A stretch of DNA of 64,000 bases from Microbacterium proteolyticum (GTDB lineage Bacteria; Actinomycetota; Actinomycetes; Actinomycetales; Microbacteriaceae): positions 1,302,001 through 1,366,000 of the forward strand of contig NZ_CP121274.1 in NCBI RefSeq assembly GCF_029639405.1, given 5' to 3'. A program made the translations under genes and the position numbers. Shown in pieces: positions 1 to 64,000 of this stretch. Under the pieces are notes generated by a model that searched no databases, was not told the origin of the DNA, and was given only the letters and a program-made list of their open reading frames with translations. How positions within the stretch are numbered: the first letter of the stretch is position 1; each line of letters starts with the position of its first letter.

Positions 1-1
1 T

Positions 2-184
2 CGCGGCTTCGAGACCTACCGTTCCTGCGGGCAGGGGTTCTGCGGCTCCTGCGTCGTCGGTGTACGCGGGGGAATCCCCGATCACCGAGATGACTATCAG
101 TCGGACGCCCAGCACCGTTCGAACGCGATCATCAACGTGTGCGTCTCCCGCTCCCGCACCCCGGTCCTCGAACTCGACCTCTGA
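2..184 (+). CDS. C-terminal end of a [2Fe-2S] oxidoreductase (partial)
   Basis: The last 60 codons of a gene that begins left of the window, read in frame from base 2 to a TGA. The fragment has the plant-type [2Fe-2S] pattern C-x4-C-x2-C-x29-C (cysteines at fragment residues 9, 14, 17 and 47) and ends in TPVLELDL. That ending and the PDHRD segment are typical of the ferredoxin domain at the C-terminus of phthalate-dioxygenase-reductase (PDR/VanB) type flavin oxidoreductases, which pass electrons from NAD(P)H through FMN and the cluster to an oxygenase. The flavin and NAD domains lie outside the window, so the partner oxygenase is unknown. It converges on the next gene with only 3 bases between the stops. 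Confidence 0.8.
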   Translation, partial: RGFETYRSCGQGFCGSCVVGVRGGIPDHRDDYQSDAQHRSNAIINVCVSRSRTPVLELDL

Positions 185-187
185 GCG

Positions 188-787
188 TCAGGCGTTCATG
201 ACGGCCAGCATGACGGCCATGCCGGCGCCCATCAGGATGTAGCAGCCGTCGTGGAGGTCGCGCCCGCGCGAGCGGATGAGTCGCACCGCCCACCAGAGCG
301 CCGCGGCGGCGCTCAAGGCGATGAAGACGACGTTGAGGGCATCAGCCCAGCCGGGCGTGGCCATGAGCATCGACTCGTCGCCCCCGCCGTGATGATGCCC
401 GCCTTCCCCGGCATCCATGTCCATTCCGGCCATCAACAGGGGCATCGCCGCGAGCATCCAGATCATCGCCGCATTGAGAACGATGTGCGCCGCGGTCGAG
501 ATGCGATCCGATACCCGCTGCGTCGCCAGGGAGGGAATGAGGGCGAGCGCGAAGATCGCGAACACCGCGATCTGCGCCCACGTGGCGGCATCCACCACCG
601 AGACCCACACCATCACGATCATCGCCACGCTCATCACGAGGTGATTCGCGTCGACGATGGTGTGGTGCGCCAGGCCGTCGTGGGTCTCGTTTCGGGTGCG
701 GCGGTGGCGAACGAGGTCGACGATGCACCACAGTGCGGTGACGCTGAAGGTCGCCGTCAGGATCAGGTTCCACGGGGAAGAAAGCAC
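188..787 (-). CDS. DUF5134-like membrane protein, Met/His-rich
   Basis: A 199-residue membrane protein with five to six hydrophobic segments, resembling the actinobacterial DUF5134 family of unknown function. Between two helices (about residues 121-142) is a loop rich in Met, Asp and His (GMDMD, then HHH, then MLM), suggesting binding of a soft metal such as copper. The GTG start sits 15 bases from a TCTAC-N5-GTAGA-like operator shared with the divergent PepSY gene. No Shine-Dalgarno is evident, so the message may be leaderless or nearly so. Neighbourhood and shared operator suggest a role in copper handling (inference). Confidence 0.65.
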   Translation of the reverse strand: MLSSPWNLILTATFSVTALWCIVDLVRHRRTRNETHDGLAHHTIVDANHLVMSVAMIVMVWVSVVDAATWAQIAVFAIFALALIPSLATQRVSDRISTAAHIVLNAAMIWMLAAMPLLMAGMDMDAGEGGHHHGGGDESMLMATPGWADALNVVFIALSAAAALWWAVRLIRSRGRDLHDGCYILMGAGMAVMLAVMNA

Positions 788-802
788 GCGGTCAGTTTAT
801 TA

Positions 803-815
803 CTACACTTCGTAG
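803..815. promoter_or_regulatory. BlaI/CopY-type operator in a divergent promoter
   Basis: Inverted repeat CTAC-N5-GTAG between the divergent DUF5134 and PepSY genes. It matches the stronger copies near 8.25 and 12.31 kb (TCTAC-N5-GTAGA, spacer ending in C). On the minus strand it runs into TAGTAATAA, a plausible -10, so a bound repressor would block RNA polymerase. The likely binder is the BlaI/CopY-type repressor encoded at 3143-3511. Confidence 0.55.
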
Positions 816-843
816 AGATCGCACCTTCGACCCTGGAGTAGGC

Positions 844-2289
844 ATGACCACCACAGACACCGCGCCCTCGTCGTCGCCTGCGGAAGGCGAGCCGCCGCCT
901 CGTTCCGTCCCCGTTTCCCGGCGCCCCACCAATTGGTTCGGCGCATTCTGGCGCTGGCACTTCTACGGCTCGCTCATCGTCATCCCCGTCCTGTTCGCTC
1001 TGTCGGTGTCCGGCATGACCTACATGTTCCGGGCTCAGGTGGACGCCTGGACGCATCCGGGTGTCCTGACCGTGTCCGTGCCGGCGGGCGCCGAACGACT
1101 CCCGCTCTCGCAGCAGGAAGCGGCGGTCCGCACCGCCTTCCCGGATCGGGAGATCCTGTCGGTGACCGACAATTCCGGCGACCGTGCAACGGTCTTCGTC
1201 ACCGCGGTGGGTGAGGGCAGCAGGAACGTCTACGTCGATCCGTATGACGCGTCGATCACCGGTGATCTGCACATCGACGATCTCGTTTCGACCTGGGCGG
1301 AACGCGTCCACGGAGATCTGCTTCTGGGGGACGGCGAGGTCGGCGATCGCATCGTCGAGCTCGGTGCCAGCTGGGCGATCGTGCTCACCATCACCGGTTT
1401 CATCATCTTCTTCCTCGGCCGGCGGCCCAGAAAGATCGCGGTGGCGAAACGTGCCCGGGGAGCACGATTGAGGAGCTGGCACGGTCTCGTCGGGCTCCCG
1501 GTCGGGCTGGGAATCCTGATGCTCGTGGTTTCGGGCCTCCCTTGGACGGGTGTGTGGGGCTCCCTCGCCTCCTCCGTCGCATCCGGAACGGGAGACTCCC
1601 TCTGGGGTGATGACCCGGGCGCCGAGTCGACGGTGAAGGAGCAGATCGAAGCGAGCAACGGTTCATCGAGTCCGGCGGGGTGGGAGGTGGCTGACCTACC
1701 CACCGCGACCAGCACCGGCGCCGGCGCGTCGATCTCCATCGACGTCGCCACCGCCACCGCCCGCGCGGAGGGGGCGCCGGAACCGTATTTCGTCACCTAC
1801 CCCGAGGGGGAGACGGGCGTCTACAGCGTGTTCGGATACCAGTGGGCGAATAACGGCAACCCCGCGGAATCCGACGTCACGCTCCAGAAGACCGTGCACG
1901 TCGACCAGTACTCCGGCGAGGCGCTCGCGGTTTACAGCTACGACGATCTCTCCGTGCTGTCCAAGACCGTCGCGAATGGCATCGCCATCCACGAAGGTCG
2001 TCGCTTCGGGCCGATCAACACGATCCTCACGACACTGTTCTGCCTCGCCGTGCTCTTCATGTGCGTCTCCGCGCCGATCATGTGGTGGACACGTCGGGGC
2101 AACGCGTCGGGTCTCGCCGCACCGCGGGCCAGGCTGCCCCTGTTCGCGAACGTGATCCTGCTGGTCGCGGTCATCGGGCTCGGCATCTTCCTGCCGCTGT
2201 TCGGGTTGTCGTTGCTCGTCATCCTCGCGCTGGATCAACTGGTGATCCGCAGAATCCCCGCGGCGCGCAAGTTCTTCGGAACGGTCTAG
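844..2289 (+). CDS. PepSY-domain membrane protein (PiuB-like)
   Basis: A 481-residue PepSY-associated membrane protein. There is one membrane helix after a short N-terminal tail (about residues 41-62), a large extracytoplasmic part with PepSY-like segments, further helices in the middle and two helices near the C-terminus. Such proteins occur in iron- and copper-regulated loci and some are thought to be membrane reductases or metal-uptake accessories; the activity of this one is unknown. It shares an operator region with the divergent DUF5134 gene and converges on the M56 protease. A role in reducing or delivering metal is inference from context. Confidence 0.75.
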   Translation: MTTTDTAPSSSPAEGEPPPRSVPVSRRPTNWFGAFWRWHFYGSLIVIPVLFALSVSGMTYMFRAQVDAWTHPGVLTVSVPAGAERLPLSQQEAAVRTAFPDREILSVTDNSGDRATVFVTAVGEGSRNVYVDPYDASITGDLHIDDLVSTWAERVHGDLLLGDGEVGDRIVELGASWAIVLTITGFIIFFLGRRPRKIAVAKRARGARLRSWHGLVGLPVGLGILMLVVSGLPWTGVWGSLASSVASGTGDSLWGDDPGAESTVKEQIEASNGSSSPAGWEVADLPTATSTGAGASISIDVATATARAEGAPEPYFVTYPEGETGVYSVFGYQWANNGNPAESDVTLQKTVHVDQYSGEALAVYSYDDLSVLSKTVANGIAIHEGRRFGPINTILTTLFCLAVLFMCVSAPIMWWTRRGNASGLAAPRARLPLFANVILLVAVIGLGIFLPLFGLSLLVILALDQLVIRRIPAARKFFGTV

Positions 2290-2296
2290 TCGAGGG

Positions 2297-2328
2297 CGGG
2301 TGGGTGGGGTTCACGCCCTGCCCACCCG
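2297..2328. terminator. bidirectional hairpin terminator
   Basis: Perfect 8-bp stem CGGGTGGG / CCCACCCG with a 16-nt loop in the short gap between the convergent PepSY and M56 genes. There is no T-tract, as is common in high-GC actinobacteria. Confidence 0.5.
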
Positions 2329-3138
2329 TTACGACGTGTAGATCGCGGAAACGGGCGCCAGCCGCCGGGCCGGCGCCCATTTCTGCGCCGTGAGGCGATC
2401 CGCTCTCATCTCCATCGCGACGTCGCCCGTCCGCTCCGAAATGACCGCGAGCGCGTTCGCGAGATGGACCGCGCCCGCGCGACGGGCCGCGTCGTCGTCC
2501 GCGATCAATTCGACGAGCAGTCTTGTCGCGACGAGCAGGCGACGACCCGAGCGAAGAAACGGCACGCACGCGCGATAGAGCTCGGCCGCGCGGACGGCGA
2601 GGTAGTGATGGCCGCGCAGGTGAGCGCGCTCATGCGCGACGACGGCACGGAGCTGCGCGGGGGTGAGCGCCTCGCGAAGCCCCCGAGACACCACGACCGC
2701 TGCGTCGCGGCCGGGGAGGGCGCACGCGAAAAGCTCTTCGGTCTCGCACGTGAGCAGGAAGGCCCCTCGATCCAGACGTGCGCGGGAGTGCGGGATCGCC
2801 AGCACCGCTCCGTACGTCGTCGAGCCCGCGCCGGCCGTTTCGTCCGAACCCGCGGCGATGGTGACGACCACCGCTCCGACGGCGCCGAGCGCCGCCCACC
2901 CCGCCACCGTTTGAATGACTGCCGCAGTCTCTGATGCGATCGACGGCGCCGACAGGGCGAGACCGACGGAGATCACGACGGAGGCCGCGAGAGAGGCCAC
3001 CCCGAGCAGCAACGTCGCGTGCCACATCCCGAGTGCGGTACGCGGGTGGTGGATCTGCCACCGTCCGACCGTGAGAAGCCGCGCGCCTGTCCACCACGAG
3101 GCGAGCGCACCGAGCAGGCAGAGGCCGACGAGGACCAC
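2329..3138 (-). CDS. M56 family membrane metallopeptidase (BlaR1-like)
   Basis: A 269-residue membrane protein with about three N-terminal helices and a zinc-protease motif HERAH (about residues 169-173, in the context VVAHERAHLRG), followed by another hydrophobic stretch. M56 proteases paired with a BlaI-family repressor form signalling couples in which the membrane protease inactivates the repressor. The GTG start chosen lies 4 bases beyond the repressor stop, so the two form an operon. Compared with BlaR1 it has no penicillin-binding sensor domain, so the signal is not a beta-lactam; given the surrounding copper genes it may be a metal (inference). Confidence 0.75.
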   Translation of the reverse strand: MVLVGLCLLGALASWWTGARLLTVGRWQIHHPRTALGMWHATLLLGVASLAASVVISVGLALSAPSIASETAAVIQTVAGWAALGAVGAVVVTIAAGSDETAGAGSTTYGAVLAIPHSRARLDRGAFLLTCETEELFACALPGRDAAVVVSRGLREALTPAQLRAVVAHERAHLRGHHYLAVRAAELYRACVPFLRSGRRLLVATRLLVELIADDDAARRAGAVHLANALAVISERTGDVAMEMRADRLTAQKWAPARRLAPVSAIYTS

Positions 3139-3142
3139 GGCG

Positions 3143-3511
3143 TCAGCTTCGGCGATCGAGGGCCGAGCGCAGCATCTCCACCTCGTCGGTGGACAGGTCG
3201 CCCGCGAACTGCAACAGCGCCGCTCGCCTGTCATCACTCCCGCCGAGGGCGGCACGCATGGATTTGCTGGCACTCTCGGCAGCCGAGGAAGTCGGGCTGA
3301 ATCGCATCCGTCGGGGGGATTCAGCGTGGCGCGCGACCTCGCCCTTGTCCACGAGTCGATCGAGTGCCGTCAGGATCGTCGTATACGCCGGACGCGGCGC
3401 GGAGAACTCTTCCTGCACGTCGGCCGCGCTCACCGGCTGGGGGTGGCGTCGGAGAATGGCGAGGACCTCGCTCTCGAGTTCGCCTCGGCCCCTGCTGCGA
3501 ATTCCACTCAT
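3143..3511 (-). CDS. BlaI/MecI/CopY-family transcriptional repressor
   Basis: A 122-residue winged-helix regulator with the BlaI/CopY layout: a DNA-binding domain in the first 75 residues and a helical dimerisation tail. ATG is chosen because AAGGAGG precedes it by 5 bases; an in-frame start farther upstream would add poorly conserved residues. It is the first gene of a repressor-protease pair and is divergent from the copZ-copD-copA operon. CopY regulators of this family release DNA on copper; the cysteine hook of classic CopY is not visible here, so signalling probably goes through the M56 protease. Likely targets are the CTAC-N5-GTAG sites of this region. Confidence 0.8.
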   Translation of the reverse strand: MSGIRSRGRGELESEVLAILRRHPQPVSAADVQEEFSAPRPAYTTILTALDRLVDKGEVARHAESPRRMRFSPTSSAAESASKSMRAALGGSDDRRAALLQFAGDLSTDEVEMLRSALDRRS

Positions 3512-3571
3512 CCCGGCCTCCTTCCGACATGCTACGTCCCTCCCCGACTTCCGTGCTCCAGGGTCGACCTT

Positions 3572-3588
3572 GAACGACATGACGTAGA
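3572..3588. promoter_or_regulatory. degenerate BlaI/CopY half-site
   Basis: The gap between the divergent repressor and copZ contains one good half-site, GTAGAG. The other half, five bases away, is poorly conserved (3 of 6 positions). It could allow weak autoregulation and control of copZ, but is much less certain than the copies at 803, 8246 and 12308. Confidence 0.3.
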
Positions 3589-3617
3589 GTTAACAGGGTT
3601 CCGATGAACGGTGAGGT

Positions 3618-3827
3618 GTGACAGTGCAGACGGAGATCGTCATCGAGGGGATGACCTGTGAGCACTGCGAGCACGCGGTGGGACAGGCGCTGACAGCTGT
3701 CGGCGGTATCACCTCCGTGTCTGTCGATGCGGAAGCCGGCATCGCCGTGATGGAGCACGAGGGTCCCCTCGCTGCGGATGCCGTTGCTGCGGCCGTCGCA
3801 GAGGCGGGTTACAGCGTCGGCGAGTGA
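3618..3827 (+). CDS. copZ: CopZ-like copper chaperone
   Basis: A 69-residue heavy-metal-associated (HMA) domain protein with the copper-binding motif MTCEHC (Cys14 and Cys17). Proteins of this size carry Cu(I) in the cytoplasm to the copper ATPase or to a sensor. The GTG start is followed by a full HMA fold with no extension. Its stop overlaps the start of the next gene by 4 bases (GTGA), so copZ, copD-ctaG and copA are translationally coupled. The gene diverges from the BlaI/CopY-type repressor. Confidence 0.9.
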   Translation: MTVQTEIVIEGMTCEHCEHAVGQALTAVGGITSVSVDAEAGIAVMEHEGPLAADAVAAAVAEAGYSVGE

Positions 3828-5878
3828 GTACGACGTCGACGGAGCTCGCCGGATACACGGAGCGTCGCATCCGCAGGTCGCCCGGGGTGATCGCCGTGAT
3901 CGCCGTGGTCACCCTCCTGCTCGCCGTCGCGGTGCCCGTCGGGTTCACGGTCGGGTGGGGGGACACCGGGTACCGGATGCTGTCCCGCGGATACCCGGGT
4001 GAGCTCACCGCGATCCTGTCCGCGTCCTTGAGGATCATCGTGGACCTGGCGTGGTGGACGGTCGCGGGCTGTCTCGTCTCGGTGCTGGGCGTGCTCGCCG
4101 CGCCACGGAAGACCTCCGTGTCGGTCGATGCGAGTCTCGAACTCCGTGTCCTGCGAGCGGCGCTCCTCGTGTGGATGCTGGCTGCGGCCGCGTTGGTGCC
4201 TGTCGACGCGGCCGACGCGAACGGCCTGGGGATCGATCGGCTCGCGGAGCCGGGAGCGCTGAGCTACCTCGTCGAAGCGGCGTACCTGCCCAAGGCCTGG
4301 CTCTTCGTGTTCTTCGCCGTGATGGTGGCCGCCGTGATCTCCTACGTGGCCGATCGATGGGCGACGCTCCTGCCCGTCGCGCTCCTCGCGTCGCTCTCGG
4401 CCCTCGCACCGGTTCTCGTGCATCAGGTGCAGGTGGGGGCGGATCACGATTTCGGCTCGGATGCCGCGATCTTCCAGACCCTCGCATCCGCGGTGCTCTT
4501 CGGCACCGTCCTGATGCTCTTCGTCCGCCTCGTCAGCGGTCGTCTGCTGCGACCCGTCGCCCTGCACCGTGCCCGATGGGTGTGCACGGTCAGCTGGTTC
4601 GTCGTCGTCCTCTCGGATGCCGTCCTCGGCGTGTTCAAGCTGTCCGGCCCGCTCGAGGGCAACGCCACCGTGGCGCTGCTCGCGATCCGCGTCGGCATCC
4701 TCGCCCTCGTCGGCGTGTTCCTCGCCTCCTGGTGGATCGTGCGGCGCCGCCTCACCGACCGTCGGATCTTCGTCGGCGGCAGCGTGCTGGTGGTGCTCGG
4801 GGCGGCGTTCTTCGGCCTCTCCGTCGCGATGACACGCGTGCCGCCGCCGCAGTACTTCGTCGTGACCAACACCTCGCAGATCTTCTTCGGCTACGACATC
4901 ACGGAGATCGCCCCGACGATGGAGGTTCTGGTCACGCACTGGCGACCGAACATCCTCTTCCTCGTCCTCTCCGTCGCGGCCATCGCCGTATACGTGTCGG
5001 CCGTGGTGAGACTGCGCCGACGGGGGGATCGCTGGCCGGCCGGTCGGATCGTGGCCTGGATCCTCGGGTGGCTCGTTGTCATCATCGCCACGAGCTCCGC
5101 GATGGGGCAGTACGCCGGAGCGCAGTTCGGCACGCACATGATCGTGCACATGAGCCTGAACATGCTGGCTCCCGTGCTCCTCGTGCTCGGCGGCGTCGTC
5201 ACCCTCCTCCTCCGAGCGACGGTCTCCCACTCCAGGAATCAGCCGGCCGGTCCGCACGAGTGGATCACCGCCGTGCTGCACTGGCCGGGCACGCGCTTCA
5301 TCTACAACCCGATCATCGTCTTCATCGTCTACATCGGTTCGTACTACGGCCTCTACCTCACGCCGCTGTTCGAGAACATCATGAGGTACCACTGGGCGCA
5401 CCAGGCGATGAACGTGCACTTCCTGGTCGTGGGATACCTCTTCTACGGTCTCGTCATCGGCGTGGACCGCCCTCCGCGTCCGCTCCCGCCGATCGGCAAG
5501 CTGGGGTTCGTTCTCGCCGCGATGCCCTTCCACGCGTTCTTCGGTGTCATTCTGATGACCGCTCCCACCCCGCTCGCCGAGAACTTCTACCGCACCCTCG
5601 ACTTCCCCTGGATGGGAGACCTCATGGTGCAGCAGTATCTCGGCGGCGGTGTCGCCTGGGCAGGCGGGGAGCTACCGCTTCTGATCGTCGTCATCGCCCT
5701 CGGCATCCAATGGGCGCGGCAGGATCACCGTGAAGCGACGCGCAAGGACCGGCACCTGGACACCGGCGTCGACGACGAATTCGACGCGTACAACCGGATG
5801 CTGACCGAACTCGCAGAACGCTCGCAGCGACAGGCGGGCCCCTCTCTCGCCCCACCGCCCCCGAAGGAGAGCCGATGA
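3824..5878 (+). CDS. CopD/CtaG fusion copper membrane protein
   Basis: A 684-residue polytopic membrane protein. The N-terminal half matches CopD-type copper-resistance/import proteins; the C-terminal half (about residues 370-640) matches CtaG of caa3-type cytochrome c oxidase assembly, with conserved His-containing segments such as HMIVHM and HWAHQAMNVH. Fused CopD-CtaG proteins are common in actinobacteria and are thought to move copper across or within the membrane for cuproenzyme assembly. It overlaps copZ upstream and copA downstream by 4 bases each, giving one tight operon. Confidence 0.85.
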   Translation: MSTTSTELAGYTERRIRRSPGVIAVIAVVTLLLAVAVPVGFTVGWGDTGYRMLSRGYPGELTAILSASLRIIVDLAWWTVAGCLVSVLGVLAAPRKTSVSVDASLELRVLRAALLVWMLAAAALVPVDAADANGLGIDRLAEPGALSYLVEAAYLPKAWLFVFFAVMVAAVISYVADRWATLLPVALLASLSALAPVLVHQVQVGADHDFGSDAAIFQTLASAVLFGTVLMLFVRLVSGRLLRPVALHRARWVCTVSWFVVVLSDAVLGVFKLSGPLEGNATVALLAIRVGILALVGVFLASWWIVRRRLTDRRIFVGGSVLVVLGAAFFGLSVAMTRVPPPQYFVVTNTSQIFFGYDITEIAPTMEVLVTHWRPNILFLVLSVAAIAVYVSAVVRLRRRGDRWPAGRIVAWILGWLVVIIATSSAMGQYAGAQFGTHMIVHMSLNMLAPVLLVLGGVVTLLLRATVSHSRNQPAGPHEWITAVLHWPGTRFIYNPIIVFIVYIGSYYGLYLTPLFENIMRYHWAHQAMNVHFLVVGYLFYGLVIGVDRPPRPLPPIGKLGFVLAAMPFHAFFGVILMTAPTPLAENFYRTLDFPWMGDLMVQQYLGGGVAWAGGELPLLIVVIALGIQWARQDHREATRKDRHLDTGVDDEFDAYNRMLTELAERSQRQAGPSLAPPPPKESR

Positions 5879-8154
5879 GCACCTCCGTTCCTCCCGTCAC
5901 CGAGGCGCCGACCGCCGTCGAACTCAACATCTCGGGGATGAGCTGCGCCGCGTGCGCGGGACGCGTCGAACGTGCCCTCAACCGCATCGACGGCGCCGAC
6001 GCCGTCGTCAACTACGCCACCGAGCGCGCCGTCGTGACCGGCTTGCAGCCCTCTCGCTTCGATGAGGCGGTCGCTGTAGTCCGGAAGGCCGGCTACGGGG
6101 CGGAGGTGCGCGTCGACGCCTCCGACGAGTGGACCAAGCGCAGCAACGAGAACCGGATCACCGGCCTGCGCCGTCGGCTCATCGTCGCGGCTCTTCTCAC
6201 GATCCCCCTCATGGACCTCACGCTCATCCTCGCCCTCGTGCCGGGATGGCGCTTCCCGAACTGGGAGCTGGTGTGCGTCGCCTTGGCGCTGCCCATCGTC
6301 ACGTGGGCCGCCTGGCCGTTCCACCGGGCGACTCTGCGAAACCTCCGTCACGGTGCCGTGAGTATGGACACCCTCGTCTCGCTCGGCATCGCCGCGTCGT
6401 TCGGATGGGCCCTGGTGACCGTCCTGTTCGGGTCGGAATCGGCCGGCTACTGGATCGGGTACGGCCCGACGCCGCCGGGGGCGAACGCCATCTATCTCGA
6501 TGTGGCCGCGGGCATGACCACGTTCCAGCTCGCGGGGAGGTACTTCGAAGCGCGATCCCGTCGGAAGGCGGGCGACGTGCTCGATGCGCTCGCCGCGCTG
6601 GCGCCCGCGACGGCGCGGGTCCGTCGCGACGGACGGGATTCCGTCGTGGCGATCTCGGACGTCCGCTCCGGCGACACCGTCGTCGTCCTCCCGGGCGAGA
6701 CCATTCCCGTCGACGCCCTCGTCGTGGACGGGTGGGCTGCCGTGGACACCAGCCCGATGACGGGTGAGCCGGTACCCCGCGAGATGGGACCGGGTGCGAC
6801 TGTCATGGCGGGCACGATCAACACGAACGGCAGTCTCGTCCTCTCCGTCACCGCGGTGGGGCCGCGCACGCAGCTGGCGCAGCTGGCGGCTCTCGCCGAG
6901 CGGGCCCAGGAGTCGAAGGCTCGCATCCAGTCGCTCGTAGACCGGATCGTCCAGTGGTTCGTTCCCGTGATCGTCGTCCTCGCTGTCCTCGTCACGATGG
7001 GATGGCTGCTCTCCGGCGCGCAACCCGCTCACGCGATCTCGATCGGGGTCGCCGTGCTGATCATCGCGTGCCCGTGCGCCCTGGGACTCGCTACGCCGAC
7101 CGCTCTCATGGTCGGGGTGGGGAGGGGTGCGCAGCTGGGCGTGCTGATCAAGGGTCAGGGTGCGCTGGAGGCGTCCGGTCGTGTCGACACGGTCGTCCTC
7201 GACAAGACCGGCACGCTCACCGAGGGCGTGATGCGCGTCGTCGACGCGGTGACCCGCGAAGACGTCCCCTTGCACGTCGTTCTGGCGATGACGGGAGCTC
7301 TCGAAGAGAGCTCCACCCACCCCGTCGGCGCAGCCCTGGTCGGCTACGCGAGAACCTCCGTGGCCGACTTCCCCTCCGTCACCGGCTTCCGGGTGCTTCC
7401 CGGACTCGGCGTACAGGGCAAGATCGACGGCGACGTGGTCGCCGTCGGAGGTCCGCGCCTCATCGCGCACTTCGACGCGGCCATCGCGGGGCGATTGCGA
7501 GAGGCCGTCGATGACGCGCGGGCGAAGGGCGCCTCTCTGATCGTGTCGATCAGGGAGGGGGAGGTGCTGGCGGTGTTCTCGCTGGAGGACCAGGTCAAGA
7601 AGACCGCCGCTTCCGCGATCGCCGCCATCGCCGCGCGCGGGATGCGCACCATCCTCCTCACGGGCGACGACGCCGCCGCCGCCGAGCGGGTGGCGACGCA
7701 CGTCGGCATCGCCGACGTGCAGGCGGAGAAGACACCGGTCGAGAAGGCCGCCTTCATCGCGTCGCTGCACGAGGCCGGACACCGCGTCGCGATGGTCGGC
7801 GACGGGATCAATGACGCCGCCGCGCTCGCGACAGCCGACCTGGGCATGGCGGTCGTCTCCGGCACGGACGTGGCGTTGAAGTCGGCCGACATCATCCTCG
7901 TTCGGGATGACCTCACCGTCGTCGCAGACGCCATCGGCCTCTCCCGGCGCACGCTGCGGACGATCCGCGGAAATCTCGTCTGGGCGTTCGGGTACAACGT
8001 CGCAGCAATACCGCTGGCGGCCGCCGGTCTGCTCAACCCTCTGGTCGCCGCAGCGGCGATGGCGCTGTCGTCGGTCTTCGTCGTCTGGAACAGTCTGCGG
8101 CTCAGGAACTTCGCGGCGCACCGGCCCGAGGTGGTCGAGGCGGACGTCCTCTGA
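5875..8154 (+). CDS. copA: copper-translocating P-type ATPase CopA
   Basis: A 759-residue P1B-type ATPase. One N-terminal HMA domain carries GMSCAAC (Cys24 and Cys27), followed by eight membrane segments, the intramembrane CPC motif (Cys399-Pro-Cys401), the phosphorylation motif DKTGT (Asp443) and the GDGIND hinge. CPC plus the Cu-type HMA identify a Cu(I) exporter that uses ATP to pump copper out of the cytoplasm. It is the last gene of the copZ operon and starts inside the preceding stop (ATGA). No truncation or missing motif is apparent. Confidence 0.93.
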   Translation: MSTSVPPVTEAPTAVELNISGMSCAACAGRVERALNRIDGADAVVNYATERAVVTGLQPSRFDEAVAVVRKAGYGAEVRVDASDEWTKRSNENRITGLRRRLIVAALLTIPLMDLTLILALVPGWRFPNWELVCVALALPIVTWAAWPFHRATLRNLRHGAVSMDTLVSLGIAASFGWALVTVLFGSESAGYWIGYGPTPPGANAIYLDVAAGMTTFQLAGRYFEARSRRKAGDVLDALAALAPATARVRRDGRDSVVAISDVRSGDTVVVLPGETIPVDALVVDGWAAVDTSPMTGEPVPREMGPGATVMAGTINTNGSLVLSVTAVGPRTQLAQLAALAERAQESKARIQSLVDRIVQWFVPVIVVLAVLVTMGWLLSGAQPAHAISIGVAVLIIACPCALGLATPTALMVGVGRGAQLGVLIKGQGALEASGRVDTVVLDKTGTLTEGVMRVVDAVTREDVPLHVVLAMTGALEESSTHPVGAALVGYARTSVADFPSVTGFRVLPGLGVQGKIDGDVVAVGGPRLIAHFDAAIAGRLREAVDDARAKGASLIVSIREGEVLAVFSLEDQVKKTAASAIAAIAARGMRTILLTGDDAAAAERVATHVGIADVQAEKTPVEKAAFIASLHEAGHRVAMVGDGINDAAALATADLGMAVVSGTDVALKSADIILVRDDLTVVADAIGLSRRTLRTIRGNLVWAFGYNVAAIPLAAAGLLNPLVAAAAMALSSVFVVWNSLRLRNFAAHRPEVVEADVL

Positions 8155-8158
8155 GCGT

Positions 8159-8221
8159 CCGGGCGCGGTTTCGTCGTCGCCCGGGTGCGCCGAAGGCGGG
8201 CTCGGTGACGACCTGCCCGCC
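8159..8221. terminator. two consecutive hairpins after copA
   Basis: Stem CCGGGCG / CGCCCGG (8159-8184) and then GGCGGGC / GCCCGCC (8195-8221), just past the copA stop. These GC-rich hairpins without a T-tract are likely to end copA transcription. Confidence 0.45.
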
Positions 8222-8245
8222 CTCGGTTATGAAGTTGTGCCTTTA

Positions 8246-8262
8246 CTCTACAACACGTAGAG
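8246..8262. promoter_or_regulatory. perfect BlaI/CopY-type operator without an obvious gene
   Basis: CTCTAC-AACAC-GTAGAG, the best operator copy in the window, with 6-bp perfect arms. It lies between the 3' ends of copA and of a minus-strand small gene, so no recognised gene starts next to it. On the minus strand it continues into TAGAGTAAA, mirroring the -10-like TAGAATAA of the importer promoter, so a short antisense or non-coding RNA toward the copA 3' end is possible. Confidence 0.5.
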
Positions 8263-8288
8263 AAAAGGTTCCGGGGTTCGGCGCGATC

Positions 8289-8465
8289 TCATCGGAGCGA
8301 GACCCAGGCGGCGAAGCAGACGAGGGAAGCCGCGACCAAGGCACCGGACACGACCAGCCAGCGACGAGACGTGGCGGATGGCTGCCCCCGGACGAGCGCG
8401 ATACCGGCGATGATCGCGCCGGCAAGGGCGAGCAGGAGTCCGAGGAGGCCGGTGGCTAGCGCCAT
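8289..8465 (-). CDS. small two-helix membrane protein
   Basis: A 58-residue protein starting at an ATG, with two hydrophobic helices (about residues 4-25 and 37-55) separated by a basic turn. No family recognised. It lies 67 bases beyond the isonitrile-hydratase-like gene on the same strand, so it could be the last gene of the importer operon. An upstream in-frame start would add 20 Arg/Pro-rich residues that look non-coding. Function unknown. Confidence 0.5.
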   Translation of the reverse strand: MALATGLLGLLLALAGAIIAGIALVRGQPSATSRRWLVVSGALVAASLVCFAAWVSLR

Positions 8466-8532
8466 GTCCGTGGGGTTCTCTCTCGGACGTGGGCGTCCGC
8501 GAGGGCGCGATCCTCGCGGCAGCATGACTCGC

Positions 8533-9366
8533 TCATCGGGCGGTGAGCTCCTCTACGAGAGGGGCGAGGAAGTCGCGTGACAGTGCCGTCAGCGCGGGGC
8601 CCGCTGCCTCAGGGCTGCCGGAATCGAACGGGGGTTCCGGCGCGTACTCCGCCCCCAAGACCGTGAAGCGCGCGTACTCCTCCCCGCACATCTTCGCGAG
8701 AAGTCGGATCGCGAGGTCCATCCCGGCGGTGACGCCGGCGGCCGTCATCCGGTTACCGTCCTCCACGACTCGTTCGTCGACGTCGATCGCGCCGTAGCCC
8801 GGGAGGAGGTGGCGGACCGACCAGTGCGACGTTGCGCGCCTGTCCTTCAAGAGGCCGGCGGCGGCGAGGGCGATGGAACCGGAGCACACGCTCGTGACGA
8901 ATGCCGCCTCCGCCCCCCACGCGGCCAGCGACGCTATCGCCCGTCGATCGCGGAGCAGGATGCCGGTGTCGCCCCCGGGCACGAGGATGACCGTGGGGTC
9001 GGCGGGCGCCTCGTCGAGTGTGAGAGTCGGAACGAGGGCGACGCCGCCGCCGCTGGCGACGGGCTCGAGCGTCTCCCCGGTCGTGACGAGTTCGACACGG
9101 GCGCCCGTCGCGTTCAGGAAGTGCAGGGGACCCACCACGTCGAGAAGCTCGAATCCCGGGTGGAGCACGATCACGATCACGGCCTCGGTGGCGAAGGTCA
9201 CCCCCGGGAGTTCCTCGAGGGCGTGGTGAGCGCGCACGGATCGGTCGATGGCTCGCTTCTTCGCGAGGTCGTCGTCTGCGGCGGTGAACAGCGTGCTGAG
9301 GGACGGTGCGTCGGAGTTGTGGATAGGGCTCGCAGGGGTGCGGTCCACCCCGTTGTCAGCGCTCAT
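8533..9366 (-). CDS. DJ-1/PfpI protein resembling isonitrile hydratase
   Basis: A 277-residue protein with a 65-residue N-terminal extension and then a full DJ-1/PfpI domain. It resembles bacterial isonitrile hydratase (InhA), which hydrates isonitriles to N-formamides: a nucleophile elbow TSVCSGS (Cys161), a downstream RRATSHW, an ITAGID-like VTAGMD, and the conserved C-terminal EYAPEPPFDSGSP. ATG is chosen because AAGGAA precedes it; the start lies inside the end of the ABC ATPase gene, so it is the fourth gene of the importer operon. The placement suggests a task inside the cell on the imported compound, for example opening an isonitrile metal chelator (inference). Other DJ-1 proteins act as glyoxalases or stress hydrolases. 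Confidence 0.75.
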   Translation of the reverse strand: MSADNGVDRTPASPIHNSDAPSLSTLFTAADDDLAKKRAIDRSVRAHHALEELPGVTFATEAVIVIVLHPGFELLDVVGPLHFLNATGARVELVTTGETLEPVASGGGVALVPTLTLDEAPADPTVILVPGGDTGILLRDRRAIASLAAWGAEAAFVTSVCSGSIALAAAGLLKDRRATSHWSVRHLLPGYGAIDVDERVVEDGNRMTAAGVTAGMDLAIRLLAKMCGEEYARFTVLGAEYAPEPPFDSGSPEAAGPALTALSRDFLAPLVEELTAR

Positions 9367-10186
9367 CGTTGGTTCCTTCCAGAGGTGGGTCGGCAGGGGC
9401 GGGGTCATCGTGGGTACTCCCGCTGGCATACATCAGCTGCAGGTGTCCGGTCAGGGGATTCCGGACAGCCGTCGCGAGGACTCCGAAGACGTCGTTCAAG
9501 TTCTGTGGCGTGAAGACGTCCTCCGGTGTTCCGAACGCCACGATTCGGCCCTCGCGCAGCATGGCGACCTCATCGCAGTACGCGGCGGCGAGGTTGAGCT
9601 CGTGGAGGGTGACGAGCGTTGTGACCTCGAGATCGCGGATCAGGTCGAGCAGGTGCAGCTGGTGCCGGATGTCGAGGTGGTTCGTCGGTTCATCCAGGAT
9701 CAGGACCTGGGGTTCCTGGGCCAGGGCGCGGGCGAGGTGCACGCGTTGACGCTCCCCGCCGGACAGCGTGCTCACGTGTCGGGACGCGAGGGGGAGGACG
9801 CCGGCCTGGCGGAGCGACCTCTCGATGATCGCCCGGTCGGCTGACTGATCGGCGAGGAGGAGACGACCGTGCGGGAGTCGGCCCGTGCGGACGAAGTCTT
9901 CGACGGTGAGGTCCAGATCGACGGGGCCGTCTTGGACGACGGCGGCAGTCACCCGCGCGGCTTCGCGTGCGGGTGTCGTCCACACGTCGCGTCCATTGGT
10001 GCGCACCCGTCCCTCCGCGGGTCGGATGGCTCGATAGATCGTGCGCAGCAGCGTGGACTTCCCGCTGCCGTTCGGGCCCACCAATCCGACGATGTTGCCC
10101 TCGGCGCCGAGCGTGACGTCGTCGACGATGCGATGCCCCCCGAGGTCGACACTCACCCCGTCCACGTGCAGCGTGCCCGTCGTCAC
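9356..10186 (-). CDS. FecE-type ABC transporter ATP-binding protein
   Basis: A 276-residue ATPase with Walker A GPNGSGKST (about residues 37-45), signature LSGGERQRV, Walker B LILDEPTNHLD and the H-loop TLHELN. This is the pattern of the FecE/BtuD family that drives import of siderophores, heme or cobalamin. The GTG start overlaps the permease stop (GTGA) and the gene overlaps the next one by 11 bases, so permease, ATPase and hydratase are one operon. It supplies energy to the permease encoded just upstream. Confidence 0.9.
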   Translation of the reverse strand: MTTGTLHVDGVSVDLGGHRIVDDVTLGAEGNIVGLVGPNGSGKSTLLRTIYRAIRPAEGRVRTNGRDVWTTPAREAARVTAAVVQDGPVDLDLTVEDFVRTGRLPHGRLLLADQSADRAIIERSLRQAGVLPLASRHVSTLSGGERQRVHLARALAQEPQVLILDEPTNHLDIRHQLHLLDLIRDLEVTTLVTLHELNLAAAYCDEVAMLREGRIVAFGTPEDVFTPQNLNDVFGVLATAVRNPLTGHLQLMYASGSTHDDPAPADPPLEGTNDER

Positions 10187-11262
10187 GCGCCCACCGCCTC
10201 GCGCCGGCCCGACCGGCGCAGGAGCCAGAGAAAGAACGGGGCGCCGACGATCGAGGTCAACAGGCCCACGGGTACTTCCGTGGGCGCGAGGAGGGTGCGC
10301 GCAGCGATGTCGACGACGACCAGGAGCAGTCCTCCCGCCAACGCGGAGCCGATGACCACCCACCGGTGGTCCGATCCGAGGACCATGCGGACAGCGTGCG
10401 GTACCACCAGCCCGACGAAGCCGATCGCACCGCTGACGGCGACGACGGTGCCCACGAGGAGTGAGGTGATGACGAAGAGCACGAGGCGCACGCGGCCGAC
10501 GTCGACGCCCATGCTGGCGGCCGTTTCGTCGCCGGTGAGGAAGGCGTTCAGAACGGGAGCGAGGAGAACAAGCAGGACGGTGGCCAGGACGAGGACCGCC
10601 GCGGGGATGCCGAGGTCGCTCCAGGTCGCGGCGGCGAGGCTGCCGGCGAGCCAGGAAAGCACCCCGCTGACGCCCTGGTTCGCCGCGCTGGATCGCAGGA
10701 CGAGGTAGCTCGTCACCGAGCTCAGGAGGTAGGACACGGCGACCCCCGCGAGGACGAGTCGATTCGGCGTCACGCGGCCGTTCTGCTGGGCCAGGAGGAA
10801 GACCGCCAGCGTCGTGACCAGCGCACCGACGAAGGCTGCGGCGGGAGTGGACACGGCCGCGAGAGCGCCGGAGGTGACGGTGAGTGCGGCGACGGCCGCC
10901 ACCGAGGCCCCCGATGACACCCCGAACACGAAGGGGTCCGCGAGCGGGTTGCGCACCACCGCTTGGAGGACGGCCCCCGCGACGGCCAACGCGGCGCCCA
11001 CCACGAGCGCCAGCAGTGCGCGCGGCAGGCGGAACTCCCAGACGATGCGGTCCTCGAGCCCCGTCGAGGAGCCGCTGCTCCAGGGCCACAGGTGGCTGGT
11101 GACCACCTCGATCACCCGCGTCGGGGCGATGGCGACGCTTCCGATTCCCACGGAGAGGATGACGGCGAAGGCGCACGCGGCCGCCAGGATGACGAGCGCA
11201 CTCCGCGGAGATCGCCGGACGAGGGAGGTCGTCCGGCGATCGGCCGAGGATCCCACGCTCAC
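10183..11262 (-). CDS. FecCD-family ABC transporter permease
   Basis: A 359-residue polytopic permease with about nine to ten helices and the family hallmark GAALAVAGAVLQAVVRNPLA-like segment, plus the cytoplasmic GFVGLVVPHAVR motif. FecCD/BtuC permeases form homodimeric channels for metal chelates or vitamin B12. It overlaps the binding-protein gene by 4 bases and the ATPase gene by 4 bases. The compound carried cannot be read from the permease. Confidence 0.9.
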   Translation of the reverse strand: MSVGSSADRRTTSLVRRSPRSALVILAAACAFAVILSVGIGSVAIAPTRVIEVVTSHLWPWSSGSSTGLEDRIVWEFRLPRALLALVVGAALAVAGAVLQAVVRNPLADPFVFGVSSGASVAAVAALTVTSGALAAVSTPAAAFVGALVTTLAVFLLAQQNGRVTPNRLVLAGVAVSYLLSSVTSYLVLRSSAANQGVSGVLSWLAGSLAAATWSDLGIPAAVLVLATVLLVLLAPVLNAFLTGDETAASMGVDVGRVRLVLFVITSLLVGTVVAVSGAIGFVGLVVPHAVRMVLGSDHRWVVIGSALAGGLLLVVVDIAARTLLAPTEVPVGLLTSIVGAPFFLWLLRRSGRREAVGA

Positions 11263-12281
11263 GAGGTGGGAACGGTGAGCTGAAGATCGGGGTGGAGAGC
11301 GTTGGCGATCTTCGTGAGTCCGACCATGACGGAGATCGAGGAGTCGGTCTCCTGTGTGGGGACCTCGCTGATCCGGCCGTCCTTCACGGCTCGCATCTCA
11401 GGGAAGTTCTCCTCGAGGAACTGCTTCTGGGAGGCGAAGTCCTGCCCTTCGAAGGTGCCGACGAGGATGGCGTCCGGATCGGACGCCGCGAACTCCTCCT
11501 TGCTCACGTAGATGGCATCGGAGGGGAAGACGTTCTCGCCGCCCGCGGTCGTGATCAGGCTGTCGTACACGCCGCCGGCCAAGACGATGACGGGACCGGT
11601 CCCGCCGTTGAAGTAGGCGGTCTTCACCGTCGGCTCACCGGCGACGGCCTGCACGACCGCCTCTTTGTCGGCGTTGAGCCGGTCGATCACCTCGTCGGCT
11701 TTGTCGGAGACGTTGAAGATCTTGCCGAGGTCGCTCAGTGTCTTCGCCGCGGTGTCGATGGACCAGGCGTCGGTCTGCGCGTCAGCAGACGTGCAGAGGT
11801 TCGCTCCGTAGACCGTCACCCCCGACTGTTCGAGCTCTTCCACGGAGGCGTATCCCTGTGAGGCGTCGAAGGCGAAGCCGTCGAGGACCTGGCCGGCGAC
11901 GAAGTCGGGTGCCTGGCTGAGAAGGACCTCTTTGGAGGGGAATCCCATGGATGTGCCGATGGACGTGAGTCCCTGTGCCTGCTCCGCCACCGACTCCGGG
12001 TACGGAGCGTAGTTCCCTTGGACGGCGACGATGCGATCCCTCAGGCCCAGGGCGAGGAGCTCTTCTGTCACCGACTGCCAGAGGCTGACGACACGCTGCG
12101 GCTCGGCGTCGATGGTGAGCGTCCGTCCGCAGTTCTCGATGCTCACGGGGTACCCCGTAGCGGTCGACGGGGAACTCTCGGACGAGGGGGACGATGTGTC
12201 GCCCGCGCAGGAGGTGACGATGAGGGTCAGTGCGGTGATTGCCGTGACGCTGGCGACAAAGCGCCGGGGAACTGAGAACAT
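11259..12281 (-). CDS. FecB-type metal-chelate binding lipoprotein
   Basis: A 340-residue ABC substrate-binding protein with a lipoprotein signal peptide ending in TSC (Cys25) and a type III (FecB/FepB) fold, recognisable from NCGRTLTIDAEPQRVVSL and the mid-protein helix. It would be lipid-anchored outside the membrane and hand its ligand to the permease. The promoter carries a strong BlaI/CopY-type operator 27 bases before the ATG rather than a recognisable iron box, so the ligand may be a copper complex (inference). Ferric siderophore, heme, cobalamin or the actinobacterial F420-precursor importers are alternatives for this fold. Confidence 0.85.
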   Translation of the reverse strand: MFSVPRRFVASVTAITALTLIVTSCAGDTSSPSSESSPSTATGYPVSIENCGRTLTIDAEPQRVVSLWQSVTEELLALGLRDRIVAVQGNYAPYPESVAEQAQGLTSIGTSMGFPSKEVLLSQAPDFVAGQVLDGFAFDASQGYASVEELEQSGVTVYGANLCTSADAQTDAWSIDTAAKTLSDLGKIFNVSDKADEVIDRLNADKEAVVQAVAGEPTVKTAYFNGGTGPVIVLAGGVYDSLITTAGGENVFPSDAIYVSKEEFAASDPDAILVGTFEGQDFASQKQFLEENFPEMRAVKDGRISEVPTQETDSSISVMVGLTKIANALHPDLQLTVPTS

Positions 12282-12307
12282 GGGACTCCTGTCGCTGGAG
12301 CCCTTAT

Positions 12308-12322
12308 TCTACGACACGTAGA
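12308..12322 (-). promoter_or_regulatory. BlaI/CopY-type operator at the importer promoter
   Basis: TCTAC-GACAC-GTAGA, 27 bases upstream of the FecB-type gene. On the minus strand it merges with TAGAATAA, a close match to a -10 box, so repressor binding would occlude the promoter. Arm sequence and 5-base spacer match the copies at 8246 and 803. Confidence 0.65.
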
Positions 12323-12399
12323 GATCAACGACTCGCCCTTGCTCCCCCGTCTGCGCGGCGTCACACTCGAGCGATGGGCCGATCTTCCGTGAGCGACGC

Positions 12400-12555
12400 A
12401 TGACCGTCCTCGGGCTTCTGGCTCAGTGCGGTGCGTTGTTCTTCGTGATCCTGTGGATCGGGCTGACGGACGGGGGTCCGGGCTGGTCCATTCGCGGCGG
12501 CCTCGAGCGCGGACGCGAAGGCCTTCGGAAGCGTTTTCCTCGCCGCGTCCCGTAG
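12400..12555 (+). CDS. possible small one-helix membrane protein
   Basis: A 51-codon frame from ATG to TAG in a 340-base stretch otherwise without genes. It would encode a hydrophobic N-terminal helix (residues 2-22) followed by a basic tail rich in Gly and Arg. No clear ribosome binding site and no family match, so this is a weak call. The rest of the stretch holds only the importer operator at its left end and the ArsR promoter at its right end. Confidence 0.3.
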   Translation: MTVLGLLAQCGALFFVILWIGLTDGGPGWSIRGGLERGREGLRKRFPRRVP

Positions 12556-12655
12556 TGGTCGGGCGCCGCTGACCATGTGGCGGTCCTGCCCGCCCCTCGA
12601 CTTCGCCGTCCCGCCGCGCCCGCCCTTGTCCGCACGGGAGGTCATTGCTAACGTG

Positions 12656-12669
12656 CAACCAAATGGTTG
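12656..12669 (+). promoter_or_regulatory. ArsR autoregulatory operator over the start codon
   Basis: Perfect palindrome CAACCA-AA-TGGTTG that contains the ArsR start codon. A TGCTAAC element about 8 bases upstream is a plausible -10, which would put the transcription start at or near the ATG and give a leaderless message. Binding of the ArsR product here would block its own transcription. Confidence 0.5.
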
Positions 12670-13028
12670 AACAAACTGCCCCCACCGACGCCGACATCGA
12701 CCGCGTGTTCCACGCGCTGGCCGACGCGACTCGTCGCGACATCGTGCGCCGCACGCTCGTGGCCGAGCAGTCGGTGTCGGCGCTCGCCGCGGGGTACGCG
12801 ATGTCGTTCGCGGCGGTGTCGAAGCACGTCGGCGTGCTCGTCGAGGCCGGACTCGTCCGCAAGCGCGCCGACGGGAGGGAGCGTCTCGTGAGCGCCGAAC
12901 CCGAGGCGATCGCGCGCGTGCAGCGCCTCCTCCGCTCGTACGAAGACCTCTGGCGAGGACGCATCGACCGCCTCGACGCCCTTCTCGCCGAAGACCCGGA
13001 TGCCACGGCATCCAACCGACCGAACTGA
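12663..13028 (+). CDS. ArsR-family transcriptional regulator
   Basis: A 121-residue winged-helix protein that begins with the ALADATRRDIV segment typical of ArsR regulators paired with AHSA1/SRPBCC proteins. The recognition helix region is YAMSFAAVSKHVGVL. It lacks the cysteine metal-binding motif of ArsR/SmtB, so a metal signal is unlikely. ATG is chosen at the palindrome because the frame upstream is short and unconserved. The AHSA1 gene follows 18 bases downstream in the same operon. Signal unknown. Confidence 0.85.
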   Translation: MVEQTAPTDADIDRVFHALADATRRDIVRRTLVAEQSVSALAAGYAMSFAAVSKHVGVLVEAGLVRKRADGRERLVSAEPEAIARVQRLLRSYEDLWRGRIDRLDALLAEDPDATASNRPN

Positions 13029-13046
13029 GAAACGAAGGAGTCCCTC

Positions 13047-14024
13047 ATGCCTGTCACGTCCGTCGAGACCGACACCGAAGCGCTCACCATGACCCTCGTC
13101 GCCGAATTCCCGGTCGGCCCCGAACGGCTGTGGGCGGTCTTCACCGACCCCCGCCAGCTCGAGCGGTTCTGGGGTCCTCCCGGGTGGCCGGCAACGTTCA
13201 CGGCGTTCGACTTCACTCCCGGCGGGCGCGCGCAGTATCGGATGACCTCGCCGACCGGCGAGAGTCCGGCCGGGCGGTGGGAGTTCCTCTCGATCGACCC
13301 GCCGCGTGGATTCGAGGTCCTCGACTCCTTCGCCGACGACAACGGCGAGCCGCTCGAGGCGATGCCGTCGATGCGCATGGCGATGACGTTCCAGGAGACG
13401 CCCGAGGGCTCGCGTCTCACCAGCGTGTCGCGCTTCGCCTCGGTCGAGGCGCTCGAACAGGTCGTCGCGATGGGCATCATCGAAGGCTCCCGGCTTGCGA
13501 TGAACCAGCTCGACATCGTGGTGCAGGATCTCCGCGACTACGCCCGGGGCAAGGGCACGCAGCTCGAGGTGCTGGACGATCAGCACGTGCGCATCACGCG
13601 GCTCATCGACGGTCCGCGCGACCTCGTCTGGCGCGCGCACACCGACCCCGACCTGATGCGACGCTGGCTGCTCGGCCCCGACGGCTGGCGCATGACGGTG
13701 TGCGAGATCGGCGACACCGTCGGCGCGACGTACCGCACCGCGTGGGCACCCGAACCGGGGACCGAGGGCGAGGCCTTCGGCTTCGAGGGGGAGGTGCTGT
13801 ACATCGAGGCGCCGCGGCGCGTCGTCCAGACCGAGCGCATGAGCGGCACCGACTTCCCGTCCACGACGAACGACCTCTCGCTCTACGAGGAGGACGGCGT
13901 GACGCTCCTCACGCTGCTCATCGAGTACCCGGATGCCGCCACCCGCGACATGATCCTCGCCACCGGCATGATCGGCGGCATGGAAGACAGCTACCGGCGG
14001 CTCGAGGGAGTACTCGTCCGCTGA
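13047..14024 (+). CDS. tandem AHSA1/SRPBCC domain protein
   Basis: A 325-residue protein made of two AHSA1 (SRPBCC, START-like) domains, about residues 5-165 and 175-320. Each has the family opening (PERLWAVFTDPRQLERFWGP and DLVWRAHTDPDLMRRWLLGP). The fold forms a hydrophobic pocket for small ligands. Single-domain members next to ArsR regulators are common in actinobacteria; the head-to-tail doubling is less usual. AAGGAG precedes the ATG. Ligand and reaction are unknown. Confidence 0.85.
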   Translation: MPVTSVETDTEALTMTLVAEFPVGPERLWAVFTDPRQLERFWGPPGWPATFTAFDFTPGGRAQYRMTSPTGESPAGRWEFLSIDPPRGFEVLDSFADDNGEPLEAMPSMRMAMTFQETPEGSRLTSVSRFASVEALEQVVAMGIIEGSRLAMNQLDIVVQDLRDYARGKGTQLEVLDDQHVRITRLIDGPRDLVWRAHTDPDLMRRWLLGPDGWRMTVCEIGDTVGATYRTAWAPEPGTEGEAFGFEGEVLYIEAPRRVVQTERMSGTDFPSTTNDLSLYEEDGVTLLTLLIEYPDAATRDMILATGMIGGMEDSYRRLEGVLVR

Positions 14025-14078
14025 GGTGCGGCATCCACGGGTCCGCCAGACCAGTGGATGCCGGCTCCCGGCGATGCG

Positions 14079-14522
14079 TCAGGCGGTCGGGGCCGCCCGG
14101 CGCACCAGCTCGCGGATCCTCTGCTCGACCTCGGGCGTGACCTCGATCACGGCGTACGACACGGCCCACATGGGTCCGTCGTCGAGCTGCGCCGTCTCAT
14201 CGAAGCTCACGGTGCCGTAGCGCGTCTTGAACTTCGAGCCCGGCTGGTAGAACACCACGACCTTGCCGTCCTTCGCGTACGCCGGGAAGCCGTAGAACGT
14301 CTTGGGGGTGAGGTGCGGCGCCTCCTCGAGCACGATGACGTGCACGCGCTCCGCGACCGCGCGGTCGGTGCCCTCGAGTTTCTCGATCGCCTCGAGGCAG
14401 GCTTCGTTCTCCTTCTGGAGCTTCGCCGCGCCCTTGAGGCCCTTCATGGCCTTGAGCTCCTCGGCGCGCTGCTTCATCGCCGCGCGTTCTTCGTCGCTGA
14501 ATCCTGCTCCGCCCGGTGCCAT
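14079..14522 (-). CDS. DUF1801-like protein
   Basis: A 147-residue cytoplasmic protein whose C-terminal two thirds (KTFYGFPAYAKDGKVVVFYQ and following) fit the DUF1801/YdhG-like fold; the N-terminal 50 residues are charged and helical (KQRAEELKAMKGLKGAAKLQ). Members are small stand-alone proteins of uncertain function, some annotated as iron chaperones. It is convergent with the AHSA1 gene and separate from the suf pair. No active-site residues can be pointed to. Confidence 0.75.
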   Translation of the reverse strand: MAPGGAGFSDEERAAMKQRAEELKAMKGLKGAAKLQKENEACLEAIEKLEGTDRAVAERVHVIVLEEAPHLTPKTFYGFPAYAKDGKVVVFYQPGSKFKTRYGTVSFDETAQLDDGPMWAVSYAVIEVTPEVEQRIRELVRRAAPTA

Positions 14523-14672
14523 GGCATCCGTCCCTTCGACGTCGTCGCTCCGCAGGATAGCGCCGCGGACGGTCGCGCAGGGTGGGGGATCCGCGCCGGG
14601 TCAGTCAGGACCGGCGGGATGCCACGGAGGTTGCGCGGATCGCGGAGGTTGCGCCGCGAGGGAGCGCGCGGG

Positions 14673-15128
14673 TCAGGCCTGCCGGAGGCCTTCCTCCAGC
14701 GCGACCCAGGCGAGCATCGCGCACTTCACGCGCGCGGTGTACTTCGAGACGCCGGAGAGCGCCGCGGCGTCGCCGAACGTCTCCTCGTCGAGGGGGATCT
14801 GGCCGCGCGACCGCAGTGCCTCGCGGAAGCGACCGATCAGTGCATCGGCGTCACCGAGCGGCATCCCGTCGTCGCCGCCGTCCTCGTCGAGCAGCGAGAC
14901 GAGCATCGACGCGGACGCCTGCGAGATCGAGCAGCCCGCGCCCTCCCAGGTGACGGATGCCACGCGGCCGCCGTCGACGTCGACCCGCAGCGTGATCTCG
15001 TCGCCGCAGATCGGGTTGCGCTGGTGCACGGTGGCGCTGTGCGCGCCGGGGTCGGCCAGTCCGAACCCGCGGCGGTTCTTCGAGTGGTCGAGGATCAGGT
15101 CCTGGTAAAGGGACTCGAGGCCGCTCAT
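14673..15128 (-). CDS. sufU: SufU iron-sulfur cluster assembly protein
   Basis: A 151-residue SufU/IscU-type protein. The conserved ligands are present: Cys41 and Asp43 in NPICGDE, Cys66 in EGAGCSIS, and a third Cys in ARVKCAML near the C-terminus. SufU accepts persulfide sulfur from SufS in Gram-positive bacteria and helps build Fe-S clusters. The ATG overlaps the sufS stop (ATGA), so the two are coupled. The SufBCD scaffold genes are not in the window. Confidence 0.9.
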   Translation of the reverse strand: MSGLESLYQDLILDHSKNRRGFGLADPGAHSATVHQRNPICGDEITLRVDVDGGRVASVTWEGAGCSISQASASMLVSLLDEDGGDDGMPLGDADALIGRFREALRSRGQIPLDEETFGDAAALSGVSKYTARVKCAMLAWVALEEGLRQA

Positions 15129-16366
15129 GCACTCACCCCGAAGAAGCTGCGGACGCCGGAAACGGCATCCAGGAAGGTGTCGATCTCGTCGGTCGTCGTG
15201 TGGACCGCCGCGCTCGCGCGCACCGACGCGGTGAGGCCGAAACGGCGGTGCAGCGGCTGCGCGCAGTGGTGTCCGACGCGCACGGCGACGCCGCGGCTGT
15301 CGAGGAACTGCCCCACGTCGTGCGCGTGGACCCCCTCGACGTCGAACGCCTGCAGGGCGACGCGGTCGGCGGCATCCGTGTCTCCGAGAAGACGGATGCC
15401 GGCGATCGACCGCAGTCCCTCCCGCAGGCGCCGTTCGAGCGCGGCTTCGTGCGCGTGCGCGGCGTCGCGATCGAGTCCGCCGAACCAGCGGACGGCGGCG
15501 GCGAGGCCGATCGCCTGCGACACCGGCTGCGTGCCGGCCTCGAAGCGCTGCGGCGGCGGGAGGAAGTCGGCCTTCTCGAGCGTGACGGTGGTGATCATGG
15601 ATCCACCGGTGGTGAACGGCGGCAGCGAATCGAGCACGTCCTCGCGGCCCCAGAGGCCGCCGATCGCGTAGGGGCCGAAGATCTTGTGGCCCGAGAAGAC
15701 GGCCAGGTCGACGCCGGATGCCGGCAGGTCGAGCACGAGGTGCGGGGCAGACTGGCACGCGTCGAGGACGGTCAGCGCGCCCACGCTCCGCGCGAGGGCG
15801 ACGAGCTCGGCGACGGGGTTCACGATGCCCAGGACGTTCGAGACGTGCGGGAAGGCGACGACCTTCGTGCGCGCGCCGATGAGGCTTTCCGCGGCGGCCA
15901 GGTCGAGCGTGCCGTCGTCGTGCACCGGGATGTGGCGCAGGCGGGCGCCGGTGCGGGCGGCGAGCTCCTGCCACGGGATGAGGTTCGCGTGATGCTCGCT
16001 CTCGGTCACCACGATCTCATCGCCTTCGCGCAGGCGCCCGGCGTAGCCGAGGGAACCGGCGACGAGGTTGAGGCCGGCGGTGGCGCCGGAGGTCCAGACG
16101 AGCTGCTCGGGCGTGCCGCCGACGAACTCCGCGACGGCGGCGCGGGCGTCTTCGAACAGTTCCGTCGCTTCGGCGGCGAGCGTGTGCGCACCCCGGTGCA
16201 CCGCGGAGTTGGCGGTCTCGAGGAAGTCGCGCTCGGCATCCAGGACCGCGCGCGGCTTCTGGCTCGTCGCGCCGGAGTCGAGGTAGACGAGGGGCCGGCC
16301 GTCGATCTCGGTGCCGAGGATCGGGAACTCGGCCCGCACCGCGGCCACGTCGAAGGGGAGTGTCAC
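15125..16366 (-). CDS. sufS: SufS-type cysteine desulfurase
   Basis: A 413-residue PLP-dependent class V aminotransferase. The PLP lysine lies in FSGHKIFGP, and the active-site cysteine is Cys368 in RVGHHCAQP, the group II (SufS) form. The enzyme removes sulfur from cysteine as a persulfide and passes it to SufU, encoded immediately downstream with a 4-base overlap. GTG start; length is normal for the family. No suf regulator (SufR) lies beside it. Confidence 0.93.
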   Translation of the reverse strand: MTLPFDVAAVRAEFPILGTEIDGRPLVYLDSGATSQKPRAVLDAERDFLETANSAVHRGAHTLAAEATELFEDARAAVAEFVGGTPEQLVWTSGATAGLNLVAGSLGYAGRLREGDEIVVTESEHHANLIPWQELAARTGARLRHIPVHDDGTLDLAAAESLIGARTKVVAFPHVSNVLGIVNPVAELVALARSVGALTVLDACQSAPHLVLDLPASGVDLAVFSGHKIFGPYAIGGLWGREDVLDSLPPFTTGGSMITTVTLEKADFLPPPQRFEAGTQPVSQAIGLAAAVRWFGGLDRDAAHAHEAALERRLREGLRSIAGIRLLGDTDAADRVALQAFDVEGVHAHDVGQFLDSRGVAVRVGHHCAQPLHRRFGLTASVRASAAVHTTTDEIDTFLDAVSGVRSFFGVSA

Positions 16367-16421
16367 CCCTCCAGGCTACGCGGCGGCGGGTGGGCGCGGG
16401 CGAGGGGCCTGTGGCGCGGGG

Positions 16422-16500
16422 CCCCACCCGCTGACTTCGGCCGAACGTCCGCCGACGGGGCGATCCCGCGTGCATTCGGCCCGAGTCAGCGGAGGTGGGG
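16422..16500. repeat. imperfect long inverted repeat between sufS and cat
   Basis: Nested inverted repeat: outer arms CCCACC / GGTGGG, then GCTGAC / GTCAGC, then TTCGGCCGAA-like inner arms around a GC-rich centre. It lies upstream of sufS and downstream of the acetyltransferase gene. Its construction, with successive short arms separated by unpaired bases, resembles the nested palindromes near 45.7, 58.5 and 61.7 kb, but the sequence differs. Confidence 0.5.
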
Positions 16501-16535
16501 GAGGGGCGGCCGGGCGCGGGTTGGGCGGGCGCGGG

Positions 16536-17195
16536 TCAGGCCCCGCCCACCCACGCGACATCGCGGAACAGAACGCGCAGCTCCTCGACGAGCCGCGCGG
16601 TGTGGAAGCCGTCTGCTGCCGCATGGTGGATCTGGACGGCCAGCGGCATCCACGTGCGCCCGTCGCGTTCGACGTACTGACCGATCGTGAAGATGGGAGC
16701 GAGGTGCTGCGACCCGCCGTCGATCTGCAGCGTGAACCCGGTGAACGACGTCCACGGCACGCTCGACACGTCGAACGCGTTCGCCGGTGCCTCGCCCTGG
16801 GGGAACATCGTCGTGGCCGAGCGATGGGTCGCGAGCAGGCCGACGACGGCGTTGTGGAAGCGGGCGAAGTCGGAGTCGTATGGCGTCCACACGCACGCGA
16901 ACGTCTCGCGCTCGGTGTTGAACACCGTGAACGCGGGGTGGCTGACCGGCCAGATCGCCGGGTTCCCGGCATCCGTGACGGTCATGCGGAACTCCGGATG
17001 CCGATTCACCACCGTCGCGATCGCCCAGATCTGGGCCGGGTAGGTCTTGCGGCCGGCTGTCTTCAGTGCGGCGACGAAGGCGGTCACGTCGATGTCGACC
17101 GTGAGCGCGTAGGTGCAGGGCACCGCGCGCCAGTAGTGCGCGAAGAGCTCCGCGCGCGGCCACGTGGCGAGGTCGATCGGGACGGGTCGGTCCAT
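16536..17195 (-). CDS. cat: type A chloramphenicol acetyltransferase
   Basis: At 219 residues, the length of classical CatA proteins, with close family features throughout: CTYALTVDID near the N-terminus, HPEFRMTV, FPQG, and the catalytic HHAAADGFH, with His191 as general base and Asp195 as structural partner. The enzyme would acetylate chloramphenicol with acetyl-CoA. The ATG that gives standard length is chosen; another lies 18 bases upstream and neither has a good ribosome binding site. No leader peptide or mobile element is next to it, so it appears to be a resident gene. Divergent members may prefer other substrates. Confidence 0.85.
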   Translation of the reverse strand: MDRPVPIDLATWPRAELFAHYWRAVPCTYALTVDIDVTAFVAALKTAGRKTYPAQIWAIATVVNRHPEFRMTVTDAGNPAIWPVSHPAFTVFNTERETFACVWTPYDSDFARFHNAVVGLLATHRSATTMFPQGEAPANAFDVSSVPWTSFTGFTLQIDGGSQHLAPIFTIGQYVERDGRTWMPLAVQIHHAAADGFHTARLVEELRVLFRDVAWVGGA

Positions 17196-17298
17196 GTCGG
17201 TATTTTCGCGCATCGACATCGTGCGGGTGGGGCAGCCGTCCGCATGGGAAGCGTCAGGACGCCCGCCCGCCCGACCCGCGCGGCGTAGACCGGATGCC

Positions 17299-17409
17299 AT
17301 GACCCTCACCGCCCTCCTTCCCACCCTGCGCGCGCCGGACGACGTGCGGGGCGGCGACCGCATCGCCTTCCCGTGCCCCGGATGCCACACGGCCGGCGAG
17401 GTTCGCTGA
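17299..17409 (+). CDS. possible small Cys-containing protein
   Basis: A 36-codon frame from ATG to TGA that ends in FPCPGCHTAGEVR, with a CxxC-like pair that could bind zinc. Its stop overlaps the ATG of a second tiny frame (TGATG), suggesting coupled translation. No family recognised and no clear ribosome binding site, so it may be spurious. Confidence 0.3.
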   Translation: MTLTALLPTLRAPDDVRGGDRIAFPCPGCHTAGEVR

Positions 17410-17513
17410 TGCTCCTGCACTCGATCGTCTACGCCTGCCGCTGCGCCCGCGTGCAGGCCGAGTTCGAGGCCGCGGAGGCGGCGGAGTCCGGCGAGCCCGT
17501 GCCGAACTCCTGA
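17409..17513 (+). CDS. possible small protein coupled to the preceding one
   Basis: A 34-codon frame starting in the stop of the previous small frame. It begins with a hydrophobic stretch and two cysteines (YACRCARVQ), then a Glu/Ala-rich helix. Together the two frames could form a minimal bicistronic unit. There is no homology evidence. Confidence 0.25.
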   Translation: MLLHSIVYACRCARVQAEFEAAEAAESGEPVPNS

Positions 17514-17609
17514 GATTTCGGCCGAATCCGGGTCGGAAGCCGCGCGGCGGGGCCGAGACGACGATTTTCTCCGGAGTTTGGCACGCGCTCGTCGCGGCCC
17601 GGCCCCGCC

Positions 17610-18281
17610 CTACAGCACCAGCCGGTACCCCATGCCCTGCTCGGTCAGCAGGTGCGCGGGGGTCGAGGGCTCGGCCTCGAGCTTCTTCCGCAGCTGCGAC
17701 ATGTACAGGCGCAGGTATCCGCTGTCGGCGACCTGCTCGCTGGCCCAGATCTCCTTGAGGAGCGTCTGCCGCGTCACGAGCGAGCCCGGGTTCCGGGCGA
17801 GGAACTCGAGCATCCGCCACTCGGTCGGCGTGAGGTGCACGCGCGCACCGGCGCGGGTGACGGCCTTCGCGGCGAGGTCGACCTCGACGTCTCCGAACCG
17901 CACCACCGACTCGCCGCTCGACGGCATCGACCGCCGCGCGTGCACCCGGAGGCGCGCGAGCAACTCATCGATCTGGAACGGCTTGGTGACGTAGTCGTCG
18001 GCGCCGGCATCCAGCGCCTCGACCTTGTCGGCCGAGCCGGTGCGCCCCGACACGACGATGATCGGCGCGGTCGTCCACCCGCGCAGCGCCTGGATCACCT
18101 GCACGCCGTCGAGGTGCGGCATCCCGAGGTCGAGCAGCACGATGTCGGGGTGCGCCTGCGCGGCGAGCGTGATCGCCGCCGCCCCGTCGGCCGCGGCGAC
18201 GACGTCGTATCCGTGCGCGGCGAGGGTGATCCGCAACGCCCGCACGAGCTGCGGGTCGTCGTCGGCGATGAGGACCTTCAT
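17610..18281 (-). CDS. kdpE: KdpE potassium response regulator
   Basis: A 223-residue OmpR-type regulator: receiver domain with acidic pocket DDD (residues 7-9) and phosphorylation site Asp51 in VLLDLG, then a winged-helix DNA-binding domain ending in GMGYRLVL. It is phosphorylated by KdpD and activates the kdpFABC operon under potassium limitation. Its ATG overlaps the kdpD stop by 4 bases. It is the last gene of the locus. Confidence 0.93.
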   Translation of the reverse strand: MKVLIADDDPQLVRALRITLAAHGYDVVAAADGAAAITLAAQAHPDIVLLDLGMPHLDGVQVIQALRGWTTAPIIVVSGRTGSADKVEALDAGADDYVTKPFQIDELLARLRVHARRSMPSSGESVVRFGDVEVDLAAKAVTRAGARVHLTPTEWRMLEFLARNPGSLVTRQTLLKEIWASEQVADSGYLRLYMSQLRKKLEAEPSTPAHLLTEQGMGYRLVL

Positions 18282-20815
18282 CGCGTCTCCGTTCGGGGGA
18301 GGGATGCCGAGGCACCGGCGCTGGGAGCCGTCTGATCGGCGACCGGCAGCGCCACCACCATCGTGAGGCCTCCACCGGGGGTGTCCTCGGGGGTGAGGGT
18401 TCCGCCCATGCCCTCGGCGAAGCCGCGCGAGAGCGCCAGCCCCAGGCCGAGGCCGACGGTGTTGTCGGTGTCGCCGAGGCGCTGGAACGGCGCGAACATG
18501 TCGCCGCGACGCTCGGGGGCGACCCCGGGTCCGTGGTCGATCACGCGGATCTCGGCGACTCCGCCGAGCCGGCTCGTCGCCACCCGCGCGCGCCCGCCGG
18601 GAGGGGTGAACCGGACGGCATTGCTCAACACGTTCACGAGCACCCTCTGCAGCAGCACCGGGTCGGCGCGGAGGGCCGGAAGGTCGGGGTCGAGCGCGAG
18701 CTCGACGTCGTCGGGACCGAGGCCCAGCTCATCCAGCGCCGCGAGCACGACACCGGCCGAATCCACCGGTCCCAGCGACACCGCGAGCACTCCGGCCTGC
18801 ACGCGGCTGACGTCCAGCAGGTCGGTGACGAGCACGGACAGCGTGGTCAGGCTCTCGTCCGCGGTCTCGAGCAGCTCGCGGCGATCGTCCGCGGAGAGGT
18901 GATCGCCGGCGGCGCGCAGGCCGCCGAGGGCGGCGACGGCGGCGGCGAGCGGCCGGCGCAGGTCGTGGCTCACCGCCGAGAGCAGGGCGCTGCGCACCTG
19001 GTCGGTCGCGGCGAGCACTCCCGCCTCGGCGGCGGTCTCGGCCAGATCGGTGCGCTCCAGGGCGGCGGCGAGCTGCGCGACGACGACGTCGAGGAGGCGC
19101 CGCTCGGTGGCATCCAGGTCTCTGCCGTGCAGTTCGAGACGGGCGCGTCCGTCGCCGACGGGGATCTCGACGCGTCGGCCGTCCCGCACCGGTTCGCCGT
19201 CGGTGGCGAGCACCGACCCGTCGGATGCCACGAGCCGCACCCCCGCGAGCCCGAACGCCTCACGGGCGCGGACGACCAGCGCCGGTACCGCGCTCTCGCC
19301 GCGCAGGACGCTGCCGGCAACGGTGGCGAGCAGCTCGGATTCGGCGGCGGCGCGGCGCGCGGCACGGGCGCGGCGGGCGGCCTGGTCGACGACGACGCTG
19401 ACGAGCATCGCGATGATGACGTACAGCACGAGGGCGATCGCGTGGATCGGGTCGGCGATCGTGACCGTGTACAACGGCTGGATGAACAGGAAGTCGAGGG
19501 TCAAGCCCGACAGCACCGCCGCGAAGACCGCGGGCCAGATGCCGCCGATCAGGGCCACGACGACGACGAGCAGCTGGTAGGCGAGGACGTCGGTGGTGAT
19601 CGACTCGTCGGTGCCCGTGGCGATGAGGAGCCACGACAGCAGCGGGCCGCCCGCGAGCGCCGTGACGAAGCCGAGGATGCGCCGCTTCGCGCTCAGCGCG
19701 GGCCCCGTGAGGCGCGGCAGCGCGAACCGTCCGCCCGCGCGCGCGTGGTTGACGATGTGCACGTCGATGTCGCCGGAGAGCCGGATGACGGTCGCGCCGA
19801 TGCCGGGGCCCGTGAGGGCGGCGCCGAGGCGTCCGCGCCGGCTGACGCCGATGACGAGCTGCGACGCGTTCACCGAGCGCGCGAAATCGACCAACGCCGC
19901 GGCGACATCGTCGCCCACGACCTGGTGGTACGTCCCGCCGAGCGCCTCCACGAGGGCGCGCTGCACGGCGAGGGCGCCGGGTTCCTCGGCGCGCAGACCG
20001 TCCTGCGTCGACACGTGCACGGCGAGCAGCTCGCCGCCGGCCGAACGCGCGGCGATGCGGGCACCGCGGCGGAGCAGCGTCTCGCCCTCGGCGCCGCCGG
20101 TGAGCGCGACGACGACCCGCTCGCGGGCCTGCCACGACCCCTCGATGCCCTGCTCGACGCGGTACCGCTGGAGCGCCGAGTCGACCTCGTCGGCGAGCCA
20201 CAGCAGCGCGAGTTCGCGCAGCGCCGTGAGGTTGCCGAGCCGGAAGTAGTTCGACAGGGCCGCGTCGATCCGCTCAGCGGGATACACGAACCCGGATGCC
20301 AACCGGTCCCGCAGCGACTGCGGTGCGAGGTCGACGACCTCGATCTGGTCGGCCGCGCGGACGACGGCATCCGGCACCGTCTCGCGCTGCACCACGCCGG
20401 TGATCTTCTCGACGACGTCGCCGAGCGAGGCGATGTGCTGCACGTTGACCGTCGTGATGACGTCGATGCCCGCGTCGAGGAGCACCTCGACGTCCTGCCA
20501 CCGCTTCTCGTTCGCCGACCCGGGCGCGTTGGTGTGCGCGAGCTCGTCGACGAGGGCGAGCTGGGGACGGCGTGCGAGCACGGCATCCAGGTCCATCTCG
20601 TCGAGGGCGACGCCCCGGTGCGCGACGTCGCGGCGCGGGACGAGCTCGAGTCCCTCGGCCTGCGCGGCGGTGGCGGCGCGGCCGTGGGTTTCGACGATCG
20701 CGATGACGACGTCGCGGCCGTCCTCGCGGAGCCGGCGTCCCTCTTCGAGCATCTCGTACGTCTTGCCGACGCCCGGCGCCGCGCCGAGCAGCACGCGCAG
20801 GTGCCCGCGCTTCAC
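18278..20815 (-). CDS. kdpD: KdpD sensor histidine kinase
   Basis: An 845-residue sensor kinase: N-terminal KdpD domain with Walker-type GAAPGVGKT (residues 11-19), a universal-stress-protein-like domain, four membrane helices (DUF4118, about residues 380-500), a GAF-like region, the phosphorylated histidine His617 in SHDLRRPL and an ATPase domain. It senses low potassium or turgor and phosphorylates KdpE. GTG is chosen because GGGAG sits 7 bases upstream and the protein then begins at the conserved KRGHLRVLLG. A longer frame exists upstream only because the palindromes there lack stops. Unusually, kdpD is separated from kdpC by 443 bases of repeats. Confidence 0.92.
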   Translation of the reverse strand: MKRGHLRVLLGAAPGVGKTYEMLEEGRRLREDGRDVVIAIVETHGRAATAAQAEGLELVPRRDVAHRGVALDEMDLDAVLARRPQLALVDELAHTNAPGSANEKRWQDVEVLLDAGIDVITTVNVQHIASLGDVVEKITGVVQRETVPDAVVRAADQIEVVDLAPQSLRDRLASGFVYPAERIDAALSNYFRLGNLTALRELALLWLADEVDSALQRYRVEQGIEGSWQARERVVVALTGGAEGETLLRRGARIAARSAGGELLAVHVSTQDGLRAEEPGALAVQRALVEALGGTYHQVVGDDVAAALVDFARSVNASQLVIGVSRRGRLGAALTGPGIGATVIRLSGDIDVHIVNHARAGGRFALPRLTGPALSAKRRILGFVTALAGGPLLSWLLIATGTDESITTDVLAYQLLVVVVALIGGIWPAVFAAVLSGLTLDFLFIQPLYTVTIADPIHAIALVLYVIIAMLVSVVVDQAARRARAARRAAAESELLATVAGSVLRGESAVPALVVRAREAFGLAGVRLVASDGSVLATDGEPVRDGRRVEIPVGDGRARLELHGRDLDATERRLLDVVVAQLAAALERTDLAETAAEAGVLAATDQVRSALLSAVSHDLRRPLAAAVAALGGLRAAGDHLSADDRRELLETADESLTTLSVLVTDLLDVSRVQAGVLAVSLGPVDSAGVVLAALDELGLGPDDVELALDPDLPALRADPVLLQRVLVNVLSNAVRFTPPGGRARVATSRLGGVAEIRVIDHGPGVAPERRGDMFAPFQRLGDTDNTVGLGLGLALSRGFAEGMGGTLTPEDTPGGGLTMVVALPVADQTAPSAGASASLPRTETR

Positions 20816-20848
20816 CGGACGCTCCCGCGGGGGTGCGGCTTCGGTTTC

Positions 20849-20901
20849 AGTGTCCAAGACACGCCGATGCGGCCCGCGGCCAACGGCGTGTCTTGGACAC
20901 T
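20849..20901. repeat. 53-bp palindrome, family A, copy 1
   Basis: Perfect 18-bp arms AGTGTCCAAGACACGCCG and complement, 17-nt loop. The outer 13 bases of each arm (GTGTC-CAA-GACAC) are themselves palindromic. Lies just before kdpD. Confidence 0.9.
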
Positions 20902-21019
20902 CAACGGGGACGCGGGAGCGAGCGCGGACGCGGCGCTGGACGCGGGCGCGGCGCTGAACGGGGGTGCGGCGCTGAGCGCGGCGCCGGGGGCGGGTGCGGG
21001 GGCGGCGTGCTGCCGCTCG

Positions 21020-21072
21020 AGTGTCCAAGACACGCCGATGCGGCGCGCGGCCAACGGCGTGTCTTGGACACT
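21020..21072. repeat. 53-bp palindrome, family A, copy 2
   Basis: Same arms as copy 1; the loop differs at one base (ATGCGGCGCGCGGCCAA). Produced by the local tandem duplication. Confidence 0.9.
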
Positions 21073-21258
21073 CAACGGGGACGCGGGCGCGAGCGCGGAC
21101 GCGGCGCTGGACGCGGGCGCGGCGCTGGACGTGGGCGCGAGCGCGGCGCCGACCGCAGGCGCCAACCCGGCGCCGACCGCCGACGCGCCGAACCGCCGCC
21201 GCCCGGGGAGGGCGACGGCGGTGGCGGGAGGCGTGCGCATGTCAGCGATTCTCGCGCG

Positions 21259-21843
21259 TCATCGGGCGTCCAGCGCGCGGTTGAGCTCGAGGACGTTCAC
21301 GCGCGGGTCGCCGAGGAAGCCCAGGTCGCGCGGCAGCGTGTGCTCCGCGACGAGCGCTTCGACGTCGGAGACCGGGATGCCACGGGCCTCGGCGACCCGC
21401 GCGACCTGGCGCTCCGCGTTCGCGGCGGAGATGTCGGGGTCGAGGCCGGAGGCCGAGGAGGTGACCGCGTCGGCGGGGATCGCGCCGGACCCGTTCAGCG
21501 CCTCGAACGCCGCGCGGTTCGCGGAGATCGAGTCGATGAGATCCGCGTTCTCCGGGCCGAGGTTCGACCCGGTCGAGGCGGCGGCGTCCCAGGAGGCGGC
21601 GGACGGACGCGACTGGAAGTACTGCGGCAGCGCGGTGCCGTCGGCATCCTGGAACGACTGCGCGATCAGCGACGAACCGACGACGGTGCCGTCGGCGGAG
21701 CGAACGAGCGAACCGTTCGCCTGGGACGGGAGGGCGAGCTGACCGATGCCGGTGATCAGCAGCATGTAGCCGACGCCGAGGAGCACGGTGAAGACGAGCA
21801 TCGCGCGGACGGCGACGCCGGCGGTACGCAGGGTGGTGCGCAT
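21259..21843 (-). CDS. kdpC: KdpC subunit of the potassium-transporting ATPase
   Basis: A 194-residue protein with one N-terminal membrane helix (about residues 12-34) and an extracytoplasmic domain with SQANGSLV, YFQSRPSAA and the C-terminal NVLELN segment of KdpC. It stabilises the KdpFABC complex and aids potassium binding. It follows kdpB by 11 bases. Length is normal. Confidence 0.93.
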   Translation of the reverse strand: MRTTLRTAGVAVRAMLVFTVLLGVGYMLLITGIGQLALPSQANGSLVRSADGTVVGSSLIAQSFQDADGTALPQYFQSRPSAASWDAAASTGSNLGPENADLIDSISANRAAFEALNGSGAIPADAVTSSASGLDPDISAANAERQVARVAEARGIPVSDVEALVAEHTLPRDLGFLGDPRVNVLELNRALDAR

Positions 21844-21854
21844 GACGGGGCCTT

Positions 21855-23993
21855 TCAGAATCCCGGCAGCAGGCTCACGACGAGGTCGATGAGCTTGATT
21901 CCGATGAAGGGGACGAGGATGCCGCCGAGCCCGTACACGAGCAGGTTGCGGCTGAGGATGCTCGAGGCGCTCGCCGCGCGGTACTTCACACCGCGGAGCG
22001 CGAGAGGGATGAGCACGATGATGACGATCGCGTTGAAGATGATCGCGCTGAGCACCGCGGAGGCCGGCGACGACAGCTGCATGACGTTGAGCACCGCGAG
22101 TCCCGGGAAGACGCCCATGAACATCGCGGGGATGATCGCGAAGTACTTCGCGATGTCGTTCGCGAGCGAGAACGTCGTGAGCGCACCGCGCGTGATGAGC
22201 AGCTGCTTGCCGATGCGCACGATGTCGATGAGCTTCGTCGGGTCGCTGTCGAGGTCGACCATGTTGCCGGCCTCCTTCGCGGCCGACGTGCCGGTGTTCA
22301 TCGCGACGCCGACGTCGGCCTGCGCGAGCGCGGGGGCGTCGTTGGTGCCGTCGCCGGTCATGGCGACGAGGTTGCCGCCCTCCTGCTCGCGGCGGATGAG
22401 GGCGAGCTTGTCCTCGGGCGTGGCCTCGGCGAGGTAGTCGTCGACGCCGGCCTCGGCGGCGATCGCCTTGGCGGTGAGGGGGTTGTCGCCCGTGATCATC
22501 ACGGTGCGGATACCCATGGCCCGCAGCTCGCCGAACCTCTCGCGCAGGCCGTCCTTGACGACGTCCTTGAGGTGGATGACGCCGAGCACGCGCCCCTCGC
22601 CCGCGGGCGTGAGGGTCGCGACGACCAGCGGGGTGCCGCCGGACTCGGCGATGGCATCCGTCTCCTCCTGCAGCTGCGCGCGCAGCGTCTCGGGAACGGC
22701 CGATCCGGATGCCGCGAGCCAGGCGACCACGGCCGACGCGGCGCCCTTGCGCACCTGCGTGCCGCCTTCGAGGTCGAGGCCGCTCATGCGGGTCTGCGCC
22801 GTGAACGGCACGGGCTCTGCGCCCCGGGGCATCTCGGCGACGATCCCCTGCGCGGCGGCGAGTTCGACGACCGAGACGCCCTCGGGCGTGGGGTCGGCCT
22901 GCGACGACAGCGACGCGTACTCCGCGAGGAGCGGCCCGCCGACGCCCTCCATCGGGACGAACGCCGACGCGCGACGGTTGCCGTAGGTGATCGTTCCGGT
23001 CTTGTCGAGCAGCAGCGTCGTGACGTCGCCCGCGGCTTCGACCGCGCGGCCCGACATCGCCAGGACGTTGCGCTGCACGAGCCGGTCCATGCCCGCGATG
23101 CCGATCGCGCTCAGGAGCGCCCCGATCGTGGTGGGGATCAGGCACACGAGCAGTGCGACGAGCACCGGGATCGACACGGGCGACGCGGCGTAGGAGGCGA
23201 TCGGGTTCAGCACCAGCACCACGACGACGAACACGATCGACAGGCTCGCCAGCAGGATGTTCAGCGCGATCTCGTTCGGCGTCCGCTGCCGCGACGCGCC
23301 CTCGACGAGCGCGATCATGCGGTCGACGAACGTCTCGCCGGGCTTCGACGTGATCGTGACGACGATGCGGTCGCTGAGCACGCGCGTGCCGCCGGTGACG
23401 GCGCTGCGGTCGCCGCCGGACTCGCGCACGACCGGGGCCGACTCGCCCGTGATCGCCGACTCGTCGACGGTCGCGATGCCCGCCACGATGTCGCCGTCGC
23501 CGGGTATCAGCTGCCCGGCCTCGACGAGCACGACGTCGCCGACTCTCAGGTCGCCCGAGGGTACGTCCTCGGTGGCGGCTGCGGTGGCCAGCGGGTCCGC
23601 GGGGGAGTACGCCACGACGCGGCGCGCGGTCGTGGTCGTCCGGGTCTTCCGGAGCGTCGCCGCCTGCGCCTTGCCGCGCCCCTCGGCGACGGATTCGGCG
23701 ATGTTGGCGAAGAACACCGTGAGCCACAGCCAGATCGCGATGCCCCACGTGAACCCGAACGGCAGCGAGGCATCGCCGCCGCCGAGGAACGGCTCGGTGA
23801 GCGCGATGAGGGTGGTGAGGGCCGCCCCCACCCACACGAGGAACATCACGGGGTTACGCCACTGCGACGCGGGGTTGAGCTTCTTCGCCGCTCCGGGGAG
23901 GGCGGCGACGATCTGCGCGGCGCTGAACGCGCGGCGCGGAGCGGCCGGGGTCGGGGCCTCGGCGGGCGCCGGGGCGTGGGTGAGCGTGGACAT
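21855..23993 (-). CDS. kdpB: KdpB catalytic subunit of the potassium-transporting ATPase
   Basis: A 712-residue P-type ATPase (P1A class) with phosphorylation motif DKTGT (Asp330), TGES actuator motif and [10 protein letters not shown] hinge. It hydrolyses ATP to drive K+ uptake through KdpA. The N-terminal 30 residues are Pro/Ala-rich. The ATG lies 2 bases after the kdpA stop. All key residues are present. Confidence 0.95.
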
Positions 23994-23995
23994 GG

Positions 23996-25678
23996 TCAGA
24001 CGAGTCCTTCGGCCAGGGGTCCCAGGGTGAGGACCGGGAAGTAGGTGAGGGCGGTGACGATGACCGCCACGCCCGCGAGGAGGCCCGCGAACTGCGGGCG
24101 GTGCGTCGGCAGGGTGCCGGCGGTGGCGGGGACGGCATCCTGCGCCGCGAGAGAACCTGCCAGGGCCAGCACGAAGACGATCGGCAGGAAGCGCCCGAGC
24201 AGCATCGCGACCGCGAGGGCCGTGTTGAACCACGGGGTGTTGGCCGTGAGCCCCGCGAACGCCGAACCGTTGTTGTTCGCCGCCGACGTGAAGGCGTAGA
24301 GCACCTCGCTCAGGCCGTGCACACCGGGGTTCAGGATCGAGGTCGACTCGACGTCGTCCCGGATGCCCGGAAGCGCGAAGCTCAGCGCGGTGCCGGCCAG
24401 CACGAGCGTGGGCGTGACGAGGATGTAGAGGCTCGCGAGCTTGATCTCGCGCGGCCCGATCTTCTTGCCGAGGTACTCGGGCGTCCGGCCGATGAGCAGG
24501 CCGCCGACGAACACCGCGATCACGGCGAGGATCAGCATGCCGTACAGGCCCGAGCCGACACCGCCGGGTGCGATCTCGCCGAGCATCATGTTGATCATCG
24601 GCATCATTCCGCCGAGCGCCGTGTAGCTGTCGTGCATCGAGTTGACGGCGCCGGTCGAGGTCAGGGTGCTGGTGGTTCCGAACAGCGTCGAGCCGAAGAT
24701 GCCGAAGCGCACCTCCTTGCCCTCCATCGCACCGCCGGCGAGCTGCGGGGCGGTCCCGGCACCGGCGAACTCGGCCCAGGTGAGCAGAGCCGCGGATGCC
24801 ACGAAGATCGCGCCCATGACGCCGAGGATCGTGTAGCCCTGGCGGTCGTCGCCGACGATCCGGCCGAACGCGCGGGGGAGCGAGAACGGGATCACGAGCA
24901 TCAGGAAGATCTCGAACAGGTTCGTCCACGGCGCGGGGTTCTCGAACGGGTGCGCGGAGTTGACGTTGAAGAACCCGCCGCCGTTGGTGCCGAGGAGCTT
25001 GATCGCCTCCTGGGATGCCACCGGCCCGCCGGGAATCGACTGGGCCGCGCCCGCGAGGGTCGTGGCATCCGTGAATCCGTTCAGGTTCTGGATGACGCCG
25101 CCCGCGAGCAGCACCACTGCCGCGACGACCGAGAACGGCAGCAGCAGGCGGTACGTGCCGCGCACGAGGTCGACCCAGAAGTTGCCGATGACGCCGCTCC
25201 GGCGATAAGCGAAGCCGCGCACCAGCGCGACCGCGATCGCGATGCCGACGGCCGCGCTCACGAAGTTCTGGACGGTCAGCGCCGCGAACTGCACCGTGTA
25301 GCCGAGCGTCGATTCACCCGCGTACGACTGCCAGTTGGTGTTCGTCACGAACGAGACCGCCGTGTTGAACGACAGGGCCTCGCCGGGGGCGTCGAGTCCG
25401 AGCGAGAAGGGCAGCAGCGGCTGCAGGCGCATGAGCGCGTAGACGAACACGACGCCCGCGGCGGAGAACAGCAGCACCGACCGCAGGTACGCCTGCCAGG
25501 TCTGAGCGCCGCGCGGGTCGACGCCGATGAGGCGGTAGGTGCCGCGCTCCACGGCGAGGTCGCGCTCGCCGGTGTAGATGCGGGCGATGTAGTCGCCGAG
25601 CGGGCGGTAGGCCAGGCCCAGGGCGACGATGAGGGTGAGGCTGGTCAGGACGATGGACCAGGTGGTTCCGGCATCCAT
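23996..25678 (-). CDS. kdpA: KdpA potassium-binding subunit
   Basis: A 560-residue membrane protein of the SKT superfamily with four selectivity-filter-like repeats (for example NTNWQSYAG and GTNGGGFFN). It forms the K+ entry path of the high-affinity Kdp pump. The ATG shares one base with the kdpF stop (TGATG), so translation is coupled. Length and motifs are standard. Confidence 0.95.
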
Positions 25679-25758
25679 CAGAACTTCTCCGGACGGACGA
25701 GCGCGATCACGAGGTAGACGATCGCGGCGACGGCGAGGACGGCGGCGAGGATGCTCAT
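25678..25758 (-). CDS. kdpF: KdpF small stabilising subunit
   Basis: A 26-residue single-helix protein ([10 protein letters not shown] start, ending RPEKF), the classic KdpF size and C-terminus. It sits in the membrane and stabilises the KdpABC complex. Its ATG overlaps the stop of the small upstream membrane ORF (ATGA) and its stop overlaps kdpA, so all three are translated in series. Confidence 0.9.
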
Positions 25759-25925
25759 GCGGAGTCGCCCCCTCGTTCGGGTGCGGCGGGGGTCTGCGGG
25801 CCGCGGCCGGGGGTGCGCGCGGAGGGAGCGCCGGGCTGCGGGCCCAGCTTCTCGACCCCCTGCGCGATGAGCGCGACCAGCGCGAAGAGCGCCAGGATCG
25901 CGACGAGGTAGACGACATCGAGCAC
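25755..25925 (-). CDS. small membrane protein at the head of the kdp operon
   Basis: A 56-residue frame starting at GTG with GGAG 7 bases upstream. It has one hydrophobic helix (about residues 3-22) followed by a soluble Pro/Gly/Arg tail. Its stop overlaps kdpF by 4 bases (ATGA), so it is the first gene of the kdp message. It looks like an enlarged KdpF-like helix with a cytoplasmic tail; whether it joins the pump is unknown. Confidence 0.6.
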
Positions 25926-26131
25926 GATGACTCCAGGTTCGGGAGCTTCCGCGCGACTGCTGTGGCGCGGGCGCCGCAGGGCGGCACGTGTGTCGATGCA
26001 ACTCCTGTGCGCCGCGGCATCCCGCGATCCTCACGGTTTCCCTACGGCCCGCCCGCGGACGCATACGGGGTGCTTACGGCGCAGTGGGCCGCGTTCGCCG
26101 CCGCGCGGGTCGGTGCTGCGCCCGAGGGTTC
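25926..26131. promoter_or_regulatory. kdp promoter region, no gene
   Basis: The 206 bases between the kdp message and palindrome copy 3 must hold the kdp promoter, transcribed leftward. No clear -35/-10 pair, KdpE box or c-di-AMP riboswitch could be picked out by eye. Short minus-strand frames here are Arg/Pro-rich and look non-coding. Confidence 0.4.
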
Positions 26132-26184
26132 AGTGTCCAAGACACGCGGTTCGACCCGAACGGCATCCGCGTGTCTTGGACACT
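26132..26184. repeat. 53-bp palindrome, family A, copy 3
   Basis: Arms AGTGTCCAAGACACGCGG and complement, loop TTCGACCCGAACGGCAT. Lies between the divergent kdp and padR promoters. Confidence 0.9.
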
Positions 26185-26197
26185 CGACTACCGCGGC

Positions 26198-26266
26198 GGT
26201 ACTCACCCTTGCTAGGTACCGGTACTCAGTGTTACTTTGTAGCGGTAGTCAATGTTGAGGAGTACC
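26198..26266 (+). promoter_or_regulatory. three tandem 23-bp PadR operator candidates
   Basis: Three units of exactly 23 bases start at 26198, 26221 and 26244. Each begins GGTAC or GGTAG followed by TCA and ends GTACC or GTAGC, so each is an imperfect inverted repeat GGTAC-N13-GTACC. The third unit covers the ribosome binding site GAGGAG of padR. The arrangement suggests cooperative autorepression by the PadR protein. Confidence 0.6.
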
Positions 26267-26268
26267 GC

Positions 26269-26598
26269 ATGGCGAGACAAGACACCGAGATGCTCAAGGG
26301 GGTGCTCGAGGGCGTCGTCCTGGCCGTCCTCTCGCGCCGTCCGGCGTACGGGTACGAGATCACCGCCGACCTCCGCGAGCGGGGGTTCACCGACCTCGCC
26401 GAGGGCACGGTCTACGCGATCCTCGTCCGCATCGAGCAGCGGGATCTCGTCGACGTCGAGAAGGTGGCATCCGAGAAGGGGCCGCCGCGCAAGGTCTTCA
26501 CCCTCAACGACACGGGGCGAGAACAGCTCGCCGAATTCTGGACCACTTGGGGTCTGCTCGCCGACCGGCTCGAGCAGCTCCGCGACGAAGGGAACTGA
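26269..26598 (+). CDS. PadR-family transcriptional regulator
   Basis: A 109-residue PadR regulator (N-terminal winged helix with the conserved PAYGYEI and EGTVYAIL segments, short C-terminal helix). Members of this subfamily repress an adjacent multidrug or peptide ABC exporter and are relieved by its substrates. GAGGAG lies 6 bases before the ATG. It heads a four-gene operon with DUF1048, ATPase and permease. Confidence 0.9.
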   Translation: MARQDTEMLKGVLEGVVLAVLSRRPAYGYEITADLRERGFTDLAEGTVYAILVRIEQRDLVDVEKVASEKGPPRKVFTLNDTGREQLAEFWTTWGLLADRLEQLRDEGN

Positions 26599-26599
26599 C

Positions 26600-26959
26600 A
26601 TGGCCTGGTACGAGAAGATCATCGGCGACCTGGGCGCCAAGAAGCAGTGGCGGGAGTACCGACGCCGCCTCGACGCCCTGCCGGCCCCTTACCGGCAGGC
26701 GGGCCGCGCGCTCGAACGCTACGTGCTCAACCTCGGGCCGAGCGACGACAGCGACGCGCTGATCCGCATGGTGACCGACCTCGCCGACCTGCTCGAGCAG
26801 GCGGCCGCGGCCGAGACGCCCATCCGCGACCTGACGGGTGCCGACCCGTCGGTGTTCGCCGAGGAGTTCATGGCGAACTACGGCGACGGCAGTTGGATCG
26901 GACGCGAGCGGGCGCGCCTCGCCCGCGCGATCGACGAGGCGGCGCAGTCGCCGGGCTGA
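26600..26959 (+). CDS. DUF1048 family protein
   Basis: A 119-residue helical protein of the DUF1048 family, which regularly follows a PadR gene; the start MAWYEKIIGDLGAKKQWREY is typical. It begins 1 base after the padR stop. The family's molecular role is not established; constant pairing with PadR and ABC exporters suggests a regulatory or accessory part. Confidence 0.8.
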   Translation: MAWYEKIIGDLGAKKQWREYRRRLDALPAPYRQAGRALERYVLNLGPSDDSDALIRMVTDLADLLEQAAAAETPIRDLTGADPSVFAEEFMANYGDGSWIGRERARLARAIDEAAQSPG

Positions 26960-27050
26960 AGGCCCTCTCCCGCACGCGTCCTCCGGAACCGGCTGGCCGG
27001 AGGCGATGGCCTCGTGCGCCCTCCGGCCGGAACACGACGAGAGGAACACC

Positions 27051-27839
27051 ATGCCCATCACCGATACCGGTCCCGCCATCCGCGTGCGGAACCTCACCAA
27101 GTCGTACGGCGACGTCCGCGTCCTCGACGGCCTCGACCTCGACGTCGAGCGCGGCACGATCGTCGCGCTCCTCGGCTCCAACGGCGCCGGCAAGACGACG
27201 GCCGTCCGGATCCTGTCGACCCTGCTCCGCGCCGACGGCGGAACAGCGGTCGTCGACGGAGCCGACGTCGCGACCCAGGCCGCCCGCGTCCGGGCCTCCA
27301 TCAGCCTCACGGGGCAGTTCGCCGCCGTCGACGAGGTCCTGACCGGGCGCGAGAATCTCACGCTCGTCGGCCGCCTGCGTCACCTGCCCGACCCCGCCCG
27401 GGTGGCCGACGCGCTGCTCGAACGCTTTTCGCTGACGGATGCCGCGCGCCGGGCGGCATCCACGTATTCCGGTGGAATGCGCCGGCGCCTCGACATCGCG
27501 ATGAGCCTCGTCGGTGAGCCGGCCGTGGTCTTCCTCGACGAGCCGACGACGGGGCTCGACCCGCAGGCACGCCTGGAGGTGTGGGATGCCGTGCGCTCCC
27601 TCGCCGCGTCCGGCACCACCGTGCTGCTCACGACGCAGTACCTCGACGAGGCCGAACACCTCGCCGACCGCATCGCGATCCTGCACGCTGGACGCATCAT
27701 CGCCGAGGGGACGCTCGCGGAGCTGCGCGCGCTGTTCCCGCCGACGACCGTGGAGTACGTCGAGAAGCAGCCCACCCTCGAGGAGATCTTCCTCGCCATC
27801 GTCGGCTCCGCCGGCCCGCTCGCCGAGGAGGAATCATGA
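27051..27839 (+). CDS. DrrA-type ABC exporter ATP-binding protein
   Basis: A 262-residue ATPase with Walker A GSNGAGKTT (residues 42-50), signature STYSGGMRRRLD, Walker B VVFLDEPTTGLD and the DrrA-like C-terminus EYVEKQPTLEEIFLAI. It powers the permease encoded next, which it overlaps by 4 bases (ATGA). Homologues export daunorubicin-like drugs. The frame is open far upstream, but the ATG with GAGG nearby gives the normal start. Confidence 0.92.
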   Translation: MPITDTGPAIRVRNLTKSYGDVRVLDGLDLDVERGTIVALLGSNGAGKTTAVRILSTLLRADGGTAVVDGADVATQAARVRASISLTGQFAAVDEVLTGRENLTLVGRLRHLPDPARVADALLERFSLTDAARRAASTYSGGMRRRLDIAMSLVGEPAVVFLDEPTTGLDPQARLEVWDAVRSLAASGTTVLLTTQYLDEAEHLADRIAILHAGRIIAEGTLAELRALFPPTTVEYVEKQPTLEEIFLAIVGSAGPLAEEES

Positions 27840-28597
27840 CCACCCACGCCCTGTCCGACACCGCCGTCCTGACCGGCCGGTCGCTCCGGCACATCCTCCG
27901 CAGCCCCGACACGATCGTGACGACCGCGATCATGCCGGTCGCGATCATGCTGCTGTTCGTCTTCGTCCTGGGCGGCGCGGTCGACACGGGCGGCACCGCG
28001 TACGTGGACTTCCTGCTGCCTGGCATCCTGCTGATCACCGTGGCATCCGGAATCGCGTACACCGCGTACCGGGTGTTCCTGGACGTGCGCGGCGGGATCG
28101 TCGACCGGCTGCGGTCGATGCCCATCGCGCCGGCGAGCGTGCTGTGGGGACACGTCCTCACGTCGCTGCTGGCGAACGCGGTGTCGCTCGCCCTGGTGAT
28201 CGGCGTGGCGCTGCTCGTCGGCTTCCGATCGGGCGCGTCGTTCGGCGCCTGGCTGGGGGTCGTCGGCATCCTGATGGCGTACACGCTCGCCCTCACGTGG
28301 GTGGCGGTGATCGCCGGCCTCGCGGCGAAGACCATCGACGGTGCCAGCGCGTTCAGCTACCCGCTGATCTTCCTGCCCTTCGTCAGCTCGGCGTTCGCGC
28401 CCACCGACACCATGCCCGGTCCCGTGCGCTGGTTCGCCGAGAACCAGCCTGTGACGTCCCTGGTGGATGCCATCCGCGCCCTGCTCGCGCAGCAGCCCGT
28501 CGGCACGGCGGTCTGGATCGCGCTGGCCTGGTGCGTCGGCATCCTCGCGGTCGCGTGGGCGATCGCGGTGGCGCTGTTCCGGCGGTCGGGCCGCTGA
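27836..28597 (+). CDS. DrrB-type ABC-2 permease
   Basis: A 253-residue ABC-2 permease with six helices and the segment FLLPGILLITVASG typical of DrrB. With the preceding ATPase it would form a drug or lipid exporter under PadR control. It ends 60 bases before palindrome copy 4. Confidence 0.9.
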   Translation: MTTHALSDTAVLTGRSLRHILRSPDTIVTTAIMPVAIMLLFVFVLGGAVDTGGTAYVDFLLPGILLITVASGIAYTAYRVFLDVRGGIVDRLRSMPIAPASVLWGHVLTSLLANAVSLALVIGVALLVGFRSGASFGAWLGVVGILMAYTLALTWVAVIAGLAAKTIDGASAFSYPLIFLPFVSSAFAPTDTMPGPVRWFAENQPVTSLVDAIRALLAQQPVGTAVWIALAWCVGILAVAWAIAVALFRRSGR

Positions 28598-28657
28598 CGT
28601 CGGAGTCGGTGCCCCCGCCCGTCGCGCCGGGTGGGGGCGGTGCCGCAACCCCGGTTC

Positions 28658-28710
28658 AGTGTCCAAGACACGCGGGTCGCCTCGCGCGGCATCCGCGTGT
28701 CTTGGACACT
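28658..28710. repeat. 53-bp palindrome, family A, copy 4
   Basis: Arms AGTGTCCAAGACACGCGG and complement, loop GTCGCCTCGCGCGGCAT. Lies between the ABC permease and arfB, both on the plus strand, where a terminator would be expected. Confidence 0.9.
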
Positions 28711-28810
28711 CGGCAGGTCTGGACGGGGACCGACCGGATGCCAGCGCCCGGGCGGCGCCCGGAGGCGGGTTCGGCCGGAGTTGTGCGCACAGACCGCGCA
28801 TGATGGAACC

Positions 28811-29248
28811 ATGCCCGCTTCCGACGGACCCGACGTGCGCGTCAGCGCCGGACTCGTGATCCCGGCGTCGGAGCTGTCGTGGCGGTTCTCGCGCTCGTCG
28901 GGCCCGGGCGGACAGGGCGTGAACACCACCGACTCCCGCGTGGAGCTGATGTGGGATGCCGCCGGCTCGGCGGTGCTGTCACGGGTGCAGCGCGAGCGTC
29001 TTCTCGAGCGACTGGGTGATCGCCTGGTCGGCGGGGTGCTGACGATCGCGGCGTCCGAGCATCGGGCCCAGCTGCGCAACCGCGACGCCGCGCGCGCCCG
29101 ACTCGCCGCGCTCGTGGGCGAGGCCGTGCGAGCACCCGCGCCCCCGCGTCGGGCGACTCGGCCGACCCGCGGTTCTCAGGAGCGTCGCCTGCAGGCCAAA
29201 CAGCGCCGTACCGATGTGAAGAGGATGCGTCGACGCCCCTCCGATTGA
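28811..29248 (+). CDS. arfB: ArfB peptidyl-tRNA hydrolase (ribosome rescue)
   Basis: A 145-residue class-I release-factor-like protein with the catalytic GGQ (residues 33-35, in SGPGGQGVN) and a basic C-terminal tail rich in Lys and Arg. ArfB frees ribosomes stalled on messages without a stop codon by hydrolysing peptidyl-tRNA. It is monocistronic, with a hairpin terminator following. Confidence 0.92.
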   Translation: MPASDGPDVRVSAGLVIPASELSWRFSRSSGPGGQGVNTTDSRVELMWDAAGSAVLSRVQRERLLERLGDRLVGGVLTIAASEHRAQLRNRDAARARLAALVGEAVRAPAPPRRATRPTRGSQERRLQAKQRRTDVKRMRRRPSD

Positions 29249-29277
29249 GGTCGAGCGACCCGGATACCGCGGGCGCG

Positions 29278-29300
29278 GCCCCCGCCCGTGCGGCGGGGGC
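29278..29300. terminator. bidirectional hairpin terminator
   Basis: Stem GCCCCCGCC / GGCGGGGGC with a 5-nt loop, between the convergent arfB and CPBP protease genes. Confidence 0.55.
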
Positions 29301-29308
29301 GCCCCGGG

Positions 29309-30196
29309 TCAGGCCTCCGCGCGGACGCGGGCGGGCTCGTCGGCCTCGGCGCGCCCGTGGGCGTCGCCCCGCGTGACGATGAGCAGGACGATGGCCCACA
29401 CCACGTACGCGAACGTGCCCGCGGTCGCCACCAGGTTGGCGGTGTTGACCGACGCGTTCGTGCCGTCGTCGATGCCGCCCGAGGCCAGGATCGTCGTCGG
29501 GTCGGTCAGCGCGTGGAGGAGGATCGGCCATATGAGCGACCCGCCCGTGCGCAGCGTCGCGTACATGCAGATCCCGAAGGCGAAGGTGTAGACGACCGTG
29601 GGGCCCACGATCGCGAAGCTCTGCCCGGTGAACAGGTTCGACAGGTGCAGCAACGCGAAGATGAGCGAGGAGAGGGTCATGACCGCCCACTCGCGGTACC
29701 CGTGGCGTCGGAGCATCGTGACGCCCATGCCGCGGGTGAGGAACTCCTCCGAGAACCCGACGAACAGCCCGGCGATCAAGACCGCGACGACGACCGCCGC
29801 CCCGTACCGGCCGTACTCGATGCCGATGAAGTGGAACACGATCGGTACGAGGATGAGGATCGGTCCGAGCCAGAACCACCACTTGCGTCCGACCGGCTGA
29901 CGTCCGAACAGCGGACGCGGCAGCCACCCGATGCTGGCCGCGATGCTCACCAGGATGATCGAGCCGACGAGCGGTTGCACCCCGATGGAGATGAAAGCTC
30001 CCAGCGGCGTGGCGAAGATGTCGTCACCCTGCACGAGGCCGCCGAGGACCGGACGCAGAGCGAGGCCGACGAGGTTGTACAGCGCGATGTAGATCGCCGC
30101 CATCAGGACGGCGCGCCACCATCCGCCCCGGTTCCAGAATCGCTGCCAGCCGTTCGTGCCGATGGTCTCGCGGTCGCCGGTCGAGGTCGCGCTCAC
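29309..30196 (-). CDS. CPBP-family intramembrane metalloprotease
   Basis: A 295-residue membrane protein with about eight helices and the CPBP (CAAX protease/bacteriocin-processing) motifs: EE at residues 150-151 in FSEEFLTRG, then HLSNLF and a C-terminal HALTD. These would coordinate zinc in the membrane. Bacterial members serve in bacteriocin immunity or processing, but many have no known substrate. The GTG overlaps the stop of the preceding gene (GTGA), making a three-gene operon. Confidence 0.85.
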   Translation of the reverse strand: MSATSTGDRETIGTNGWQRFWNRGGWWRAVLMAAIYIALYNLVGLALRPVLGGLVQGDDIFATPLGAFISIGVQPLVGSIILVSIAASIGWLPRPLFGRQPVGRKWWFWLGPILILVPIVFHFIGIEYGRYGAAVVVAVLIAGLFVGFSEEFLTRGMGVTMLRRHGYREWAVMTLSSLIFALLHLSNLFTGQSFAIVGPTVVYTFAFGICMYATLRTGGSLIWPILLHALTDPTTILASGGIDDGTNASVNTANLVATAGTFAYVVWAIVLLIVTRGDAHGRAEADEPARVRAEA

Positions 30197-30570
30197 GCGA
30201 AGAACCGGTTCGCTCGGGCCGTGTAGAGCAGCGCGATCCCGATGCCGGCCAGGACGATCGTGATGATCGCGCCGACCAGCACGTTCGCATCCTGGTGGGT
30301 CGCCGCCTGGAGGATGGAACTCAGGATGCTGAGCCCGAGGGATGCCGTGACGATGACGCGGGCGATGCGGTTCGCGCCGAAGAGACCGAAGCTCACCAGC
30401 AACGTGATGACCCCCACGACGATCCCGATCCATGCCGACGGCACGGAGACGCCCGCCGGAGCGATGGCTCCGGTGAGGATCAGGATCGAAAGGCCGATTT
30501 GGAGGACGGCGGTGATCCAGGCGATGACGGCGACGAGTGTCACGCCCCCCGGACGGTCGTTGTAGGCCAT
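30193..30570 (-). CDS. four-helix membrane protein of unknown function
   Basis: A 125-residue protein with four hydrophobic helices and few polar loops, starting MAYNDRPGGVTLVAVIAW. Small actinobacterial membrane proteins with this opening are common and uncharacterised. It overlaps the gene before it by one base (TGATG) and the CPBP gene by four, so the three are probably made together. Confidence 0.7.
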   Translation of the reverse strand: MAYNDRPGGVTLVAVIAWITAVLQIGLSILILTGAIAPAGVSVPSAWIGIVVGVITLLVSFGLFGANRIARVIVTASLGLSILSSILQAATHQDANVLVGAIITIVLAGIGIALLYTARANRFFA

Positions 30571-31052
30571 CAGTGCGCATCCTTTCCGAGTTCGGCGAGA
30601 AGCTCGTTGAGCCCGAGGCCGCCGATGGTCTGGGCTTCGAACTCGAGCGTGGTGCCGGTGGTCGTGTCGGTGAGCTCGATCACGCGGACCGTGCCGCTGT
30701 GCCGCGTGCGGACCTCGAGGTCGGCGCGCGCGATGTGCGCGACGGGGTGCAGGTGCTTCCAGCCGCCGACGATGCCGGTGGATTGCCGACCGAGCACGTG
30801 GAGCTTCGATTCGGACACGGCCAGGACGATGGAGGGGTAGCTCCCGTGCGAAGCGCTCTGCGCCCGTTGGGCCAGCATCCCGCCCGCGACGCCCCAGGCC
30901 GTCTGATTGTCGCCTCCCGCGCTGACGCCGATGACGGAGCCGATGAGGCCCGCCTTCGTCGAACCACGCGGCATGACCACGGCGACGTCGATGATCTGAT
31001 CATCGGGCACGACCGCCTGGGCGCCTTCCCGTGCGTGCTCTTCTCGTGACAT
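30570..31052 (-). CDS. uncharacterised 160-residue soluble protein
   Basis: No family recognised. The middle contains a Gly/Ala-rich weakly hydrophobic segment (about residues 35-65), followed by alternating strands (SKLHVLGRQ, ADLEVRTRH, VRVIELTDTTTG) that suggest a beta-barrel of PH-like type. It heads the operon with the four-helix protein and the CPBP protease. AAGGAG precedes the ATG. Confidence 0.65.
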   Translation of the reverse strand: MSREEHAREGAQAVVPDDQIIDVAVVMPRGSTKAGLIGSVIGVSAGGDNQTAWGVAGGMLAQRAQSASHGSYPSIVLAVSESKLHVLGRQSTGIVGGWKHLHPVAHIARADLEVRTRHSGTVRVIELTDTTTGTTLEFEAQTIGGLGLNELLAELGKDAH

Positions 31053-31079
31053 TTCCGACTCCTTCGTATCCCTTTCAGG

Positions 31080-31122
31080 ACAGTACCGAGAGAGTTCGTT
31101 ATGAGACAAGTGCGAACAGTAC
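31080..31122 (-). promoter_or_regulatory. repeat elements in the promoter of the 160-residue protein operon
   Basis: Two direct ACAGTAC words (31080-31086 and 31116-31122) flank an inverted repeat GTTCG-N14-CGAAC (31094-31117). The double MarR protein encoded next door is a candidate binder, although no direct link is visible. Confidence 0.35.
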
Positions 31123-31150
31123 GCGGCTCTAACAAACCGAGCGTGGAGTC

Positions 31151-31960
31151 TCAGGCCGTCCGCCAGGCCGCGAGTTCGGCGAAGAGCGCCGCGAGCGACG
31201 CGGACTCCTGTTCGATCCCGAAGGCGACGGCCCCGACGGCCTCGAACCCTGCGGGCGTCGCCCGGATCACGACGGCCCGCCGATCCTCGGGCACGGTGCC
31301 GCGCACGCGAGCGACGAAACCCTTCGCGCACAGCTGGTCCACGACGTGCGAGGCTCCCGCCGCCGAGAGTTCCAGCGGACCCGCGAGCTCGCTCGGCCGT
31401 ACCCCGTCCTGCATCGCGATCAGGACCAGCCCAGCCCGTTGGCGCGCCGCCAGCTTCCCCCTCGTCGCGGCTGCCGGCATGTACCGGACCAGGCGGGCGC
31501 CCGCCTCGCAGATGCGCAGGAGGAGGTCGAGAGCGTCGGCGGGCGAGACGGGAGGCGACGACGGAGCCGGCGTCGCCATTCTGTCGCTGATGGCGCGGGC
31601 GATGTCGGTGCTCGCGGAGAAGAACGCGGTGGTCTCCCGGTGAAGGGTCAGGGCCCTCTCCTCGCCGGCGGCGGTCAGGGCGACCTCCACGGCCCGCGCG
31701 TCCGTCGCGGCCGCGCGCGTGACGACCAGGTCCTCCTTCTGCAGCCGCAGGATGAGACGCGAGACTGCACGGCGTCCGAGCCCGCTGACGTCCGCGATGC
31801 GACGGGTGGTGACGATCCGCTCGGAGGCGAGCAGGACGAGCGCGATGATCTCCTCGATCTCGGCCCAGCTCGTGCCGAAGACGGCGTCGACGACCCGTGT
31901 CATCCGGTCGTTGAAGTCGCCCAGCAATCCGATCGCGCGCCCGCGCGCCTCGTCATCCAC
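31151..31960 (-). CDS. tandem double MarR-type regulator
   Basis: A 269-residue protein, almost twice a normal MarR. Two winged-helix units are visible: about residues 35-110 (SGLGRRAVSRLILRLQKEDL) and about 170-250 (LELSAAGASHVVDQLCAKGF, then the wing VPEDRRAVVIRATPAG). Ordinary MarR proteins dimerise; this one may form the dimer within a single chain. It ends 98 bases before the 160-residue protein operon on the same strand and could regulate it. Ligand unknown. Confidence 0.75.
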   Translation of the reverse strand: MDDEARGRAIGLLGDFNDRMTRVVDAVFGTSWAEIEEIIALVLLASERIVTTRRIADVSGLGRRAVSRLILRLQKEDLVVTRAAATDARAVEVALTAAGEERALTLHRETTAFFSASTDIARAISDRMATPAPSSPPVSPADALDLLLRICEAGARLVRYMPAAATRGKLAARQRAGLVLIAMQDGVRPSELAGPLELSAAGASHVVDQLCAKGFVARVRGTVPEDRRAVVIRATPAGFEAVGAVAFGIEQESASLAALFAELAAWRTA

Positions 31961-31977
31961 TCCTGCGCTCGCTCCTC

Positions 31978-32012
31978 CCCCTCCCGGTATCCAATCAGGA
32001 TCGCGGGAGGGG
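31978..32012. terminator. hairpin terminator after the APC permease
   Basis: Perfect 9-bp stem CCCCTCCCG / CGGGAGGGG with a 17-nt loop between the permease stop and the double MarR start, both on the minus strand. Confidence 0.45.
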
Positions 32013-32040
32013 TGCCTGCGCGTTCACCCGGCTCGGGTGC

Positions 32041-34128
32041 TCAGGATGCCGGGGAGTTCGGCGCCTTCCCGCGGTGCGCGGGCACCTCGGCGACGGGCTG
32101 GCCACCGCGCTGCTGGCCCGGGAGCGGACGCGAGCGCCGGCCGTAGATGAGCTCCGACGAGTCGAGCAGCCACGGGACGAGCGTGATCGAGACGCCGTGC
32201 ACGAGCATCAGCTGCTGCGCGAGGCGACGCGATCGGCGGTTGTGGAGGATCGACTCCCACCAGTGGCCCACGATGAACTGCGGCAGATAGACCGTGACGA
32301 CGGCCGAGCCGTGCTTCTCGCGGTAGCTCTTGATGAAGGTCGTGACCGGTGACGTGTACGTGCGGTACGGCGATTCGATGATGACGAGCGGGATGGGCAT
32401 GTCGTGCGCCGCCCACTCCTTCTGCAGGCCCGCGGCATCCTCCTCGGTGATCGCCACGTGCACCGCGAGCGTCTTGTCGTGCTTGGCGGCGAGGGCGTAG
32501 TCGATCGCCTTCATGACCGGCTTCTGCAGACGGTTCACGAGGATGATCGCGACGTCGCCCGACGAGCCGAAGTGCACGTCGTCGTCCATGCGGATCTCGT
32601 GCTCGACGTCGCGGTAGTAGCGGTTCACGCCGAGCATGAGCGTCGCGAGGATCGGGATCGCGATGAACACCAGCCACGCGCCGTGCGTGAACTTCGTGAT
32701 CGTGACGATGAGGAGCACGAGCACGGTGAGCGAGGCGCCGAGGGAGTTGATCCACAGGCCCGTGATCGCGGAGCGTCGCTCGTACCGCGCGCTCTGCTGC
32801 CGCGCCGCCTCGGGCGACAGCGCGCGAAGGCCGGCCAACGTGCGGCGCCAATGGCGGACCATGCCGATCTGCCCCAGCGAGAACGACACGAACACGCCGA
32901 TGATGTACAGCTGGATCAGGGTCGTCAGGTTCGCCTGGTAGACGATCAGCACGCCGATCGCGACGATGCCGAGGATCACCATGCCGTTGGAGTAGACGAG
33001 ACGGTCACCGCGGGTGTTCAGCGCCTTGGGGGCGTAGCCGTCGCGCGCGAGCACGGCACCCAGCAGCGGGAAGCCGTTGAACGCGGTGTTCGCCGCGAGC
33101 AGGAGCACGCACGCGGTCGCGGCCTGGATGATGAAGAACGGGATGCTGCCCATGCCGAACGTGGCGGCGGCCACCTGCGCCATGAGGCTCGGCTGCGGGA
33201 GCGTGCAGTCGAAGCCGATGAGGTTGCAGGGGTTCTCTGCGTAGTGCACGCCGGAGAGCAGGGCGAGGAGCGTCAGCCCGACGAACAGGGCGATGGCGAT
33301 GCCGCCCATGAGCGTGAGGGTCGTCTGGGCGTTGCGGATCTTGGGCTTGCGGAACGCCGGCACGCCGTTCGAGACGGCCTCGACGCCGGTCAGTGCGGAA
33401 CAGCCGCTCGAGAACGCGCGCAGGACGAGAAGGATGAGCGCTGCTTGGGTGAGCGATTCCGCCTGCACCCCGTAGGCGGCGCTGGAGGCCTCCGGCACGT
33501 CGCCGAGCACGGCGCGACCGAGGCCGACGACGATCATGATGCCGACCGACCCGATGAACAGGTACGTCGGGATCGCGAAGACCGAGGAGGCCTCGCGGAC
33601 GCCGCGGAGGTTGACGATGACGATGAGGATGACGAACCCGACCGCGATCTCGACCCGGAAGGGGTTCAGTTCCGGGAGCGCCGAGATGATGTTGTCGACC
33701 CCGGATGCCACCGACACCGCGACCGTGAGCACGTAGTCCACCAGCAGAGCGGCGGCGACCACGACACCGGGCACCTCGCCGAGGTTCTTGCTGGCGACCT
33801 CGTAGTCGCCACCGCCCGAGGGGTACGCCTTGATGAGCTGCCGGTAGCTCAGGACGACCACGACCAGCAGGATGACGACGGCTGCGGCGACCCAGGGGCT
33901 GAGCGTCAGCAGGGCCGTTCCTCCGATCAGCAGGATCATCAGCAGCTCCTGTGGCGCATAGGCCACGGAGGAGAGTGCGTCGGAGGCGAAGATGGGGAGG
34001 GCCATCTTCTTGGGGAGGAGCTGTTCGTCGAGTTTTTCCGACGTGAGAGGCTCGCCGATCAGGATGCGCTTGGCCATCGGCGTCGGTTCGCCGGGCTCGC
34101 GACTTTCGTCAGTCACGGCGCGCGACAT
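32041..34128 (-). CDS. APC-superfamily permease
   Basis: A 695-residue protein with about 12 helices and the opening KMALPIFASDALSSVAYAPQ found in a large APC subfamily (often annotated amino-acid or potassium/polyamine permease), plus a soluble C-terminal part (about residues 520-690) containing a universal-stress-like fold (HDKTLAVHVAITEEDAAG). The transported compound is unknown; potassium or amino acids are the usual suggestions. The ATG is one of several possible starts; a GTG 9 bases upstream and an ATG 52 bases downstream are alternatives. No c-di-AMP riboswitch is seen in the short leader. Confidence 0.85.
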   Translation of the reverse strand: MSRAVTDESREPGEPTPMAKRILIGEPLTSEKLDEQLLPKKMALPIFASDALSSVAYAPQELLMILLIGGTALLTLSPWVAAAVVILLVVVVLSYRQLIKAYPSGGGDYEVASKNLGEVPGVVVAAALLVDYVLTVAVSVASGVDNIISALPELNPFRVEIAVGFVILIVIVNLRGVREASSVFAIPTYLFIGSVGIMIVVGLGRAVLGDVPEASSAAYGVQAESLTQAALILLVLRAFSSGCSALTGVEAVSNGVPAFRKPKIRNAQTTLTLMGGIAIALFVGLTLLALLSGVHYAENPCNLIGFDCTLPQPSLMAQVAAATFGMGSIPFFIIQAATACVLLLAANTAFNGFPLLGAVLARDGYAPKALNTRGDRLVYSNGMVILGIVAIGVLIVYQANLTTLIQLYIIGVFVSFSLGQIGMVRHWRRTLAGLRALSPEAARQQSARYERRSAITGLWINSLGASLTVLVLLIVTITKFTHGAWLVFIAIPILATLMLGVNRYYRDVEHEIRMDDDVHFGSSGDVAIILVNRLQKPVMKAIDYALAAKHDKTLAVHVAITEEDAAGLQKEWAAHDMPIPLVIIESPYRTYTSPVTTFIKSYREKHGSAVVTVYLPQFIVGHWWESILHNRRSRRLAQQLMLVHGVSITLVPWLLDSSELIYGRRSRPLPGQQRGGQPVAEVPAHRGKAPNSPAS

Positions 34129-34260
34129 TACGCGCACTACCGCCCGTACGCAATCTGACCCGCGGCGCGTTCACCGGCTGGTAGTCATCCGGCGAGGTGC
34201 ACGGGTGACCGTAACGGTGAGAACTCCGTGGCCTCGGGCACTATTCCCTAGGCTCGCCGG

Positions 34261-35361
34261 GTGCACAACATCATCGGATCGGGGAGCCTGGCGATCTTCC
34301 TCGGAGGCGTCGTGGCGTTCCTCGCCTTCGTGCCGTTCGTGGCCGTCAGCTACCGACGGCGCGGGCGGCTGTCGTTCGGCCGGACGCTCCTGTGGGCGGG
34401 CGCGGCGGTGTATTTCTGGGCCATCTGGACGTACACCCTCGTCCCGATGCCCGACAGCGACGCCTACCGCTGCGCGGGGAGGAACCTCCGCCCGTTCCAG
34501 TTCGTGGACGAGATCCGGGATGCCGTCGCCGTGTCGGGGCGGTATCTGACCGATCCGGTCGTGCTGCAGGTCGCGTTGAACGTTCTCCTGTTCGTGCCGC
34601 TCGGATTCTTCCTGCGCGTGCTCGGCGGGCGCGGCATCGTGGTCGCCGGGCTCGTCGGTCTCGCGATCAGCGGAATCATCGAGACGACCCAGCTGACGGG
34701 TGTCTGGGGCGTGTTCCCGTGCGCCTACCGCGTCTTCGACGTCGACGACCTCATCGCCAACACGTCCGGTGCGCTCCTGGGATCCCTCGTCGCGTTCGCC
34801 GTGCCGCGGAAGCACCGCGGACTGGAGAAGTCCCCGGATGCCGAGATCCCCCGTCCCGTCACGCGCGGCCGCCGGGTGCTCGGCATCCTGTGCGACGTGG
34901 TCGGCATCGGACTGCTCGGCTCGGGCGTCGCGGTGGCGCTGCAGGCGGCGCTGGTCCTCCTGTTCGACGACCCGGGACGCACGGGTGACCTCGCCTCGGC
35001 GGTGGGCACGGGCGTCGGCGCCGCCGTGTGGCTCGTCGTGATCCTCGGTACCGGGCGTTCGGTGGGCGACCTCGCCACCCGCGTGCGGTACACGAACGGC
35101 GTCCTGCCGACCTGGCTCGCGCGGGTGCTGCGGTTCCTGACCGGCGCGGGCGCCTACACGGTGCTCGAGGGCCTCCCGGCGCCGTGGTCGCTGCTTTCGG
35201 TGGTGCTCCTCATCGCCACGATCGCGCTGCTGTTCGCGTGGCGCGACGGACGGGGCCTCACCGGCTGGATCGGGCGCCGTCGGCTCGTCGACGACCGCGA
35301 GGGCGTGGTGAGTCCGACCGTGGACGCCGGAGCGGCTCCTCGCGCGGACCACGATCGATGA
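34261..35361 (+). CDS. VanZ-family membrane protein
   Basis: A 366-residue membrane protein. The N-terminal half has the VanZ features (TYTLVPMP, RPFQFVDEIRD, LNVLLFVPLGFFLR, VFDVDDLIANTSGALLG); the C-terminal half carries additional helices resembling RDD proteins. VanZ relatives are linked to teicoplanin or lipid-directed antimicrobial resistance, but most are uncharacterised. GTG start, divergent from the APC permease. Monocistronic. Confidence 0.85.
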   Translation: MHNIIGSGSLAIFLGGVVAFLAFVPFVAVSYRRRGRLSFGRTLLWAGAAVYFWAIWTYTLVPMPDSDAYRCAGRNLRPFQFVDEIRDAVAVSGRYLTDPVVLQVALNVLLFVPLGFFLRVLGGRGIVVAGLVGLAISGIIETTQLTGVWGVFPCAYRVFDVDDLIANTSGALLGSLVAFAVPRKHRGLEKSPDAEIPRPVTRGRRVLGILCDVVGIGLLGSGVAVALQAALVLLFDDPGRTGDLASAVGTGVGAAVWLVVILGTGRSVGDLATRVRYTNGVLPTWLARVLRFLTGAGAYTVLEGLPAPWSLLSVVLLIATIALLFAWRDGRGLTGWIGRRRLVDDREGVVSPTVDAGAAPRADHDR

Positions 35362-35655
35362 CAAGGATTGCCATCTCTCACCATGACGTCATGCGGGTCG
35401 TTTCGTCGAATGCTGCCGACGACGACATCGCACGAGCGACCGACTATTGGGTTTCGCACGCCTCCCCGCTCCGTGGTCCCTGCTGTGCATCGCGAGGATC
35501 GCGCCGCCGGCCGCTGGTGAAGCGCCGCTGAGCGTTCGGACGAGAGGCGGACGAAGTCCTGCCCCGCACCTCCCGTCAGCCAGCGGTCGCGTCACCTTCG
35601 TGTCGTTCGCCTCTGGAAGGTTGCCGCCGTCTGAGCAACCAAGGAGCGAATCAGC
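35362..35655. other. gap without a convincing gene
   Basis: A short plus-strand frame encodes LPAPWSLL, also present near the VanZ C-terminus, and the DNA around 35460 matches that part of the VanZ gene at roughly 22 of 26 positions, so a decayed duplicate is possible. A palindrome ATGACGTCAT lies at 35381-35390. The right end provides AAGGAG for the secreted protein. Confidence 0.4.
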
Positions 35656-36966
35656 ATGAGAATCAAGTGGACGGCGCTCGTCGCCGCAGTCGGAATCGTC
35701 GTCGCCGCCGTCGGCGTCCCCGCCGGGGCGGCCTACGCCGGCAGTGGCACGACGAAGCTGGGGGTCTACGAGCTATCGGTGACACCCAACGGCTCGGCCG
35801 TGTTCGACAAGGCCGGAGTGGCGGGAACGATGAAGTTCAAGACCGCCCCCAGCTCGCAGATCCCGACCGTGGAGGCACGGGCGGGCGAGACCGAGCAGTA
35901 CTACCTCACCCTTCCGGGTGGCCTCGAGTTCGCATCCGGCGCCGAACGCTCCGGGATCTGCGTGCCCACGCCCGGGATCGTGACGATCGCCTGCCGGATG
36001 GACCCGGATCGCCGGCACTTCTACATCGACTTCACCTGGAAGGGCACGATCCAGCGCTCCGCGTCGCCCGATCCGCGGATCTCGTTCCCGGTCGTCTCGA
36101 CGGGGCGCATCACGGGAACGGCGCGGGCGATCTACAAGCCGGTGCCCAACGTCCGAACCGAAGCGCCGTGCACCACGGCCGCCGTGCCCGCGGACGCCGA
36201 GCCCGAGGCCTTCGACGTCATCAAAGCCCTGGCGAAGGCCTACCCGAATCAGAATCTGAACACCGACGATCTCGTCATGAACGTGCGGTCTGCGCGGATC
36301 CTCGATCAGAAGTTGGAGCAGACGGACAAGGTCGTCGCGAACGCGCTCGATGCCGACAACAGGACCGCCGACAAGCAGACCTGGTCCACGCGGAGCAGGA
36401 CCGAGACCGTGACGTCCACCGCGACGGTGACCAATGAGCACAAGGCGTCGACCGCGGGGAAGGTGGGCAACAGCTTCAAGATCACGATCATGGAGATCTT
36501 CGAGACCTCCGTGAGCTGGGAGCTCGGATTCTCGGCGGAGAACTCGAACTCGACCACCGAGACCAAGACCAAGACCGAATCGGTGACGTATCCGTCGCAG
36601 ACGCTGATCGTCCCGCCGAACTACCACGGCAAGATCGACTACATGCTCACGAAGGGGCGCGCCACCGGCAAGATCGAGTCGATCGGGGAGTTCGGTGGAA
36701 AGATCGGCATCTCCAACTGCGACGGATCGAACTGGCGCACCATCGGCGTCGGTGAAGCCTTCCGCAAGGCCTCGGGATTCCTGCCGTCGTGGGTGCATCC
36801 TGACGGAACGTTCACGTGGATGTCGCGGTTCACCGCAGACGCCGCGGCGAAGGAGTTCATCAGCGCCGAGACCTGGCCGATCCCCGGCACTTCGGCATCC
36901 AAGAAGGCGCAGAAGTCGCTCAAGGTCGTGAAGAACAACGCGGACGTCACCCTGAACAAGCGGTAG
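35656..36966 (+). CDS. secreted protein resembling aerolysin/ETX-MTX2 pore-forming toxins
   Basis: A 436-residue protein with a Sec signal peptide (cleavage near AYA-28). Residues about 225-345 are a long Thr/Ser-rich alternating beta region: TETVTSTATVTNEH, a more hydrophobic KITIMEIFETSVSWELGF, NSTTETKTKTESVTY, then PSQTLIVPPN (Pro313 onward) and KIDYMLTKGRATGKI. This order, with a Ser/Thr-flanked amphipathic hairpin followed by the PSQ-x-VPP strand, is characteristic of the aerolysin/ETX-MTX2 beta-pore-forming fold. The N-terminal 200 residues have no recognised receptor domain. AAGGAG precedes the ATG. It is convergent with the GH91 gene and unlikely to belong to the inulin pathway. A beta-rich secreted scaffold without toxicity is the alternative. 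Confidence 0.6.
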   Translation: MRIKWTALVAAVGIVVAAVGVPAGAAYAGSGTTKLGVYELSVTPNGSAVFDKAGVAGTMKFKTAPSSQIPTVEARAGETEQYYLTLPGGLEFASGAERSGICVPTPGIVTIACRMDPDRRHFYIDFTWKGTIQRSASPDPRISFPVVSTGRITGTARAIYKPVPNVRTEAPCTTAAVPADAEPEAFDVIKALAKAYPNQNLNTDDLVMNVRSARILDQKLEQTDKVVANALDADNRTADKQTWSTRSRTETVTSTATVTNEHKASTAGKVGNSFKITIMEIFETSVSWELGFSAENSNSTTETKTKTESVTYPSQTLIVPPNYHGKIDYMLTKGRATGKIESIGEFGGKIGISNCDGSNWRTIGVGEAFRKASGFLPSWVHPDGTFTWMSRFTADAAAKEFISAETWPIPGTSASKKAQKSLKVVKNNADVTLNKR

Positions 36967-36986
36967 CCCTTGCCCTGGAGGACGGA

Positions 36987-37029
36987 GATCGACCCCCGCG
37001 CCGGGCTGTGCTCTGCGCGGGGGTCGATC
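36987..37029. terminator. strong bidirectional hairpin terminator
   Basis: Perfect 15-bp stem GATCGACCCCCGCGC / complement with a 13-nt loop, exactly between the convergent toxin-like and GH91 genes. Confidence 0.75.
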
Positions 37030-37048
37030 CTCGCTGCCGTGACGTCGC

Positions 37049-38260
37049 TCAGGGCGTCGCGCGGAAGCCGTAGGTCGCCGCGCCGAGTGCCTGGAACTCG
37101 GCCGTCGTGCCGGAATCCAGGACCTTGGTGTTCGTCGTGCTCCCATCGAGCACCGCCGACCGGACGGCGACGTTCGCGGCGTGGTGGTTCATCGCCAGGT
37201 AGTTGTTGCTCCCCGATTTCACCAGGACCATCGTCGGAGCCGCACCCGAGGGCAGGACGTTCGCCGGCGGGACGTCGAACGAGAAATGGTTCGTGACCAC
37301 GGTGTTCCCGCTGCCGCGCAGGTGGATCAGCCCGAAGAGGTCGTCCTGCGGGGCGGGGACGCTCTGGAACGGCGGGAAGCTCTCGCGGTTGCGCAGGAAG
37401 TGGTTGCTGCTGATCAGGTTGTTGTCGCAGGTGCCCTCGGTCGTGATCATGCCGGAGAAGAAGCTGTGCAGGCGGTTCGCCGTGACGCTGCTGTTCCCGC
37501 AGTTCTTCAGGTGGACGCTGCTCTTGCCGCGAGGGAACACATTGTTGCCCGAGATGAGCAGACCGAAGTGGCCCTCGGCGAAGATCGAGAACCCGTAGGG
37601 CCCCGCGCCGACGAGGTTGCCGCTGACGAGGCTGGCCTGTCCGGATGCGACGAGCTCGATGCAGCTGCCGCACTCGGCGATGAAGTTGTTCGTCACCGCC
37701 AGCGCGTCGGCGCCCGTGATGACGAGCCCGCGCTGCAGGTACACCAGGCCCATCCCGGCAATCCGCAGGGAGTCGGTGTCGCTGGTGGAGCGGATGCCGA
37801 TCTTGCCGTTGGTGTAGCTGTTCTGGTTCGGCGTGAATGAGACGCCGTCGAGGCAGAAGTCGATGAACTCGATCGAGCTCAGTCGCGGCGATCCGGAGCG
37901 CTGGATGAGGAACGCCTCGGCGTTGCCGTCGGTGTTCTCGACGCGGATCCGGCTGCCGCCGGGGAAGATCTCCCACCACGACGACGTGTCGCCCGCGTTG
38001 TACCGGATGCTCGACGAGGTGAAACCGTGGCCCGAGCCCTTGATCTGCAGGTAGCTGATGTCGATGACGGCGCGGGTCTTGAGCGAGTAGTCGCCCGGCG
38101 GGATGTAGATCACCGCTCCGGGCTTCGACGCCTGGGAGGTCTGCGTCGACTTGATGTCGGCGATGATGCTGTTGATCACGGCGCCGATGTCGGTGGAGGC
38201 CGTGATCGTCGGTGCGGAGGGGATCGTCCAGGTCGTCACGTCGTAGATGGTCGAGGGCAT
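37049..38260 (-). CDS. GH91 inulin fructotransferase (DFA-forming)
   Basis: A 403-residue right-handed beta-helix protein of family GH91. It shows the family hallmarks YDVTTW at the start, PGAVIYIPPGDY, GSGHGFTSSSIR, FIAECGSCIEL and, near the end, VLVKSGSNNYLA. Asp185 and Glu196, 11 residues apart, match the catalytic pair of characterised inulin fructotransferases, which cut terminal difructose units from inulin as difructose anhydride (DFA I or III) without hydrolysis. The ATG has AGGAG 6 bases upstream and gives a mature-like protein with no signal peptide; a Tat signal is encoded in the separate frame just before it. Which anhydride is formed cannot be read from sequence. Confidence 0.88.
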   Translation of the reverse strand: MPSTIYDVTTWTIPSAPTITASTDIGAVINSIIADIKSTQTSQASKPGAVIYIPPGDYSLKTRAVIDISYLQIKGSGHGFTSSSIRYNAGDTSSWWEIFPGGSRIRVENTDGNAEAFLIQRSGSPRLSSIEFIDFCLDGVSFTPNQNSYTNGKIGIRSTSDTDSLRIAGMGLVYLQRGLVITGADALAVTNNFIAECGSCIELVASGQASLVSGNLVGAGPYGFSIFAEGHFGLLISGNNVFPRGKSSVHLKNCGNSSVTANRLHSFFSGMITTEGTCDNNLISSNHFLRNRESFPPFQSVPAPQDDLFGLIHLRGSGNTVVTNHFSFDVPPANVLPSGAAPTMVLVKSGSNNYLAMNHHAANVAVRSAVLDGSTTNTKVLDSGTTAEFQALGAATYGFRATP

Positions 38261-38291
38261 GTCGGCTCCTTCGCCGTTCGGGTCGTTCGCT

Positions 38292-38510
38292 TCAGAGCAC
38301 GCCGAGCAGCGTGCGGTGGGGTCGTGGGGGTGGCGTGTTCGCGGCGGCGGGGGCTGCTGCGCCGGCCGTGGGTGCCGCGACGGCGGGGCGGGCGCCCCAG
38401 GTGCCGACGGCGCCGGCCGCGAGGGCGATGGTGAGGAACCCCCGCCGGGTGAGTCCGCCCGCGGAGGCGGTGGCCGTCGGCGCGAGTCGGCGTGAGCGTA
38501 TGCGGGTCAT
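38292..38510 (-). CDS. orphan Tat signal peptide ORF before GH91
   Basis: A 72-residue frame with AAGGAG just before its ATG. It encodes a textbook Tat signal peptide: basic start, twin arginine in TRRGFLTIAL (residues 21-30), hydrophobic core, and AVA cleavage near residue 46, followed by an Ala/Pro linker. It then stops 31 bases before the GH91 ATG and is in a different frame. Related GH91 enzymes carry such a signal on the same chain, so this may be the split N-terminus of the enzyme (one-base frameshift), or a separately made peptide. The frame of GH91 is open upstream of its ATG (SEANDPNGEGAD), which supports a former fusion. Confidence 0.65.
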   Translation of the reverse strand: MTRIRSRRLAPTATASAGGLTRRGFLTIALAAGAVGTWGARPAVAAPTAGAAAPAAANTPPPRPHRTLLGVL

Positions 38511-38523
38511 GGTTCTCCTTCGA

Positions 38524-38675
38524 GCCAAATGGATTTGGCATGCAGCCTCGAGGCGAGAGTAGAACGGGCTCGCGGGGCGGGCAAGCGCCAAAGACTTTGG
38601 CCTCCGGCCGCGCTTGACGGGTGCGGCATACGGCCGTTAGCTTCGTGCCAAGACGATTTGCCAAAACGTATTGGC
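38524..38675. promoter_or_regulatory. divergent promoter with three LacI-type operators
   Basis: Between the Tat/GH91 pair and the sugar importer are three inverted repeats of one design: GCCAAAT-GG-ATTTGGC (38524-38539), GCCAAAG-A-CTTTGGC (38587-38601) and GCCAA-N6-TTGGC (38660-38675). A fourth, weaker word overlaps the last. The LacI regulator encoded at 43310 is the probable binder; spacing would allow looping and joint control of both directions. Confidence 0.65.
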
Positions 38676-38725
38676 GGAGACTCCCACCCGCACTTTCCCG
38701 AATCACTCACGAAGGAGTCGAAGTG

Positions 38726-40048
38726 ATGAAGCTTCGCACGCAACAGCAGACCGGACTCGTCCGGCGCGCGATCGGACCGCTCGCCGTCGTGGCGGCCGCG
38801 GCCGTCGTCCTCACCGGATGCGGTGCCGGCGGCGGCACCGGTGCAGCCGAGGAGGATTCCACCCTCACCGTCGTCGTGGAGGGCGGCGGCAAGGCCGAGC
38901 TCCAGCCGATCGCCGACCTCTACAAGAAGGAGAAGGGCACCGACGTCACGCTCGTCGAGCTGCCCTACGACGGCCTGTACGACCGCATCCAGTCCGAACT
39001 CCAGGCCGGCACGCCGTCGTTCGACGTCGCCGCCCTGGATGCCATCTGGCTCCCGGCCTTCGCTCCGGGTCTCGCCCCCCTCGACGACCTGTTCACGGAC
39101 GACGTGAAGAACGATCTCTTCGACGGTCTCGTGGGGGAGTCGCAGGTCGACGGGAAGCACATCGGGATGCCGGTGTGGACGAACTCCGAGATCCTCTTCT
39201 ACCGCACCGACCTGTTCGAGGACGCCACCAACAAGGCCGACTTCCAGGCGAAGTACGGCTACCCGCTGGCCGCCCCCACCACGTGGGAGCAGTACCGCGA
39301 CGTCGCCGAATTCTTCACCCGTGACACCGATGGCGATGGAACCGTCGACCTCTACGGCACCGACGTGAAGGGCGCCGTCGAGACCGAGTGGCTCGCCACC
39401 GTCTCGCAGGCCGGGGAGTCGCAGATGGTCCTCGACCCCTCGAGCGGCGACGTCACCATCGACGACGCGAAGCACAAGGCGGCTCTCGACTTCTACATCA
39501 GCCTGCTGCCGTACGCGCCGTCCGGTGCCGCCCAGCTCGACTGGGCCGGGGCGCAGAACCTCTTTTACCAGGGCAAACTCGCCATGATGCGCTTCTGGGG
39601 CCACGCCTACCGGCAGACTCCGGCGGATTCGCCCGTGAAGGACTCCATCGGCGTCGCGCCCATGATCGGCGGACCCGGGGGAGTGGCCGGGGTTCCCGGC
39701 GCCTGGTACCTGTCGGTGCCCGCGAGCGGGACGAAGCAGGATGCCGCGAAGGACTTCATCGCGTTCGCGTACGAGCACAACGACCTCGCCGCCGACACGT
39801 CGCTGGGACTCGTCGCCCGCAAGAGCGCGTTCGAGTCGAAGGCCGACGTCGCCGGGTTCGAGAACTACGGGGCCCTCGTGAAGACCCTCGAAGCTCCCGG
39901 CTCCGCGCCCCGCCCGGCGACGCCGGAGTGGCAGGAGATCGTCGACTCGGTGCTCGTGCCGATGCTGCAGAAGGCCGTCGAGCCGGGAGCGGACACCGCC
40001 AAGCTCCTCTCCGACGCCAAGACCCAGATCCAGTCGATCGTCAACTGA
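38726..40048 (+). CDS. sugar ABC transporter binding lipoprotein
   Basis: A 440-residue family 1 (MalE/UgpB-type) solute-binding protein with a lipoprotein signal ending in LTGC (Cys32). Its position between GH91 enzymes suggests it binds difructose anhydride or short fructans released outside the cell. ATG is chosen (AGGAG 8 bases upstream); a GTG one codon earlier is equally possible. First gene of the import-degradation operon. Pectin or other oligosaccharides are less likely given the neighbours. Confidence 0.88.
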   Translation: MKLRTQQQTGLVRRAIGPLAVVAAAAVVLTGCGAGGGTGAAEEDSTLTVVVEGGGKAELQPIADLYKKEKGTDVTLVELPYDGLYDRIQSELQAGTPSFDVAALDAIWLPAFAPGLAPLDDLFTDDVKNDLFDGLVGESQVDGKHIGMPVWTNSEILFYRTDLFEDATNKADFQAKYGYPLAAPTTWEQYRDVAEFFTRDTDGDGTVDLYGTDVKGAVETEWLATVSQAGESQMVLDPSSGDVTIDDAKHKAALDFYISLLPYAPSGAAQLDWAGAQNLFYQGKLAMMRFWGHAYRQTPADSPVKDSIGVAPMIGGPGGVAGVPGAWYLSVPASGTKQDAAKDFIAFAYEHNDLAADTSLGLVARKSAFESKADVAGFENYGALVKTLEAPGSAPRPATPEWQEIVDSVLVPMLQKAVEPGADTAKLLSDAKTQIQSIVN

Positions 40049-40070
40049 CGATCCCGTTCGAAAGCACCCC

Positions 40071-41051
40071 GTGGAGACCATCGCTCCTCCCGCCCGCGAC
40101 GGGGTGGCCCCGGCCGCCCCGTCGCGGGACGTGCCGGCGGCCCCGCGTCGGCGCCGCAGCAAGGACGCCGGAGACCGGCGCTTCGCCCTGGCCCTCATGG
40201 CCCCGGCAGCGCTGTTTCTCGCTGTGTTCGTGCTGTGGCCGCTCGTCCGCTTCGTCTACGACAGCTTCTTCGAGATCTCGCCGTTCGCGGGAGCCGGTCG
40301 CACATTCGTCGGGCTCGCCAACTACGCCGCGGCCTTCGGGTCCGAGACGTTCCAGTCGGCATCGATGCGCACGGTGGTCTACACGGTCGTCGTGGTGACG
40401 GCGGAGTTCGTCCTGGGACTCGCCGTCGCCCTGCTCTTCACCGCTCTCGGACGTCGGTCAGCGGTCTTCCGCACGATCTTCATGTATCCGCTCATGATCG
40501 CCCCCGTCGTCGCGGGGCTCCTGTGGCGTTTCCTGCTCATCGACAACTTCGGCATCGTCAACGAGCTGCTCACCCGTGTCGGCATCCTCTCGGATCCGAG
40601 CCAGATCGCGTGGCTGAGCGATCCGCGCATCGCCCTGTTCTCGGTGGCGGTGCCGGACATCTGGCTGACGACGTCGTTCATCACGCTCGTGCTGTTCGCG
40701 GGACTGCAGAACATCCCGGGCGACGTCATCGAAGCCGCCCGCATCGACGGGGCGCGCTACCCCCGCATCCTGTTCAGCATCATCCTTCCGCTGCTGCGGC
40801 CTGTGATCGCCGTGGCCCTGATCGTCCGCGGCATCGACGCGGCGCGGGCGTTCGACATCATCCTCATCCAGACCGACGGTGGGCCGCAGAACAGCACCAC
40901 CACCCTCAGCCTGCTGATCTACCGCACGATGACGCGCTTCGGCGACCCGGGCCTGGCGAGCGCGATGGGCACGGTCTACCTCGTGGCCATGCTCGCCGTC
41001 GCGATCGCGGCCGTCCTGCTCATCTGGCGTCCCGGAGGTACCGCGCGATGA
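40071..41051 (+). CDS. sugar ABC transporter permease (MalF-type)
   Basis: A 326-residue permease with a 40-residue Pro/Arg-rich N-terminus, six helices and the cytoplasmic EAA motif (EAARIDGARY) that contacts the ATPase. Partner of the following permease, which it overlaps by 4 bases. No ATPase gene is present in the locus, so a shared MsiK-type ATPase elsewhere probably energises it, as is usual in actinobacteria. Confidence 0.9.
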   Translation: METIAPPARDGVAPAAPSRDVPAAPRRRRSKDAGDRRFALALMAPAALFLAVFVLWPLVRFVYDSFFEISPFAGAGRTFVGLANYAAAFGSETFQSASMRTVVYTVVVVTAEFVLGLAVALLFTALGRRSAVFRTIFMYPLMIAPVVAGLLWRFLLIDNFGIVNELLTRVGILSDPSQIAWLSDPRIALFSVAVPDIWLTTSFITLVLFAGLQNIPGDVIEAARIDGARYPRILFSIILPLLRPVIAVALIVRGIDAARAFDIILIQTDGGPQNSTTTLSLLIYRTMTRFGDPGLASAMGTVYLVAMLAVAIAAVLLIWRPGGTAR

Positions 41052-41884
41052 ACCCCCTCGAAACGGTCGGCCGCAGCCGCGTGGTGCTGTGGGCTCTGCT
41101 CGCCGTCGCCGTCGCCCTGTACGGCTTCCCTTTCCTTTACCTCCTCCTGACGTCGTTCAAGACCCCGTTGGATGCCATCGCCGTCCCGCCCACGGTCCTC
41201 CCCGGCGTCTGGACGCTCGAGAACTACGTCTCGGCGCTGTCGCGCGCGGGAGTGCCGGCCGCCCTGGTCAACAGCGTGGTGACCGCGGTGATCTCGACCG
41301 CCCTGTCGCTCCTGTTGGCCGTACCGGCGGCCTACGCGATCACGCGGTTCCGCACACCGAGCGGTCGCGTGTTCATCCTCGCGGCCCTCGTGACCCGCAT
41401 GGTTCCGACCATCGCCGTCGGAGCGCCTCTCATCGAGGTGATGCGATCGCTGGGCCTCACCGACACCTCGTTCGGGCTGGCCCTCGCGCACACGACGATC
41501 TCGCTGCCGTTGTCGATCTGGCTCATGGCCAGCTTCTTCGAGGCGGTGCCCGATGAGCTGGGCGAGGCCGCCGAGGTCGACGGGTGCTCGCGACTCCAGG
41601 CGATGGTGCGCGTCGTGCTGCCCGTGGTGTCCGGGGGGCTCGCGGTCACGGCGATCTTCGCGTTCCTCGCCTCGTGGAACGAGTTCCTGTTCGCGCTGCT
41701 GCTCACCTCCGTGCGAGCGCAGACGACGCCCGTCGTCATCGCGAACTTCCAGACCCAGTTCGGCCTCGACTGGGGTGGCATGACCGCGCTGGCGACGGTC
41801 TACTCGGTTCCCGTCATCCTGCTCACGCTGTTCCTCCAGCGGCACATCGTCGCCGGTCTCACCCTGGGTGCTGTGAAGGGCTGA
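41048..41884 (+). CDS. sugar ABC transporter permease (MalG-type)
   Basis: A 278-residue permease with six helices and EAA motif (EAAEVDGCSR). It forms the channel with the preceding permease. Its stop is followed at once by the cytosolic GH91 gene, consistent with direct use of the imported sugar. Confidence 0.9.
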   Translation: MNPLETVGRSRVVLWALLAVAVALYGFPFLYLLLTSFKTPLDAIAVPPTVLPGVWTLENYVSALSRAGVPAALVNSVVTAVISTALSLLLAVPAAYAITRFRTPSGRVFILAALVTRMVPTIAVGAPLIEVMRSLGLTDTSFGLALAHTTISLPLSIWLMASFFEAVPDELGEAAEVDGCSRLQAMVRVVLPVVSGGLAVTAIFAFLASWNEFLFALLLTSVRAQTTPVVIANFQTQFGLDWGGMTALATVYSVPVILLTLFLQRHIVAGLTLGAVKG

Positions 41885-41915
41885 CATGGCACTCGCAGAT
41901 AAGGAGAACTCGCCG

Positions 41916-43298
41916 ATGCCTCCGCGCAACAACCGCTACGACGTGACCGAATGGCCCCATGGCGACGCCGCTCAGGACATCGGCGCGGTGATCAACGACA
42001 TCCTGCGCGACGTCAAGGAGCGCCAGCAGGGGGCCGACGTCGAGGACGGCGGTCGTCCCGGAGCCGTCATCCAGATCCCGCCGGGCGACTACCGCCTGCG
42101 AACGCAGGTGGTCATCGACCTCAGCTTCGTGCGCATCGAGGGGGCGGGGCACGGGTTCACGTCCTCCAGCATCCGGTTCAACGTCCCCGAGTCCGAGTGG
42201 GCGGGGTTGCACGAGCTGTGGCCGGGCGGAAGCCGGGTCATGGTCGATCTCGTGAACATGCAGTCGGACGACGAGGCATCCGGAGCCGCGTTCCTCGTGG
42301 CGCGCACGGGCAGCCCGCGGATCAGCTCGGTGGAGTTCAGCGGTTTCTGCATCGACGGTCTGCATTTCACCGCTCCCGGACCCGACGACAATGTGGAGAA
42401 CTCCTACGTCAACGGCAAGACCGGGATCTTCGTCCGGGATGCCAACGACTCCTTCCGCGTGAACGGGATGGGGTTCGTGTACCTCGAGAACGCGCTCACC
42501 ATCTACAACGCCGACGCGCTGTCGATCCACGACAACTTCATCGCCGAGTGCGGGAGCTGCGTGGAGCTGCGCGGGTGGGGGCAGGCGTCGAAGATCACCG
42601 ACAACCTCATCGGCGCGGGGTTCGCGGGCCATTCCATCTACGCCGAGAATCACGGCGGTCTGCTCATCACCGCCAACAACGTCTTCCCGCGCGGGTCCAG
42701 CAGCGTCTCGCTCCACGCGGTGACACGGTCGAGCGTCACGAACAACCGCTTGCACTCGTTCTACCCCGGCATGGTGGTCCTGGCGGCCGGCAGTTCCGAG
42801 AACCTCGTGGCATCCAATCACTTCCTGCGCGACCACGAGCCCTGGACCCCGTTCCTCGGGGTGGAGGGACGCTACGACGACGCGTTCGGCCTCGTGAACG
42901 TCGACGGTGCCGGCAACTCGATCATCGGCAACCACTTCTCCGAGGTCGTCGCAGCGTCACGGGTCCGGCCGGACGGTGCGGCGCCCGTGATCGTCCGACT
43001 GGCCGCGGGCCGCGGCAACCGGGTGTCCGACAATCACGTCGTTGCCTCCGACGTCGACCCGGGCTCACAGGATTCGGCATTCGAGGCGCAGGTCGAGGCG
43101 TTGCTGTCGACCGCGGAGGCACGGCCGCTCGCGGTGGTCGCGGTGCGCGTGGACGCGGCATCCACCGGCAACACGATCCTCGACTCCGGGACCGAGGACG
43201 AAGTGGACGCCGACCTCACGGTCAATGCGGTCCGCTTCACACCCGCCGTCCGGACGTCGCACAGCACCGTGCCGGGGCAGAAGATGGTACGAACGTGA
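41916..43298 (+). CDS. cytosolic GH91 enzyme, probable DFA hydrolase
   Basis: A 460-residue GH91 protein related to the one at 37 kb (YDVTEW, PGAVIQIPPGDY, GAGHGFTSSSIRFN, FIAECGSCVEL) but with no signal peptide and about 57 residues longer. The catalytic pair is Asp200 and Glu211. Intracellular GH91 members include DFA III hydrolase (DFA-IIIase), which opens difructose anhydride III to inulobiose; its place after the importer fits that role. The ATG with AAGGAG 9 bases upstream is chosen over one 30 bases earlier. It could alternatively be a second fructotransferase. Confidence 0.82.
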   Translation: MPPRNNRYDVTEWPHGDAAQDIGAVINDILRDVKERQQGADVEDGGRPGAVIQIPPGDYRLRTQVVIDLSFVRIEGAGHGFTSSSIRFNVPESEWAGLHELWPGGSRVMVDLVNMQSDDEASGAAFLVARTGSPRISSVEFSGFCIDGLHFTAPGPDDNVENSYVNGKTGIFVRDANDSFRVNGMGFVYLENALTIYNADALSIHDNFIAECGSCVELRGWGQASKITDNLIGAGFAGHSIYAENHGGLLITANNVFPRGSSSVSLHAVTRSSVTNNRLHSFYPGMVVLAAGSSENLVASNHFLRDHEPWTPFLGVEGRYDDAFGLVNVDGAGNSIIGNHFSEVVAASRVRPDGAAPVIVRLAAGRGNRVSDNHVVASDVDPGSQDSAFEAQVEALLSTAEARPLAVVAVRVDAASTGNTILDSGTEDEVDADLTVNAVRFTPAVRTSHSTVPGQKMVRT

Positions 43299-43309
43299 GG
43301 GGGGCGACG

Positions 43310-44356
43310 ATGACCGAGACGCGGCTGACCGAGAAGACGGCGGGGATCCGTGACGTCGCCGCGCGCGCCGGGGTGTCGCAGACCACCGTCTCGCACGTGC
43401 TCAACGCCACCCCGCACACCCGGGTCAGCGAAGAGACCGCCGCTCGTGTGCGCGTCGCGGCGGAGGAACTCGGCTACCGTCCGAACCGCCTGGCCCGTGG
43501 CCTGCGCACGCAGGCGTCGGAGATGATCGGACTCCTCACCGAGGAGATCGCGACCACCCCGCACGCCGGTCGCATCATCCTCGGGGCGCAGGAGGAGGCG
43601 AGCCGCCACAACCTCACACTGGCGATCATCAACTCCGAGCTGAACCCCGATCCGGAGGTCCCCCCGGTGCAGGTGCAGGCGTTCCTCGACCGCCAGGTCG
43701 ACGGCATCATCTACGCCACCGTCTACCACGACGAGATCGTCGCGCCCGAAAACCTCTCCGCCCGCCCGGCCGTTCTCATCGGCGCGCGCGACAGCTCCGG
43801 CATCCTGCCCGCCGTCCTCCCCGACGAACGCGCCGGGGCCGTGGCGGTCGTCGAGATGCTCGTCGCGCGGGGGCACCGCCGCATCGCCTTCGCCGCGAGC
43901 GCCGAAGACGTCCCGGCCACCCGCGGCCGCCTCGGTGGCTACCTCGAGGCGATGGCCGCGGCGGGGCTGCCCACCGAGGGGTTGGTCGCCGAGGGGAGCT
44001 CCGACGCCCGCGGCGGCTACACCGCCACGAACGCCCTCCTGGATGCCGGCCCTACGGCGCTGTTCTGCTACAACGACCGGATGGCGATGGGCGCCTACCG
44101 GGCAGCCGGGGAATGCGGGCTGTCGATCCCCGGCGACCTGTCGGTGGTCGGGTTCGACGACCAGGCGCCGATCCCCGAAAGCTTGTTCCCGCCCCTGACC
44201 ACCGTCGCCCTCCCGCACTACGAGATGGGGGCGTGGGCCGTCGACGCGTTGTACGCCGTCGTCAGCGGGTCCGGCGAGCGGGCGACATCCTTCGCGCCGA
44301 CACTGCTGCCGTGCCCGCTCGTCGAGCGCGAGTCGGTTGCGGCGCCCCGAGCCTGA
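43310..44356 (+). CDS. LacI-family repressor of the inulin/DFA locus
   Basis: A 348-residue LacI regulator. The helix-turn-helix begins at GIRDVAARAGVSQTTVSHVLN (about residues 12-32), with a hinge GYRPNRLARGLRTQ and a periplasmic-binding-like sensor domain. It lies inside the operon and probably binds the GCCAAA/TTTGGC sites between the two divergent promoters, releasing them in the presence of DFA or a fructose derivative (inference). Confidence 0.88.
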   Translation: MTETRLTEKTAGIRDVAARAGVSQTTVSHVLNATPHTRVSEETAARVRVAAEELGYRPNRLARGLRTQASEMIGLLTEEIATTPHAGRIILGAQEEASRHNLTLAIINSELNPDPEVPPVQVQAFLDRQVDGIIYATVYHDEIVAPENLSARPAVLIGARDSSGILPAVLPDERAGAVAVVEMLVARGHRRIAFAASAEDVPATRGRLGGYLEAMAAAGLPTEGLVAEGSSDARGGYTATNALLDAGPTALFCYNDRMAMGAYRAAGECGLSIPGDLSVVGFDDQAPIPESLFPPLTTVALPHYEMGAWAVDALYAVVSGSGERATSFAPTLLPCPLVERESVAAPRA

Positions 44357-44401
44357 CCTTCCCCCCTCCCCCTTCCGGGACCCTTCCTTCGGAGACCCTC
44401 C

Positions 44402-45634
44402 ATGCGCCCTTCGCTGCATTTCACCGCCCGTTCGGGCTGGATCAACGACCCCCACGGCATCACCTGGCGCGACGGCGAGTACCACGCGTTCTTCCAGTAC
44501 GTCCCTGATCGGGTCGAGTGGGCTCCGAGTTGCCACTGGGGCCACGCCAGCGGGCCCGACCTCCTGTCGCTGCGGGAACGCGACGTCGTCCTTGCGCCGG
44601 GCGACGGCGATGACGGCATCTGGACCGGATGCCTCATGGTCGACGGCGACGACCTGCGCATCTTCTACACCGCGATCACCGAACCCGACTTCGGCATCGG
44701 CCGCGTGCGTGTCGCCACGCCCGATGCCGGCCTCGACGGGGCCTGGGTGAAGGGCGAGGTCGTCGTCACCGCGCCCGCCGAGCTCGACCTCATCGCGTTC
44801 CGCGACCCCTTCATCCGTCGTGACGGCGACGGTTGGCGGATGTTCGTCGGCGCGGCGGGACGCGACGGGACGGCGATGGCGCTGACCTGGACGTCTCCCG
44901 ACCTTCGTGCGTGGCGGTACACCGGTGTGGCGCTGGAACGCTCGACCGAGCTGACGGAACCCGTGTGGATGGGGGCGCTGTGGGAGTGTCCGCAGTTCGT
45001 CACGCTCGACGGCGGGGACATCATGATCTCGTCGGTCTGGGACGCCGACATCCTGCACTACGCGGGCTACGCCGTCGGCGGATTCGATGGCGATCGCTTC
45101 GACGCCGAGGCGTGGGGGCGCCTGACCTACGGCGACGGCCTGTACGCGCCGTCCCTGTTCGTCGACGCCGAGGGCGCTGCGTGCCTCCAGTTCTGGATCC
45201 GCGGGGTCGGCGACCACGACGCCGGCTGGGAGGGCGCGCACAGCGTGCCGTACCGCCTCGGCCTCGAGGGTGCGGTGCTCACCGCCACACCGCATCCCGA
45301 CGTCGCCCGGCACCGCGGCCCGCTCGCCATCGACGGGCGGGTCGCCGGCCTCGCGGCCGACATCGAGTGGTCGGCGACGAGCGGGCGACTGACCGTCCGA
45401 TCGGGTGGGGCGGAGGCCGTGACGGTGGACAAGGGCGAGGCGGATGCCGTGGTGCGCGTGGGCACGCAGCAGTGGACGGTGCCCGTCGGCGCGGCGGTTC
45501 GGATCATCCTCGACGGGCCGGTCTTCGAACTGTCGTCGGAGGCGGGGGTGTTCAGCGCCGTCCTCGCCCCCCTCGGCGACGACCTCCACGTCGAGACGAC
45601 CGCGGGCACCGGGGCCGTCTACCCGCTGCGCTGA
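44402..45634 (+). CDS. GH32 beta-fructosidase
   Basis: A 410-residue intracellular GH32 enzyme with the complete catalytic set: nucleophile Asp16 in WINDPHG, transition-state stabiliser Asp135 in FRDPF and acid/base Glu195 in WECPQF, then a short C-terminal beta-sandwich. It hydrolyses beta-fructosides such as sucrose, inulobiose or levanbiose. Next to a DFA hydrolase it probably cleaves inulobiose to two fructoses. No signal peptide. Last gene of the operon. Confidence 0.9.
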   Translation: MRPSLHFTARSGWINDPHGITWRDGEYHAFFQYVPDRVEWAPSCHWGHASGPDLLSLRERDVVLAPGDGDDGIWTGCLMVDGDDLRIFYTAITEPDFGIGRVRVATPDAGLDGAWVKGEVVVTAPAELDLIAFRDPFIRRDGDGWRMFVGAAGRDGTAMALTWTSPDLRAWRYTGVALERSTELTEPVWMGALWECPQFVTLDGGDIMISSVWDADILHYAGYAVGGFDGDRFDAEAWGRLTYGDGLYAPSLFVDAEGAACLQFWIRGVGDHDAGWEGAHSVPYRLGLEGAVLTATPHPDVARHRGPLAIDGRVAGLAADIEWSATSGRLTVRSGGAEAVTVDKGEADAVVRVGTQQWTVPVGAAVRIILDGPVFELSSEAGVFSAVLAPLGDDLHVETTAGTGAVYPLR

Positions 45635-45702
45635 GACGCCGGGCCGCAGCGACGCCGCCGGTCTCCGCAGGTCGGGGGCCGCGTCGGGGTGCCGCGAACC
45701 CG

Positions 45703-45774
45703 CGTCCCACTTCTCGTCGCTCTGGCGCCCTGTGTCCCGCAAGAAGTGGGACACAGGGCGTCATAAGTGGGACG
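45703..45774. repeat. nested double hairpin, likely terminator
   Basis: Outer 10-bp arms CGTCCCACTT / AAGTGGGACG enclose an inner perfect 12-bp stem GCCCTGTGTCCC / GGGACACAGGGC with a 9-nt loop that itself repeats part of the outer arm (AAGTGGGAC). It lies between the convergent GH32 and metallopeptidase genes. The layered build resembles the family B palindromes. Confidence 0.65.
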
Positions 45775-45785
45775 AGGGCCCGGGG

Positions 45786-46658
45786 CTACAGGCTCGTCCC
45801 CGGCACCGAGAAAGTGTCGCAGGCGTTCACCCCGCCCGCGCGACCGGCGTCGAACCACCGCTGCCGCTGCTCGCTCGAGCCGTGGGTCCAGCTCTCGGGG
45901 TTGACGACCCCGCCGGACTCGGCCTGGATGTGATCGTCGCCGACGGATGCCGCAGCGGCCAGGGCGTCGGCGATCTGCTGGTCGGTCGGCGGTTCGAGGT
46001 AGGGTGTGCCGCTCTCGTCGACCTGATCGCCCGCGTCGGCCACCCACGCGCCGGCGAAGCAGTCGGCCTGGAGCTCGGTGCGCACGCCGTTGCTGTCCGG
46101 GCCGGTGCCGTTGTTCGGGTACTGCTCCATGACGCCGATGAGGTTCTGCACGTGGTGGCCGTATTCGTGGGCGAGGACGTACAACTGGGCCAGGGGGCCT
46201 GCCGTGGTGTCGAACTGCTCGCGCAGCAGCGCGAAGAACGTCGGGTCGACGTAGACGGTCTCCTCGGGCGGGCAGTAGAACGGCCCGGTCGCGTTCGACG
46301 CGGTGCCGCACTGCGTCGAGGTCGAGCCGTCGACGATGATCAGCTGCGGCTCGCGGTACCCCTCGACGGTCTTGCCCCAGAACTGGTCGATGTTCAGCGA
46401 TGCGGCGGCGAGTCGGCAGTCGTCGTTGCGGTTGGCATCCTGGCCGGTCTCGCAGTTCGCGATGCGCTCGCCGCCGGTCTGCGGCGCCGCGCCGCCTCCG
46501 CCTCCGACGATCCCGCTCAGGTCGGTGCCGGTGAAGAGCTGGATGAGCAGGAAGACCACCGCGCCGAGGCCCACCGCGCCCCCGCCGACGGCGGCGACCG
46601 TGCCGCCACGGCGTTTGGCCGAGTTGCCGCCGACGCGGGCGTTGTCGTTGAACGTCAC
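45786..46658 (-). CDS. neutral zinc metallopeptidase (YpfJ-like)
   Basis: A 290-residue protein with one N-terminal membrane helix after a basic tail, then an outside domain with the zinc motif HEYGHH (in VLAHEYGHHVQNL) and ELQADCFAG, which supplies the third ligand. Family members are predicted membrane-anchored proteases of unknown substrate. Four cysteines outside the membrane probably form disulfides. Monocistronic. Confidence 0.9.
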   Translation of the reverse strand: MTFNDNARVGGNSAKRRGGTVAAVGGGAVGLGAVVFLLIQLFTGTDLSGIVGGGGGAAPQTGGERIANCETGQDANRNDDCRLAAASLNIDQFWGKTVEGYREPQLIIVDGSTSTQCGTASNATGPFYCPPEETVYVDPTFFALLREQFDTTAGPLAQLYVLAHEYGHHVQNLIGVMEQYPNNGTGPDSNGVRTELQADCFAGAWVADAGDQVDESGTPYLEPPTDQQIADALAAAASVGDDHIQAESGGVVNPESWTHGSSEQRQRWFDAGRAGGVNACDTFSVPGTSL

Positions 46659-46775
46659 GTCCGAGACGGTAGCGCGTGACGGTCGCGAAGGAAGGGGGCT
46701 TGAAACGCGGCCGTCAGCCGATTCGACGCACCGTCGCGAGAGGGCGCGGGATCCGCCGCGCGCTCGTGAGCCTTC

Positions 46776-47621
46776 TCAGGCAGCCCGTTCCGCGATGAAG
46801 GATGCCACCGCGTCGGCGCCGCCGTGATCGTTCGCGGTGACCGTGACGACCGCGTCGCCGGCGAAGACGATCAGCTGCCCGTGGGCGCCGTGCAGACGCC
46901 AGGCGTTCCCCGGACCGTCCCACCCGGCCATCGCGTAGCGGCGGTAGCCCTCACCCGCACTGCCGGTCTCGATCCACGCCGAGTGCATGGCATCCACCGT
47001 CTTCGCCGAGACGAGGCGACGACCGTTCCAGAGCCCGCGGTCGCGGATCAGCAGGCCCAGGCGCGCCATCTCGTCGGTGCGCAGGGCGAGACCTTCGCCG
47101 CCGAGCACCCGGCCGTTCGGGCAGCGGCGCCAGTGCACCTCGTCGAGGCCCAGCGGGGCGAACAGCCGTGGCCGCAGGTACTCCTCGACGTCGCCGGTGC
47201 GCTGCGACAGCGCGTGCATCGCGGTATACGTGCTGGCGTTGGAGTACTGGAAGACGCGGCCGCGCGAGGGCCGCGCGAGGAACTCGGCGGCGAGGTCGGG
47301 CCAGTCGCTCATCATCGTCTCGGAGTACGCGAAGTCGATTCCGCCGGTCATGGTCAGCAGGCGCCGCAGGGTGAGCTCGGCGGAGGTGGGCACGAGCTCG
47401 CTCAGCGGGGCGTCGAGCGACACGAGACCCTCATCCGCCGCGATTCCGGCCGCCAGCACGGCGACGGCCTTGGCGACGGAGTGGATCTCCTCGCGCACGT
47501 CGGGCGCCCAGCGGTGGGTCGCGGTGTCGTCGCCGACCCTCACGTGCACCCCGTGCGCGGCGAAACCGGTCGCGTCGATGCGGGGGACGAGCTCATCGCG
47601 GAGGCGGGCGGCGGCGGACAT
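46776..47621 (-). CDS. serine hydrolase of the beta-lactamase/PBP-like class
   Basis: A 281-residue cytoplasmic serine hydrolase with the class C-like triad motifs SVAK (serine nucleophile, in IHSVAKAVAVL) and YSN (in FQYSNAST), and a C-terminal HGAHGQ replacing KTG. Such proteins are usually esterases or peptidases rather than true beta-lactamases; no signal peptide argues against antibiotic resistance. Substrate unknown. Confidence 0.85.
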   Translation of the reverse strand: MSAAARLRDELVPRIDATGFAAHGVHVRVGDDTATHRWAPDVREEIHSVAKAVAVLAAGIAADEGLVSLDAPLSELVPTSAELTLRRLLTMTGGIDFAYSETMMSDWPDLAAEFLARPSRGRVFQYSNASTYTAMHALSQRTGDVEEYLRPRLFAPLGLDEVHWRRCPNGRVLGGEGLALRTDEMARLGLLIRDRGLWNGRRLVSAKTVDAMHSAWIETGSAGEGYRRYAMAGWDGPGNAWRLHGAHGQLIVFAGDAVVTVTANDHGGADAVASFIAERAA

Positions 47622-47721
47622 GTCCACAAGGCTACGCAGGAGTGCCCGCCGTCTTCGCGGGCGTCGTCGCCCCCACCGACGGTCGCGCACGTGCGCCTGC
47701 TGACGGGGGCACCAGGGCCGG

Positions 47722-48216
47722 TCAGCCCATCGGGCGCGTGGAGATGTCGAACCCGGCGAAGGGGAGGGGAGCGAACAGCGAGTAGTTGTTCCAGTCCTCG
47801 ACGCGGAGGGTCGAGATGGCCCAGTAGCCCACGACGAACGTGACGAGGGTGAGCACCACGATCACCATCCGGGCGTTGTGGAGGATGCTCAGGGCGCGTT
47901 CGACGGTGTCGGCGCGGCGCAGGATCCTCGTGAGCGAGAACAGCACGACCAGGCCGATCGCCACGTAGATCAGCGGGTGCGCGCTCACGGTGACCGAGCC
48001 GCACATCGGGGCGACGTCGGTCGGTCGTCCCTCGGCGTCGAGGAAACCCCCGCTGCCGGTGACGCCCCCCGAGCAGCTGCCCATGCTGCCGCGCAGGAAG
48101 ACCGCCAGCATCGTCACCGCCACGATCGCCCAGACCAGGAGCGAGCGGATGCCGACGACCACCGCCGCCCCCGGAAGCAGCGCGTTCACGTGGGTCTCGT
48201 CCTGCGTGATGGTCAT
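47722..48216 (-). CDS. membrane protein of unknown function
   Basis: A 164-residue protein with three predicted helices and an extracellular loop containing Gly/Ser and two cysteines (about residues 48 and 72). No family recognised. It lies just upstream of the serine hydrolase on the same strand with a 100-base gap, so co-transcription is possible. Confidence 0.65.
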   Translation of the reverse strand: MTITQDETHVNALLPGAAVVVGIRSLLVWAIVAVTMLAVFLRGSMGSCSGGVTGSGGFLDAEGRPTDVAPMCGSVTVSAHPLIYVAIGLVVLFSLTRILRRADTVERALSILHNARMVIVVLTLVTFVVGYWAISTLRVEDWNNYSLFAPLPFAGFDISTRPMG

Positions 48217-48262
48217 GACGGCCTCCCCAAAGGTTTCTCCCACCCTCACACGGCCGCGCCGA

Positions 48263-49477
48263 TCAGTCCAGGAACTCCCGGGCCGCGACCACGAGGTTCT
48301 CGACTCCGCGGTCGATCGTCGGCTGCATGACGGGCGCGAAGAACGGCGAGTGGTTGGTGGGGATGTCGCGCTCGATCGTGCCGCCGGCCAGGGCATCCGC
48401 GAAGGTCTGCGGATCCACTCCGCCCCAGAACCAGAACACCAGCGGGGCGCCGGATTCGCGGGCGAACCACGACACGTCCTCGCTGCCGGTGAACATGCCC
48501 GGGTCGACGACGCCCGCCTCGCCGAACGCCCGACGGAAGGCCGCGGTCAGGCGGGCCGTGGCATCCGGGTCGTTGATGGTGGGCGGCAGGGAGTGGTCGG
48601 TCGTGATGGTGGGGGTCTTCTCGGCTCCGGATGCCTCGGCCTCGGCGCGGATGATCCGCTCGACCTTGCTCATCACCCGCGCCCGCGCCGCGTCGTCGGG
48701 GTAGCGGAGGCTGAGTTCGAGCTTCGCCTCGGCCGGGATGATGTTGTTCTTCAGGCCCGCGTGGATCGAGCCGACGGTGACGACGGCGACGTCGCGGGGG
48801 TCGACCTCGCGCGAGACGACCGTCTGCAGGCGCATGACGGTGGCGGCGGCCATGACGACCGGGTCGATCGTGGAGTGGGGGCGCGAGCCGTGTCCGCCGC
48901 GGCCGTGCAGCACGACAGTGAGGCCGTCGGATGCCGCCATCTGGGTGCCCGGCCGGACGCCGATCGTTCCGGCGGGGAGCGGTGTCACGTGCTGCCCGAG
49001 CACGATGTCGGGCCGCGGATACCGGTCGAGCACGCCGTCGGCGATCATCGCCTGCGAGCCTGCGCCGTACTCCTCGGCGGGCTGGAACACCGCGACGACC
49101 GTGCCCGACCACTCCGACGTGGTGGCGACGAGACGCTCGAGCGCCCCGATCAGGGCGGTGACGTGCATGTCGTGACCGCACGCGTGCATCACGGGAACCG
49201 CGTTGCCGGCCGGGTCGGTCCCGCGCGCGGTGCTCGCGTAGGCGAGGCCCGTCTGCTCCTCGACGGGCAGGCCGTCCATGTCGGCGCGCAGCCAGACCAC
49301 CGGACCGGGGCCGTTGTCGATCTTCGTGACGACGCCCGTCCGTCCGACGCCCTCTTCGACCTCGAGTCCGAGGTCCGCGAGGTGCCGGGCGATGACGCCG
49401 GCGGTCCGGGTCTCCTGGAACGACAGCTCGGGGTGGGTGTGAAGGTCGGTGTACAGGCTTTCGAGGTCGACACTCAT
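48263..49477 (-). CDS. M20-family amidohydrolase
   Basis: A 404-residue M20D peptidase/amidohydrolase of the hippurate or N-acyl-amino-acid hydrolase group: MHACGHDMHV supplies metal-binding Cys and His, followed by EEYGAGSQAM and the dimerisation domain. It would remove an acyl group from an amino acid or indole conjugate. ATG start. Monocistronic; substrate not deducible. Confidence 0.9.
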   Translation of the reverse strand: MSVDLESLYTDLHTHPELSFQETRTAGVIARHLADLGLEVEEGVGRTGVVTKIDNGPGPVVWLRADMDGLPVEEQTGLAYASTARGTDPAGNAVPVMHACGHDMHVTALIGALERLVATTSEWSGTVVAVFQPAEEYGAGSQAMIADGVLDRYPRPDIVLGQHVTPLPAGTIGVRPGTQMAASDGLTVVLHGRGGHGSRPHSTIDPVVMAAATVMRLQTVVSREVDPRDVAVVTVGSIHAGLKNNIIPAEAKLELSLRYPDDAARARVMSKVERIIRAEAEASGAEKTPTITTDHSLPPTINDPDATARLTAAFRRAFGEAGVVDPGMFTGSEDVSWFARESGAPLVFWFWGGVDPQTFADALAGGTIERDIPTNHSPFFAPVMQPTIDRGVENLVVAAREFLD

Positions 49478-49548
49478 GCCTCCGAGCCTAGGCGTCGCGT
49501 CGTCGCGGTGCCCCGCGCGCTTCCGTGCCGCGGCACTTCCCGCGTTTC

Positions 49549-49602
49549 AGTGTCCAAGACACGCCGCATCCGCCCGACGCCGTACGGCGTGTCTTGGACA
49601 CT
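49549..49602. repeat. 54-bp palindrome, family A, copy 5
   Basis: Arms AGTGTCCAAGACACGCCG and complement, extended by three further pairing bases outside (TTC / GAA). Loop of 18 nt, CATCCGCCCGACGCCGTA. Confidence 0.9.
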
Positions 49603-49653
49603 GAATCTCCTCACGAGACGCTCGAGCGGGCGAGGCACCGTTCGATGCGATCC

Positions 49654-49706
49654 AGTGTCCAGAACACGCGGACGCGGGCGAGCGGCATCCGCGTGTCTTG
49701 GACACC
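49654..49706. repeat. 53-bp palindrome, family A, copy 6 (diverged)
   Basis: Left arm reads AGTGTCCAGAACACGCGG (AG and GA exchanged), the right arm is standard except for its last base. Loop ACGCGGGCGAGCGGCAT. It is 51 bases from copy 5, and both stand before the FAD reductase gene whose frame stays open through them. Confidence 0.85.
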
Positions 49707-49794
49707 GAAACCGTCGCGCCGTGCCCCGCTACCGGATGCCACCTCCGCTGTCCAGCCGTCCCGGGTGGGCGGCGGTGGCGGAGAGGCTGGCGGC

Positions 49795-50988
49795 ATGGCC
49801 ACGACACACTTCGACTACCTCATCGTCGGCGGCGGGATGGTCGCCGACACCGCCGCACGCGGCATCCGCGAGATCGACGCCGGCGGGTCGATCGGCATCC
49901 TGAGCGACGATGTCGACGAGCCCTACACGCGCCCCGCCCTCAGCAAGAAGCTGTGGACCGACGACGAGTTCACGTGGGAGAAGGTGCCGCTCGGCACCGC
50001 CGACGACACCGGCGCCGACATCCGGCTGCGCACGCGCGCGACCGCGGTCCGCCCCGAGGCGCACGAAGTGGATGCCGACGGCGCGACGTACTCGTACGGA
50101 AAGCTGCTGCTGGCGACCGGCGGCCACCCCGTGCCGCTCCCGATCGACGACCGCTCCGGCGGCGAGCGGTCGCTGACGTTCCGCACCGCCGCGGATTACC
50201 GGCGGCTGCGCGCCCTATCCGAGGAAGTCGAGCGCATCGTGGTCGTCGGCGGCGGGTACATCGGCTCGGAACTCGCGGCCGCCCTCGTGCAGAACGGGGT
50301 CGACACGGTCCTGATCCACACCGGTGCGGTGCTCGGCGACGCGGTGTTCCCGGCCGCGCTCGCGGAGCGGTTCGAGAAGCTGTTCCGCGACGCCGGGGTC
50401 GAGATCGTCGCGGGATCGAAGGTCGAGGCAGGAGAGGCGGATGCCGACGGCATCCGGCTCGCGCTCGAGGGCGGCGGCGAGGTGCGCGCGGACGCCGTGG
50501 TGAGCGGGCTCGGCATCGAGGTCGCGACCGACCTGGCCGAGGCGGCGGGGATCGCCGTCGACGACGGCGTGGTGGTCGACGCGCAGCTGCGGTCGTCGGT
50601 CGACGACGTGTGGGCCGCGGGAGACGTCGCGAGCTACCCGGATCGGCTGCTCGGGCGCCGCCGGGTCGAGCACGTCGACAACGCCAACGAGATGGGCCGG
50701 GCCGTCGGCCGCAACCTCGCCGGCGCCGCGGAGCCGTACACGCACACGCCGTACTACTACTCGGCGGTGTTCGGCATCCGGTACGAGGCCGTCGGCACGC
50801 TCGACTCGTCGCTCGCCACGGTGGAGGACTGGATCGACTCCGACCGCGGCGTCGTCTACTACCTCGACGACGACCGGGTCGTCGGCGTGCTGCTGTGGAA
50901 CGTCGAGGACGCCCGCGACGCCGCACGCTCCGTGCTCGCGGAGGCCGACACCCTGACGCGCGACGACCTGGTGGGCCGCATCCGCTGA
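49795..50988 (+). CDS. FAD-dependent NAD(P)H reductase (ferredoxin-reductase type)
   Basis: A 397-residue pyridine-nucleotide-disulfide oxidoreductase-like protein: N-terminal FAD motif IVGGGMVAD, NAD motif VVVGGGYIGSELA (about residues 145-158) and DVWAAGDVA near residue 280. It is of the rubredoxin/ferredoxin/putidaredoxin reductase class that passes electrons from NAD(P)H to a small redox protein. The frame is open for 270 bases upstream because the palindromes there contain no stops; the ATG before ATTHFDYLIVGGG is the real start. No redox partner is adjacent. Confidence 0.88.
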   Translation: MATTHFDYLIVGGGMVADTAARGIREIDAGGSIGILSDDVDEPYTRPALSKKLWTDDEFTWEKVPLGTADDTGADIRLRTRATAVRPEAHEVDADGATYSYGKLLLATGGHPVPLPIDDRSGGERSLTFRTAADYRRLRALSEEVERIVVVGGGYIGSELAAALVQNGVDTVLIHTGAVLGDAVFPAALAERFEKLFRDAGVEIVAGSKVEAGEADADGIRLALEGGGEVRADAVVSGLGIEVATDLAEAAGIAVDDGVVVDAQLRSSVDDVWAAGDVASYPDRLLGRRRVEHVDNANEMGRAVGRNLAGAAEPYTHTPYYYSAVFGIRYEAVGTLDSSLATVEDWIDSDRGVVYYLDDDRVVGVLLWNVEDARDAARSVLAEADTLTRDDLVGRIR

Positions 50989-51051
50989 CCGACGGGCGAT
51001 AGCCTGATCGCTGCCGTGGCACTCGCCGTGCGGCGAGATCAGGGGGCATCC

Positions 51052-52266
51052 GTGGCGACCGCAGAACTGCGACTTCTTCTTCCGCTCGATCAGGCACGGG
51101 ATGCCGTGGGCTCGGCGCTGGCCGAGCAGGGCTTCACCGTGCAGCCGACGGCCGGCGGTTCGCTCGACGTCTCCCGCGGGAGCCTCGGGACGACGGTGGT
51201 CGCGGGCGCGTTCGCCGGACAGGACATGCACGTGCGGTTCGACGTGCATCTCTCCCCGGATGCCGAGGGCACCCTGGCCGTGTTCGAGCACTCCGCGGTC
51301 GGCGGGTTCGTCACGGGCGGCGCCGTCGGCGCGGCCCGTGTGGGCGAGATCGTCCGCGACGCGGCGCACCTGGCCGGGGTGCGTCTCGCGCAGCAGGGGC
51401 TGCTGGCCGGTGGTGCCGGGAGCGTCCCCGCGCCTGCGGCCCCGGACACGGCGTCCGGCATCGACGCGCCGGAGGGTGCACCCGCGCCGCCGGTCGTGCC
51501 CGGCGGTCACCCGGCCCCGCCCGCCCCCGGCGGTCACCCCGCGTCCGCCGCCCCCGGCGGTTCCCCCGTCCCTCCCGCCGGGTACGCCGCCGTGCCTCCC
51601 GGGTTCCGGTACGGTGCCCCGGCTCCGGTCCCGGGCGCCGAGCAGCGGACGAACACCGTCGCGATCGTCGCGATCGTCTTGGGCTTCGTCTTCCCGATCG
51701 GTGGCATCATCGCCGGTTCCGTGGCGCTCGCCCAGGTGAAGCGGACGGGGGAGAAGGGCCGCGGCCTCGCGATCGGCGGCATCGTGGCCGGGGCGGTCAT
51801 GATGGTGCTCTCGATCATCGTCGGCATCGCCCTCTTCCTCTTGTTCGCCCTGGGCGCGGCGTCGTCGAGTGCCGGCTCTCCTCTCGATCCGTTCCTCCCC
51901 CCGGCGGAGAACGACACCTTCGCGCTCCCGGTGGGCACGTGCCTCGACGAGTTGGCGACCACCTACATCACGAGCGACAACGTGCTCGACTGCGCCCAGC
52001 CCCACAACTTCGAGATCTTCAGCTCGTTCCTGGTCGACGACGGCGCCTTCCCCGGGGAGAGCGTGTTCGAGGAGCAGGCCTACGAGAAGTGCGACGCGGC
52101 GTTCGCCGCCTTCGTGGGCATCCCGTACGCGGACTCGACTCTCGATTACACCTACCTCTCCCCGACCAAGGAGACCTGGGCGCAGGGCGACCGCGAGATC
52201 CTGTGCATGATCTTCGACCCGTCCGTCGCGCAGACGACCGGGTCGCTGGCGGCTTCCAAGCGCTGA
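51052..52266 (+). CDS. DUF4190/septum-formation-like membrane protein
   Basis: A 404-residue protein in four parts: an N-terminal soluble domain (about 1-115), a long Pro/Gly/Ala linker with PGGHPAPP-type repeats, two helices of DUF4190 type (AIVLGFVFPIGGIIAGSVAL and a second) and a C-terminal domain with paired cysteines (GTCLDE, VLDCAQPHNFEIF) of the actinobacterial septum-formation family. GTG is chosen with AGGGGG 6 bases upstream; another GTG lies 36 bases earlier. Role uncertain, probably at the cell envelope. Confidence 0.75.
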   Translation: MATAELRLLLPLDQARDAVGSALAEQGFTVQPTAGGSLDVSRGSLGTTVVAGAFAGQDMHVRFDVHLSPDAEGTLAVFEHSAVGGFVTGGAVGAARVGEIVRDAAHLAGVRLAQQGLLAGGAGSVPAPAAPDTASGIDAPEGAPAPPVVPGGHPAPPAPGGHPASAAPGGSPVPPAGYAAVPPGFRYGAPAPVPGAEQRTNTVAIVAIVLGFVFPIGGIIAGSVALAQVKRTGEKGRGLAIGGIVAGAVMMVLSIIVGIALFLLFALGAASSSAGSPLDPFLPPAENDTFALPVGTCLDELATTYITSDNVLDCAQPHNFEIFSSFLVDDGAFPGESVFEEQAYEKCDAAFAAFVGIPYADSTLDYTYLSPTKETWAQGDREILCMIFDPSVAQTTGSLAASKR

Positions 52267-52375
52267 CCGGACGCTCGTCTCGTTCCGCTCACGAGCGGTG
52301 CGAGCCGCGCGCAGTTCCTGCGGTGCGGCATCCCTGCGGGTGTGCCCGTCGGGCGGGACGCGCCATGCAGGAGTC

Positions 52376-52400
52376 GTGCCGGGATGCGGCGGCCCGGCAC
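52376..52400. terminator. hairpin terminator
   Basis: Perfect 8-bp stem GTGCCGGG / CCCGGCAC with a 9-nt loop between the convergent septum-formation-like and LacI genes. Confidence 0.5.
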
Positions 52401-52405
52401 TCGCC

Positions 52406-53422
52406 TCAGACCGGCGGCACCGCCGTCGAGCCGCGCTCGAGCAAAGCGAACGGGAGCGTGCCGCGACGGAGGGCGGGGGCGGCTCCGTCGAGGTCGGCGA
52501 GGACCGCCTCGGCGGCGCGCTCGCCCTGACCGCGGGCGAACTGGTCGACGGTGGTGAGCCCGAACCAGCGGCCGAGGTCGTTGCCGTCGACGCCGATGAT
52601 CGAGATGTCCTGCGGCACCCGCAGCCCCGCCTCCCGCGCGGCGAGGACGGCGCCGATCGCCATCTCGTCCGACGCGGCGAAGATCGCGGTCGGGCGGTCG
52701 ACGGCGTCGAGGAGGCGCCGCGCCGCAGCCGATCCCCCCTCGATCGTGAAGTCCGCGTCGGCGAACGAGGGCGTCGCGCCGGCGGCATCCATCTCTTCGG
52801 TGAAGCCACGACGGCGGAGGGCCGGCACCGACGACCCCCTCGTCTCGTGCGAGCCGATGTGCGCGATCCTCAGGTGACCGAGGTCGAGCAGGTGCCGGGT
52901 GGCGAGGCGACCCACGGCGCGGTCGTCGACGGTGAGGGTCGTCACCAGGGGATTGGGGCCGGCGATCGCGACGATCGGGACACCGAGGCCGCGCAGGAGC
53001 TCGGCCTCTTCGGCGTCAAGCTCGGGGGCGATGGTGATGATCCCGTCGACCCGGCGGCGGCGCACGTTGTCGGAGAACACGCGGTGCCGTTCCTCGGCCG
53101 CCGTGCTCACGCCGTAAAGGGTGATGTCGAAGCCGCGACGGACGAGACCGTCCGAGATCCCCGCGAGCACCGTGCTGTAGAACCACCGGTCCAGGAACGG
53201 CACGATGACCCCGATCGCCCGCGCCCGGCCGGTCGCCAGCGCCGAGGCGGCCGCCGATACGACGTAGCCCAGCTCATCCGCGGCGGTCTGCACGCGCTGG
53301 CGCGTCGTGGGCGACACGGGCCCGCGCCCGCTGAGGGCTCGCGAGACCGTGGCCGTCGACACGCCCGCCCGGCGGGCGACCTCGTCGATGCCGACCACGG
53401 TCTCGCGGATCCCGGATGCCAC
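52406..53422 (-). CDS. LacI-family regulator of the alpha-glucosidase
   Basis: A 338-residue LacI protein with helix-turn-helix GIDEVARRAGVSTATVSRAL (about residues 11-30) and sensor domain. GTG start 3 bases after the GH13 stop, so both are in one operon and the regulator is autogenously controlled. The palindrome TGCAAGCGCTTGCA before the GH13 gene is its likely site. Confidence 0.88.
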   Translation of the reverse strand: MASGIRETVVGIDEVARRAGVSTATVSRALSGRGPVSPTTRQRVQTAADELGYVVSAAASALATGRARAIGVIVPFLDRWFYSTVLAGISDGLVRRGFDITLYGVSTAAEERHRVFSDNVRRRRVDGIITIAPELDAEEAELLRGLGVPIVAIAGPNPLVTTLTVDDRAVGRLATRHLLDLGHLRIAHIGSHETRGSSVPALRRRGFTEEMDAAGATPSFADADFTIEGGSAAARRLLDAVDRPTAIFAASDEMAIGAVLAAREAGLRVPQDISIIGVDGNDLGRWFGLTTVDQFARGQGERAAEAVLADLDGAAPALRRGTLPFALLERGSTAVPPV

Positions 53423-53425
53423 GGC

Positions 53426-55105
53426 TCAGGCCGCGGCGATCCAGACGGTCGTGTCGGTCGGGATCGAGGCGCCGTCGAGCGGTCCGCTCGCCACCAGGAC
53501 GTCTCCGGCGGGCAGCTCGACCGCGGTGTCGCCGAGGTTGGCGATCACGGTGACGGAGCCGTTGCGGAACGCCACCACGTCGTCGCCGAAACCGTCGAGC
53601 CACTCGAGCGATCCCGCCCCGAGGCCGCGCGCGCGGCGCTCGGCGAGCAGTGAGCGGTAGAGCGACAGGGTGGATGCCGGGTCCTCGCGCTGCACGTCAC
53701 GGGCGAGCTCCGCCCACTCGGCGGGCTGCGGCAGCCAGGCGGCGCCGGTGTCGTTGAAGCCGTACGCGGGGGCGTCGGCCGTCCACGGAATGGGGACGCG
53801 GCAGCCGTCGCGACCGTACCGCTCGCCCTCGGTGCGGAACCAGGTGGGGTCCTGTCGCGCGTCGTCGGGCAGGTCGATGACCTCGGGCAGGCCCAGTTCT
53901 TCGCCCTGGTACAGGTACGACGAGCCGGGGAGCGCCAGCATGAGCGAGGTCGCGGCACGGGCGCGTCGCAGCCCCTTCACGGGGTCGGGCTGGCCCGGGG
54001 ACTTCGGGCCGATGCCCGCGCCCTGCGGGTTCTCCGCGGTGAGTGCGAGTCGCGAGGCGTGCCGGACGACGTCGTGGTTGGACAGCACCCACGTGCTCGG
54101 GGCGCCGACCGCGGCGTACTCGTCGAGCGACTCGGTGATCACGTCGCGGAGGGCCTCGGCATCCCACTTCGTCTCGAGGTAGGCGAAGTTGAACGCCTGG
54201 TGCATCTCGTCGGGGCGCACCCACAGCGCCGTCTGCGCGACAGTCGGGAGCCATGCTTCGGCGCACAGGGCGCGGTCGCCGTCGTACTCGGCGAGGACCT
54301 CGTGCCACTCGCGCCACACCTCGTGCACGCCCGGCTGGCCCCAGTACGGCACCTCGTCGGCGTCGCCGCCCATCGAGCCGCCCTCGGGGTCGGGGGTGAA
54401 GTCGGGGAGGCCGTCGGCCTTGATGAGGCCGTGGGCGACGTCGACGCGGAAGCCGTCGACCCCGCGATCGAGCCAGAAGCGCAGGATGTCGCGGAACTCG
54501 GCGCGCACTTCGGGGTTGGTCCAGTCGAAGTCGGGCTGCGACTCGTCGAAGATGTGAAGGTACCACTGGCCCGGCGTGCCGTCGGCCTCGGTCACCCGCT
54601 TCCACATGCCGCCGCCGAACACCGACTCCCAGTTGTTCGGGGGCAGCTCGCCGTTCTCGCCCTTCCCGTCGCGGAAGATGTACCGCGCGCGCTCGGGGCT
54701 GCCGGGGGCGGCCTTCAGTGCCTCCTGGAACCACTCGTGCTGGTCGCTGGAGTGGTTCGGCACCAGGTCGACGATCACCCGGATGCCACGGTCGTGGGCG
54801 CCCGCGAGCATGGCGTCGAAGTCGGTGAGGGTGCCGAAGATCGGGTCGACGTCGCGGTAATCGGCGACGTCGTACCCCGCGTCCTTCTGCGGCGACCGCT
54901 GGAAGGGGCTCAGCCAGATGGCATCCACACCCAGCTCCTGGAGGTCGTCGAGGTGCGCGGTGACGCCGGGGAGGTCACCCAGGCCGTCGCCCGAGGCGTC
55001 GGCGAAGGAGCGGGGATAGATCTGGTAGATGACGGCGGTCCGCCACCACTCGGAGCCGGGAGCGGACTCGAGTTCGGGGCGCGCGTCCTGCTGCGTGAAA
55101 GTCAT
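53426..55105 (-). CDS. GH13 alpha-glucosidase (oligo-1,6-glucosidase-like)
   Basis: A 559-residue GH13 enzyme with the four conserved regions: DLVPNHSS, GFRVDVAHG (nucleophile Asp222), a Glu in CAEAWLP and SNHDVVRH. No signal peptide, so it splits short alpha-glucosides (maltose, isomaltose or sucrose type) inside the cell. The ATG lies 14 bases from the LacI operator. No transporter is adjacent. Confidence 0.9.
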   Translation of the reverse strand: MTFTQQDARPELESAPGSEWWRTAVIYQIYPRSFADASGDGLGDLPGVTAHLDDLQELGVDAIWLSPFQRSPQKDAGYDVADYRDVDPIFGTLTDFDAMLAGAHDRGIRVIVDLVPNHSSDQHEWFQEALKAAPGSPERARYIFRDGKGENGELPPNNWESVFGGGMWKRVTEADGTPGQWYLHIFDESQPDFDWTNPEVRAEFRDILRFWLDRGVDGFRVDVAHGLIKADGLPDFTPDPEGGSMGGDADEVPYWGQPGVHEVWREWHEVLAEYDGDRALCAEAWLPTVAQTALWVRPDEMHQAFNFAYLETKWDAEALRDVITESLDEYAAVGAPSTWVLSNHDVVRHASRLALTAENPQGAGIGPKSPGQPDPVKGLRRARAATSLMLALPGSSYLYQGEELGLPEVIDLPDDARQDPTWFRTEGERYGRDGCRVPIPWTADAPAYGFNDTGAAWLPQPAEWAELARDVQREDPASTLSLYRSLLAERRARGLGAGSLEWLDGFGDDVVAFRNGSVTVIANLGDTAVELPAGDVLVASGPLDGASIPTDTTVWIAAA

Positions 55106-55119
55106 GCGGTACAACCTAG

Positions 55120-55133
55120 TGCAAGCGCTTGCA
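55120..55133 (-). promoter_or_regulatory. LacI operator before the alpha-glucosidase
   Basis: Perfect palindrome TGCAAGCGCTTGCA, the consensus for LacI-family carbohydrate regulators. It overlaps a TAGGTT -10-like box on the minus strand, so binding would block the promoter. Confidence 0.8.
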
Positions 55134-55139
55134 GCGCGG

Positions 55140-55376
55140 GGGAGGGGGTCGACACGATCGCAGACTACCGGGGCCGCGTTTCCGCCGTGTCACAGGGCGC
55201 CCCGCGGCTCACCCGTCGCCGCCGCTCCGCCGCCGCTCCGCTCCGCCGCTGCGCCGTTGCGCCGCTCCGCCGCCGCCGCCCACCCGTCGCCGCCGCTCCG
55301 CCGCGCGTTCCAGGGTGCCGCCCTCCTCGGTGCGTGAGTGTCCTCCTCGGTGCTTCGGCGCCCTCGCCGGTGTTTC
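55140..55376. other. low-complexity GC-rich gap
   Basis: Dense runs of CCGCCGCTCCGCC-type words between about 55200 and 55320. No credible gene on either strand. The right part is followed by palindrome copy 7 and then the apt promoter region. Confidence 0.6.
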
Positions 55377-55429
55377 GGTGTCCAAGACACGCGGATGCCG
55401 CCCACTGCCGTCCGCGTGTCTTGGACACC
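55377..55429. repeat. 53-bp palindrome, family A, copy 7
   Basis: Arms GGTGTCCAAGACACGCGG / complement: the outermost A-T pair of the other copies is replaced by G-C on both sides, a compensatory change that keeps the stem. Pairing extends outward (TTTC / GAA). Loop ATGCCGCCCACTGCCGT. Confidence 0.9.
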
Positions 55430-55507
55430 GAAGCGGACGTCAGGGCGAGGGCCGCCGGACAGACGGGGGGCCCGACGCGGAGAACCCGCGGCGATTAGGC
55501 TGGGACG

Positions 55508-56032
55508 GTGCCCGACGCCTCCGCTCTCTCCCGTGCCGAATCGCTGATCGGCAGCATCCCCGACTACCCCGAGCCCGGGGTGATGTTCCGCGACATCACG
55601 CCGCTGCTGGCGGATGCCGAGGCCCTGCGCGTCACCATCGAGGCGCTGCTCGAGCCGTTCGCGGGTCGCTTCGACGTGGTGGCCGGCATCGAGGCGCGCG
55701 GCTTCCTCCTCGCCGGAGCCGCAGCCGTCGCGGCCGGCGTGGGACTCGTTCCCATCCGCAAGGCGGGCAAGCTGCCGCGGCCCGCGGCATCCGTCTCGTA
55801 CGCGCTCGAGTACGGCACCGCCGAGATCGAGATGCATGACGACATCGCCGACGGCACGCGCGTCCTGCTGCTCGACGACGTCCTCGCCACCGGCGGCACT
55901 CTCGAAGCGGGGCGTGCCCTCGTCGCCCGCCTCGGCGGAGAGGTCACCGGCACCGCGGTGCTGCTCGAGATCGACGCCCTCGGCGGCCGCCATGTGCTCG
56001 GCGGCGACGTGCACAGCATCTTCCACGTCTGA
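55508..56032 (+). CDS. apt: adenine phosphoribosyltransferase
   Basis: A 174-residue type I phosphoribosyltransferase with PGVMFRDITPLL at the N-terminus and PRPP-binding VLLLDDVLATGGT (about residues 118-130). It converts adenine and PRPP to AMP, salvaging purine. GTG start. Monocistronic; nearby purine-catabolic genes are on other transcripts. Palindromes of family A stand on both sides. Confidence 0.93.
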   Translation: MPDASALSRAESLIGSIPDYPEPGVMFRDITPLLADAEALRVTIEALLEPFAGRFDVVAGIEARGFLLAGAAAVAAGVGLVPIRKAGKLPRPAASVSYALEYGTAEIEMHDDIADGTRVLLLDDVLATGGTLEAGRALVARLGGEVTGTAVLLEIDALGGRHVLGGDVHSIFHV

Positions 56033-56085
56033 CCCGCCGCGCGTCTGCCTCCCCGCCGAGGCGCGTCGGTGCTGCCCCTCACGTG

Positions 56086-56138
56086 AGTGTCCAAGACACG
56101 CGGACCGCGGGTCGTGGCATCCGCGTGTCTTGGACACT
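56086..56138. repeat. 53-bp palindrome, family A, copy 8
   Basis: Arms AGTGTCCAAGACACGCGG and complement, loop ACCGCGGGTCGTGGCAT. 53 bases after the apt stop. Confidence 0.9.
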
Positions 56139-56180
56139 GAAGCCCAGACACCGTGCCGCCCGCAGCGGCGCGCAACGGCG

Positions 56181-56234
56181 AGTGTCCAAGACACGCCGTT
56201 GCGCCGCGCCCCGATACGGCGTGTCTTGGACACT
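56181..56234. repeat. 54-bp palindrome, family A, copy 9
   Basis: Arms AGTGTCCAAGACACGCCG and complement, loop of 18 nt TTGCGCCGCGCCCCGATA. It is 42 bases from copy 8, in the gap between convergent apt and hpxO. Confidence 0.9.
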
Positions 56235-56264
56235 GAACCCGATGCGCTGCCGCGCCGCCCCCAC

Positions 56265-56338
56265 GCCGCGCCCCCGCGCCGTCGCGCCGCCCCGCCGCGC
56301 CCCCGCGCCGTCGCGCCGCCCCGCCGCGCCCCCGCGCC
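56265..56338. repeat. 29-bp GC tandem repeat, about 2.5 units
   Basis: Two full units (56265-56293, 56294-56322) and a partial third of a GCCGCGCCCCCGCGCC-type repeat. Almost pure GC, immediately before the hpxO stop. Confidence 0.75.
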
Positions 56339-56343
56339 GCGCG

Positions 56344-57528
56344 TCAGCGCAGCACGCTCGCGCCGAGCTCCACGGGGCTGCCCTCGATGTTGCCGACGAT
56401 GCCGCGGATGACGCCGGAGCCGTCCTCGCGCCGCAGGCCGTCGTACCAGGCCTGCGTCGCCTCGACGTCGAACGCGTGCGTCTCGTGCGCCCGCTTGCGC
56501 GCCCGCAGCACGAGGTCGCCCGCGCGCTCGGTGCGGATGCGCTCGTAGCGCTTCAGCGAATCCTCGACGCCGAGCGTCGTCGTGGCGAACACGATCCCGA
56601 GCGCGAAGCTGTCCTCGAGCGCCGAGCACGCGCCCTGCCCGATGTCGGGGGCGGTGTTGTGCGCGGCGTCGCCAAGGATCGCCACGCGCCCCCGCACCCA
56701 GGTGTCGAACGGGTCGATGTCCCAGATCTCGACGCGGTTGAGCGAGGCGTCGGGGTCGATGGCATCCAGAAGCGCCCGCACGCCCGGCGCTCCCCACGAG
56801 CCGAACGCGGACTCGAGCGCCGCCACACGGTCTTCGAGCACGCCCGAGGGCCCGGGGACGTCGACGAAGAAGTAGAACCGGTCGCCCGCGACGGGCATCA
56901 CGGCGCAGCGCTTGCCGTCGCCGACGTATGTCGTCCACTGGTGCGGCGGCCCGATGCGGGGATCGGCGGCGACCAGGCCGTTGTAGTTGACGTACCCCGA
57001 GTAGCGCCTCTCGGGGCGGATGCCGGTGGGCTCGGTGACGTAGTCCCGCACGAGCGAGCGCGCCCCGTCGGCCCCGATGAGGAGGTCGGCCGTGTCGGTC
57101 GAGCCGTCCGCGAACGTCGCGGTGACCGTCTCGCCGTCGTCGGAGACCCCGACCAGTCGCATCCCGAGGTGGATGCGGTCTGCGCCGACGGCATCCATCA
57201 TCAGCGCCTGCAGATCGGCGCGGGCGACCGGGTAGGGCCGCTGCCCGGTCTGAGAGGTGACGGATGCCAACGAGAAACGGCACATCTCCTCCCCGGTGTG
57301 GCCGTCGTAGTAGGCCATGTCGTCCATCTGGCCGCCGAGGGCGGCGACCTCGGCGCCGAGTCCGAGCCAGTTGAGCACCTTCACGCCGTTCGACCACAGC
57401 GACAGCGCGGCGCCGACCGGCCGGTTCTCGCGCATACGGTCGTAGACGACGACGTCGTGGCCGAGCTTCTGCAGCGCCAGGGCGGCGGAGGTTCCGCCGA
57501 TGCCGGCTCCGATGACGATGACCTTCAT
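56344..57528 (-). CDS. hpxO: HpxO-type FAD-dependent urate hydroxylase
   Basis: A 394-residue flavin monooxygenase with dinucleotide motif GAGIGG (residues 7-12), PVGAALSLWSNGVKVLNWLG as in HpxO, and GDAAHNTAPDIGQGA (flavin-binding, about residues 285-299). It oxidises urate to 5-hydroxyisourate with NADH and O2. GAGGAG precedes the ATG. Third gene after uraD and uraH, 9 bases from uraH, so the three enzymes convert urate to S-allantoin in one operon. Confidence 0.9.
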   Translation of the reverse strand: MKVIVIGAGIGGTSAALALQKLGHDVVVYDRMRENRPVGAALSLWSNGVKVLNWLGLGAEVAALGGQMDDMAYYDGHTGEEMCRFSLASVTSQTGQRPYPVARADLQALMMDAVGADRIHLGMRLVGVSDDGETVTATFADGSTDTADLLIGADGARSLVRDYVTEPTGIRPERRYSGYVNYNGLVAADPRIGPPHQWTTYVGDGKRCAVMPVAGDRFYFFVDVPGPSGVLEDRVAALESAFGSWGAPGVRALLDAIDPDASLNRVEIWDIDPFDTWVRGRVAILGDAAHNTAPDIGQGACSALEDSFALGIVFATTTLGVEDSLKRYERIRTERAGDLVLRARKRAHETHAFDVEATQAWYDGLRREDGSGVIRGIVGNIEGSPVELGASVLR

Positions 57529-57537
57529 GGCTCCTCC

Positions 57538-57858
57538 TCAGCTGCCGCGGTAGGTCGAGTACGCGAACGGGCTCAGCAGCAGCGGCACGTGCAGGTGGCC
57601 CTCGCCGCTTACGGTGAAAGCGACCGTCGCGACGGGGTGGAACGACGCGACGCCGCGGCTCCGGAAGTAGGCGCCGGTTCCGAACGTCAGGGAGTAGTCG
57701 CCGTCGGCGAGACGGTCGGGGCCGAGCGCGAGACGCCCGTCGGCGTCGGTCGCGGCGGAGTCGATCGTCGCGCCGTCGAGGTGCGCGAGCGTCACGGCGA
57801 CGCCGGACGCGGGCGTGCCGGTCGCGGCATCCAGGACGTGCGTGGTGAGGTGCGTCAT
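57538..57858 (-). CDS. uraH: 5-hydroxyisourate hydrolase (transthyretin-like)
   Basis: A 106-residue transthyretin-like protein with HVLDAATG at the N-terminus and the hallmark C-terminal YRGS. It hydrolyses 5-hydroxyisourate to OHCU. Starts in the uraD stop (4-base overlap). Confidence 0.93.
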   Translation of the reverse strand: MTHLTTHVLDAATGTPASGVAVTLAHLDGATIDSAATDADGRLALGPDRLADGDYSLTFGTGAYFRSRGVASFHPVATVAFTVSGEGHLHVPLLLSPFAYSTYRGS

Positions 57859-58370
57859 TCGGTGCCCTCCGGGGCGTCAGTGACGCTGCCGCGCAGGCGC
57901 AGCAGCGCGATCTCGGCGAGCTGCCGCGTCGCCTCGAGGGTCTCGGCGTCGGGGTCGTTGGTGAGGCGGCGCTCGAGTTCGGCGCGGATCTCGCCGGGGG
58001 TGCGGCCCGCCGCACGGATGAGGAAGACGCGACCGAACCGCTCCTCGTACGCGGCGTTGCCGGCGGCGATCGCGGCGACGTCGTCGTCCGCGGCGGTGGT
58101 CATCGCGGCCTGTTCGCGACGGGATGCCGCGGCCTCGGCGTTCTCGCCCGACACTCTCGCGCCGATGCGGGGGTGGGCGTGCAGAGCGGCGGCGAGGTCT
58201 TCCGGCGACCAGGCCGCGGCCAGGTCTCCGGCGTAGGCCGCGAGGGCGTCGACGTCGGCGTAGGGCCGGCCGGCGACGACGGCGTCGACCCATCCCGGGA
58301 TGTCGGCCCAGACGCGGACGACTCCCGCCGCGTCGGCGGGCGAAGCCGCGTTGAAGGCGGTGAGGTGCAT
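57855..58370 (-). CDS. uraD: OHCU decarboxylase
   Basis: A 171-residue helical protein with HPRIG (about residues 65-69, catalytic His) and SRREQAAM downstream. It decarboxylates 2-oxo-4-hydroxy-4-carboxy-5-ureidoimidazoline to S-allantoin. First gene of the uraD-uraH-hpxO operon. Confidence 0.92.
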   Translation of the reverse strand: MHLTAFNAASPADAAGVVRVWADIPGWVDAVVAGRPYADVDALAAYAGDLAAAWSPEDLAAALHAHPRIGARVSGENAEAAASRREQAAMTTAADDDVAAIAAGNAAYEERFGRVFLIRAAGRTPGEIRAELERRLTNDPDAETLEATRQLAEIALLRLRGSVTDAPEGTE

Positions 58371-58471
58371 GCCTGCAACGCTATGCGGCGCGCGTTACGG
58401 GGCTGTGGCGGGATGTGTCCGCGATGTTGCTGTGGGGAACATTTCGGGATGGAGCCGCGGGTGGCATCCGT

Positions 58472-58540
58472 GGTTTGGGGCGGATTCTGCGCTTTGGGGC
58501 GCGATATTCACGCCCCAAAGCACGAATCGCGCCCCAAACC
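58472..58540. repeat. nested 69-bp palindrome, family B
   Basis: Outer 11-bp arms GGTTTGGGGCG / complement and inner 11-bp arms GCTTTGGGGCG / complement around a 9-nt loop. The bases between the arm sets also largely pair (GATTC / GAATC). Inner and outer arms are near copies of each other. Lies between the uraD start and the XRE gene stop. Confidence 0.85.
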
Positions 58541-58572
58541 CGACGCGAACCCGTCCCCACGCTCCGAGCCCG

Positions 58573-59172
58573 TCAGGCGTGGACGATCAGCCAGTGCGCC
58601 ACGGCGTCGGCGGTGCCGGTGTTGTGCAGGCGGTGGGGGACCGAGCAGGGGTAGCTGATGGCATCCCCGGCCCGGAGGATCACGCGCTCGGCCTCGAAGT
58701 CGATGGTCAACTCTCCCGAAACGACCGTGCCGACCTCGTAGCCCTCGTGGTGGAACAGCCCGTCGGCGCCGTGCGCCGAGGCTCCGGGCGGGTAGATCGA
58801 CTCGAAGTAGTCGACGCCGGGTGAGGTGCCGGGGGTGAGGCGGCGGAACGAGACGCCGCTGTCGAGCACGATGTCGGGCGTCTGCCCGGCGCGCTGAAGC
58901 GTGAAGCCCGAGGGTCCGGCGGGTTCGACGGGACGGTCGGATGCCGGGTCGAACGCCGCCACCAGGGGAACGCCGAGGGCGTCGGTGATGGCGATGAGCC
59001 GCGAGACGCTCGGCTGGAGGACGCCCCGTTCGATCTGCGACACGGCGCTGGGGGAGATGCCGAGTTTCGCCGCGAGGGTGCGCGCCGATATGCCGCGGGC
59101 GGTGCGCAGTTCGCGGATGCGGGTGCCGACGGCGGAGCCCGCGAGGTCGTCCACGGCGGCGGGCTGCGTCAT
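58573..59172 (-). CDS. XRE-cupin transcriptional regulator
   Basis: A 199-residue regulator: helix-turn-helix XRE domain (about residues 15-70, TLAAKLGISPSAVSQIERG) and a C-terminal cupin (about 120-190, HEGYEVGTVVSGEL) that would sense a small ligand. It stands between the urate operon and the divergent allantoin operon and probably controls one or both. Its likely sites are the GTGTGAAG repeats in the divergent gap. Confidence 0.88.
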   Translation of the reverse strand: MTQPAAVDDLAGSAVGTRIRELRTARGISARTLAAKLGISPSAVSQIERGVLQPSVSRLIAITDALGVPLVAAFDPASDRPVEPAGPSGFTLQRAGQTPDIVLDSGVSFRRLTPGTSPGVDYFESIYPPGASAHGADGLFHHEGYEVGTVVSGELTIDFEAERVILRAGDAISYPCSVPHRLHNTGTADAVAHWLIVHA

Positions 59173-59196
59173 GCCCCGAGTCTAGGGAAGCCCGAA

Positions 59197-59269
59197 GTGT
59201 GAAGGAGCGACTTCACACAGCTGTTACATGAGCGAAACCGGAGCGGATGTGTGAACCCATAGCTTCACA
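59197..59269. promoter_or_regulatory. two XRE-cupin operator candidates
   Basis: Perfect GTGTGAAG-N6-CTTCACAC (59197-59218) and TGTGAA-N8-TTCACA (59250-59269) between the regulator and the NCS1 permease. Shared half-sites TGTGAA suggest one protein, most simply the XRE-cupin regulator. Confidence 0.6.
59223..59238 (+). promoter_or_regulatory. GlnR-type box before the NCS1 permease
   Basis: GTTAC-ATGAGC-GAAAC, an exact gTnAC-N6-GaAAC match to the actinobacterial GlnR nitrogen-regulator box. It sits between the two operator candidates and about 100 bases before the permease start. Confidence 0.65.
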
Positions 59270-59331
59270 TCAGTGCACCACTCTGGCCGCGGACTCCACG
59301 TCGTGGCATCCACCGTCCTGAGAGGAATGAC

Positions 59332-60996
59332 ATGACCACGACACCGCTCACCGGCCCCCACGATCTCGTGGAGGCCGCAGGCCACCCCACCGGCGGCGGC
59401 AACATGAAGCCGCAGTACGACGACCGGCTCGCCAACGAGGACCTCGCTCCGCTGAAGAAGCAGAAGTGGACGTCGTACAACATCTTCGCGTTCTGGATGA
59501 GCGACGTGCACTCGGTCGGCGGCTACGTCACCGCGGGTTCGCTGTTCGCCCTCGGCCTGCAGTCCTGGCAGGTGCTCGTCGCCCTGATCGCCGGCATCGT
59601 CATCGTGCAGGTCTTCGCGAACCTCGTCGCCAAGCCCAGCCAGAAGACCGGCGTCCCCTACCCGGTGATCAACCGGGTGGTGTTCGGCATCCGGGGGGCG
59701 AACATCCCCGCGATCATCCGCGGTCTCATCGCGATCGCCTGGTACGGCGTGCAGACGTTCCTCGCGGCGGAGTCGCTGAACATCGTATTCCTGAAGTTCA
59801 TCCCGGGTTCCGCGGCCCTGCTCGACGTGTCGTTTGCGGGCCTGTCGGCGCTCGGCTGGATCTCGTACGCGATCCTGTGGACCGCGCAGTTCCTCCTGTT
59901 CTGGAACGGGATGGAGGTCATCCGACGCTTCATCGACTGGGCGGGCCCGGCGGTGTACCTCGTGATGATCGTGCTCGCGGTATACCTGGTGTCGCAGGCC
60001 GGCATCCAGAACATCTCCTTCACCCTGTCGACCACGCAGCTGGACTTCTGGGCCTCGATCCCCGTGATGCTCGGCGCGGTCGCCCTGGTCGTGTCGTACT
60101 TCTCCGGTCCGATGCTCAACTTCGGCGACTTCGCCCGGTACGGCAAGAGCTTCTCGGCGGTCAAGCGCGGCAACTTCTGGGGTCTGCCGATCAACTTCCT
60201 GTTCTTCTCGCTGCTCACCGTCATCACGGCATCCGCGACCGTGCCGGTGTTCGGCGAGCTGATCACCGACCCGATCAAGACGGTCGAGGCGATCGACGCG
60301 CCCTTCGCGATCCTCCTCGGCGGCCTCACGTTCGTCACCGCGACGGTCGGCATCAACATCGTCGCGAACTTCATCTCGCCCGCGTTCGACTTCTCCAACG
60401 TCGCCCCGAAGAAGATCTCGTGGCGCGCGGGCGGAATGATCGCCGCCGTCGGCTCGACCTTCCTCATGCCGTGGAACTGGTACGCCAACGACGATGCGAT
60501 CCACTACTCGCTCGGCGTCCTGGGCGCGCTCATCGGACCGCTCTTCGGCATCCTGATCGCCGGGTACTACATCTCCGCCCGCCAGCGCGTGAAGGTCGAC
60601 GCGATGTTCACGATGGATGCCAAAGGCCCTTACTGGTACCGCAACGGGTTCAACCCCAACGGGGTCAAGGCCGTCATCGCGGCGGGCATCCCGACGGTGG
60701 CCATCGCGGTCTTCCCGAAGCTCTTCGCCGACCTGGGTCTGTTCGACGTCTCCGCGATCAGCGACTACAGCTGGTTCATCGGCTGCGGACTCGGGTACGT
60801 CCTGTTCCTCCTGTTCGAGCGTCTCGACCCCCGCATCCCCACCTTCGCGGGTGAGGCCGAGGGCATCTCGGACGGCACCGTCGACGGGGCGGCGGCCACC
60901 GCGGCATCCGAGCCGCCGGCCATGTCGGGAGGGATCCCGGTGGATGCCACGGCCTCGGTGCCGACGGTCATCTCGGGGTCGGGCGCGACCGCGTGA
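59332..60996 (+). CDS. NCS1 permease (allantoin/purine type)
   Basis: A 554-residue protein with 12 helices and NCS1 signatures (MSDVHSVGGYVTAG, GVPYPVINRVVFGIRGANIP, FFSGPMLNFGDFARYG-like region). NCS1 carriers import allantoin, uracil, cytosine or hydantoins with Na+ or H+. The following racemase and allantoinase make allantoin the best guess. The C-terminal 40 residues are a disordered Ala/Pro/Ser tail. Its stop overlaps the racemase start (GTGA). Confidence 0.88.
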   Translation: MTTTPLTGPHDLVEAAGHPTGGGNMKPQYDDRLANEDLAPLKKQKWTSYNIFAFWMSDVHSVGGYVTAGSLFALGLQSWQVLVALIAGIVIVQVFANLVAKPSQKTGVPYPVINRVVFGIRGANIPAIIRGLIAIAWYGVQTFLAAESLNIVFLKFIPGSAALLDVSFAGLSALGWISYAILWTAQFLLFWNGMEVIRRFIDWAGPAVYLVMIVLAVYLVSQAGIQNISFTLSTTQLDFWASIPVMLGAVALVVSYFSGPMLNFGDFARYGKSFSAVKRGNFWGLPINFLFFSLLTVITASATVPVFGELITDPIKTVEAIDAPFAILLGGLTFVTATVGINIVANFISPAFDFSNVAPKKISWRAGGMIAAVGSTFLMPWNWYANDDAIHYSLGVLGALIGPLFGILIAGYYISARQRVKVDAMFTMDAKGPYWYRNGFNPNGVKAVIAAGIPTVAIAVFPKLFADLGLFDVSAISDYSWFIGCGLGYVLFLLFERLDPRIPTFAGEAEGISDGTVDGAAATAASEPPAMSGGIPVDATASVPTVISGSGATA

Positions 60997-61817
60997 GGAT
61001 CCTGCTCATCAACCCCAACACCTCCCGGGCGATGACCGCGAAGATCGCGGACGCCGCCCGGGGGGTGGCGGGGCCCGACGTCCTCGTCGATGCGGTGTGC
61101 CCCGCGGTCGGTGCGGCCGCCATCGAGAGCCACGTCGACGAGGTCGCGGCCGCGGCCGCGGTCGTCGAACTGGTCACGGCCGACCGCGACGGTCCCGCGC
61201 CCGCCGACGCCTACGTCATCGCGTGCTTCGGCGACCCGGGACTCGACGCGGCGCGCGAGCTGGTCGACGCCCCGGTCGTCGGGATCGCCGAGGCCGCGAT
61301 GCACCTGGCCGCGGTGTCGGGGCGGCACTTCGGCGTCGTCACGACCCTCAGCCGCACGCTCGGTCGGGCCCGTGACCTCGTCAGCCGGTACGGCATGGAG
61401 CGCGCGTGCGTGTCGCTGGCGGCGACGGGCATCCCGGTCCTCGATCTCGAGGACACCGGGTCGGACGCCGTCGCGATCATCGAGCGCTTCGCGGTCCACG
61501 CGGCTTCCGGGGGCGCGGACGTCATCGTGCTGGGCTGCGCGGGCATGGCGGACCTCTGCGCCGAGCTCACGGCCCGCGTGGGCGTGCCGGTCGTCGACGG
61601 GGTCGCGGCCGCGGTGGGCCTGGCATCCGGGATGGTGCGCATGGGCCTCGGCCCGAGCAAGCGCGACGAGTACGCGGCGCCTCCGGTGCGGGGCGTGACC
61701 GGTGCCCGTTCGGGGCGCGAATTTCCGTTTGGGGCGGGGGATGCCGTGCCCCAAACGGACGATCACGCCCCGAACCCGCAGTCGCACCCCTCCTCCCCAG
61801 CCCGAGTTTTCGCGTGA
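60993..61817 (+). CDS. allantoin/hydantoin racemase with repeat-derived tail
   Basis: A 274-residue Asp/Glu-racemase superfamily enzyme of the allantoin/hydantoin racemase group, with two catalytic cysteines in ACFGDPG and LGCAGMAD. It interconverts R- and S-allantoin so that both feed allantoinase. The enzyme proper ends near KRDEYAAPP (about residue 232); the last ~40 residues, beginning VRGVTGARSG, are translated from a family B palindrome and look newly added. GTG start coupled to the permease. Confidence 0.85.
   Translation: MRILLINPNTSRAMTAKIADAARGVAGPDVLVDAVCPAVGAAAIESHVDEVAAAAAVVELVTADRDGPAPADAYVIACFGDPGLDAARELVDAPVVGIAEAAMHLAAVSGRHFGVVTTLSRTLGRARDLVSRYGMERACVSLAATGIPVLDLEDTGSDAVAIIERFAVHAASGGADVIVLGCAGMADLCAELTARVGVPVVDGVAAAVGLASGMVRMGLGPSKRDEYAAPPVRGVTGARSGREFPFGAGDAVPQTDDHAPNPQSHPSSPARVFA
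61708..61775. repeat. nested 68-bp palindrome, family B, inside the racemase gene
   Basis: Outer 10-bp arms GTTCGGGGCG / CGCCCCGAAC and inner 11-bp arms CCGTTTGGGGC / GCCCCAAACGG with a 12-nt loop. Same TTTGGGGCG core and nested design as the copy at 58.5 kb. It forms part of the racemase coding sequence without interrupting the frame. Confidence 0.85.
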
Positions 61818-61829
61818 ATGTTGATGACG

Positions 61830-61845
61830 GTTACATCGGCGAAAC
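61830..61845 (+). promoter_or_regulatory. GlnR-type box before allantoinase
   Basis: GTTAC-ATCGGC-GAAAC, the second exact gTnAC-N6-GaAAC match, 24 bases before the allantoinase ATG. It implies an internal promoter for the lower half of the operon, controlled by nitrogen status. Confidence 0.65.
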
Positions 61846-61868
61846 GCGGGGCCTTTAGCGTGATCGGC

Positions 61869-63197
61869 ATGAGCACCAGGATCTCGGCCCGGCGCACGTT
61901 CGTGGACGGGCGCTTCGTCCCCGCGACCGTCGTGATCGATGAGGGCCGTATCGCGGCCGTGACCGTCTTCGATCCGATGGCCGACCGCGTGCTGCCCGAC
62001 GACGCCGTGCTGCTGCCGGGCCTCGTCGACTCGCACGTGCACCTCGACGAGCCCGGCCGCACCGAATGGGAGGGCTTCGCCACCGGCACCGCGGCCGCCG
62101 CGGCCGGGGGAGTGACGACCGTCGTCGACATGCCGCTGAACAGCTCGCCGGTCACGACGACCCCTGCAGCTTTGGATGCCAAGCGCGCCGCCGCCGTCGG
62201 AAAGCTCGCGGTCGACGTGGCCTATTGGGGAGGAGCCGTCCCCGAGAACCTCGGCTCGCTGCGCGCGCTGACGGATGCCGGTGTGGTGGGCGTGAAGTGC
62301 TTCCTGTCGCCGAGCGGGATCGACGAGTTCGGACACCTGGATGCCGCGCAGCTCGAGGCCTGCCTCGCGGAACTCGCGGAGTTCGACGGGCTGCTGATCG
62401 TGCACGCCGAAGACCCTGCGCATCTGCACGCCGACGGCGCCCTCGGCCCGCACTACGCCGATTTCGAGGCCAGCCGCCCGCCGATGAGCGAGCGCGCGGC
62501 GATCCGTCGGGTGATCGAGGCGGCCCGCCGCACCGGAGCTCGTGCGCACATCGTGCACGTGTCCGACGGCGAGGCGCTGGACGACGTCCGTGCCGCGAAG
62601 GCCGAGGGCGTGCGCTTGACCGTCGAGACGTGCCCGCACTACCTCACGCTGGACGCCGCCGAGGTACCCGACGGAGCCGCGGCGTTCAAGTGCTGCCCGC
62701 CGATCCGCGGCGCCGCGAACCGCGACCTGCTGTGGGCAGGGGTGGTCGACGGCACCATCGACGCCATCGTCAGCGACCACTCGCCCGCGACGGTGGAGTT
62801 GAAGTCCAACCCCGACTTCGGCCTGGCCTGGGGCGGGATCGCGGGGCTCCAGACCGGACTGTCGTCGGTCCATACCGCGGCGCGGGGGCGTGGCATCCCG
62901 CTCGAAGATCTTCTGCCGCTCCTGACCACCGGACCCGCGCGCATCGCCGGACTCGCGGGCCTCGGCGTCATCGCCGCCGGCGCCCCGGCGCACCTGGTGG
63001 CGTTCGCTCCCGACGAGGAATTCACCGTGGATGCCACGGCCCTCGAGTACCGCAACCCCGTCTCGCCCTGGCACGGGCAGACGCTCGCCGGCGTCGTGCG
63101 CGAGACATGGCTGCGCGGCGAGTCGGTCTTCCGCCGCGGTGAATCGGTGACGCTCCGCTCGGGACGCGAGCTCGTGAACACGGTGGTCGAGGCGTGA
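61869..63197 (+). CDS. allB: allantoinase
   Basis: A 442-residue amidohydrolase with metal ligands His56 and His58 in DSHVHLDEPG, the carboxylated Lys143 in GVKCFLSPSG and further His and Asp in HAED, HIVHVS and SDHSP. It opens allantoin to allantoate. ATG chosen after the GlnR box and a TTTAGC -10-like element; a longer frame would include the regulatory site. Confidence 0.92.
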   Translation: MSTRISARRTFVDGRFVPATVVIDEGRIAAVTVFDPMADRVLPDDAVLLPGLVDSHVHLDEPGRTEWEGFATGTAAAAAGGVTTVVDMPLNSSPVTTTPAALDAKRAAAVGKLAVDVAYWGGAVPENLGSLRALTDAGVVGVKCFLSPSGIDEFGHLDAAQLEACLAELAEFDGLLIVHAEDPAHLHADGALGPHYADFEASRPPMSERAAIRRVIEAARRTGARAHIVHVSDGEALDDVRAAKAEGVRLTVETCPHYLTLDAAEVPDGAAAFKCCPPIRGAANRDLLWAGVVDGTIDAIVSDHSPATVELKSNPDFGLAWGGIAGLQTGLSSVHTAARGRGIPLEDLLPLLTTGPARIAGLAGLGVIAAGAPAHLVAFAPDEEFTVDATALEYRNPVSPWHGQTLAGVVRETWLRGESVFRRGESVTLRSGRELVNTVVEA

Positions 63198-64000
63198 GCG
63201 CCGTCCCGATCCTGCAGCCCGGCGCGGGAGCGATCCCCGGCGACCACTACGTCCCGGCGACGTCCCGAACGGTGCTGTGGGGACGCCTCCCGTGCGCGGC
63301 CGATGCCGCGGTGCTCGAGATCGCGTCGGGCGAGACCGTCACGTTCGACACCGTGAGCCACGAGGGCATCCTCGACGACCAGGGCAAAGACCCGGCGGCG
63401 TTCTTCGCGGCGCACGGTGTTCCGCCCGAGCAGGTGCTGGACGACGCGATCGAGATCGCGGCATCCGTCGCCCGCGATGTGATGGCGGACGGTCCGCACG
63501 TCGTCGTCGGCCCCGTGCACGTGCGCGGTGCGCACCCGGGCGATCTGCTGAAGATCACGGTCGAGGCGCTCGCGCCGCGCGTGCCGTACGGCGTGATCTC
63601 GAACCGTCACGGCAAGGGCGCGCTCGTGGGCGAACTGCCGCGCGGAGAGCACAACGTCAGCGTGTTCGCGTCGGTCAGCGAGCGGGACGGCGTCCTGCAC
63701 GGCACGCTCCCCGTCGTCGAGGGCGGCGAGCCGGTGGTGGCGTTCCCGCTCGCGCCGTTCCTCGGGACCATGGGCGTCGCGGTCGCGGGGCACGAGCGCC
63801 CGCACTCGGTTCCGCCCGGAACCCACGGCGGCAACATCGACATCAACCTGCTCGTCGAGGGGACGACGCTGTTCCTCCCGGTGCAGGTCGAGGGGGCGCT
63901 CGCGTACGTCGGCGACCCCCACTTCGCGCAGGGAGACGGCGAGGTCGCGCTCACCGCGCTCGAGGCCTCGCTCCGGGCGACGCTGCGTTTCGAGGTGATC
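63194..64000 (+). CDS. acetamidase/formamidase family protein (partial)
   Basis: The first 269 codons of an FmdA/AmdA-type amidase that runs off the window. Family features are TVSHEGILDDQG near the N-terminus, GPVHVRGAHPGDLLKI, and HGGNIDINLLVEGTTLFLPV. The GTG overlaps the allantoinase stop (GTGA), so it is co-translated. Formamidase-like enzymes release ammonia from simple amides; here it may act on a late product of allantoate breakdown (inference). Confidence 0.88.
   Translation, partial: MSAVPILQPGAGAIPGDHYVPATSRTVLWGRLPCAADAAVLEIASGETVTFDTVSHEGILDDQGKDPAAFFAAHGVPPEQVLDDAIEIAASVARDVMADGPHVVVGPVHVRGAHPGDLLKITVEALAPRVPYGVISNRHGKGALVGELPRGEHNVSVFASVSERDGVLHGTLPVVEGGEPVVAFPLAPFLGTMGVAVAGHERPHSVPPGTHGGNIDINLLVEGTTLFLPVQVEGALAYVGDPHFAQGDGEVALTALEASLRATLRFEVI

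Follow-up and report, generated by a model that had tools for sequence, protein, structure and literature searches.

What does a Fec-type importer do among copper genes, and what is the role of the DJ-1/PfpI protein encoded in the same operon? These questions are raised by positions 8289 to 12322 of the window, that is, the whole stretch of 64,000 nucleotides from Microbacterium proteolyticum that was analysed. On the basis of the sequence, there is about an even chance that the operon serves the acquisition of copper by piracy: a foreign copper chelate (chalkophore) would be imported under copper starvation and its ligand broken down in the cytosol.

An importer operon among copper genes

The operon lies on the minus strand (12281-8289) in the order FecB, FecCD, FecE, DJ-1/PfpI and a 58-aa membrane protein, the start of the DJ-1 gene overlapping the end of the ATPase gene. 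A Peripla_BP_2 protein, a FecCD permease and a FecE-type ATPase in a single operon characterize a Fec-type metallophore importer. Coordinates and family scans (using 271 of the 276 aa of the ATPase) confirm the first-pass annotation, which had described a FecB/FecCD/FecE importer followed by a DJ-1/PfpI protein. The features of the locus are the following.

1..184, plus: Fer2/FAD-type reductase gene, 3' end
188..787, minus: DUF5134 membrane protein
802..816: one-mismatch copy of the operator, in the gap between the DUF5134 and PepSY_TM genes
844..2289, plus: PepSY_TM protein, candidate metal-chelate reductase
2329..3138, minus: membrane protease with HERAH (Pfam Peptidase_M48; start codon uncertain)
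3143..3511, minus: BlaI/Penicillinase_R repressor, no cysteine
3574..3588: degenerate operator with 2 mismatches, between blaI and copZ
3618..3827, plus: CopZ-like HMA chaperone (GMTCEHC), named by eye from the translation
3824..5878, plus: Caa3_CtaG-domain membrane protein, 684 aa (PF09678)
5875..8154, plus: copper P1B-type ATPase, copA (TIGR01511 and TIGR01525 over cut-off)
8247..8261: another exact copy of the operator, in the gap between copA and the FecB operon, whose 3' ends converge
8289..8465, minus: 58-aa membrane protein (by eye; family scan without match)
8533..9366, minus: DJ-1/PfpI protein of the isonitrile-hydratase-like group, 277 aa
9356..10186, minus: FecE-type ATPase, 276 aa
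10183..11262, minus: FecCD permease, 359 aa
11259..12281, minus: FecB-type substrate-binding protein (Peripla_BP_2) of 340 aa, with a lipobox recognised by eye
12308..12322: operator TCTACGACACGTAGA, exact TCTAC-N5-GTAGA, in front of the FecB operon

BlaI and a HEXXH membrane protease are encoded beside a palindromic operator, the putative binding site, as in a BlaI/BlaR-type (M56) regulon. The Pfam match of the protease is M48, not M56, and its position beside blaI suggests an M56/BlaR-like role. That the importer operon has its operator in common with the neighbouring copper genes, as claimed before, is borne out at the scale of the genome: exact TCTACN5GTAGA is found at three places in 3.97 Mb, and all three are located within 13.2 kb at the copper locus. 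Two of them are in the window; the third (G000:C2:1301131-1301145), to its left, ends 28 bp before the start codon of the Fer2/FAD-type reductase. When one mismatch is allowed, the window contains 4 matches compared to a shuffle mean of 0.19, and this number was reached in 0 of 100 shuffles. In the whole genome, such matches are fewer than those of a reversed-pattern control (64 versus 121), and therefore 1-mismatch copies count only by their position. The copy at 8247 is not clearly placed at a promoter, and the best version in the blaI-copZ gap is degenerate, with two mismatches. By eye, the copy at 12308-12322 shares bases with a -10-like minus-strand TAGAAT; a sigma-70 scan of positions 1-13000 gave no promoter-like site.

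Eight distinct loci share the order FecB-FecCD-FecE-DJ1 and have an exact operator upstream in every case, and genes for BlaI, the protease, CtaG and CopA are nearby in 7 of the 8 genomes. The 177 kb of ten system loci not in the window contain 21 operators; in the 1.95 Mb of 106 comparison loci (74 mostly proteobacterial and 32 actinobacterial) there are none. This comparison omits the window and L001-L003, L050, L051, L212, L232 and L233, which are the source, duplicate entries or fragments of system loci, as well as the small loci L004-L045 and loci from later genome searches. Counts from the genome searches with A1/A2 are lower bounds, because scoring was limited to the top 5-6 candidates of each genome. 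In four other genomes, the number of exact operators is not clearly above that of the reversed control (G396, 5 versus 3; G154, 2 versus 2; G026, 5 versus 6; G033, 3 versus 3); here, the evidence is their clustering rather than their number, with 5/5 at the copper locus in G396 and 2/2 in G154, but only 1/5 in G026 and 1/3 in G033. FecB relatives on plasmids amount to 29 records, all below 60% identity (best among 20 listed, 37.4%), and none were found in the viral contigs searched. At one of 74 loci outside the actinobacterial six (L070), FecCD/FecE genes are located near an isonitrile-hydratase-like gene.

At the level of sequence, an operator and a neighbourhood are common to the operon, the BlaI/protease pair, the copper chaperone, the CtaG oxidase-assembly-type protein, the Cu P-type ATPase and redox proteins. 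Membership of the importer operon in a predicted BlaI/protease copper regulon is well supported, and import of a copper chelate is rather probable.

The DJ-1 protein and the nature of the ligand

The DJ-1 protein has an N-terminal extension of ~60 aa and, by eye, no signal peptide. The motifs that had been named as features of isonitrile hydratases (TSVCSGS, RRATSHW and EYAPEPPFDSGSP) are all present in its translation. A sequence relative (E about 1e-39) is the isonitrile (isocyanide) hydratase InhA/ICH of Pseudomonas (PDB 3non, 6ni5). Residues were counted in all 91 orthologues among 120 listed of 1636 matches, in an ICH numbering that assumes a chain offset of 3. Equivalents of Asp17, Cys101, Gly103 and His121 are found in 91/91, that of Glu180 in 90 and that of Tyr181 in 89. 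All 91 orthologues thus possess the catalytic Asp and nucleophilic Cys expected of an isonitrile hydratase; Asp17 is described as essential in ICH (PMC10971408). Position 102 is invariably Ser or Thr (Thr in 33 of 91), and departures of the present protein from ICH include Ser for Thr102, Val for Ile152 and Ala for Gly149.

The relationship to isonitrile hydratases assumed in the first-pass annotation holds in part. In a tree of a hand-picked subset with GlxA regulators, the protein groups with ICH-like proteins (support 100/99), and a GlxA/AraC-type identity is therefore rejected; the clustering with PfpI/AraC types that the first-pass annotation had given as a refutation is thus not observed. 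The tree of the residue analysis (16 of the 91 orthologues, two mis-framed genus rows having been dropped) puts it in a clade of its own with a long stem (1.16), separate from the characterised Pseudomonas enzyme. Isonitrile chemistry is plausible for this protein and, if a copper chelate is indeed imported, its probability is close to one half.

The chelate appears to be foreign. No NRPS Condensation (PF00668) or TauD (PF02668) domain was matched in the genome (controls positive in 4 and 1 of 14 genomes, respectively), which fits piracy and agrees with the earlier remark that no isonitrile biosynthesis gene is visible. The isocyanide synthase family PvcA/DIT1 (PF05141) had no match in 6 genomes and none in any control genome either, so that its absence is uninformative. 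A crude motif and long-ORF test found no NRPS motif beside CtaG in 15 loci of family-f6 genomes, guessed to be mycobacteria-like.

The same uptake of a copper chelate could also serve a ligand other than an isonitrile, namely a small amino-acid-derived metallophore on which the DJ-1 protein would perform another thiol-dependent cleavage. This is the strongest of the alternatives, although rather unlikely. It is suggested by Kineosporia babensis, the sole case in which the Fec-DJ1 genes were found beside apparent biosynthetic genes. Directly adjacent is an operon for a cysteine-desulfurase-like protein, a PLP decarboxylase, a CysK-rhodanese protein and an unknown protein with an HMA-like end (X-HMA), and an exact operator lies close to the beginning of this operon; these PLP enzymes are not known isonitrile genes and may make such a metallophore. 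The long stem of the DJ-1 clade points in the same direction. However, this is one genome only: X-HMA occurs in 1 of the 13 genomes of its family, K. babensis itself, and its HMA score is below the Pfam cut-off (21.4 versus 24.8). Two Streptomyces replicons also carry the PLP trio, with neither the operator nor Fec matches in 29 kb, and therefore the link may be due to chance. Moreover, the catalytic Asp and Cys match those of ICH.

Copper starvation or copper stress

CopA and CopZ are usually copper-excess genes, which counts against a starvation-type reading. The regulon might instead answer copper stress, the DJ-1 protein being a protective deglycase-like or copper-binding protein and the importer salvaging metal or ligand. 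In line with this idea, genome G154 encodes an HMA-DJ-1 fusion just before an exact operator and a FecB gene, an arrangement that also speaks for copper-chelate import; the DJ-1 domain of the fusion falls in a different group of the tree. Nevertheless, the stress reading is improbable, since the importer, CtaG and a CopC-CopD-YtkA protein suit starvation better. The latter, encoded in G154, combines the same domains as YcnJ, for which high-affinity copper import and importance under copper starvation have been described (PMC13344008). Furthermore, the BlaI proteins contain no cysteine (6/6) and thus do not possess the C-terminal CXC copper site described for CopY (PMC7253601), on which grounds a CopY/CopR-type repressor is rejected.

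About equally improbable is an importer that is in the copper regulon by happenstance and whose substrate is one of the other ligands of Fec-type systems, such as F420-0, cobalamin, heme or a ferric siderophore: the best NCBIfam models are indeed those for F420-0 for all three subunits, followed by BtuC, heme and siderophore models, but all scores are under the cut-offs (TIGR03868/69/73: 103.7/392.4 bits for the substrate-binding protein, 283.9/437.35 and 277.3/372.4), which also excludes filing the importer as an F420-0 transporter, even distant loci retain the operator and the copper neighbours, and no iron, F420 or B12 enzyme is found among the family-scanned neighbours in 188-8154.

Proposed copper piracy and known systems

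The first-pass reading, import of a copper-isonitrile chelate followed by hydration of the isonitrile, is thus partly sustained: the copper operator and neighbourhood, the ICH-like grouping and the lack of Condensation and TauD domains speak for it, but not the separation of the DJ-1 clade from the Pseudomonas enzyme or the kind of genes neighbouring the K. babensis copy. In the copper piracy that we favour, scarcity of copper would activate the membrane protease, upon which BlaI would be removed from the TCTAC-N5-GTAGA operators. FecB would then capture the Cu-ligand complex for import by FecCD/FecE, and PepSY_TM and/or the flavin/2Fe-2S reductase would help in the reduction of Cu(II). The cytosolic DJ-1 protein would attack the ligand with its Cys161 thiolate, probably hydrating the isonitrile to a formamide, and the copper released could pass to CopZ, CtaG and CopA for the supply of a heme-copper oxidase.

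One may speculate, with considerable reserve, that BlaI/protease pairs in actinobacteria act as a switch for copper starvation in which the protease is the sensor, and that they govern a horizontally spread regulon for chalkophore piracy that comprises Fec importer(s), redox proteins and a new clade of ligand-destroying DJ-1 proteins, and that in K. babensis may include the biosynthesis of a new non-isonitrile chalkophore. No title or abstract opening among the literature matches listed describes such a BlaI-copper-importer operon.

A setting of copper acquisition is shared with the diisonitrile chalkophore systems, that is, SF2768 in Streptomyces thioluteus and the nrp cluster in Mycobacterium tuberculosis. 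In S. thioluteus, an isonitrile hydratase reportedly acts on diisonitriles. The M. tuberculosis nrp cluster is located close to ctpB, and sigC induction leads to an increase of both (PMC7924339). In contrast, no biosynthetic domains were found here and control is of the BlaI type instead of by SigC. The mycobacterial diisonitrile chalkophore literature, as far as available in part, does not name an importer or copper-release enzyme, and the terms "importer", "ABC transport" and "hydratase" are all absent from PMC9600254. Compared with Pseudomonas ICH, the DJ-1 protein, a putative hydratase, belongs to a separate clade and differs by its N-terminal extension, Ser for Thr102 and an operon shared with an importer. 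The CopY/CopR repressors are likewise of the Penicillinase_R family and have a TACA/TGTA-like palindrome, as described in PMC7253601; the present BlaI has no CXC and a protease partner, and its palindrome has a 15-base register against RNYKACANNTGTMRNY.

Finally, the Fec-type siderophore importers and ActinoRUSTI islands of cheese actinobacteria are also import genes without biosynthesis that spread horizontally, as reported in PMC5526665, in the main text of which "copper" has 0 occurrences. What distinguishes the present system is its copper neighbours, BlaI operators and DJ-1 enzyme. If the proposed function is true, it would offer a testable importer, ligand-destroying enzyme and copper-linked regulator, and copper piracy would exist in parallel to siderophore piracy.

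The operon and its operator

Five genes, encoding FecB, FecCD, FecE, a DJ-1/PfpI protein and a 58-residue membrane protein, lie at 12281-8289 on the minus strand. The start of the DJ-1 gene overlaps the 3' end of the ATPase gene, and FecB carries the lipobox LIVTSCAG (by eye). No signal peptide was seen by eye in the DJ-1 protein, which is therefore expected to be cytosolic. Left of the operon, genes encode DUF5134 and PepSY_TM proteins, a repressor of the BlaI type, a protease of the M48/M56 type, CopZ (by eye), a CtaG protein and a copper P-type ATPase.

That the operon shares the operator TCTACN5GTAGA with these copper genes, as the first-pass annotation proposed, is borne out: the complete 3.97-Mb genome contains three exact copies of the palindrome (at 8247, at 12308 and 856 bp to the left of where the window begins), all within 13.2 kb, and a simple estimate puts the chance of three random sites lying so close at about 3e-5. 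A Fer2/FAD-type reductase gene has its start codon 28 bp after the end of the leftmost copy. The copy at 12308 overlaps a -10-like element, by eye only, since a sigma-70 scan found no promoter-like site. The copy at 8247-8261 sits where copA and the operon converge, between their 3' ends, and has no obvious target gene. Furthermore, the DUF5134/PepSY_TM gap holds a copy with one mismatch and the blaI/copZ gap one with two; one-mismatch operators are not enriched genome-wide as such (64 versus 121 for the reversed-pattern control). Altogether, the case for membership of the operon in a copper regulon is strong.

All six BlaI proteins checked are devoid of cysteines. Their partner proteases contain HERAH (five) or HERSH (one), and release of BlaI by proteolysis, rather than direct copper sensing of the CopY type, would be the natural reading. 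From the importer, CtaG and a YcnJ-like gene, we infer that the signal is copper starvation.

Conservation and spread of the system

Among the best 80 of 241 relatives' loci retained in a genome-contig scan, six, all actinobacterial, show the complete FecB-FecCD-FecE-DJ1 order at 57-81% identity and are preceded by an exact operator; the other 74, many of them partial, gave no FecB, BlaI, protease, CtaG or CopA match at E 1e-6. Three of the six, from Agrococcus casei, Microbacterium esteraromaticum and Frigoribacterium JB110, have identical DJ-1 proteins in the same layout and were counted as one distinct locus. With further loci contributed by genome searches (genomes G396, G154 and the Kineosporia babensis-like G989), there are eight distinct loci including the window, and in all eight the operon is preceded by an exact operator, which in L046 and L047 stands in front of DUF5134-PepSY-FecB. 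BlaI, protease, CtaG and CopA are nearby in seven of eight genomes (about 20-26 kb from the operon in G396, locus L211; the BlaI of L046 called from its reading frame alone); none was seen within the 13-kb locus L048.

Ten system loci (177 kb) hold 21 operators, versus none in 1.95 Mb of 106 other loci (74 mostly proteobacterial and 32 actinobacterial, with 0.6 Mb of actinobacterial sequence); the reversed pattern occurs 0 and 3 times, respectively. The exact operators of single genomes lie at Fec/copper loci in 5/5 cases in G396, 2/2 in G154, 1/5 in G026 and 1/3 in the same-genus G033. Their totals (5, 2, 5 and 3) show no clear excess over the reversed control (3, 2, 6 and 3), and their weight lies in position, not in number.

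Some regulons comprise additional importers. G154, which also has a CopC-CopD-YtkA gene, contains three Fec systems in part: a one-mismatch operator and PepSY precede one of them, and exact operators immediately precede the other two. In G396, two exact operators stand in front of a second FecB gene. In proteins P0207 and P0208, a PF01297 (ZnuA-type) domain is joined to a relative of the operon FecB (49% and 47% identity).

Few genomes have the system: in the genus, 3 of 99 contain a DJ-1 match under 1e-80. With the best candidates per genome scored, close FecB orthologues were found in at least 3 of 398 family genomes, plus at least four more distant matches, and the window's own was the only one among 396 phylum genomes; DJ-1 orthologues occur in at least 2 of 396 genomes of the order and at least 1 of 394 of the class, both counts including that of the window. 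FecB orthologues in Paenibacillus (57-64% identity) point to wide transfer. The three actinobacteria counted as one above, which bear different names, carry one and the same copper/Fec-DJ1 island, DJ-1 sequence included, at L049, L050 and L051, with a TrwC relaxase gene close by in L049; this reads as horizontal transfer of recent date, perhaps between bacteria from cheese.

The possible ligand

Judged from its genes, the operon is best read as importing a copper chelate. Condensation and TauD domains had no match in the window genome, which fits the suggested piracy of foreign chalkophores. According to PMC10153163, PMC9381783 and PMC9600254, some fungal isocyanides are produced when copper is scarce, and certain ones from fungi and bacteria bind copper, so that foreign isonitriles could reasonably serve as the source. 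The DJ-1 protein of G989 is identical to one named Kineosporia babensis, and in this genome another operon adjoins Fec-DJ1:

Operon at L231:3312-8410, plus strand, in G989
plus strand, class V aminotransferase/cysteine-desulfurase-like enzyme
plus strand, unknown protein whose C-terminal end is HMA-like (Pfam score under the cut-off; the top NCBIfam match, to a copper chaperone, is also under the cut-off)
plus strand, PLP decarboxylase
plus strand, CysK-rhodanese fusion

The 36-kb stretch around both operons has five exact operators, one near the start of the PLP operon, and the PLP-enzyme trio also occurs together on two Streptomyces replicons. The operon may be a candidate for new metallophore biosynthesis, which weakens the diisonitrile reading.

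The DJ-1 protein and isonitrile hydratase

In G154 (L152:17541-18410), a CopZ-like HMA domain (GLTCHGC, over the Pfam cut-off) is fused to a DJ-1/PfpI domain, and the gene directly precedes an exact operator and another FecB gene. HMA and DJ-1 share one protein in two clusters among the 120 best relatives listed. The fusion ties a DJ-1 protein to copper, although its DJ-1 domain belongs to another group. In a Rhodospirillales MAG (L070:7806-10645), FecCD and FecE relatives lie directly upstream of a DJ-1 gene resembling that of isonitrile hydratase (ICH).

The assignment of the operon DJ-1 to the isonitrile-hydratase type stands in part. Its closest solved structures are 3ewn and the isonitrile hydratase InhA, and a midpoint-rooted tree of a hand-picked subset places it with ICH-like proteins, apart from GlxA regulators and HMA-linked DJ-1; the grouping with AraC-type proteins that would have spoken against the first-pass annotation is not seen. 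In a separate tree with 16 of the 91 orthologues, however, the operon proteins form a monophyletic group on a long stem, outside the Pseudomonas ICH clade. Isonitrile hydration by this protein is plausible. The equivalents of Asp17, Cys101, Gly103 and His121 are kept in 91/91 orthologues, Glu180 in 90 and Tyr181 in 89, with Ser (58) or Thr (33) at position 102; Asp17 is described as essential in ICH (PMC10971408). At other compared positions the operon type differs from ICH, for example in Val for Ile152.
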